The notes beneath the pieces are model-generated. The model saw only the letters and a program-made list of their open reading frames with translations. It did no database searches and was not told the DNA's origin. Shown here one piece after another: positions 1 to 29,611 of a stretch of DNA of 29,611 bases; position 1 is the first letter of the stretch, and every line of letters begins with the position of its first letter. Position numbers and translations under genes: made by a program. Origin of the DNA: a virus; IMG/VR virus record IMGVR_UViG_3300037131_000096, positions 1 to 29,611 of that record; one strand, given 5' to 3'.

Positions 1-395
1 AGAGTTTGCAGTGTAGGCATAGGTGTTAGTGGAGTCGATAGCGATTGAAGCGGGGCCTGACCCGACAGCCAGCGCAGACCCGACAGCAGTAAACGTCGAC
101 AGGTTGATCTTGGTGACAGTACTGGCGGTGGCGTTCACCACATAGGCGTAAACGCCCGCCGGATCTATGGCAATGCCGTACGGGCTGGACCCGACAGCCA
201 GCGCAGACCCGACCGTAAGGAACGTCGACAGGTTGATCTTGGTGACGGTGTTGGCGGTGGCGTTCACCACATAGGCGTAAACGCCCGCCGGATCTATGGC
301 GATGCTGTACGGGGCTGCCCCGACAGCCAGCGCAGACCCGACCGTAAGGAACGTCGACAGGTTGATCTGGGTGACAGTGCCGGCGGTGGCGTTCG
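1..395 (-). repeat. Tandem 129-bp repeats encoding propeller blades
   Basis: Three near-identical copies of a 129-bp unit are visible, with a fixed distance between the same landmark (CGTCGAC at 94, 223 and 352). They differ by a few scattered bases, most of which change a residue in the variable part of the blade. The array continues beyond the window. Confidence 0.85.
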
Positions 396-414
396 CCACA
401 TAGGCGTAGGCCAT
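1..414 (-). CDS. YVTN-type beta-propeller tail fibre protein (N-terminal part, runs off left edge)
   Basis: The minus-strand frame beginning at ATG 414 stays open to base 1, so only the first 138 codons are visible. The protein is made of 43-residue repeats of the form YAYVVNATANTVTKIN followed by SPYGIAIDPAG, which is the YVTN/NHL-like beta-propeller blade pattern. Three blades and the start of a fourth are seen. In the DNA the repeats recur every 129 bases (CGTCGAC at 94, 223 and 352). An in-frame stop lies about 13 codons upstream, so ATG 414 is the first ATG. The ribosome site (GGTGAGG) is close to it. Lying last in the tail operon, it probably forms a receptor-binding or decorating part of the fibre. 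That role is inferred; the repeat type is seen. Confidence 0.8.
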   Translation of the reverse strand, partial: MAYAYVANATAGTVTQINLSTFLTVGSALAVGAAPYSIAIDPAGVYAYVVNATANTVTKINLSTFLTVGSALAVGSSPYGIAIDPAGVYAYVVNATASTVTKINLSTFTAVGSALAVGSGPASIAIDSTNTYAYTANS

Positions 415-525
415 TACCTCACCGTCCAGACAGAGACGCCGCCGTGGTGCTAATCACGGCGTTCGAGCCTCGATGTTGTGTGAGCCACAGAGACACATCT
501 CGTTCACCGTGGCTCGCGGCAACAT

Positions 526-939
526 CTATGCCAGAGCCTCGGTATAGCTGCCACTGGAAACCGTAAATGTGTTGCCCGAGGCCACTGCAATGCTGCCCGA
601 TGTCCAAGGTGCCCAGAACTCCCGAATCGGGGTGGCGCTCGTGTCCCACTTCTCGCAGCCAGTCAGGGTGCAAGTGGGCATGGATGTCCACGACACGGCG
701 GCGTTCGACGCGATAGAGCCCGCAGAAGCGGTGCCCATGCCGATCGCCGCGCCGCCAGCGGTGTAGCCGCCGGAGGTCGTCAGCTCTGTGCCGGTAGCAG
801 CGTCGGTGCCGTTGACGGTGAACAGGCGCAGGTGCAAGGGGAAGGTGATCGTCTTGGTACCGATCGTTGCTGTGCCCGAGCTCGGGTTCAGCCCTGCGAG
901 GATCGCCGTAGCGAGTGTCTGATCGATTCCACCTGCCAT
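526..939 (-). CDS. Minor tail protein, fibre-associated
   Basis: This 137-residue protein has a layout familiar from actinophage minor tail proteins. It starts with a short helical segment (MAGGIDQTLATAILAGL), then HLRLFTVNGT, TELTTSGGYT and an AVSWTSMP-like stretch, and ends in a Ser/Thr-rich beta segment. The ATG at 939 has a GAAGGGAC ribosome site. The gene starts 2 bases after the stop of the preceding gene, so the two are likely co-translated. Proteins of this kind lie among distal tail or fibre genes and are thought to be surface-exposed. The recognition rests on sequence pattern; the precise role is not known. Confidence 0.78.
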   Translation of the reverse strand: MAGGIDQTLATAILAGLNPSSGTATIGTKTITFPLHLRLFTVNGTDAATGTELTTSGGYTAGGAAIGMGTASAGSIASNAAVSWTSMPTCTLTGCEKWDTSATPIREFWAPWTSGSIAVASGNTFTVSSGSYTEALA

Positions 940-941
940 GA

Positions 942-1250
942 CTAGACCGTCCCTTCTACGATGGCGGCGCGGAGCGCGTCGCCCTTGACTCCGGACGCCG
1001 CGAGCGCGGCGTTCTTGCGGATGTGGTCGGCGGTGGCGACGTCGACCTTCTCGTTCCAGGGCGTCGGGCAGTCGAAGTGATACTGGATGACCCCGTCACG
1101 ATCCTCATCGTGCTCGTGGAACATCTGGCCACCGGTGTTTTCGTTGTTGAACCCGATCGCGATCTGGTGCTTCGGGTCGGTGTCGGTCTGCCCGCACGCG
1201 CCGCAGCGCGAGACGGGTTCGACGACGCTAGGCGTTGCATCGAATGTCAT
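942..1250 (-). CDS. Small zinc-binding minor tail protein
   Basis: The 102-residue product has a CGACG knuckle (Cys16, Cys19) and a downstream H-x2-C pair (His58, Cys61), a plausible four-ligand zinc site. The segment between holds several more histidines and acidic residues (MFHEHDEDRD). The C-terminal part (DVATADHIRKNAAL) is helical and alanine-rich. ATG 1250 is preceded by AAAGAAAGGACAGAC, a good ribosome site. Small proteins with this layout occur next to tail fibre genes in several actinophages. The function is unknown; a structural or chaperone role at the fibre is an inference from context. Confidence 0.75.
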   Translation of the reverse strand: MTFDATPSVVEPVSRCGACGQTDTDPKHQIAIGFNNENTGGQMFHEHDEDRDGVIQYHFDCPTPWNEKVDVATADHIRKNAALAASGVKGDALRAAIVEGTV

Positions 1251-1266
1251 GTCTGTCCTTTCTTTA

Positions 1267-1281
1267 GCCGCGGAGCGCGGC
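1267..1281 (+). terminator. Possible rightward intrinsic terminator or gene-end hairpin
   Basis: GCCGCG, loop GAG, CGCGGC forms a perfect 6-bp stem in the 39-base gap between two minus-strand tail genes. On the plus strand it is followed by GATTTGTTTT, so it would work against plus-strand transcription. On the minus strand no U tract follows, only the ribosome site of the next gene. Confidence 0.35.
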
Positions 1282-1289
1282 GATTTGTT

Positions 1290-2126
1290 TTAACCGACCT
1301 GCTGGATGGTGGTGGAGAGCGACGCGCCCCCGACGCCCGCTACCCCCAGCCACGCCTCGAACAGGACATCTCCAGCGCCGACCGTAAGATGAACAATGTC
1401 ATCGCACAGGAGACCGAAGTAACCACCGGCCGCGAGGACGGGCGCCGTTGCTATCAGCACAGTTGTGCTTCCTTGGGAAGCCTCGAAATACAGGGTCGTG
1501 TTGCTCACAGCGTTGGTGGAAAAGGTGACCGTGATCCGGTACCACCCTGTTGCTGGAGGGTTCCATCCTCCCGCACCCGAGTTGAACCCACTGGACGGGT
1601 CAAAGGTCGCCACCGTGAGGGGGACGGCTTGGGGAGAAGTCGTCAACGTCAGGCTTCCCGCACTGTTGCCCCTGAACACCGCTGTCGTGAAGGAGGGGAT
1701 GATCGAGACGATTTCGGAGGCCATGATCGAAGGTGAGCCGCTGATCAGATTGTGGTTCGTGCCGTCGCAGACGAAGATCGCCCAGTCGCCTTGGTGAGGC
1801 AATGAGATCGACCCGGCCCCGTAGTTCCCCGGCAGGTTGAGCAAGCCGGTCGCAGCTGCCACGGTGACAGCAGTCCCCGAGCTCACGTTCTGGGCGCCCC
1901 ACATGACATTGGACCCGGCCGCGGGTGAGCTGACGGTATTGGCGCCGCTCATCTGCACGAGCTGGCCGATCGTCGCCTGGTAGTTGGCGCTCTTGGCCAC
2001 GGGCCTGAGGGAGAAGAGCAGGCCATCGAGGTCGTTGGCAAGGGTCTCGATGTCGCTCGGGATGTTGACCGGATCCGTCCCTATCGGATATTCGAGCGCG
2101 TAGCGAGAGGTGGCTCCTGAGCCCAT
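1290..2126 (-). CDS. Tail fibre protein with C1q-like C-terminal domain
   Basis: This 278-residue protein has a short N-terminal attachment segment (MGSGATSRYALEYPIGTDP, then a helical part with DIETLANDLDGLL). That start is typical of phage fibres that trimerise on a baseplate. The middle is Ser/Thr/Gly-rich beta structure. The last about 120 residues (GWYRITVTFS, LYFEASQGSTT, AGDVLFEAWLG) look like a C1q/TNF-type jelly roll that often forms the receptor-binding tip. ATG 2126 has an AAAGGAG ribosome site 6 bases upstream. It follows the gpI-like baseplate gene directly, the usual place for a fibre. The receptor cannot be told from the sequence. Confidence 0.82.
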   Translation of the reverse strand: MGSGATSRYALEYPIGTDPVNIPSDIETLANDLDGLLFSLRPVAKSANYQATIGQLVQMSGANTVSSPAAGSNVMWGAQNVSSGTAVTVAAATGLLNLPGNYGAGSISLPHQGDWAIFVCDGTNHNLISGSPSIMASEIVSIIPSFTTAVFRGNSAGSLTLTTSPQAVPLTVATFDPSSGFNSGAGGWNPPATGWYRITVTFSTNAVSNTTLYFEASQGSTTVLIATAPVLAAGGYFGLLCDDIVHLTVGAGDVLFEAWLGVAGVGGASLSTTIQQVG

Positions 2127-2140
2127 GAACGGCTCCTTTG

Positions 2141-2752
2141 CTAATCGAGGGTCAGAGTGAGAACGAGCCCAGCGGGGAGAGCGTTCTTGATCACAGTGAG
2201 GAGTGAGGCTGAGCTGCTGGTGACGGCGTTGTAGTTCGAGAACGCGGCGTCCAGCGCCGTGTAGTTGGCGTAGGTGGGATCGAGGACGTAGTACCAGAGC
2301 AGCCCGGCCAGGTCCGCGTTAGGGATCGTGACGAGCACGTTGTAGGGGTCCGTCGAGCGCTCGGTGATCACTACCGAGCCCATCGAGGTGACGAACGGGG
2401 CGATCACTGCCTGCAGGGCGGCCACCGTGCCTCGCCCGAAGCCTTGTTCGCCCGTAATGGCTGCTCGCTGGGTGGCGTCGGTCTGCTGCAGAGATGTGAA
2501 GCGCACCCCGACGAACTGCGCCAACCACGCCAAGTCGGCCGTCGGGCAGCGGTTGATGTCGAGGACGCAGGACCACCCTGAGTAGCCGTTGGCGTCCCGG
2601 CTGAGCGAGTCGGTCGCTTGCAGAAGCGAACCCCCGCCTTCGAGCCAGGTGAGGAACGGATAGCCGTTGGCCGTGTCCTGGTCCTGCACGAACTGCGGGA
2701 GCGTGCTCCACAGGATCGCCGTATCGGGAGAGCACATCGTGGGCGACAGCAT
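2141..2752 (-). CDS. Baseplate protein, gpI-like
   Basis: A 203-residue protein immediately downstream of the baseplate J gene, sharing one base with it (TGATG). P2 gpI-type proteins occupy this position and link the wedge to the fibre. Supporting features are the N-terminal helical part (SLLQATDSLSRD), the WSCVLDINRCPTADLAWLAQ segment and a C-terminal alpha-beta part. Proteins of the family commonly carry such an 'L..LA...G' signature near the N-terminal third. Overlapping start and stop suggest translational coupling. The family call rests mainly on order and general layout. Confidence 0.8.
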   Translation of the reverse strand: MLSPTMCSPDTAILWSTLPQFVQDQDTANGYPFLTWLEGGGSLLQATDSLSRDANGYSGWSCVLDINRCPTADLAWLAQFVGVRFTSLQQTDATQRAAITGEQGFGRGTVAALQAVIAPFVTSMGSVVITERSTDPYNVLVTIPNADLAGLLWYYVLDPTYANYTALDAAFSNYNAVTSSSASLLTVIKNALPAGLVLTLTLD

Positions 2753-4371
2753 CAGGGGTGCGCCGCGACGGAGCCGGAGATCGTGCCGGGCGTGGTGAGC
2801 GGCGCGTCACCGGGCAGCGTGATGTTCACTGTCCCCGGGCTGTTGCCGTGGATATTGATGGTGACGCTCGCGAGATAACCAAGCCCCGGTGTGGCTGCGA
2901 GCACGCCGACGATGGCCAGGTACTGCACGATCGTCGCCGTCGGATCCCACGTTCCGGCGAGCACCAATGTCAGCACGGCAGTCCCGCTCGCGGTCGCGGG
3001 GGCAGAGATCGTTATTGACCCGTCGTCGTTGACGCTCTGCACCGTCGTCGAGGGCGGGATGCCGTAACCGAGAATGGGCTGCCCCGGTTGTATCTCGAAA
3101 GCCTGCGATCCCTGGGCGTCCGTCGGGACGACCACCCCGGCGATGAGGACGGACCCCGCGGTCACCGTGCCGTTGAACTCGACCGATTCGAGGCCCCATA
3201 CTGCGGGTGAGAGATAGGCCGAGATGGCAGCGTTGCCGGCCGCCTGCACGGTGGTGATGTTCGCCCCGACCTGTGCCGTGCCGGTCCAGGTGACATCTAT
3301 CTCGGTATAGGTGGGCGAGATGGTGAACACCAGGAAGTTGATCTCGCGCTGGGCCTGCAGGTAGGTCTCGAGGGCGGCCTGCACGGTGGGACTGAGGGCA
3401 TTGCCGTTGACGTCGACCCCGCAGACGGTCACGCAGCGCTCGACGCCCGTGAGGTCGCCGAGCGTGACGGTCCCGGCGGTGAGCGAACCGGTAGCAGCGT
3501 GGCTCATAGTCACCTGCGTTGCCGACACGTAGGCGCTGATCGTGGTCGAGCCCGGGATGTCCGTGCCTGTGACGGAGCGCCCGACGTCGGCGAGGGTGAA
3601 TGAACCGGCAGTGTCCACGAGCGCGGTGGAGGTGGCGAGCGTGATCGTCCCCGTGATGGTGCGCCCAGCAGCGAGCAGGTTGATGGCGACGGCCCGGTAG
3701 ACGCCGGCAACTTGCGGGGCTAGCTCTGCGAAGTCCTGCGGCAGGATCGGACGCGGCGTCAGGAGCTGCAGCTCGGCCGAGAGACGGTTCAGGTAGGTGT
3801 TGAGCGATTCGGGGTTCGTGCCGCCGGTGGTAGCGGTCGTAGCAGCGACAGAGGACACGAAGGCGAGCTGGTTGACGAGGACGATCGGCACCGTGTCGGC
3901 GATGCTGTTGTTCGCCGTGCCGACGACGCTCGCCTCGATCGTGATGCCTGTGGCCGTGGTCGAACCGGGGTTCACCGTGAAGGCGTTGACGGTCTGGAAC
4001 TGCACCTGAACATTGCCCAGGGTCTGATAGGCGACGATCGAGCCGGCTGGGACGGTGTAGCCGGCGCTGTTCACCATCGTCCATGTCGTCTGGGCCGTCG
4101 CTGGTGTGCCCTGGATGGGCGTGATGCCGACGAGGGACCCGAAGGACTGGAAGATAGCCATGGGCACTTGGGCGGCCACCTGAGCGGCCTCGGAGGCCAT
4201 CTGGGCGAACTGCTCCAGGAGGAGCACGTCGAGCTGGCCTTCGTTCGGCACCCAGCCAGGGAGGTTGGCTGCGATTGTGGCGAGTGCCGCCTGCACCATG
4301 GCGTTCGGGTCGGTCGTGACCGGGAGGACCAGGTACTCGCCGTTGACGGTGTAGTTCGAGATGTCGGTCAT
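2752..4371 (-). CDS. Baseplate J-like wedge protein with inserted beta domains
   Basis: The 539-residue protein starts at ATG 4371, overlapping the preceding stop by 4 bases (ATGA). The frame stays open upstream for 34 arginine-rich codons, which I regard as antisense shadow. The body carries baseplate J/gp47 features: an N-terminal helical part (QLDVLLLEQFAQMASEAAQV), TPIQGTPATAQTTW, and a mid-region with ESLNTYLNRLSAELQLLTPR and DFAELAPQVAGVYRAV. Two beta modules (roughly residues 235-300 and 410-485) interrupt it, each with a 'G.T/G..I...TT..S' pattern ending in T(M/I)S..AT. The protein should form the baseplate wedge ring with the gp25-type domain encoded by the preceding gene. Function is well supported; the inserts are unusual. 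Confidence 0.9.
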   Translation of the reverse strand: MTDISNYTVNGEYLVLPVTTDPNAMVQAALATIAANLPGWVPNEGQLDVLLLEQFAQMASEAAQVAAQVPMAIFQSFGSLVGITPIQGTPATAQTTWTMVNSAGYTVPAGSIVAYQTLGNVQVQFQTVNAFTVNPGSTTATGITIEASVVGTANNSIADTVPIVLVNQLAFVSSVAATTATTGGTNPESLNTYLNRLSAELQLLTPRPILPQDFAELAPQVAGVYRAVAINLLAAGRTITGTITLATSTALVDTAGSFTLADVGRSVTGTDIPGSTTISAYVSATQVTMSHAATGSLTAGTVTLGDLTGVERCVTVCGVDVNGNALSPTVQAALETYLQAQREINFLVFTISPTYTEIDVTWTGTAQVGANITTVQAAGNAAISAYLSPAVWGLESVEFNGTVTAGSVLIAGVVVPTDAQGSQAFEIQPGQPILGYGIPPSTTVQSVNDDGSITISAPATASGTAVLTLVLAGTWDPTATIVQYLAIVGVLAATPGLGYLASVTINIHGNSPGTVNITLPGDAPLTTPGTISGSVAAHP

Positions 4372-7300
4372 GAGGCGGCCTCCGCGGCTAGGGCAACCTG
4401 CACGTTTACGCCCTGCTGAGTGTTGTTCGCCACCGGGTTCACGGTCACGGCGACTGCTGCCCGCGGCTCCCACTGGTTGACCGCCTGAGTGATGGCGCCT
4501 GCGTTCGGTGTGGCGAAGGTCGGGTCGTCGACGCCGTAATCAGGGACCATCGTGCGATCGCCTTTCATCGTGCCGAGGAGCACGGAGACTGACTGAGTGA
4601 CCTCGGCGAGAGTGTCCTGCACGACGACGTTGAACGATCCGGAGGGCCCGACCGTGAGCGGCAGCGCCAGATGGGGCGTGATCGGTGGCGAGTAGGTGAC
4701 CAGGTACGGCGCCTGTGCAGGCGAGACGACGAGAGCGATAGCGGGAGTGGTGGCGCTCCCGTGGCTGTTGGTGGCTTCGATCTCGAACAGGTAGACGCCG
4801 CCGAGGCCTGTGGGTGTCCCCGAAAGCACGCCGGTCGTGGTGTTGAGGGTGAGTCCCGGTGGCAACGAACCCGAGCTGAGCGAGTAGGTCGGTGACGGCG
4901 AGCCTGAGGCGACGAAGGTGTAGCTGTACGCCACCCCGACGCTCGCCGTGACTGTTGGTGTGTCTGCCGTGAAGACGGGAGCGAGCGATGTCGAGAGGTA
5001 AGTCGCCGATACACTCGCCGTCGCGCTGGCCGTAGCCGCGCCGAGGCGAGCGAGTGTCGCTGCCGCACCGACAGAGGCCGTCGCGGTCACTGCTGCTATC
5101 CCGACGGCCCCGCCGAAGAGTGCTGCTACCGCCGCGAAGACGGGCTTGGGACTGACGGTCGGCAGGCCACCGGCGACGTCGGTATAGGTGGTCGCGAATC
5201 CCCAGTAAAGTCCGGTCGAGCTATAGGTGGGCGTGTAGTCGGCCAACTGGAAGGCGAGAACGACGGGGACGCCCATGCCCTCTATAGCCTCTAGGTATTC
5301 GACCATGTACGTTGACTGGAGGGCCGGCGTCATGTCTGGATAGCCGTCACCGCTCAAACCTGTAGTTACCGATTGCCAGCCGACCTCGGTCTGATAATGA
5401 GGCGTAGTAGACGGACTTCCCCACGTTATTTCTTGGGCCATCCAGGTAGGGATGAGACCGATGATGCCGTCGCCGGTCCAGCCGACGTTCGGCGGCTCGT
5501 TGCCTGGATAGCAGTACATGTGGAACGAGATGAAGTCGTAGGGGACTGTCGACAAGCTCGGTGATGCAGCGAACAGGCTCTCTCTGAAGTTCCAGCCTCC
5601 ACCGCCATTGTTGATATTCGCAACCGGCGCCGGGCTGATCCGGCAGGTGGAGTCTGCGCCGTGCATGGCCGTTACTACCGCTGAGAACTGGGAGATATAG
5701 GCAGCCGGTGTCGGCACGTTGTCGCAGGTGGCAGTCCCGCCGCCGGTATAAGTGCCGGTTGTCGTCTCACTGATCGTGAACTGGTATGCACCGGGGTTGG
5801 TGGCAGTGATCGTGTAGCTGCCCGCGACCAACGAGTTACCGGTGATAGTCCCGCCGATGTAAAGGGGCTGGCCGACGGCGAACTGCCACAGCTGATTAGT
5901 AGTAGGGGCGGCGGTGGTGACGATTGTCGAAGATCCAGGCGCGATGCCGGTGATATTGACCGTCTCTGTGTTGGCCTCGATCTCGTTGCCGTATTCCCAC
6001 CAGATGCCCGTATAGCCGTTGGCCTTGACGCCGGCCACTAGCGCAGCACACGCCGCTGCGACAGTGGATGTGGTGTAAGTGGCGCAGTCGCCCGTTCCGT
6101 TGGGAGGCAATCCCGAGTTGAGCGTCAGCACGATCAGCGGCTGTATGCCAGCCGCAATCAGCGGTGCCACCCACGCGGTGACGGCAGAGATGTTCGCTGT
6201 CGAGCCAATGGAGCCAGACGAGTTGGTGCCTTCGACCTCCAGATAGGCGCGATAGACCGTGGCACCGAGAGACTGGAGCACTGCATACGGTGGCAGCTCT
6301 GTGTATGCGGGCGACGGTGGCCACGCGAGGTCACCGCCGTTGATTCCGAAGCGGAAAGATGTCGAGGCCCACTGGGCGTAGAGCGTGACGCTGGCGGTGA
6401 ATGGATAGCTCGCTCCATTGGCGTAGGCGGTTCCCGTACCTCCGGCGACGGTGTTCCAGCTAGTGAAGACGTAGCTGGTCCGGGTGTAGGTGTTGGTCGT
6501 CAGGGCTGTCGATGCATTCTCGGTTTCGGGAGACATCGAGCCGGTGCCGCCGTTGGCGTTGAATGTGACGGTATAAGAAGGATTGACCGCCCATTGGGCA
6601 TATAACGTAACGTTCGCAGTGAAGGGATACGAGGCTCCATTGGCGTAGGCGGTTCCCGTACCACCAGCAACGGTGTTCCAGCCGGTAAAGGTATGACCGG
6701 TGTAGGCCATGCTCCCGGTAGAAAACAGCGACAGATCTGTTGCGACACTCTCGGTTTGAGACGCCAGAGAACCGGTTCCACCATTGGCATTGAAGGTGAC
6801 GGTGTAACCACTGGACACTCCCGCCGCCGAGAACACTACCTGAACTACTGTCCACGGCTGCGCCGAACTGCCTGCGGCCGACACGGCCGTTCCGTGCGCT
6901 GCCGAGTCGGTGGCGATCAGGTATGCAGGGAAGTAATCGCTGCCGACGACATCGAGCGTCGAGTTCGGAGCGATGAAGCTGTTGGTGAACGTGGCGGCGC
7001 CGATGCCGGGATAGTTCATGGCGCCCTGGACCAGGAACAATTCATTCGACCCGGCCTGTGCGTTGGTTGGCCCAACCGGAGTAGTGCTGTTTCCGGTCGC
7101 TACTCCTACAGCATCGAGCACTGTGCCTACCGAAGCTGTAAATCCTCCCCAATCATCCATAATCCAGTCAGAGTTAGGCGCTGCGTTGAATGTGATCGTC
7201 AGTGCGGGACTGACGGTCGAGGTACAGATTGTGTACCAAATCTGGACATAACCGCCTGAGGGCCATGTGGCCCCGGCAGCTACAGGATGATTTATGGCTT

Positions 7301-7463
7301 CTTGCCATACCGCCCCAGATGCGTCAACAATGCCAGTGATATAAGCAGCGTCCGTACCTTGCAACGTCAGCAGGTCGCCGACGACGGGAGTGAAATACCA
7401 GTCCGGCGTGGCAGGCGTCGAGCCCAGGTACTGCAGGCTCGTGTTCCTAAGTGCGATCGCCAT
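4368..7463 (-). CDS. gp25/W-type baseplate wedge protein fused to a glycoside hydrolase and InlB-type repeats
   Basis: One uninterrupted 1031-codon frame lies between the spike-like gene and baseplate J, where a gp25/W wedge protein of about 110-150 residues is expected. ATG 7463 has a TTAGGAG ribosome site. Visible parts: residues 1-212, a beta-rich N-terminus; 219-292 and 297-366, two InlB/Flg_new repeats (TVTFNANGGTG...LYAQW); about 369-780, a clan GH-A-like hydrolase domain with WWEYGNE (Glu494, probable acid/base) and QTEVGW (Glu693, probable nucleophile), interrupted at about 506-580 by a beta insert; 828-915, a He_PIG-like Ig domain (LPPGLTLNTTTGVLSGTPTG); about 925-1031, a gp25-like domain with GDRTMVPDYG. 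Virion-bound polysaccharide cleavage during adsorption is inferred. The substrate is unknown. It overlaps the J gene by 4 bases. Confidence 0.85.
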   Translation of the reverse strand: MAIALRNTSLQYLGSTPATPDWYFTPVVGDLLTLQGTDAAYITGIVDASGAVWQEAINHPVAAGATWPSGGYVQIWYTICTSTVSPALTITFNAAPNSDWIMDDWGGFTASVGTVLDAVGVATGNSTTPVGPTNAQAGSNELFLVQGAMNYPGIGAATFTNSFIAPNSTLDVVGSDYFPAYLIATDSAAHGTAVSAAGSSAQPWTVVQVVFSAAGVSSGYTVTFNANGGTGSLASQTESVATDLSLFSTGSMAYTGHTFTGWNTVAGGTGTAYANGASYPFTANVTLYAQWAVNPSYTVTFNANGGTGSMSPETENASTALTTNTYTRTSYVFTSWNTVAGGTGTAYANGASYPFTASVTLYAQWASTSFRFGINGGDLAWPPSPAYTELPPYAVLQSLGATVYRAYLEVEGTNSSGSIGSTANISAVTAWVAPLIAAGIQPLIVLTLNSGLPPNGTGDCATYTTSTVAAACAALVAGVKANGYTGIWWEYGNEIEANTETVNITGIAPGSSTIVTTAAPTTNQLWQFAVGQPLYIGGTITGNSLVAGSYTITATNPGAYQFTISETTTGTYTGGGTATCDNVPTPAAYISQFSAVVTAMHGADSTCRISPAPVANINNGGGGWNFRESLFAASPSLSTVPYDFISFHMYCYPGNEPPNVGWTGDGIIGLIPTWMAQEITWGSPSTTPHYQTEVGWQSVTTGLSGDGYPDMTPALQSTYMVEYLEAIEGMGVPVVLAFQLADYTPTYSSTGLYWGFATTYTDVAGGLPTVSPKPVFAAVAALFGGAVGIAAVTATASVGAAATLARLGAATASATASVSATYLSTSLAPVFTADTPTVTASVGVAYSYTFVASGSPSPTYSLSSGSLPPGLTLNTTTGVLSGTPTGLGGVYLFEIEATNSHGSATTPAIALVVSPAQAPYLVTYSPPITPHLALPLTVGPSGSFNVVVQDTLAEVTQSVSVLLGTMKGDRTMVPDYGVDDPTFATPNAGAITQAVNQWEPRAAVAVTVNPVANNTQQGVNVQVALAAEAAS
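6366..6809 (-). repeat. Two tandem InlB/Flg_new repeat units
   Basis: The units cover 6588-6809 and 6366-6575 within the 1031-residue gene. Both encode YTVTFNANGGTGS at the start and GTAYANGASYPFT...VTLYAQWA at the end. The DNA is also closely similar (GCTCCATTGGCGTAGGCGGT occurs in both), so the duplication appears recent. Confidence 0.85.
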
Positions 7464-7472
7464 GGGTCGCTC

Positions 7473-7811
7473 CTAAGCTGGTGCGGTCGGGAAGCTGACG
7501 ACGTAGGGACGACCGACGCCGTTGCCGATGAAGATGACGATGACGGGCGCTCCGACGGGAGGGACGCCACCCGAGAAGCCGACAGCGGCTGCCGGTTGGT
7601 AGGGCGCGGGCCCGAAACCCGGTCCTGGGCCATAGGTCTCGGGAAGGGCGAACCACACGCACGGCAGCGTCACGGCTGTCTGCCCGGCGATCGAGACAGG
7701 CGCCGTGCCTACCTTGGTGACGACGGCTTCCTGGGGCCCTTGGATCGCCGGCGCTGCTGTCCGGATGCCAGTGAGGTCCCGGAGCATCTTTTGCTGCCAG
7801 ACGCTAGACAT
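7473..7811 (-). CDS. Baseplate spike/OB-domain protein (gpV/gp5-like)
   Basis: The 112-residue product overlaps the hub gene by 8 bases and precedes the gp25-type gene. This is the place of the central spike or its OB-fold base. The N-terminus is helical (MSSVWQQKMLRDLTGI). A beta barrel-like part follows (EAVVTKVGTAPVSI, TLPCVWFALPETY), then VGAPVIVIFIGNGVGRPYVV, which matches the OB-fold strands of spike proteins. There is no long beta-helix needle, so a separate tip may be encoded elsewhere or absent. Function is inferred from position and fold pattern. Confidence 0.72.
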   Translation of the reverse strand: MSSVWQQKMLRDLTGIRTAAPAIQGPQEAVVTKVGTAPVSIAGQTAVTLPCVWFALPETYGPGPGFGPAPYQPAAAVGFSGGVPPVGAPVIVIFIGNGVGRPYVVSFPTAPA

Positions 7812-8784
7812 ATTGCAGGGATGGCACGCCGAGCCGTACTTGCTCCGCTGTCATCGGAGTCTCGAGGGTCATGGTTCCTTCCGGGTTGAACAGGTCGCGT
7901 TGCATGCTGTAGACGAGCCACACCCCGTTAAGCGGACCGAGCCGAGCGATAGTGACGGGCTGGCCTGGGTGATAGGGCCAGTACTGGGTGATCGCCGTGA
8001 CCGAGATCTGGCCGCGCGGCATCCCGATGTCGTAGGTCCCGTCCATGTTCATGATCGCCGGAGTGAACTCGACGAGCGTGCCGGCAGAGGGGAACTCGGT
8101 GAGTAACCAGTCGTCGCTTCCGAGGTAGATCGTGTACTCGCACTCGTAGACCCGGTAGCCGCACGAGTTGGCGAGCCGGTTGATGCAGGTCCAGGAGTCC
8201 TCGTTCGGCGTCTCTGTCGTGCCACGAGCGATCGGAGAGGTGGCCGTGGCAGTCGAAGAGGCATCAACGCCCGAGCCGGTGTCGAAACTCACCGCTCCCG
8301 GTTGGGCCACGAGGGTCGCGCCCGGCACGGCGGTGAGAAGGTGCTCGACAAAGCCCGGCAGGTCCGTGGTCGATGCCCAGGTGAAGGCGCCCGTCTGCTT
8401 ACGCAGGTCGTAAGCGAGGGCCGCTTCGAAGGTGATCTGGAGCTGGTCGCCCTGCTTGGCGAACTGCACGAGGGCGAAGTTGAGGCCGTCCCAGGCGAGC
8501 ACGTCGCCGAAGTTGAACATCCCTGAGTTGATGATCGAACGATGTGGGTCCTGCAGCTGCATGACGATGGACGAGGCGCCGTCGATCGTCCGGTTGAGCT
8601 GCATGTCGGTCACGCCCGAGGTGACGTTGGCAACCTGCGCGACGGCAGTCGGATTCGACTGGTAGCCCTGTGCGAGGATGGGCACGATCTGGTTGATCGG
8701 GACGGTATTGATTAGCACATCGGCGGCGGACAGTTGGCCCATGCCGCGGGCGGGAGGCGTGCCCGAGGCGACGAGGAGGGTCAT
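7804..8784 (-). CDS. Baseplate hub protein (gp27/gpD/XkdQ-like)
   Basis: The 326-residue protein carries a hub-type layout: an N-terminal part with DMQLNRTIDGASSIVMQLQDP, a middle (LAWDGLNFALVQFAKQGDQ) and a conserved-looking segment EDSWTCINRLANSCGYRVYE followed by YLGSDDW. The last part (PVTIARLGPLNGVWLVYSMQ) is typical of XkdQ/gp27-like proteins that cap the tail tube and hold the spike. ATG 8784 has only a weak purine-rich upstream segment (GGGCGG). The IS605 remnant begins just upstream, so insertion may have replaced the original ribosome site. Order (LysM, hub, spike, gp25, J, I) supports the role. Confidence 0.85.
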   Translation of the reverse strand: MTLLVASGTPPARGMGQLSAADVLINTVPINQIVPILAQGYQSNPTAVAQVANVTSGVTDMQLNRTIDGASSIVMQLQDPHRSIINSGMFNFGDVLAWDGLNFALVQFAKQGDQLQITFEAALAYDLRKQTGAFTWASTTDLPGFVEHLLTAVPGATLVAQPGAVSFDTGSGVDASSTATATSPIARGTTETPNEDSWTCINRLANSCGYRVYECEYTIYLGSDDWLLTEFPSAGTLVEFTPAIMNMDGTYDIGMPRGQISVTAITQYWPYHPGQPVTIARLGPLNGVWLVYSMQRDLFNPEGTMTLETPMTAEQVRLGVPSLQYV

Positions 8785-8802
8785 CGGTGACCGCCCGAGA
8801 TA

Positions 8803-8823
8803 CCCCTAGCTTCAGCTATGGGG
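8803..8823 (+). repeat. Left-end subterminal hairpin of the IS605 remnant
   Basis: CCCC-TAGCT, loop TC, AGCTA-T-GGGG: nine pairs with one bulged T near the 3' side. It has the same shape, loop and bulge position as the right-end hairpin. Such imperfect hairpins are the TnpA (Y1) recognition structures of the family. Confidence 0.85.
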
Positions 8824-8838
8824 AGGTAAGGGCGCCTG

Positions 8839-8943
8839 TCAGACGTTGCGCTGGTTGGCGACATATTGCTTGACGATCGCCAAAGGGGCGCCTCCGACCG
8901 TGGCGACGAAGTAGCTGTTCGTCCAGAGTGTTGGCAGCCTGTT
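8839..8943 (-). pseudogene. tnpA: tnpA (Y1 transposase) C-terminal fragment
   Basis: The minus strand reads LPTLWTNSYFVATVGGAP followed by LAIVKQYVANQRNV and a stop at 8839-8841. This is the C-terminal signature of IS200/IS605 TnpA, normally about 130-150 residues. Only about 35 residues remain. The catalytic HUH motif and probably the tyrosine helix context are missing, because the reading is replaced near 8940 by antisense of tnpB. It cannot encode an active transposase. Confidence 0.85.
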
Positions 8944-9143
8944 CGAGTTGCGGAGCGAGAGCCAAGCTGCGCCTTGAACTGGCGATGAGAATCTTCCGGT
9001 GCGAGTACTGCGGGTTTAACGCTGACAGAGACCGGAACGCCGCGAGGACGATCCTCGCCACGGCTGAACGTATCCGTGCTGGTGTTGACGATGTAAGACA
9101 ACTCGCTTGCCTCCCTTCCGGTGGTGAGCTGGTTGCTGTCTGA
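8940..9143 (+). pseudogene. tnpB: tnpB C-terminal fragment (zinc finger and last RuvC motif)
   Basis: The plus strand encodes CSSCG, then FRCEYCG and DRDRNAARTI, the TnpB C4 zinc finger and final RuvC motif, and ends at TGA 9141-9143 just before the right-end hairpin. A full TnpB has about 350-450 residues, so roughly the last 70 remain. The first RuvC acidic residues and the RNA-binding N-terminus are gone, so no nuclease can be made. In intact elements this 3' region plus the right end also yields the omega-RNA, and that segment appears complete here. Confidence 0.88.
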
Positions 9144-9152
9144 GCTAGAAAT

Positions 9153-9173
9153 CCCCCGGCTTCAGCCGTGGGG
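9153..9173 (+). repeat. Right-end subterminal hairpin of the IS605 remnant
   Basis: CCCC-CGGCT, loop TC, AGCCG-T-GGGG, with the same architecture and loop as the left-end hairpin. It lies 9 bases after the tnpB stop, the normal right-end position. Confidence 0.88.
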
Positions 9174-9178
9174 AACCG

Positions 9179-9859
9179 TTAAGACGGCAAGATGATCCGC
9201 TGGCCCGGAGTCAGGTTGGCCGGGTCCCTGATCGAGTTCACGGCCGCGAGCTCGGTCCACAGCGCCTGGTTGCCGAGGACCCGGGCGGCGATCTTGGCGA
9301 GGGTGTCACCCGCCTTGCACACATAGGTTCGCCGACTCGTCGACGTCCCCTGCGCGTTGAGGGCGAACTGGGCAGCCTGGGCGGGCGTCAGTTGCGTGAG
9401 GACCGACGACGATGACGGGACGTACTCGTAGAGGGTGAGGCCGATCTTCTGCTGGATGCGGTTGCCACCGTCGTCACGGATCAGCTCGTCCTCGTTGAAC
9501 TTGACGACGTACAAGATCCAGTAGAGGGCCTTGGCCTGGGCATCGATCGGTCCCGAGACCTGGTGCACGGGAGGCTGCATCGCGCCGGGCGTCGGGTATT
9601 GCCAGCCGAAGAGCGTGGCGCACTGCGGCTCGATCGACTGGCCGTTGCCGTCGAGGATCAGCTCCAGCACGAGCGACATGGGCGACGCGTCGTACCACTG
9701 CGTGATGGCCTTTTGCCGGGGGCGGTCCACGATCTGCCAGCCCCCGGAAGAGCCCGAGCTCACTGGTTCGAAAGAGCCGTTGCCGATCATCCCGAAGGTG
9801 ACGGGGGTACCGCGCGGCAGGACCGGGGTGACCGTCAGGGTGTGAGGAAACTGGGCCAC
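9179..9859 (-). CDS. LysM-containing baseplate/tail tube initiator protein (gp53-like)
   Basis: The 226-residue protein has a beta-rich N-terminal domain (residues 1-150) and a C-terminal LysM domain (about 175-226: TYVCKAGDTLAKIAARVLGN, then LWTELAAVNSIRDPANLTPGQRI). In contractile phages, proteins of this architecture follow the tape measure gene and form the baseplate hub collar. LysM here usually binds other tail proteins rather than cell wall. The start is GTG 9859 with a GAGGGGTGA ribosome site. The stop abuts the IS605 remnant. Two plus-strand genes separate it from the tape measure gene, so the late transcript reads through them in antisense. Confidence 0.88.
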   Translation of the reverse strand: MAQFPHTLTVTPVLPRGTPVTFGMIGNGSFEPVSSGSSGGWQIVDRPRQKAITQWYDASPMSLVLELILDGNGQSIEPQCATLFGWQYPTPGAMQPPVHQVSGPIDAQAKALYWILYVVKFNEDELIRDDGGNRIQQKIGLTLYEYVPSSSSVLTQLTPAQAAQFALNAQGTSTSRRTYVCKAGDTLAKIAARVLGNQALWTELAAVNSIRDPANLTPGQRIILPS

Positions 9860-9888
9860 TAGGTATCACCCCTCGGAGCGTCACCGGA

Positions 9889-9928
9889 TGTAGTACATTG
9901 TCGTCATGGCACGTACATCCGTACTACA
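9889..9928 (+). promoter_or_regulatory. Probable operator: inverted repeat around the start of the RHH gene
   Basis: TGTAGTAC (9889-9896) and GTACTACA (9921-9928) are exact inverted copies. A third CGTACAT lies between them at 9912-9918. The repeats straddle the proposed -10 box and start codon. Ribbon-helix-helix dimers typically bind short inverted repeats in their own promoter, so autorepression is likely but unproven. Confidence 0.6.
9894..9899 (+). promoter_or_regulatory. Probable leaderless promoter (-10 box TACATT) for the plus-strand cassette
   Basis: TACATT ends 6 bases before ATG 9906, and no ribosome site precedes that ATG. In actinobacteria a TAnnnT box 6-7 bases before a start codon marks leaderless transcription. 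No convincing -35 box is seen. Confidence 0.5.
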
Positions 9929-10097
9929 GATCAGACTCACCCCCGACGAGGCAGCTCTTGTCGCCGAGAAGGCGGCAGAGGATCACCGATCGATCTCGGA
10001 CTGGGCTCGTCTCGCCGTACTCAGCGCAGCGAACGCGATAGTCCCAGAGAGGTTCCACGGAGCAACGACGGAGACAGGAGCACGAAATGGCGACTAA
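9906..10097 (+). CDS. Ribbon-helix-helix (Arc/CopG-type) regulator
   Basis: The 63-residue product has the ribbon-helix-helix layout: a beta strand with alternating residues (SVLQIRLT, residues 5-12), helix A starting at PDEA (13-26), a turn, and helix B starting at SISDWA. A short polar tail follows. It is encoded on the strand opposite to the structural operon. Inverted GTAC-type repeats flank its start, consistent with autorepression. It overlaps the downstream membrane protein gene by 11 bases, so the two form a unit. It could instead be the antitoxin-like partner of that gene, but the second protein does not resemble a known toxin. Confidence 0.75.
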   Translation: MARTSVLQIRLTPDEAALVAEKAAEDHRSISDWARLAVLSAANAIVPERFHGATTETGARNGD

Positions 10098-10557
10098 AGA
10101 AGAAGATGAGGCCTACGCCGAGATGATGGGCGGTATCCACCTGACCGAAGAGCAGCGGCTTGCAAAGAGACAGGAGCTGATCGACAGCTACAAGGGCCCG
10201 AGATCTGGCAGCCGCCGCGTGAATTGGATCATCCGCATCATCTGGGTGTTGGTACTGCTCACGGTCGGTGGTGTGTGGCTGTTCCACAAGGCCCACCCTG
10301 GAGGCCTGCCCAACGGGATTTCGCTGACCACTTTCGACAAGAGCATCAAAGGCGACCTGGCTGCCTCTCCGTTCCGAATCAGCGGTATCGCGTCAGTCAG
10401 TTGTGTCTTGCCAAACTCCTGGGTGCCAGGCAAAACGTTCACCTGCTACGCGTACGGTTCTTCGAACATCGGACTCGGCACGGTGACCGGGACGGTCGAG
10501 CCGACGCAGCCAAAGTACGCATTCGAAGCGAACCTGGTGTGGGCGCCGGGGCCATAG
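10087..10557 (+). CDS. Single-pass membrane protein, moron-type, unknown function
   Basis: The 156-residue product has a charged cytoplasmic N-terminus (1-45, ending GSRRVN), one transmembrane segment (about 46-66, WIIRIIWVLVLLTVGGVWLF) and an external domain of about 90 residues. Cys106 and Cys120 (SVSCVLPN and GKTFTCYAYG) could form a disulfide. That spacing and the following beta strands resemble actinobacterial DUF4333-type surface domains, a tentative comparison. ATG 10087 has a CAGGAG ribosome site. The gene ends exactly against the convergent tape measure gene. A lysogenic-conversion or superinfection-exclusion role is inferred from orientation, membrane topology and location. Confidence 0.75.
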   Translation: MATKEEDEAYAEMMGGIHLTEEQRLAKRQELIDSYKGPRSGSRRVNWIIRIIWVLVLLTVGGVWLFHKAHPGGLPNGISLTTFDKSIKGDLAASPFRISGIASVSCVLPNSWVPGKTFTCYAYGSSNIGLGTVTGTVEPTQPKYAFEANLVWAPGP

Positions 10558-13281
10558 CTACTTGCGCGATATCGAGGCCTTCGTACCAGCCACATTCAGA
10601 GCGTGGATATTGCTCGGGCTGAGGGCTGAGCTAATGGTCGCTGCGCCGGCCAGCCATTTCTGAGCCGCGAGCAACTGCATCTCCCCGGCGCTGGTCAGGG
10701 TCTCCGCAGCAGAGTTCATCTTCGTAGCCGCGGTTTTCTGGTCGTCCGACGCCGTCTTCAGGCTGTCGGCCGTGACGGAGTATTTCTTGGCTGCCGAAGA
10801 GAGATCGAACTGCGACTGTTGCGCCCCGACGTAGCCGCCTGCCGAACTGGTCCCCATGACGCTCGCGATGGAGCTGGAGGACATCCCAACAGCCGCCGCC
10901 CGCTGGGCGAAGTTGGCGGCCGTCACACCCATGGCTGCCTGGGAGGCGAAGCGAGCATTGACGCTGTGACTGGCTACGTAGGACTGGATCGCCTTCGAGT
11001 AGGCGTTCTGGTTGCCGATCGAGTAGAGGGCTCCCAGACCAGCGCCGGCAATCGCTCCGGGCACGGCGCCAATCGGACCCCCGATGCTCCAGCCGAGGCC
11101 CGCCCCGGTCTCAAGTCCCCGGAGGGTGTCGGTGATCGACCTGACGTGCTGCGGCGACTTGACGTGCTTTTTGATCCACGGATCCAAGTAGGTGTTGGTT
11201 GCCCAGACCGCGGCAGCAGTAAGAGCGAGACGGCTAACCACGGCCCTAGCGTTGGGCAACAAGGGCACGACGGGCGTCTCTTCCGAGGCGGTCGTAGCGC
11301 TGGGTGTACCAACGGGCGTCACGCCGGGGACTCCGCCCTTGCCGATCAGCGCGGTCGCTGCGTCGTCCAAGCTCCCGGCAGCCAGCTTCAGCGCCGTCGC
11401 GGCCCCGGTGAGCGCCGTAGCACTACTCGTGGCCGTGGTACCTGTCAGCAGGTACTTGCCGATGTTGATGACACCGGTCCCGAACTTCTCGGCCACCGAG
11501 ATGGTCGTGACGATGGCGGCGCCGGCGACGAGGGACCCAGCGGCCACGTCCAGAGCGTCGAGGGCCCACTTGTTGTTGCTGAACCACTTCCCGATCTTGA
11601 GCAGCACGTCCATGAAGGTCTCGAGTGCCGGCGTCACGTCCTTGCCGATTCCGATGGTGAGGTCCTCTAGCGCCGTCTCGAACTTGTGGAACGTGACGAT
11701 GGGCTCGGCAAAAGCGAGCGAGAGCGCCTGAGCGTAGGTCTTGGGGTTCTCAGCGCTTACTATGCCCGCCAGCTTGGCCTTGTATGTCGGCAACTCCTGC
11801 TCTAGCTGCACAATAGTGGCGCCGGTACGACCGCCACCGAACGCACCACCGATGAGGGCGTTCTTCACGACCCCAACGGCTTCGGCTCCAGTCGTGCCCT
11901 TGGCAAAGCCAGCCGCTTGGAGTTGAGCCGGCGTCCACTTGGCGAAATTCTTTGCGCCGCCGGGCGATTCCATGACGGCGGCCTGAGCGGGCGTAAAGCC
12001 CAGCACACGGAGGAACTCACCGGCACCCGACCCCACACCCTTGGAGCCGCCAGTTGTCGCGCCGAGGCCCCCCCCATAGAACGCGCTGGCGAACGTCGAG
12101 CCCGTGACTTGTCCTGTCGCCATAGTGCCTAGGTAGCTGAGCAGGTTCCCGAGGCCCTTGTTGCCTCCCGCACGCACGATGCTGGCCCAGGTGGAGGCAT
12201 TGCCACCAAACAGTTCGGCCACCTCGGTTGCTTTCGACGAAGGGGAACCCAGCATGCCGATGGCGGTCTTTATGTGGGTGGCTGCGCTGGAGGCGTTCTG
12301 GGCGGGTGAGATCACGTCGAAGGCGGCGCCAAGTTCGTTCCCGGTGACACCATAGGCCTTGGCAATGGGCAGCACGCCAGTGCCCAAGGCGGCGGCCACG
12401 CCGCCGACCGTGACATCCCCATGGCCAGTGACGGCGTTGATCCATTCGTTAATCAGCTTGCCCGAGGCGGTCGAGTAAGTGAGTGGTGCGCTCGCGGCGG
12501 TGAGAGCGATTTGGTTGGAGACGAGGGCACCGTATGCCTTGGAGATGGCCGTCGGGTTGGCAGAGCTGCCCGCCAGTATGTTGAGGTTCGCTGCCTGGGT
12601 GGTCATCTCCAGCAGTGTCTTGCTGTTCGTCTTGAGCGCCGGGTTGGCGCTGGCCAGGTAGTAGGCCATGCTGGCGATGTTGGTGGCTGAGATGCCCGTG
12701 GCGTCGGCGATCGTCAGGAAGCCCTTAGCCAGGGCCGGCAGCTGCTTGGCACTGAGGCCAGCGTTGACGCCGAGCTGTGTCACCGCCTGGTTGAAGCTCA
12801 TGTACTTCTTGACGCCTTCGTAGACGACGACGGCGCCGAGGACGCTGGCGTACTTGAGGATCTTCGTCGACGTCGCTACGGCGCTGGTCCAGGCTGTCTT
12901 GCTGGCGGCGGCGGCCGTGTCGGTGGCGACGGCGGCAGTAGTGACCGTCTCGGCGGTCTTGACCGCTGAGGCGGCGATGGCCTCTTGGCTGGCGATGATG
13001 GATGCAGCGGCGTCGTCGGTCAGAGTGGCCAGGCGCTCTATGGCCGCCGTCGTCTCGTTCTGGGCCACGACCATGTCGTCGGACGAACTGACGACAGACG
13101 CAGCCATCTCCTTGGAAGACGCTGCAACCGAATCAGATGCGGCATCGGCCAGCTCGGCGGCGCGCTCCTGCTCGTCGTTGAAGGCCTGCAGGGCATCGGT
13201 TGCCGATGCGAGGCCCGCACGGAAGGCCGGGCCGTTCAGGAGGGTGAGTCTGGCGCCTACCGGTTCGATCAGGTCGGACAT
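10558..13281 (-). CDS. Tail tape measure protein
   Basis: At 907 residues this is among the longest genes. It directly follows the frameshifted chaperone pair, the defining place of the tape measure protein. The N-terminal about 140 residues form an Ala-rich coiled coil (DEQERAAELADAASDSVAAS). Hydrophobic segments lie at about 141-157 (LKYASVLGAVVVYEGV) and further on (LVAGAAIVTTISVAEKF; GGPIGAVPGAIAGAGLGA). These are often involved in DNA entry through the host membrane. At about 0.15 nm per residue the tail would be roughly 135 nm, an estimate. ATG 13281 has a strong GGGAGGTGAG site. No lysozyme or peptidase motif is seen within it. Confidence 0.93.
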   Translation of the reverse strand: MSDLIEPVGARLTLLNGPAFRAGLASATDALQAFNDEQERAAELADAASDSVAASSKEMAASVVSSSDDMVVAQNETTAAIERLATLTDDAAASIIASQEAIAASAVKTAETVTTAAVATDTAAAASKTAWTSAVATSTKILKYASVLGAVVVYEGVKKYMSFNQAVTQLGVNAGLSAKQLPALAKGFLTIADATGISATNIASMAYYLASANPALKTNSKTLLEMTTQAANLNILAGSSANPTAISKAYGALVSNQIALTAASAPLTYSTASGKLINEWINAVTGHGDVTVGGVAAALGTGVLPIAKAYGVTGNELGAAFDVISPAQNASSAATHIKTAIGMLGSPSSKATEVAELFGGNASTWASIVRAGGNKGLGNLLSYLGTMATGQVTGSTFASAFYGGGLGATTGGSKGVGSGAGEFLRVLGFTPAQAAVMESPGGAKNFAKWTPAQLQAAGFAKGTTGAEAVGVVKNALIGGAFGGGRTGATIVQLEQELPTYKAKLAGIVSAENPKTYAQALSLAFAEPIVTFHKFETALEDLTIGIGKDVTPALETFMDVLLKIGKWFSNNKWALDALDVAAGSLVAGAAIVTTISVAEKFGTGVINIGKYLLTGTTATSSATALTGAATALKLAAGSLDDAATALIGKGGVPGVTPVGTPSATTASEETPVVPLLPNARAVVSRLALTAAAVWATNTYLDPWIKKHVKSPQHVRSITDTLRGLETGAGLGWSIGGPIGAVPGAIAGAGLGALYSIGNQNAYSKAIQSYVASHSVNARFASQAAMGVTAANFAQRAAAVGMSSSSIASVMGTSSAGGYVGAQQSQFDLSSAAKKYSVTADSLKTASDDQKTAATKMNSAAETLTSAGEMQLLAAQKWLAGAATISSALSPSNIHALNVAGTKASISRK

Positions 13282-13290
13282 CTCACCTCC

Positions 13291-13518
13291 CTACAAGCGG
13301 CAGCGTGTCTTCACAAGCGCCTCTACGAGCACCTTCAGGACGGCAGTGATCTCGCCCTGGCGCCGCTTGCCGTCGATTTCCAAGGCCTTGGAGTAGATGG
13401 CCGAGCGGATCGACAACTCGACGCCCTCGGAGGACAGCCACGCCATGGGGTCACCCCCAGCGAGAGTGACCCAGGCGGCGTTCTCAACGAGATAGTGGCC
13501 CCTTAGGGCCTTGGAAAA
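13291..13518 (-). CDS. Tail assembly chaperone, frameshifted C-terminal extension (gpT-like)
   Basis: The -1 frame, open from the slip region to TAG 13291-13293, encodes about 75 residues: SKALRGHYLVENAAWVTLAG, then GDPMAWLSSEGVELSIRSAI, ending LVKTRCRL. It has no good start of its own at its upstream end; an ATG at 13446 lies in mid-domain and lacks a ribosome site. It sits between the first chaperone gene and the tape measure gene, where lambda GT-type and other phages use a -1 frameshift. The fused product would share the N-terminal 200 residues of the upstream protein. Its role would be to hold the tape measure protein while tube subunits polymerise. Confidence 0.78.
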   Translation of the reverse strand, partial: FSKALRGHYLVENAAWVTLAGGDPMAWLSSEGVELSIRSAIYSKALEIDGKRRQGEITAVLKVLVEALVKTRCRL

Positions 13519-14120
13519 TCCGCCTCGGTGTCCTTGCTCGCCTGCCCGGACCAGTCGCCGAGCTGCAAGGCGGCAATGGTCACGTCCCCGTCTGTGCAGT
13601 AGGTGGCGCGCACGACATCGACAGCAGTGGCTCCCTTGACGAGCGAAGGGCCGAGCATGGCGGCCAGGTCCGGGTCAAAGCGCGTCCAGCGCCCGAAAGG
13701 GTCGCCTTCGCGCAGCGAGTACTTCGTCTCGTCGCCCGGGATCTGGGCGTAGATGCCTATGCAGGCATCGGCGAGCACCTGAGCGTTGGTCTGGATCTCC
13801 CAGTCATCGATCTTGCGCTTCGCGAACATCTCCTGCACCCGTTGGGCGTGAGACGGCGATACCGGGCCGTAGCGGACGAAGACCTTCATCCCCATGCCGC
13901 GGCCGCGCGGGGGCGGAACATCCCAGCGAGGCACTTCGAGGTCGATATAGAGCTCGTCGACGATCGAGGCGAGCTTGGCGTGCAGGTCGGCGAGCGGACT
14001 GGATACTGGCGCCGGCTGGGCATGAAAAAGCCCGGCACCGGACGCGCCGATGCCGGGGTCGTCGACGACAGTCTCGTCGGACGCGAGGGCCTCGACGGGT
14101 TGGACTGTGACGTTGCTCAT
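13503..14120 (-). CDS. Tail assembly chaperone (gpG-like)
   Basis: The 205-residue unshifted product lies between the tail tube and the tape measure genes. It is acidic at its N-terminus (ALASDETVVDDPG), has a central alpha-beta part (DLEVPRWDVPPPRGRGMGMK, then FVRYGPVSPSHAQRVQEMF) and a helical C-terminal part. ATG 14120 has an AAAGGGAG ribosome site. Ending shortly after GATTTTCCA, it is followed in the -1 frame by an open, protein-like sequence, as in chaperones of many tailed phages. The call rests on position and the frameshift arrangement rather than on strong sequence similarity. Confidence 0.85.
   Translation of the reverse strand: MSNVTVQPVEALASDETVVDDPGIGASGAGLFHAQPAPVSSPLADLHAKLASIVDELYIDLEVPRWDVPPPRGRGMGMKVFVRYGPVSPSHAQRVQEMFAKRKIDDWEIQTNAQVLADACIGIYAQIPGDETKYSLREGDPFGRWTRFDPDLAAMLGPSLVKGATAVDVVRATYCTDGDVTIAALQLGDWSGQASKDTEADFPRP
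13515..13518 (-). other. Probable -1 ribosomal frameshift site in the tail chaperone genes
   Basis: On the minus strand the zero frame reads GAT TTT CCA AGG CCC TAA. A one-base backward slip of the TTT codon on the TTTT run gives TTT TCC AAG GCC CTA AGG GGC CAC and enters the long open -1 frame, 13 bases before the zero-frame stop. No classical X XXY YYZ heptamer is present. Confidence 0.55.
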
Positions 14121-14151
14121 GAGGGCGTGCTCCCTTTCTGATGCTTGCTGG

Positions 14152-14592
14152 TTAGTTCGCAGAGGTCGTTACATCGATGTCCAGCGTCCAGAGACGAGCG
14201 GTCTCGCTGTTGGAGTCCACGCCGCCGTCCTTGACCGAGGTCAGCAGGCCGTGGAAGGTGCGCGGCGTGCCGAACGCCGACATGTTGGCGTCGAGCGCCT
14301 GCTCTGTCACTGTGGCGGTCGCCATGCCGGCCAGGCTGCGCAGCTGGGCGACGGCGCGCTGGTCGTCGCGGAACTCATTGTCATAGACGCGTTCGATCGT
14401 GATCGCCGAGTACACGGGCAGGCTCGGGTAGATGACCTCGGTCTTGGACCCCCCAGGACGGTGCTTTACGGGCGTCGCCGTGGCGTCACCTCCATCGAGC
14501 TTGTCCCAGACGCCGAAATCGATCGCCGCCGCTCCCTTCGGAGCGACCGGCGTGACGTGGAGATGAACAAGAAACTGTTGTGAGGACGACAA
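14152..14592 (-). CDS. Tail tube protein (gp19/gpFII-like)
   Basis: The 146-residue protein lies just after the sheath gene and has the tail tube layout: FLVHLHVTPVA at the start, a beta hairpin region with HRPGGSKTEVIYPSLPVYS, then ITIERVYDNEFRDD and a C-terminal strand pair ending LWTLDIDVTTSAN. The length fits tube subunits. No ATG is available. The start is TTG 14592 with a GGAGG ribosome site 7 bases upstream, which decides it. The tube forms the inner channel around which the sheath contracts. Confidence 0.88.
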   Translation of the reverse strand: MSSSQQFLVHLHVTPVAPKGAAAIDFGVWDKLDGGDATATPVKHRPGGSKTEVIYPSLPVYSAITIERVYDNEFRDDQRAVAQLRSLAGMATATVTEQALDANMSAFGTPRTFHGLLTSVKDGGVDSNSETARLWTLDIDVTTSAN

Positions 14593-14653
14593 GTTGATAC
14601 CTCCAGTGAGGGGCCGCGAGGGCGCGTCGGGCTAGAAAAGGGGCGTGTTGCGG

Positions 14654-16186
14654 TTAGACGGGGATGTTCTGGGCGACCGAGTACTGCACGACGTTGATGA
14701 GCGTGAACTCGGCGTAGGGCGAGAACCGCACTGAGACCGTCGCCAGGAGCTGGCAGGCCGCGAGTGTCGTCGGCGTGTTCACCTGCGGCCCCGTGTTCAC
14801 GCTGAAGGCCTGCTCAGCCGTGGTGCCGTACAGGGCTCCCTGCTGCCAGAGGTCCTGGCAGACGCCGGCGAGCGCTCCGTTAAAAGCACTGATCAGGTGA
14901 CCCTGTCCGTCGATTTGCTGGAAAGCGAACGGCGCCGCGGCATTGTTGAGCAGGTTGACGATCGCCATCCGCATGCGTCCGAAGTTGGCCGGGACCCACT
15001 GCGGGTTCGTCGAGAAGCTGACGTAGCCGTAGAGCTTGATGAGCCCGTTCATATTGCGGATGACGCTGACGCCTGCCGAGTTCAAGTTGCCGCGGTCGGA
15101 CTCGACGTAGTTGTTGGTGACGCCGATGGCGTAAGCCGAGACGCCGTTGTTGCCCGCGGCCGGTACGCCAGCGTTGTTGTTCTGGTCGCTAGATGCGATA
15201 AGGGCTGCGACCAGAGCCGATGGCGGCACGGTCCGGGTAGCCGCCACCGGCGAAGCTGTCGTCGACGTGGCGGCGATGCCGGGGATGATGACCCACGGGG
15301 CGAGGAACATGCCGAAGGAGCCGTCACCGGTGGTGATGCTGGCAACCGCAGTCTCGATGGTGGATGCCGAGGAAGAGTCGGCATCGTCGCAAAGCGCAAA
15401 GCGGTTGTTCAACAGGGAGCCCGAGGCTGAGTCAAGAGCGCCGGCGTGAGCGATGAGGGCTCCCCAGCCCACAGCCGTGGTGTGCCCAGGTGCGGAGACC
15501 TGGCCAGGACCGAGGTTGTCGAGGAAAGCCACCAGGCCGGCCGTCCATTGCGCCTCGACCACGTCGGCGAGGTCGTCCGCGCCGGCGGCGAGGGGCGTGG
15601 CAGCGAGAACGGCGGGGTTGTTGTTCGGGGCCACGGTGACCGAGCCGTCGTTGACGATCGTGAAGGGGAACGCCCACGGAGTGGCGCCGGCGAGGTTGGT
15701 CGCCCACGTCACGGCGTCGGCCGGCACGAACAGGTTCGGGCTGACCCAGGACTGGCCCGTCAAGGGAATGGCGATCGTGATGACGTAGCTGTTGGTCGGG
15801 ACACCGGCGGCGACCGCTACGGTGCACGAGTTGCCCCACACACCGGCGCCGTTGGCGGTGACGGTGAGGGTGCTCACCGCCGAATGGTCCTTCAGGATGA
15901 GCGTGGCGTTGACGGCGCTGGGGCCGACGATGCGGCTTACGTAGGCGAGCACGCCGCCGTCGTGAAAGTACTCGTCCAAGGAGTCGTAGAGCATCGTGTA
16001 ACCGGTGCGGGTCCCGAGGAAGTTGGCATAGTCGGTCATCGATGTGATCGGGACTGCTGTACCGACAGGACCCTGCGCGGCCTCACCGGTGACGAACCAC
16101 GTCCCGGTCGATGGGGCGGCAGAGGGTGACGGAGCGGCGGCGGCTATGTCGACATAGACACCAGGGGCGGTGGGGACTGGGCTCAT
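14654..16186 (-). CDS. Tail sheath protein
   Basis: The 510-residue protein starts with PTAPGVYVDIAAAAPSPSAA and then WFVTGEAAQGPVGTAVPITS. This is the sheath N-terminus with the G.YV and GP.G.P..I.S motifs. It continues with a helical DYANFLGTRTGYTMLYDSLD segment and ends with FTLINVVQYSVAQNIPV, the strand that reaches into neighbouring subunits. Length is in the usual 400-650 range. ATG 16186 overlaps the preceding stop (ATGA) and has an AGGAGGAAGAG ribosome site, suggesting high expression. Its presence defines the phage as contractile-tailed. Confidence 0.95.
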   Translation of the reverse strand: MSPVPTAPGVYVDIAAAAPSPSAAPSTGTWFVTGEAAQGPVGTAVPITSMTDYANFLGTRTGYTMLYDSLDEYFHDGGVLAYVSRIVGPSAVNATLILKDHSAVSTLTVTANGAGVWGNSCTVAVAAGVPTNSYVITIAIPLTGQSWVSPNLFVPADAVTWATNLAGATPWAFPFTIVNDGSVTVAPNNNPAVLAATPLAAGADDLADVVEAQWTAGLVAFLDNLGPGQVSAPGHTTAVGWGALIAHAGALDSASGSLLNNRFALCDDADSSSASTIETAVASITTGDGSFGMFLAPWVIIPGIAATSTTASPVAATRTVPPSALVAALIASSDQNNNAGVPAAGNNGVSAYAIGVTNNYVESDRGNLNSAGVSVIRNMNGLIKLYGYVSFSTNPQWVPANFGRMRMAIVNLLNNAAAPFAFQQIDGQGHLISAFNGALAGVCQDLWQQGALYGTTAEQAFSVNTGPQVNTPTTLAACQLLATVSVRFSPYAEFTLINVVQYSVAQNIPV

Positions 16187-16410
16187 GATTTCTCTTCCTC
16201 CTGGCTTTGGGCCGCGGGACGCGGGGGCGCGGGCTGGGGCTTCACGAATGCGACGGCTTCACTGGTCGCGACGAGACGGAGCTGGCCCTCCGCTATCTGG
16301 CCGCGGTGGCGCTCTGAGTCGGCGATCTCGGCGACTTCGCCGGGGTGGAGATGGCGACCATCATCGAGGCAGACGGCATAGGTGACGGTGTTGACGACGC
16401 GGACGGTCAC
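16183..16410 (-). CDS. Small protein preceding the sheath gene, unknown function
   Basis: The 75-residue product begins MTVRVVNTVTYAVCLDDGRH and continues LHPGEVAEIADSERHRGQ, a small beta-type module common in phage tail/neck operons. It ends with a Pro-rich, then Glu-rich tail (KPQPAPPRPAAQSQEEEKS). The start is GTG 16410 with a CAGGAG ribosome site. It overlaps the sheath start by 4 bases. I do not recognise a defined function. Position suggests a tail assembly or neck-associated role. Confidence 0.75.
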   Translation of the reverse strand: MTVRVVNTVTYAVCLDDGRHLHPGEVAEIADSERHRGQIAEGQLRLVATSEAVAFVKPQPAPPRPAAQSQEEEKS

Positions 16411-16454
16411 GAAGTTCTCCTGTTCGGCTTTGGAAAGTTGGAGTGAGCAGGTAC

Positions 16455-17090
16455 TTAGGAGGCTTCTTGCTCCACGGTGATGCCGATGGTCTCGACGTCG
16501 CCCTCTGCGGCAGGTGCCAGCACCGAAGGCGTCGGGATGCCACCGAAGGGGCTCATGACATTGGCGACCGTGATGCCGAAACGGGCGATCGTGGTCATGC
16601 GCCAGTACGTCGACGAGCGGCCTTCGCTAGCGACGTTGTAGCCGTGCCACTTGGTGATCTCGGCGAAACCGCCCAGCGATGGGTTCTGGGCGATGGCTCC
16701 TATGACAGCGGCGGCGTAGGCGTTGCCGACGGCCCTCGACTCGTTGAAGTCCTGCGTACCCCCGAAGAACACGCTCACGCGGGCGTCGAAGGTGGCTCGG
16801 GTCGCGCCCTGGCCCGTCCCAACGCTTACCTTGCGTTCCGGCACGCCGATGGTGCCCGGCACGATGACCATGCACTGCGAGGTCTTGGCGGCTATCGCGC
16901 GCTCAGTGGGCTGGTAGAGGTAGGACTGGGGAACGGACAGCACAGGCGCTCCGAGCTGGCGGTTGATCTCGGCGATGTAGCTCGGCAACCATTCCTCGAG
17001 CGTGCGGATCATGGCTACTTCGACTGAGCCACCCATGTAGAGCGGCCCGAAGGCGTCCGGCAGGTAGGAAAGGTTCCAGTCGATCGTCAT
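16455..17090 (-). CDS. Probable tail terminator or neck protein
   Basis: The 211-residue protein starts at ATG 17090, overlapping the preceding stop by 4 bases (ATGA). The open frame continues upstream for 70 arginine-rich codons, which are shadow of the preceding gene. It has SYLYQPTERAIAAKTSQCM, VPGTIGVPERKVSVGTGQGA and a C-terminal alpha-beta part with FGGIPTPSVLAP. Genes in this position, between the gpG/gpS-type completion protein and the sheath, usually encode the tail terminator that caps the tube and joins it to the head. The assignment is by position; no clear signature is seen. Confidence 0.72.
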   Translation of the reverse strand: MTIDWNLSYLPDAFGPLYMGGSVEVAMIRTLEEWLPSYIAEINRQLGAPVLSVPQSYLYQPTERAIAAKTSQCMVIVPGTIGVPERKVSVGTGQGATRATFDARVSVFFGGTQDFNESRAVGNAYAAAVIGAIAQNPSLGGFAEITKWHGYNVASEGRSSTYWRMTTIARFGITVANVMSPFGGIPTPSVLAPAAEGDVETIGITVEQEAS

Positions 17091-17593
17091 GCGCCCACCA
17101 GAGCGACAGCCTCGGCGCCTTCGAGCAGCCAGCCCTCGAGGATGCCGGCCCATTCGAGTGCAGCTCCGTCGGTGGCCATGTCGACGATCTTGCGCTGTGG
17201 GGGCCAGCCCGCGCCCGAGGCGTGCAAGCGGAAGCCACCCGTCTGGTGCCAGTGGGCGTAGGGGACGGTGGTCAACATGGCGATCGAGAACGGCGTCCAT
17301 TCCTCGACGGCTCCGGCGCCACCAGCGAGAGAAGCCTGCATCACGCCGGTGTCGACGAGGATCTGGTCATAGTTGGTGTTCTGCCGCGCCCAGGAACCCG
17401 TCATCGAGATGGTTGACTCAGCCAGCGGCAGCCACCCGGGCCCGTTGCTGGCGAAGCGACGGCTCTCGATCGAGTGGAAGGACTCAATGATGGCGCCGAA
17501 GGCAGGCGTCCAGTCGGATGCCCTGTCCGCCATGCCGCTCAGGAGATCCTGAAGGGCAGCGCCACCTTCGAGGGGTTCGTAGCCGACGGACAT
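17087..17593 (-). CDS. Phage virion morphogenesis protein (Mu gpG / P2 gpS-like tail completion)
   Basis: The 168-residue protein shows the pattern of the virion morphogenesis family. A helical N-terminus is followed by FASNGPGWLPLAESTI (the 'W.PLA.ST' motif), ILVDTGVMQASLAGG (the 'L..TG.L..SL' motif), YAHWHQTGG and WPPQRKIVDM (the 'H..G...P.R' motif). It is expected to complete the tail-proximal side of the neck. Its ATG immediately follows the stop of the upstream gene. There is only a weak purine site, consistent with translational coupling. Confidence 0.82.
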   Translation of the reverse strand: MSVGYEPLEGGAALQDLLSGMADRASDWTPAFGAIIESFHSIESRRFASNGPGWLPLAESTISMTGSWARQNTNYDQILVDTGVMQASLAGGAGAVEEWTPFSIAMLTTVPYAHWHQTGGFRLHASGAGWPPQRKIVDMATDGAALEWAGILEGWLLEGAEAVALVGA

Positions 17594-18283
17594 CTAACTT
17601 TTCGCCCAGTTCGAGAGCATCGCTGTTATCTGCAGCTCAATCTCGTCCAGGTTCATTTCCTTGCGAGACTGCGGCTCCATGTCGAGGATGATCATCTTGG
17701 CGGCCACGTAGCGGCAGAGCCGTTGCAGGTCAGCGGGGATGGCGACGGTGTAGCCGCCCCCGTAGTTGATGACGATGTTCGTGCCTTCAGGGGCAAACGT
17801 GCCGAGACGAAGGCGGCATTCACCCGTGTCCGGGTGAGGCCCCATGCCTTCGAGGGAACTCGTCTGAACCTGGATCTGTGACCCGAAGGTGAGATCCAGG
17901 GTGATCGAGTTCACGCTGTAGGTCCACAGGTCGGCATAGTGCGGAGCCGTCTGGTCCACCCAGAACTTACGGACGAGGTTGTCGGTCTGGTAAGCCGCCG
18001 CCTGAGACAAGCCCAACGATCCGTAGATGTCGAGCGGGCTGTCGGAGCTGGCCCCGTACTCGTTGGGGTCGATCCCGAAGAGCCTGTGGCTTTCTGTCAA
18101 ATTGTTGAAGGGCGCCAGGCGGCGGCCTACCGACGACTCGATGAAGGCGGTCGCCTCCACGAGAACTTGTGAGAGTGCCATCGGGTCCGACGCGGGCGCG
18201 TCCTCGCACAGCGACGGGAAGAACAGCTGGAACTGACCAGCCGTCGCTAGTGCGGGCGGGATCGTGCTGACGAGATCGGACAC
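17594..18283 (-). CDS. Head-tail connector (adaptor) protein
   Basis: The 229-residue product is mainly helical at the N-terminus (ALSQVLVEATAFIESSVGRR, typical of connector proteins). Its centre is beta-rich (WTYSVNSITLDLTFGSQIQV) and it ends with IPADLQRLCRYVAAKMIILD and a final helix. This is the HK97 gp6/SPP1 gp15 connector layout with an additional domain. It binds the bottom of the portal. The start is GTG 18283. No strong ribosome site is present in the 12-base gap, so coupling to the previous gene is likely. Confidence 0.8.
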   Translation of the reverse strand: MSDLVSTIPPALATAGQFQLFFPSLCEDAPASDPMALSQVLVEATAFIESSVGRRLAPFNNLTESHRLFGIDPNEYGASSDSPLDIYGSLGLSQAAAYQTDNLVRKFWVDQTAPHYADLWTYSVNSITLDLTFGSQIQVQTSSLEGMGPHPDTGECRLRLGTFAPEGTNIVINYGGGYTVAIPADLQRLCRYVAAKMIILDMEPQSRKEMNLDEIELQITAMLSNWAKS

Positions 18284-18295
18284 GACGGGCGCGAG

Positions 18296-18916
18296 CTAAC
18301 CGAGCCCGACTTCGGGGAACCCGTCAGGTGCCGGCTCGGCCTCGACCTCTACGGCCGCAGTCTCGGCGATGGTCGCTGGCGGCAGTCCCTCTTCTGCTTG
18401 CAGCTCGCGCTCGTACTCGGCGTCCTCGGGCCACTTGGCCACCTCGTCCACCTCAGCGAAGGGAGAAGGCTGTGTGGTGCCCGGAACTGGCGGCAGTGGC
18501 TGGACCTCGGCGAACTCGCCGGTGGTCACGGTGCTTTGGGGCGTGTTGGTGATAGGGATACCGCAGGCTGGGCACTTCAGCACAGCCGAGACCGGCAGAA
18601 CTTCGCCGTCGATCAGGACGCGCTGGGGGGCGTTGCGGATGGGAATGTCGGCCGCGAGCGGCTGAACTTCGACAAACTCGCCGGTAGTCGCGACGGTGTG
18701 GTGCTCGCCGGGGACGACGATGTTGGACACGACGGCATAGGACTCGTTCGGACCGGGACCGCCGGTCTGCACCGGACCGTCGGGATAGGTGGTCGCGACG
18801 CCCTCGGGCACGTCAGGGGTGGGAATGACGGTCGGGAGCGGCTGAACTTCGGTGTTCGTGATCTCGTCGTCGGTCACGACGGTATAAGGCGCGTCAGGGG
18901 TGGGAATGACGGTCAT
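18296..18916 (-). CDS. Pro/Val/Thr-rich repeat protein of the head module, unknown function
   Basis: The 206-residue protein is acidic and low in complexity, and built from imperfect repeats. EVQPLP or EVQPLA appears three times, each after a T(T)GEF- or TDDEI-like segment, and the 'VIPTPD.P' motif recurs (VIPTPDAP, VIPTPDVP, DIPIRNAP). A single CPACG sits in the middle, so two cysteines only. The C-terminal third is Glu/Ala-rich. ATG 18916 overlaps the preceding stop (ATGA). It could be a flexible head fibre or capsid-surface protein. I do not recognise a family. Confidence 0.65.
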   Translation of the reverse strand: MTVIPTPDAPYTVVTDDEITNTEVQPLPTVIPTPDVPEGVATTYPDGPVQTGGPGPNESYAVVSNIVVPGEHHTVATTGEFVEVQPLAADIPIRNAPQRVLIDGEVLPVSAVLKCPACGIPITNTPQSTVTTGEFAEVQPLPPVPGTTQPSPFAEVDEVAKWPEDAEYERELQAEEGLPPATIAETAAVEVEAEPAPDGFPEVGLG

Positions 18917-19191
18917 TTGCGTGGTCCTCTCTTGACTGCGGTCGGTTCAGGTTGTGTGAGCGCGTCGAGCTCTTCCTCGCTCAGCGACGCCAGGTCGTCC
19001 TCCGGTGCCATACCGTTCGGCAGGTCCTCCGGGTTGTCAGCGTGGAATGACGGGATGAACTCGGTCGGTGCGGGCTCGGCGTCACCGAACGGGCTGCGCT
19101 TGACGCGCCCGAGAACGATGGCCATATCGGCCGCTTGGGGTGAGATGGTGCCCGGCGCTTTCGCGAACGGGCTGAGTTTGGTTCCTGACAT
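18913..19191 (-). CDS. Small acidic protein downstream of the major capsid gene
   Basis: The 92-residue product begins MSGTKLSPFAKAPGTISPQA. It has a strongly acidic C-terminal half (NPEDLPNGMAPEDDLASLSE) and a basic end (VKRGPRK). I choose ATG 19191, which has AAAAGGAG 5 bases upstream, over the longer open frame whose first 52 codons run through the hairpin and into the capsid gene. It lies in the place of decoration proteins but shows no decoration-protein signature. Function unknown. Confidence 0.72.
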   Translation of the reverse strand: MSGTKLSPFAKAPGTISPQAADMAIVLGRVKRSPFGDAEPAPTEFIPSFHADNPEDLPNGMAPEDDLASLSEEELDALTQPEPTAVKRGPRK

Positions 19192-19211
19192 GCGTGCTCC
19201 TTTTGTCGAGG

Positions 19212-19266
19212 GCAAGAGAGGGATGCCGGGGTGAATGGAGGACAAGCCCCCGGCATCCCCTCTTGC
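19212..19266 (-). terminator. Long hairpin after the major capsid gene
   Basis: A 19-bp stem with a single bulged A (19212-19231 with 19248-19266) encloses a 16-base loop, and the capsid stop at 19278 is 11 bases away. No U tract follows on the minus strand. It could therefore stabilise the capsid mRNA 3' end or give partial termination rather than act as a full terminator. Confidence 0.65.
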
Positions 19267-19277
19267 TCGCGGCGGGA

Positions 19278-20711
19278 CTAGGTGGCCAGCGTCGCTACGG
19301 CGTTGGTGGCTCGGGCCATGAACTGCGGGGCACGCACCGCGAGGCACGTGTCGGCGACGAAGGCGAAGGGCAGGCTGTCCGGGCTGGCTGTGGTCGGGTA
19401 GACGTCCACCGTCTGCATCTCACGCACGTAAGGCCGGATGATGAAGTCCGGGTCACGCGGCAGGAGGTAGATGTTTCGCTGGCCCGTGAGGGGCGGCGTC
19501 AGTCCGGTGTTCGTGCCGACATAGGCGGCCGGGTAGGTCGCGGGCACGGTCGAACCGTTCTGCGGGACCAGGGTGACGCCGGTGTCGACTATCGACGTGG
19601 TCGGGATCGGCGTGATGTTGTCCGACTGCAGCCCGACGTTGGCGTCCACGTACCCGAGCAGCGTCTCGGTGCCGGTCGTGGCCGACTCCCAGACCTTGTA
19701 CAGGACGGCAGAGAGCGACTGACCGAGCTGGGTCACTGTCGGAGGCGTGAAGGACAAGGTCGCGACGTTCGTGTTCGTGCCGGAGGGGATGACCTGCTCG
19801 ACTTCGGCTGACGCTGTGATCTCGCCGAATCGGGCAATTATGGCGCTGACCTTGTAAAACCGGTTCGTGCTGGCGGTGATGAATCCGCCGGTCGTCGCGG
19901 TCGTGGCCGTCACGGCGCCCATCACGTTCGTGCGCGGGTTGACGAACGACGACTTGATGAAGGGCACGTTGCGGTAGCTCGGCACGATGAGGCCTGCTGC
20001 CACTTCAACGTTCGTGATCCCACCGCCGTCGGCAGCGATGAATCGCTGTTGGTTGGTGAGCAGCTGGGCGACCTTCGAGTTCACGGCCGAGTCAACGAGG
20101 AAGAAGTAGTCGTTGCCCCCGTCGGGGTAGGCAGCCGCGTTCGCTTCCACCATCTCGATCAGCTGGTCGAAGATGGTCAGGTCGACGGCGCCTGCGGTGA
20201 CGCCTGCGGTACCGGCCCAGTTGATGACGTTCGGCGCTGTGCCCGTCACCTGGGACACGAGCGTGTCCAGACCGTCGAACTGGGGATAGGGGCCGTTCAG
20301 CGTGGAGGCGGCGTTGCCCCAGAGCAGGCCGGTCTCGACGTCCCATTCGAGACCGCGTGCGGCGCCCTCGATTTCCTTCGCGCGCAAGGACCCGATGAGG
20401 TCGGCCGTGACCGCCTCGGCGTAGCCGGTGACCCCACCGACCGACTGCAGGTTCTTGATCGTGAAGCTGTACTGGTTGTAGGTCGACGTGGAGATGGGGC
20501 GAGCGCCGCCGTCAGTCACGAAGCCACCAGCTGCTACCTGTGAGCGCTGGTTGAAGTTGTAAATGGTCGAGCCCCAGCGGATGGACGGGAGCACGCGCAC
20601 CAGGGGCGCATAGCGACGCTGCAGCTCTTGAACTACAGGGTCGATCTGCTTCTGGATCAGCGCTGCCGCGCCCGAGGCGCTGAGGACGGCCTCGGTGAGT
20701 TCAGTGGCCAT
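19278..20711 (-). CDS. Major capsid protein (HK97 fold) with inserted beta domain
   Basis: The 477-residue protein follows the protease/scaffold gene. The N-terminus (about 1-60) is helical, with a long E-loop-like stretch (RSQVAAGGFVTDGG). The P-domain helix region follows (LTIFDQLIEMVEANAAAYPD, then FFLVDSAVNSKVAQLL), and GLIVPSYRNVPFIKSSF is the A-domain 'G.PV' strand region. Residues about 264-395 form an Ig/FN3-like insert (FYKVSAIIARFGEITASAEV, AVLYKVWESATTGTETLLGY) that splits the A domain before the final LPRDPDFIIRPYVREMQTVD strand. ATG 20711 has a GAAAGGACC ribosome site. The insertion would be displayed on the capsid surface. Confidence 0.9.
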   Translation of the reverse strand: MATELTEAVLSASGAAALIQKQIDPVVQELQRRYAPLVRVLPSIRWGSTIYNFNQRSQVAAGGFVTDGGARPISTSTYNQYSFTIKNLQSVGGVTGYAEAVTADLIGSLRAKEIEGAARGLEWDVETGLLWGNAASTLNGPYPQFDGLDTLVSQVTGTAPNVINWAGTAGVTAGAVDLTIFDQLIEMVEANAAAYPDGGNDYFFLVDSAVNSKVAQLLTNQQRFIAADGGGITNVEVAAGLIVPSYRNVPFIKSSFVNPRTNVMGAVTATTATTGGFITASTNRFYKVSAIIARFGEITASAEVEQVIPSGTNTNVATLSFTPPTVTQLGQSLSAVLYKVWESATTGTETLLGYVDANVGLQSDNITPIPTTSIVDTGVTLVPQNGSTVPATYPAAYVGTNTGLTPPLTGQRNIYLLPRDPDFIIRPYVREMQTVDVYPTTASPDSLPFAFVADTCLAVRAPQFMARATNAVATLAT

Positions 20712-20773
20712 GGTTCATGGTCCTTTCTGTCTGAGAAGGTGTTTGCGAGTGATGGTCGGGCTAGCTGGGCGGG

Positions 20774-21283
20774 CTAGACCGAGGCGCCTTGCGGCAGCAT
20801 CGGGTCAAGGGCGTGGAACAGCGTGTCCTTGAACTCCTCGGTGGTCTGGGCTGCGAGCTTGCGGGCGTCGGACTCAAGGGTGACGCCCTTCATGACTTCG
20901 GCCTTGCCGACGATGCCGCGACGGGTGATGGTGCCCGAACGACGTGCTTCCTCGATGACCTCGGCCTTGGCAGCGGTCTTCATGCTCTCGGCAAAGCGCG
21001 CGAGGTCGGCGAGAGTGACAGGAGCGCCCAAAGCCGCGGCGTCCGCCTCGGCAACGAGCCGCCGGGCCTTGTCGAGCTCAGACTCGACGGGTGCAGCGGC
21101 TGGGACACCTACAAGGGCTTCCAGGACGGCTTCACGAGTGAGCACGGGCTTGGTCTCGGTGACCGAGGCCGCCAGCAGCGCTTGCAGTTCCTCGGTCGTG
21201 TACGTGGTCTTGGCGGGGTCCAGAGAAGCCGCCTGCTCGGAAGTGAGCAGTGCCTTGACTTGCTCCGCGCTGTGATCGGCCAT
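20774..21283 (-). CDS. Internal in-frame scaffold protein (probable separate start)
   Basis: ATG 21283 lies inside the protease gene, in frame, and has a strong ribosome site (AAGAAAGGAAGG at 21289-21300) five bases upstream. The product would be 169 residues: MADHSAEQVKALLTSEQAAS, then mostly helical charged sequence ending PMLPQGASV. This fits a scaffold nested in the protease gene, as with lambda C/Nu3. The open frame is seen; separate translation is an inference. Confidence 0.6.
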   Translation of the reverse strand: MADHSAEQVKALLTSEQAASLDPAKTTYTTEELQALLAASVTETKPVLTREAVLEALVGVPAAAPVESELDKARRLVAEADAAALGAPVTLADLARFAESMKTAAKAEVIEEARRSGTITRRGIVGKAEVMKGVTLESDARKLAAQTTEEFKDTLFHALDPMLPQGASV

Positions 21284-22492
21284 TTGGCCCTTCCTTTCTT
21301 CAGCCGGGGCTTCCTCAGCGCCGGGAACGGGTTGCCCGCACTGCGGGCAGAACAGGGAACCTTGGGGAACGACCACCAAGCCGCACGCGGCGCACTCCAT
21401 GTCGTCGTCGTCTTCGTCGGCAGGTTCGGCGGTCTTCAGTGCATCGATATCGCCGTCGTTGTCCGGGTCGAGCGACAAAAGCCCAGCGAGAGCGGCACGC
21501 GCCATGGCTGCGCCAGCCTTCGGGAGGTCAGACGGATCGTTGATCCAGCCCGACACGTTGATGCAAGCGGCGCCATTGTCGAGCGACGTGGAGGCGTAGG
21601 CCTCAATGACATCGGCGAACTCAGCGCCCAAGCGCTGCAGCGTCTCGTTGAGTTCGAGGCTCTCCTTGGCGATGTCGACGCCGAACTTCTTGCACGCGCT
21701 CTTGATCTTGCCTTTGATGCGGGCGAGCTGGGCGTCTGAGTACTTGGCGGCGTTCTTTGGCTTGTTGATGTACGCCCAGGCCGCTCTGGCTCGAACCTTC
21801 GTGTCGAGCGGGTAGCGCTTTTTCTTATCCTTTTGATAGCCGGGGTCGGCGTATGTCACATCGCCGTAGGGCGCCTTGTCCGCCTCGGCGGTGAACAGAC
21901 CGTCTTCCATCGGGTGACGGAGCTCGGCTTCGAGCAGCGCCAGGACTGAGGGCGTTTCCTCGAGTTCGAGGGTCACCGAGTCCATCGACTCGTAGATCGT
22001 GGCGCCGGTGAGCGCGGCCATCTCGCCGAGCTTGGCGCTGTCGATCTGCGCGGTGGCCATCCCCGGTCGGTGCGTGAAATCGAGGGCCGTCACGTCGAGG
22101 TCGGGCGCCGTCTGGTTGCCGCTGTCGTCGGTGCCAACGTCGCCCACCCAGCTGCCGAAGATGGACACGGTCTTCAGGGCAGAGCGTCCGGACTTGTCAG
22201 GCACGGCCATGGCGGCGACGTCGCGGCCGGCATCGGTCGGGAGGATGTCGGCTTCGAAGTGACCGGCACCGGCGTCGTCCTGGTACACCTTGGTGATCGA
22301 CGCTGCCGTGGCGCGGGTGTCGCCTTCGGCGTTCGCCTTGTGGCTCGTGTGCATCGGGATGACCTGGCCACCGGACAGTCGCCCGTTCATGCGCTCGACG
22401 GCGCGCCCGATGTTCTCCCGGGTGTATTTTCTGCCGTTCTTCGAGACCCCTGGGGCCAGGAAGGTGCCCTTGAGCGTGCCGATTCGAGCCAT
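20774..22492 (-). CDS. Capsid maturation protease fused to DUF6582, zinc ribbon and scaffold domains
   Basis: The 572-residue protein starts at ATG 22492 with AAAGGAG 5 bases upstream. The open frame beyond it is shadow. Residues 1-170 look like a prohead protease: His48 or His51 in MHTSHKANAEGD and Ser110 or Ser114 in LKTVSIFGSWVG are candidate catalytic residues. Residues about 207-272 match the DUF6582 module (YGDVTYADPGYQKDKKKRYP, AWAYINKPKNAAKYS). An acidic DPDNDGDID loop (342-350) resembles a calcium loop. Cys367/370/382/385 form a zinc ribbon, and the last about 170 residues are helical scaffold. It should assemble and mature the capsid encoded immediately downstream. Confidence 0.85.
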   Translation of the reverse strand: MARIGTLKGTFLAPGVSKNGRKYTRENIGRAVERMNGRLSGGQVIPMHTSHKANAEGDTRATAASITKVYQDDAGAGHFEADILPTDAGRDVAAMAVPDKSGRSALKTVSIFGSWVGDVGTDDSGNQTAPDLDVTALDFTHRPGMATAQIDSAKLGEMAALTGATIYESMDSVTLELEETPSVLALLEAELRHPMEDGLFTAEADKAPYGDVTYADPGYQKDKKKRYPLDTKVRARAAWAYINKPKNAAKYSDAQLARIKGKIKSACKKFGVDIAKESLELNETLQRLGAEFADVIEAYASTSLDNGAACINVSGWINDPSDLPKAGAAMARAALAGLLSLDPDNDGDIDALKTAEPADEDDDDMECAACGLVVVPQGSLFCPQCGQPVPGAEEAPAEERKGQMADHSAEQVKALLTSEQAASLDPAKTTYTTEELQALLAASVTETKPVLTREAVLEALVGVPAAAPVESELDKARRLVAEADAAALGAPVTLADLARFAESMKTAAKAEVIEEARRSGTITRRGIVGKAEVMKGVTLESDARKLAAQTTEEFKDTLFHALDPMLPQGASV

Positions 22493-22527
22493 TGAGGCTC
22501 CTTTCGCTAAAGAACTGAGCGGCGTGC

Positions 22528-22856
22528 TTACGAGACGTGGAGGTTGACGACTGCGGCCTGCCAGTGCGAGCCGTTGTAGACGAACTGGCAGTAGTCGACG
22601 TAAGCCGCCGTGGTCGAGAGAGCGAACGAGCCGCCCGCCTTCTGGGGCGTGGTCGAAAAGGCCCACGTCCCTGCCGTGCCCGTGGCCTGGGTAAAGGTGC
22701 AGCACACCTTCGTGCCCGCCTGAGCGGTCGGGAAGGCGATCGTGGTCGTCAGCGACGACCGACGATGGAGTCGTTGATGAGCGGTGCGGGTGGCAACGTC
22801 ATGCCACTGGCGGGGAACGCGTCGATGGAAGTCGGGAACTGGCTAGTGGATGGCAT
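22528..22856 (-). pseudogene. Small beta-rich head/decoration protein split by a frameshift
   Basis: ATG 22856 has GAGGAAGGAA as ribosome site and opens a frame ending after 35 codons (MPSTSQFPTSIDAFPASGMT, then LPPAPLINDSIVGRR) at TGA 22749. One base back, another frame runs on to TAA 22528 and encodes about 70 further residues of good protein character: SLTTTIAFPTAQAGTKVCC, then FALSTTAAYVDYCQFVYNG and a final SHWQAAVVNLHVS. Together they would give one protein of about 108 residues, similar in style to phage decoration or fibre domains. The cause could be a natural mutation, an assembly error or programmed shifting. No slippery heptamer is seen at the junction (around 22749-22765). Confidence 0.65.
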
Positions 22857-22876
22857 GGGGATTCCTTCCTCGGGGG

Positions 22877-23782
22877 TTACAGCGAGACAGTCCCGGCAGG
22901 TGCTGTTCCGCACCGACAATTGAAATGAAGCGGCGGAGAGGGCAGGTCTGCCAGGGTGTAGGGGCCCGCTATGGACGAGTCGAGCGGGGCGCATTCCCCG
23001 CAGGCATCGGGCTGGCAGACGAAATCGAACGAGTCGACGCTGGCGGCGACCATCTGGGCGACCTGCGCCTGTTGCATGGCCGAATGGATCGACTCGTCGA
23101 TGTAGGCCTGGACGCCCGCGCCCTTGTCGATGATGGCGTTGACGGCGTCAGCCATCTCTTCTTGTCCGAAGTCACGAGCGATGGCGTCGGCGATGCACTT
23201 GCCGACGTCACCTGCGAGACCGCCCAGCTCGTCGGCGATCCAAGTGCCGGCCTCTGCGCCGTAGCTCCCGAGTTCACGCAGGTTGGCGAGCGTGTCGTCG
23301 AAAAGTTTGTCGAGGTCGATCGTGATGTCGGCCGGGGTGACCCCAGCGTCTTGCAGCAGCGCCGTGGCCTGGACGACGCCTTCTGCTGCGGCCTCGGCCT
23401 CCGCTAGCGAGACAAGTGCTGTCCACTCGGTTTCGACATCGGGATTGGCCCGCAGCCACTGGGTGAGCGCTCCGAGCGCGACCGCCTTGGCCGCGTCACG
23501 CCGGACCGTTGCCTCCTGGTCACCGGTCATGTCGTCGTCGTTGGGCTTCGTCACGTGGCGCTGAACCTTGGCTACGTAGGCCTTGGCGTCGAAGCCCTTC
23601 GCGATCGTCCTGGTCACGGGCTTGATCTTGCGCGCCCAACGCCTGGAGAGCTTGTCTCGGCGCGATTCCAGGTCGGCGAGCAGGGTTTCGTAGACGACGA
23701 TGCGGCGCACCAGGGACGGGTCGCCGAACTCGTCGGCGATCTCCTGGGCCATCTCGTAGACCTGCTCGCCGGTCATGGTCAT
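22877..23782 (-). CDS. Minor head protein, SPP1 gp7 / Mu F-like
   Basis: The 301-residue protein is helical, with a C-terminal signature of the phage Mu F/SPP1 gp7 family: SFDFVCQPDACGECAPLDSS, then PPLHFNCRCGTAPAG. ATG 23782 is chosen because it overlaps the preceding stop as ATGA and has AAAGGGGAT upstream. The open frame extends 36 residues further only as antisense shadow. These proteins are usually encoded near the portal and lie in the capsid in a few copies, often with the DNA. Helices with a KLSRRWARKIKPVTRTIAKG basic segment near residue 50 fit a DNA-contacting protein. Confidence 0.85.
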   Translation of the reverse strand: MTMTGEQVYEMAQEIADEFGDPSLVRRIVVYETLLADLESRRDKLSRRWARKIKPVTRTIAKGFDAKAYVAKVQRHVTKPNDDDMTGDQEATVRRDAAKAVALGALTQWLRANPDVETEWTALVSLAEAEAAAEGVVQATALLQDAGVTPADITIDLDKLFDDTLANLRELGSYGAEAGTWIADELGGLAGDVGKCIADAIARDFGQEEMADAVNAIIDKGAGVQAYIDESIHSAMQQAQVAQMVAASVDSFDFVCQPDACGECAPLDSSIAGPYTLADLPSPPLHFNCRCGTAPAGTVSL

Positions 23783-24099
23783 CGGGGCCGATCCCCTTTC
23801 TTGGCCCGCTTCCAATGCCCGAGCGCGTGGCGCTTGGTCTTGGCCAGCGTGAGGCGCTTCTTGAAGTGGAATCCGTGCGCCTTTTCCCATCCGGACGGTC
23901 CCCCGCTGCCCTGAGCTGTGGGAGACAGGCGCTTGGCGAACTTCTTGGGTTCACCGGTGAGGGAGAGCTTCTTGAGCGGGTAGGTCGTGTGGGCGGCGAT
24001 CTTGTGAGTGCCGAGAACCTGGCGGGTCGTGCCCTTCAGGGACTTAGCCGCGGGGATGCCCGAAACCGGGGCACGGAGCGTGCGGCGATGAACCGTCAC
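23779..24099 (-). CDS. Small basic protein of the head module
   Basis: The 106-residue product is strongly basic (HKIAAHTTYPLKKLSLTGEP, FHFKKRLTLAKTKRHALGHW) and has no acidic clusters. The start is GTG 24099, overlapping the upstream stop as GTGA. It lies between two small head genes and the gp7-like gene. Its charge suggests binding to DNA or to the acidic scaffold, an inference only. I do not recognise a family. Confidence 0.68.
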   Translation of the reverse strand: MTVHRRTLRAPVSGIPAAKSLKGTTRQVLGTHKIAAHTTYPLKKLSLTGEPKKFAKRLSPTAQGSGGPSGWEKAHGFHFKKRLTLAKTKRHALGHWKRAKKGDRPR

Positions 24100-24341
24100 G
24101 ACGTGCGGCGGAACTCGGCCTCGGCCTTCCGCTCCGTCTCCGGGAGCTGCTCGGCGGCGGCGTTAATCCTCGCTGAGGCGTCCGCGGCGGGCTCCACAGC
24201 GAAGGCACCCTTGGCCATGTAGTGGTCCCACACCTCAGGCGGATCGACCTTGTCGTCCAGCTCGAGGGATTCGGTCTCCTGAGCGACAAGGACGCCCTGG
24301 TCATCCAGTAGATCGCGACAAACGGAGATGACGTGCTTCAC
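24096..24341 (-). CDS. Small acidic protein of the head module, unknown function
   Basis: The 81-residue product begins MKHVISVCRDLLDDQGVLVA, continues EVWDHYMAKGAFAVEPAADA and ends with a helical Glu/Arg-rich segment. The start is GTG 24341 with a strong GAGAGGAG ribosome site 7 bases upstream. It overlaps the following basic protein gene (GTGA). The pair of one acidic and one basic small protein is notable, but no role is known. Confidence 0.72.
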   Translation of the reverse strand: MKHVISVCRDLLDDQGVLVAQETESLELDDKVDPPEVWDHYMAKGAFAVEPAADASARINAAAEQLPETERKAEAEFRRTS

Positions 24342-24359
24342 CGGCGTGCTCCTCTCGGT

Positions 24360-24503
24360 TTACCTGCGATGTCCGCCATAGGTGCCGCCTGAGATCTCTT
24401 TCGGCACCAGCGCTGCAGCTTTCGCCGCGGTCATGATCCCGTCGGTACCGGGCGCCTCTTCTGGGTCATCGGCTGCATCGGTTCGAGGGCTTTCATCTGG
24501 CAT
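24360..24503 (-). CDS. Possible very small ORF overlapping the zinc-ribbon gene
   Basis: From ATG 24503 a 47-residue frame reads MPDESPRTDAADDPEEAPGT and ends ALVPKEISGGTYGGHRR. It overlaps the upstream gene by 73 bases and fills the gap to the next gene. The ribosome site is weak and the frame upstream is arginine-rich shadow. A real gene is possible but not demonstrated. Confidence 0.35.
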   Translation of the reverse strand: MPDESPRTDAADDPEEAPGTDGIMTAAKAAALVPKEISGGTYGGHRR

Positions 24504-24766
24504 GGACGTACCGTCCCCAACTTGTCGGCGTCCTGAGTCGCGAGGACGCGCGCCGCTTTCAGCAATTCGGTGTTGCGAGTGAACGAGCACTCGGCATGAG
24601 CGTCGTGCCCGTCGTCGAAGCAGACACGCTGTCCTGGTTGGATCGGGCCTCCGCAGCGGTAGCACCGGCTGGGCCTGAGGCGGAGACGGTTGCGCTGCTG
24701 GCGCGTTGATCGTGTGATGCGCCCCCGCTTGGGCAGGCGGTTGGCGCGGGTGAAGGGTTCGCTCAC
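24431..24766 (-). CDS. Small zinc-ribbon protein next to the portal gene
   Basis: The 111-residue protein is basic at its N-terminus (RGRITRSTRQQRNRLRLRPS). It then has CYRCGG (Cys35, Cys38) and, after a short loop, a GHDAHAEC segment (His57, Cys60), together a treble-clef or zinc-ribbon-like site. The start is GTG 24766, overlapping the portal stop as GTGA. The C-terminal part is helical, then proline-rich. Proteins with such knuckles near portal genes are common in actinophages. Function is not established. Confidence 0.7.
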   Translation of the reverse strand: MSEPFTRANRLPKRGRITRSTRQQRNRLRLRPSRCYRCGGPIQPGQRVCFDDGHDAHAECSFTRNTELLKAARVLATQDADKLGTVRPCQMKALEPMQPMTQKRRPVPTGS

Positions 24767-26544
24767 GAGCGCACTCTCACGCGCCTGCGTTGCTCGTAGA
24801 CGGCGCGCCAGTTGGACTTGCGGGCGATGTACTCGGCCAGGTGCTCGCCGGACAGACGGGCGTCTGGGTCGTCCTCGGCTTCGGGCGGTGGGCCGGGAGC
24901 CGGTGGTTGTCCCTCTGGTGGCGGCTGGGAGGCCTGTCCGAATGCGGCCAAGTTCGCCATGCCCGCTTTCGCTGCCACGTTGGCCTTCGACAGGGCTGCC
25001 AGGTCGGCCCAGAGCGTGATGTTCTGCCTTTCGATCAGGACTGGGTCGTCGCCGCCGTCGATGGGTGGTTCGCTGATGTCGTCGCGGTAGCGATTGGCTG
25101 TCCAGGACCCGTTGCGGAGCCGCATGTCGCGGATCTCTTCAATGACCAGGTCGTCGCGCCAGTCCACCTCGGAGAAGCTGATGCGCCAGTCCTTGACACC
25201 ATAGGCCTGGTAACACAAGGCGAAGGTGAACTTTTCGAGCACGAGCTCGCTGGTCGGGCCGCAGGTGTTGACCCGGAAAGTTTTGTCTTGGCCTGATTCC
25301 GCGCCGGCGCCCCCGAGGGATCCAGCCTCCATGACACCGGCCTTGCGAGGTGGGTAGCCGTACGTGGACAGGATGTCGTTACGGGCACCGTCAAGCACGG
25401 ACATCCAGTAGTCGAGCTTGTTCTGGGACAGCTCGGTGACGCTGGTCTTGATGCCGCTCGACGCGCCGCCCTCGGTCGTGAACAGGTTCCCGATGTTGCG
25501 CGTGCCCAAGTTGCGGGCCGCGTACTGGCTGAGCTTCTTCTCGATCTCCGGCGGGGGCGTGATGCTGGGGAAGTCGACGTGCAGCCGTGGCGGGTCGCCA
25601 CGCTTCATGGTCTCTTTGATGAGGCCCGCGGCGAAGAGCCACGTCTTGATCGGGACGCTGGCCTTCGTGGTGGGACTGACGCCATAGAGCGAGGCGCCGG
25701 GAGAGTCGAGCTTCACGTGGATGACCTCGTGCGGCTCGAAATTCACCCGCTTGCCGGTATCGGTCATCTGCACGTAGGCGACGAGCTTGCCGTCGACCTC
25801 CTTGCCGATGTTGCCGTGCTCGTCTGCGATGACCGACATGGACTGGCAGTCGAGCGGCCAGAGGGCGACAGGCTCGTTGCCGATCCAGGTCACCTCCACG
25901 AAGGCATCGCCGAAGATCAGGGCGTCGGTGACCGCTCGGCGCATGAGCTGGCGGATGTCGTCGGTCGGGTTGCAGTAGTCGAGCAGCTCTTGGATACGGG
26001 AGATCTCCGGTGGAGGCGCCGCCTTGGTCTTGACCTGCTCGGGATCGAGGTTGAGCGGTTCGAGCGTCAGGCCACCGGCAGTGATGGTACGGGCGATGCC
26101 GTCCACACAGACCGCCGACCAGGGGCAGGTGAGGTACGCCTGCAGCAGCTCGGTCATCGCCGTCTGGCGGTCGGGTGCACCAGGGGTGGACGACATGCCG
26201 GAGTTGGTCGGCGTCGTGCCACCGATAGGCAGGCCGTTCACGTAGCCGAGGCGCGCCACCTGGCGTTTCGGAGGTTGTGGGAGCGCCGGTGCGGCTTCGA
26301 GGGCATGCGACTGGCCACGGCGCCACGGCAGGACCGAGCGCGACGGGGCTGTGGCCTCGACGAAGGGCGAAGGGGCCGTGCGACCGCCGTTGGCTGGTGC
26401 CATGAGCGGGCCAGCCTCGGAGGTCGGCATCTCCATCATGGACAGCTCGCGCTCGATGGTGGCCAGGGCCAATTCGGCGTGCGCGTGCTCCAGGCGGCCG
26501 AAGATGGGATCAGGCTCGCTCTTTTGCCGGTTCCAGAAAGCCAA
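24763..26544 (-). CDS. Portal protein
   Basis: The 593-residue product contains portal features: PWSAVCVDGIARTITAGGLT, DDIRQLMRRAVTDALIFGDA followed by FVEVTWIG, EPHEVIHVKLDSPGASLYGV (the stem-proximal 'G.SP' motif) and YGYPPRKAGVMEAGSLGGAG in the last third. The C-terminus is Pro-rich (PPPEGQPPAPGPPPEAEDDP), probably the flexible barrel or crown end. The start is TTG 26544 with a perfect AGGAGG ribosome site four to five bases upstream, the only option after the upstream stop. It forms the dodecameric DNA entry ring at the capsid vertex and docks the terminase. Confidence 0.92.
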   Translation of the reverse strand: MAFWNRQKSEPDPIFGRLEHAHAELALATIERELSMMEMPTSEAGPLMAPANGGRTAPSPFVEATAPSRSVLPWRRGQSHALEAAPALPQPPKRQVARLGYVNGLPIGGTTPTNSGMSSTPGAPDRQTAMTELLQAYLTCPWSAVCVDGIARTITAGGLTLEPLNLDPEQVKTKAAPPPEISRIQELLDYCNPTDDIRQLMRRAVTDALIFGDAFVEVTWIGNEPVALWPLDCQSMSVIADEHGNIGKEVDGKLVAYVQMTDTGKRVNFEPHEVIHVKLDSPGASLYGVSPTTKASVPIKTWLFAAGLIKETMKRGDPPRLHVDFPSITPPPEIEKKLSQYAARNLGTRNIGNLFTTEGGASSGIKTSVTELSQNKLDYWMSVLDGARNDILSTYGYPPRKAGVMEAGSLGGAGAESGQDKTFRVNTCGPTSELVLEKFTFALCYQAYGVKDWRISFSEVDWRDDLVIEEIRDMRLRNGSWTANRYRDDISEPPIDGGDDPVLIERQNITLWADLAALSKANVAAKAGMANLAAFGQASQPPPEGQPPAPGPPPEAEDDPDARLSGEHLAEYIARKSNWRAVYEQRRRVRVRS

Positions 26545-26558
26545 TTCAACCTCCTGGG

Positions 26559-26786
26559 TCAGACAAACGGCGAAGGTGCGACCGTCCCAGGCGGGAAGTC
26601 GCGGGGCGGCTCTTTGGAGCGGTCGACATCGGCAGGCATCGCGAAGCCGCTGGAGGCGAACACGCCACCGAACAGGGGCAGGCGTTCCTTGCCGTCGACG
26701 TCGAAGCCCGGATAGTGCGCCACGGGCTCCTGGACTGGCTCGGCGAGCAGGTCGTCGGGGAGGAAGTCGGGCTCTTTGTCAGGCAT
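26559..26786 (-). CDS. Small protein between terminase and portal, unknown function
   Basis: The 75-residue product reads MPDKEPDFLPDDLLAEPVQE, then a basic and hydrophobic middle (YPGFDVDGKERLPLFGGVFA), and ends PPGTVAPSPFV. ATG 26786 lies inside the end of the terminase gene (8-base overlap), so it is likely translationally coupled. A GGGAG purine site is very close to the ATG. No family recognised. Position fits a small portal or terminase-associated protein. Confidence 0.65.
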   Translation of the reverse strand: MPDKEPDFLPDDLLAEPVQEPVAHYPGFDVDGKERLPLFGGVFASSGFAMPADVDRSKEPPRDFPPGTVAPSPFV

Positions 26787-28308
26787 GGCTCCCGTTCCCG
26801 TTCCCGTTGGTGAAAGGCGACACCGCTGTGCCCCGGCCGGCCGTGAGCACGAGCGGCTTGGTCACGACCTTCGGAGGCTCATGCTCGCGGAGGTAAGGCG
26901 AACCGACGCCGCCCATCATCTGTATGGCATAGCGCAAGGCGTCGGCGGCATGGTCCTCAACGTGGGTGTCGACGTCCTCCACCCTGGTCTTGTCGTAGGG
27001 CAGGTCGGGCAAGGTCCGCACGAGGTTTGGGCACGTGTCGGCCAGCACATGAAGCATTGGGCAGGTGTCCTGGTGCCATTTGCCCTGCTGGCGGAGGTAC
27101 TCGTGCACCCGGCAGATCGGTCCGTCGGCGAGCGCCTCGTGCAGCTTCGTCCAGCCCGCGATCCGGTCGTTGTCGGCCAGGATGCACGGCAAGCCTTCCT
27201 GGGCGTACTCCTCGTAGATCGACAGCCCGTCGGTCAGGTGGTTGTTCGTCGACGGGTCGATGGCGTGGCGCACGTACCCGCGCTCCTCGCCTGCCTCGCG
27301 CTCGAGCGCCAAGATGCGTCGCGCCTGGTCGCGCACGCCCACACCCGTTTCGTAGAGTTCACGGTAGAGCCAGATGCGCTTGTCGCCATCGACGGCGAAC
27401 CAGATTGCGCACCACGGGTCGCGCCGGCCGTAGTCGATGCCGCACCAGCGCTGCCATTGCGGGGGAAGCGTCGTGCGCGGGACCACGTGGCGGTCGTAAC
27501 GCCACTCCTCGAAGACCTGGCCGCCGAAGGAATTCCAATCGCCGTCCAACATCGCTGCCCTCCGCGCTGGGTCCTTGATGGACATCAGCTCAGCCAGGTA
27601 GGTCTCGCCGACGTTGTCGAGGTTGTCGTAGACGCTGGCCGGGACGAAGCGCCGGGTCCTGCCGAACTCGTCGGTCAGCACCTTAGCCCCGTGCTCAGTC
27701 GCCTCTACGTACTCGGTCTTGATGAACGTGTGACCGACGCCGCCAGGGTTGCAACTGGCCCGCACCCCGATGACGCTCTTGCCGCCATCGCCGCTTCGTA
27801 GCGTCTCTCGCAGGATCGGGAGAGCCTCAGGGACGATCAGGGTCAGCTCATCGACCATGAGCAGACCCCACTCGGTCCCCTGGTAGAGAGTGGCGTCAGC
27901 GATGCTGTCGCAGTAGCCGAGCTGCAGCAATGATCCGTTCGGGAACGTGAGCAGGAAGTCCGAGCCGTTCCACTTGCAGCCGATCCTGCGGGCAAAGCCC
28001 ATCGCCGCCAGCTCTTTGTTGACGATGGTCTTCCTGAGCTGCGTGTACGACTGGCGGATCAGCAGTGCTCGCAGGCCAGGGCGCTCGTGGCAGAGCTTGA
28101 TACCCTCCATGAGCAGGGCTTTCGTCTTGCCACCGCCTCGACTGCCCCCGTAGACGACATCGAATTCCGTGGCCGCGTGGAACTCAGCTTGGCGCTCGTT
28201 CGGGACGTAACCGAAGGCGCTAAAGACTCCCTGGTTGCCCTCGGCCTCGAGAAGGTCAGCCAGCAGCAGCAGCGGGTTGGGCGCCTCGCAGGTCGGAGAT
28301 AAGGGCAC
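26779..28308 (-). CDS. terL: Terminase large subunit
   Basis: The 509-residue protein has an N-terminal ATPase and a C-terminal nuclease. The Walker A is GGSRGGGKT (53-61), the Walker B LLMVDE (148-153), and SCNPGG (184-189) is the coupling segment. The nuclease domain carries GIDYG (Asp291), HAIDPS (Asp350) and EDHAADALRY (Asp451, Asp455), the RNase H-like metal-binding acids. The start is GTG 28308, with AGGGAGAGG nine bases upstream, overlapping the small subunit gene by 53 bases. It drives ATP-dependent packaging into the prohead through the portal encoded downstream. Confidence 0.95.
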   Translation of the reverse strand: MPLSPTCEAPNPLLLLADLLEAEGNQGVFSAFGYVPNERQAEFHAATEFDVVYGGSRGGGKTKALLMEGIKLCHERPGLRALLIRQSYTQLRKTIVNKELAAMGFARRIGCKWNGSDFLLTFPNGSLLQLGYCDSIADATLYQGTEWGLLMVDELTLIVPEALPILRETLRSGDGGKSVIGVRASCNPGGVGHTFIKTEYVEATEHGAKVLTDEFGRTRRFVPASVYDNLDNVGETYLAELMSIKDPARRAAMLDGDWNSFGGQVFEEWRYDRHVVPRTTLPPQWQRWCGIDYGRRDPWCAIWFAVDGDKRIWLYRELYETGVGVRDQARRILALEREAGEERGYVRHAIDPSTNNHLTDGLSIYEEYAQEGLPCILADNDRIAGWTKLHEALADGPICRVHEYLRQQGKWHQDTCPMLHVLADTCPNLVRTLPDLPYDKTRVEDVDTHVEDHAADALRYAIQMMGGVGSPYLREHEPPKVVTKPLVLTAGRGTAVSPFTNGNGNGSHA

Positions 28309-28978
28309 GTCGGAACGCCTCTCCCTGTTCAGGACTCACGGCTGCGGCGGTCAGCGCGCGCCCCACAGCGGCGAGCAGGTCACGGGCCGACGTCTCCGCT
28401 AGCCTCACGCGCCGTTCCTCCACGCCAGCCTTCAGCGCCTCGGCGATGTACTTCGTGAGCCGGTCGCGCTCGTCGTCGTACATCTGGACCAGGATATGGC
28501 GCTTGGCTTCACCGGTTGGGATGCCCGAGACGTGGTAGGTGCGACCGTAGACACCGGGGTCGCCCCTCACATAGCGACGCTCACCGTCGTCGCCCATCTC
28601 AACGATGTCGGGATCGGGGTGGCTCGGGAGCTGAGCAGCAAGGCTGCGGTAATACTCGACGTTGCCGGCCGCTTCCCAAACCTGCGAGAGCAGGAAGTCG
28701 CCAGGGTCTCCGACGATGCTCAGACCTAGGCGCTCGCATGCTTGTCTGGCGATCTCGATCTCGGCCTTGCGAACTTCGACGGGGGCATTGCCGAAGTGAA
28801 ACTTGCATTGTCCGATGCCGAGGTGTGCGGTGCCGCTACCAGCTCTGGCGATGCAGTGCTTGGCGCGCCTGGCGTTCCACGCCCCGCAACACCAGCCCTT
28901 CTCGTGCAGCTCGTGGCGTTCGGTCGGCGTGAGGTCACACGGAACGGCGGGAGTCATCGCGCTAGTCGCCCCTGACAT
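28256..28978 (-). CDS. Probable terminase small subunit
   Basis: The 240-residue product directly precedes the large terminase subunit. Its N-terminus has a Cys/His cluster (Cys30, Cys31, Cys42, Cys58, His61: GWCCGAW...KHC...GQCKFHFG), a zinc-knuckle like those in phage DNA-binding proteins. The middle and end are helical (KAEIEIARQACERLGLSIVG, HILVQMYDDERDRLTKYIAE). ATG 28978 gives the longest form but has no clear ribosome site. ATG 28957 has AGGGG about 11 bases upstream, so it may be the true start. It would recognise the packaging site and load the large subunit. Its promoter and the GCCNN array lie immediately upstream. Position supports the role; similarity is not certain. Confidence 0.8.
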   Translation of the reverse strand: MSGATSAMTPAVPCDLTPTERHELHEKGWCCGAWNARRAKHCIARAGSGTAHLGIGQCKFHFGNAPVEVRKAEIEIARQACERLGLSIVGDPGDFLLSQVWEAAGNVEYYRSLAAQLPSHPDPDIVEMGDDGERRYVRGDPGVYGRTYHVSGIPTGEAKRHILVQMYDDERDRLTKYIAEALKAGVEERRVRLAETSARDLLAAVGRALTAAAVSPEQGEAFRRALISDLRGAQPAAAAG

Positions 28979-29030
28979 GCGGTCATGACGCTTCGCGGTC
29001 CTCTAGGGACTCGCGTAGTCACTCTACGCA

Positions 29031-29060
29031 CTTATACACCTTTGGTGGCCACCCGCGCAA
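29031..29060 (-). promoter_or_regulatory. Probable late-operon promoter upstream of the terminase genes
   Basis: On the minus strand TTGCGC (29060-29055) is followed after 18 bases by TATAAG (29036-29031). The -10 matches the consensus at 5 of 6 bases. Transcription would start near 29024, about 46-67 bases before the candidate starts of the small terminase gene. No other promoter with this score is seen in the gap. Confidence 0.6.
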
Positions 29061-29086
29061 GTATGGGCAGGTCACGGGTGGCCACC
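29044..29086. promoter_or_regulatory. Twin palindromic operator sites within and upstream of the promoter
   Basis: GGTGGCCACC is present at 29044-29053, in the promoter spacer, and at 29077-29086, just upstream of -35. Each is a perfect 10-bp palindrome and the two, extended by CG, make a 12-bp inverted repeat. Starts are 33 bases apart, about three helix turns, fitting cooperative binding on one DNA face. Regulator unknown. Confidence 0.6.
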
Positions 29087-29099
29087 TAGCAGCATAAGA

Positions 29100-29127
29100 G
29101 ACGGGGCGCTCCGAAGAACGCCCCGTC
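29100..29127 (-). terminator. Intrinsic terminator of the upstream gene
   Basis: GACGGGGCG and CGCCCCGTC form a perfect 9-bp GC-rich stem with a 10-base loop. On the minus strand it is followed by CTCTTAT. It lies after the coiled-coil gene and before the terminase promoter, so it could isolate the two transcripts. Confidence 0.7.
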
Positions 29128-29130
29128 CTT

Positions 29131-29260
29131 GCCTTGCCCAGCCCTGCCGAGCCGAGCCGTGCCTCGCCGCGCCACGCCCAGCCCTGCCAAGCCGCGCCCT
29201 GCCGCGCCAGGCCGCGCCCTGCCCAGCCGTGCCACGCCATGCCACGCCCCGCCGCGCCTA
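29131..29260. repeat. Uninterrupted GCCNN pentanucleotide array (26 units)
   Basis: From 29131 to 29260 the plus strand consists of 26 consecutive 5-base units. All begin with GCC, while the next two bases vary widely (TT, CA, CT, GA, GT, TC, GC, AC, AA, AG, AT, CC, TA). There is no phase break. The minus strand carries GG at every fifth base. It lies between the stop of the right-edge gene and the terminator, and does not look like coding sequence. Confidence 0.9.
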
Positions 29261-29263
29261 GAA

Positions 29264-29611
29264 CTACGTCCGAAGGATACCAGCCTCCCGCATCGCTTCA
29301 GCCATGCGGCTCATCTGTTGCTCCTGCTCGGAGAGACGTTGGTCAGTATCCTGAACGACCTTTGACAGAGCAACTTCAGTCCGTCGTTGCCGCTGGTCAA
29401 GATGGCTAATGGCCTGGCACATACCCTGGAGCTCCTCGCTACTGAGCATGTCTTGCAATCTCGTCGCTACGTGAAACAGGGGCGCCCGAGCCGTGACCAA
29501 CCATCGCTCGAAAGCGACTGGTCTCAAGTGCCCACAGCCCACCAGCGTCACGGGGGCCTTCATATTCGAGGGGATACTCGGGAGCCTGGAAGAGCACGGC
29601 TCGCTCAACAG
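29264..29611 (-). CDS. Coiled-coil protein of unknown function (open at right edge)
   Basis: A minus-strand frame ends at TAG 29264-29266 and is open to the window edge, so the start may lie outside. A TTG at 29608 is the first possible start seen. About 115 residues are visible. The first half (APVTLVGCGHLRPVAFERWL) is of mixed type. The second half is a coiled coil (QRQRRTEVALSKVVQDTDQR, then LSEQEQQMSRMAEAMREAGI). Base composition is lower in GC than the neighbouring structural genes. It is separated from the late operon by the GCCNN array and a terminator. No family recognised. Confidence 0.5.
   Translation of the reverse strand: MLSEPCSSRLPSIPSNMKAPVTLVGCGHLRPVAFERWLVTARAPLFHVATRLQDMLSSEELQGMCQAISHLDQRQRRTEVALSKVVQDTDQRLSEQEQQMSRMAEAMREAGILRT

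Follow-up and report, generated by a model that had tools for sequence, protein, structure and literature searches.

Gene organization of the locus

The window analysed here is the whole 29,611-nucleotide stretch of virus record IMGVR_UViG_3300037131_000096, a 29.6-kb record that is probably a fragment. As an initial annotation of this DNA had reported, 4368..7463 holds a single uninterrupted ORF of 1031 codons; it lies on the minus strand and runs from an ATG at 7463 to a stop codon at 4368-4370 with no internal stop. The ATG is preceded by the ribosome site TTAGGAG, also pointed out in that annotation, within which TAG is the stop codon of the V-like gene, and the stop codon of the ORF and the start codon of the J-like gene overlap in ATGA. 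Such overlaps at both ends are as in a tight operon.

Several genes around this ORF encode baseplate and tail proteins; those given below with coordinates are on the minus strand. The next gene in the operon (2755..4371) encodes a J-like baseplate protein (gp6/J; PF04865 in frame, 59.4 bits with neighbours) that is 79% identical to its counterpart in the related contig L002, and is followed by a tail protein I-like gene (2141..2752; PF09684, 1.6e-6). Just upstream lies a spike/V-like gene (7473..7811), with a weak match to PF04717, below cut-off, and 57% identity to an L002 ORF in the same place. Farther upstream are a gene that we call hub-like from its position (no family matched), a LysM protein gene, a probable tape measure gene, a tube gene and the contractile tail sheath gene (14654..16186; phrog_23, 2.8e-33). 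The window thus comes from a phage with a contractile tail. The order V-gp25-J-I is common to the window and its relatives.

Other features of the neighbourhood were also recorded. A remnant of the C-terminal zinc ribbon of TnpB (IS605 OrfB; 8928-9143, plus strand; PF07282, 4.5e-9) lies between the hub-like and LysM genes; its sequence is 48% identical to that of an intact L002 TnpB, whose gene stands between hub and V. Compared with that of the related contig L004, the J-like proteins of the window (2755-4371) and L002 have two inserted beta-like segments, and the J-like protein of L003 (6058-8730) has a far larger insert.

Domain architecture of the 1031-residue protein

Residues 1-216 (6816..7463, minus strand, as for all the domains below) form an N-terminal domain for which we found no match in Pfam or NCBIfam and, with tblastn, none in phages. 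A comparison with the N-terminus of the ORF encoding gpI in L004 gave no support for a relationship. The next segment (residues ~218-365; 6369..6812) consists of two InlB-type (Listeria-Bacteroides) repeats, which matched the Flg_new family PF09479 over cut-off in two stretches (4.6e-20, best at residues 220-290). They are followed by a GH39-like domain (residues 369-790; 5094..6359), an Ig-like domain of the He_PIG family (residues 829-913; 4725..4979; PF05345, 4.2e-12, over cut-off) and a gp25/W baseplate wedge domain (residues 932-1031; 4371..4670), which makes up the last tenth of the chain. The two InlB repeats and the Ig-like domain had both been proposed from the letters alone, and the profile searches agree. 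The whole protein had no relatives in scans of viral and genome contigs. The GC3 of the arm preceding the gp25 domain (0.65-0.77) is lower than that of the gp25 part (0.82) and of the neighbouring genes (0.76-0.89), a pattern as for exchanged cargo, to judge from base composition.

The C-terminal domain is a gp25/W wedge protein

According to the initial annotation, the last residues of the chain look gp25-like, with GDRTMVPDYG near residue 968; the motif begins exactly there. GPW_gp25 (PF04965) matched residues 952-1017 with 30.4 bits, against a cut-off of 27.2 (35.6 bits in a six-frame search), and the PHROG baseplate family phrog_5026 matched residues 932-1026 (5e-13). The gp25 proteins of related contigs, as well as those of Arthrobacter and Gordonia phages, aligned with the entire last 100 residues; the domain was 58% identical to gp25 of L002, and its WEPR region was conserved.

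Structure prediction of residues 925-1031 had been suggested as a check. We built an AF2 model of residues 820-1031 from 11 sequences, in which the gp25 part mostly had a pLDDT of 80-93 and the Ig part was not confident. When the gp25 model was compared with the PDB with Foldseek, ranks 1-8 were all baseplate entries of contractile systems (probability at least 0.98), from PVC, pyocin R2, cyanophages A-1(L) and Pam3, an Algoriphagus injection system and phages KP1, XM1 and P1; the individual E-values were modest, 1.5e-3 at best. The closest viral model was the wedge protein of Arthrobacter phage Vibaki. Taken together, the HMM matches, the fold search and synteny firmly identify the C-terminal domain as a gp25/W wedge protein, and it is the one gp25 copy in this fragmentary record. 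Two BFVD models from uncultured Caudovirales phages, A0A6J5NAE6 (1041 aa) and A0A6J5SMW7 (1477 aa), gave weak gp25-like fold matches (E 0.2); these predicted structures are possible further large gp25 fusions.

The middle domain is predicted to be GH39-like

Residues 369-790 matched nothing in Pfam, NCBIfam, the PDB sequences or the phage and plasmid collections. The domain alone found no relatives in the viral and genome contig scans, and direct searches of the record with Pfam GH5, GH39 (PF01229) and GH128 gave no match. Scanning for the motif WWEYGNE found nothing, and WWExGNE matched mostly unrelated proteins. A scan of viral contigs for DFISFHxY led to L055 (L056 in its extended form), a GH39 protein of a phage that matches PF01229 (4.8e-9) and beta-xylosidases of the PDB (7e-12).

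Pairwise comparison with this GH39 relative revealed an 82-residue insert (residues ~497-578; 5730..5975), which had not been mentioned before and splits the domain directly after the E494 motif. The insert has no counterpart in the relative; its deletion raised the pairwise score from 6.7 to 14.5 bits, and the remaining domain was collinear with L056. When the seed motif was masked, this alignment was equalled by 2 of the 2854 shuffles that were scored. Because the seed had been picked through a motif of the window itself, the surroundings of DFISFH are not independent evidence, while the stretch from strand 2 to strand 5 is. We also considered whether the insert is kin to the beta-like domains of the J-like protein and found no support for this, 8 of 2000 shuffles being as good for one J domain and 173 for the other.

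A GH39 profile was then made from ten relatives (L056, L057 and L059-L066), with the window domain left out. In hmmsearch the window domain scored 12.0 bits, against a maximum of 3.9 both for shuffles and for 348 background proteins; with L056 removed from the profile (HMMER) it still came first, by a small margin (7.0 versus 5.6 bits). With the insert removed, hhalign aligned it to the profile at 93% (score 59, 157 columns; maximum of 21 in 60 shuffles) and put E494 on the acid/base Glu of GH39, the Glu of WNEP at the end of strand 4. From these scores and the placement of E494, residues 369-790 are very probably a divergent GH39-like barrel of clan GH-A. The profile alignment ends before E693, in QTEVGW, which by its motif is the likely nucleophile, a Glu that the clan has at the end of strand 7. 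A single-sequence AF2 model of the domain had a pLDDT of 35, with strand-helix alternation visible in part. The clan GH-A-like domain of the initial annotation has thus gained a relationship to GH39 and an acid/base position for E494; both glutamates are at the residues it gave, E693 being a candidate nucleophile and the barrel a putative fold. Compared with GH39, the domain is collinear from about strand 2 to strand 6 and shares the acid/base Glu motif, but is divergent, carries the 82-residue insert and is not recognised by PF01229.

gp25 in related phages and the junction with the arm

A search with the J-like gene yielded 12 related contigs, 10 of them distinct; a genome scan with the same gene gave no relatives. 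Each of the 12 records has exactly one gp25. It is bare (101-110 aa) in L010, L012, L013, L017 and L020, has a 75-residue low-complexity N-terminal extension in L002/L009 (one distinct; 176 aa in total), and bears an N-terminal domain of about 120 residues in L011, L014, L015/L016 and L018/L019 (four distinct; 217-230 aa in total). The latter domain had no Pfam match and is fibronectin III-like by eye. N-terminal additions to gp25 are therefore tolerated. None of the 10 distinct contigs carries an enzyme on gp25 or a gp25 fusion above 230 aa, and in the four isolates that we read, phages of Arthrobacter and Gordonia, gp25 stands alone. The nearest isolates infect Actinomycetota.

The interval between V and gp25 is variable. 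It holds a 694-aa ORF in L002/L009 and other ORFs in L011 and L014-L019, and in the window it is occupied by the arm, which is continuous with gp25. Homology to the L002 gp25 extends upstream of the core (residues 922-931), across the junction, where neither the window nor L002, its nearest relative, has a start codon; the join therefore lies inside coding sequence in both phages. As judged from the sequence at this point, a stop codon lost between two genes is unlikely. The argument against two merged genes, previously made from gene order and the ribosome site, is strengthened by these observations and by synteny on both flanks.

Several baseplate genes of the relatives have additional parts or neighbours. 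In L011 an ORF directly before gp25 (5049-6302) matches glycosyltransferase 2 and methyltransferase families, and ORFs of similar size (~411-417 aa) are found at this place in L014-L016, L018 and L019. In L004 the I-like tail protein forms the central portion of a 786-aa ORF (7333-9693) with extra N- and C-terminal parts, making it another decorated baseplate gene, and the V-like proteins of L012 (5134-6192, 352 aa) and L013 (4900-6258, 452 aa) are apparently fused to an extra C-terminal domain.

Proposed role of the fusion protein and alternatives

We think it probable that the gene encodes a gp25/W wedge subunit with a modular adhesin-hydrolase arm, which would be present in about six copies per virion. 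The N-terminus of the wedge protein would be extended by a domain without known relatives, two InlB-type repeats, a GH39-like hydrolase and an Ig-like spacer. Each wedge would hold one copy, with its gp25 domain in the usual position, flanked by the J-like ring and the sheath. For T4 gp25, which surrounds the hub together with gp6 and gp53, six copies per baseplate are listed (PMC3004832); a contact with the sheath is expected for TssE (PMC6300606). Since gp25 is the last tenth of an adhesin/hydrolase-like chain, the virion would carry about six built-in arms, arranged round the upper baseplate if the full chain is incorporated, as we infer. Six or twelve copies had been envisaged; because T4 gp25 is listed at six, six rather than twelve are expected by analogy. 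The arm would point outward and, while the baseplate nears the cell, attach to and cleave a glycan of the surface or matrix; binding or spacing would fall to the repeats and the Ig domain, whereas the GH39-like domain would trim glycan in the path of the baseplate. It need not be the sole receptor-binding part, since another variable gene, located after I (1290-2126; its residues 6-34 are conserved in L002), may encode an ordinary fibre. A bolder version, which we regard as doubtful, makes the wedge protein itself the enzyme carrier: each of the six gp25 subunits would hold its adhesin-hydrolase arm beside the trigger of contraction, and the binding or cleavage of glycan could then be coupled to sheath firing directly, with separate tail fibres or spikes bypassed.

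The evidence comes from one metagenomic sequence, with a single instance of the fusion, and one has to weigh whether an assembly or sequencing error joined two genes, one for an adhesin lying upstream and one for gp25, the more so as L002 has its separate 694-aa ORF between V and gp25. We consider this very unlikely, given an open frame of 3 kb with ordered domains, the homology to L002 that spans the junction and the synteny on both flanks; in addition, a usable start is lacking around the gp25 core, as the GTG codons fall in the Ig domain (844 and 879) or within gp25 (948). Even less credible is that the product is an accessory fibre with a spare gp25-like domain as its anchor, the true wedge gp25 being encoded outside the fragment. 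The record is indeed shorter than a 56-kb relative, but the domain is at the canonical V-gp25-J position and each of the 12 related records has one gp25 only.

The remaining alternatives accept the gene as it stands. The product could be a precursor that a protease cuts between the Ig and gp25 domains, leaving a gp25 of normal small size and, as an independent product, an enzyme or fibre. The linkers at residues 786-826 (Ala/Ser/Thr-rich) and 914-931 could be cleaved and gp25 is small in all isolates checked, but no cleavage signal was identified and the relatives keep their N-terminal gp25 domain or extension in the gene; we rate such processing as unlikely, if somewhat less so than an inactive arm. 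In that last case the fusion would be genuine and the GH39-like barrel a sugar-binding or spacer domain, as could be argued from its strong divergence from GH39, from the insert that interrupts it beside the active-site strand and from a profile that places E494 only. Against this, E494 and the second Glu, in TEVGW, are both there, as clan GH-A expects. We retain the wedge subunit with an adhesin-hydrolase arm as the probable reading.

Relation to known systems

With the gp25/gpW/TssE family (PF04965; T4 gp25, P2 W), the fusion shares the C-terminal 100 residues, WEPR, gene order and fold, but members of this family are normally stand-alone proteins of ~100-150 aa, whereas here gp25 is 10% of 1031 aa. 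The gp25 proteins of L011, L014-L016 and L018-L019 likewise have an extra domain directly N-terminal, in the same neighbourhood, and differ by their length (217-230 aa) and by having neither repeats nor an enzyme. Closest in concept is the evolved Dit found in siphophages (e.g. PMC10688798), an analogous precedent for decorating a core baseplate protein with carbohydrate-active modules; there, however, the core is Dit, the modules bind sugar instead of hydrolysing it and the tails are non-contractile. T4 gp5, the tail lysozyme, also combines an enzyme domain and a baseplate structural part in one chain, but belongs to the hub/spike rather than the wedge, is a lysozyme and is present in three copies (PMC3004832). 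The gp25 family itself was once labelled lysozyme on old T4 data; since a later test of a T6SS member detected no such activity (PMC3352280), this label is no precedent.

The initial annotation knew of no such arrangement. With relatives that extend gp25 and the precedent of evolved Dit, the fusion is less isolated than this suggested, but an enzyme on gp25 was indeed absent from the 10 distinct related contigs. We found no description of a gp25-enzyme fusion in the literature searched, which was limited to open-licence papers, so that this absence is weak evidence. Decoration of a core baseplate protein is itself already known; what is new is that gp25 is the protein decorated and a hydrolase the decoration.

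Few parts of contractile machines, which include phages, pyocins, T6SS and PVC-like systems, are as conserved as gp25, and the protein is expected to be in contact with the sheath. If its N-terminus can bear a 920-residue arm, the wedge would be a site to which enzymes or binders can be attached, a matter of relevance to the evolution of host recognition in contractile phages. The fusion would also give a functional twist to a family long called lysozyme without later support (PMC3352280).
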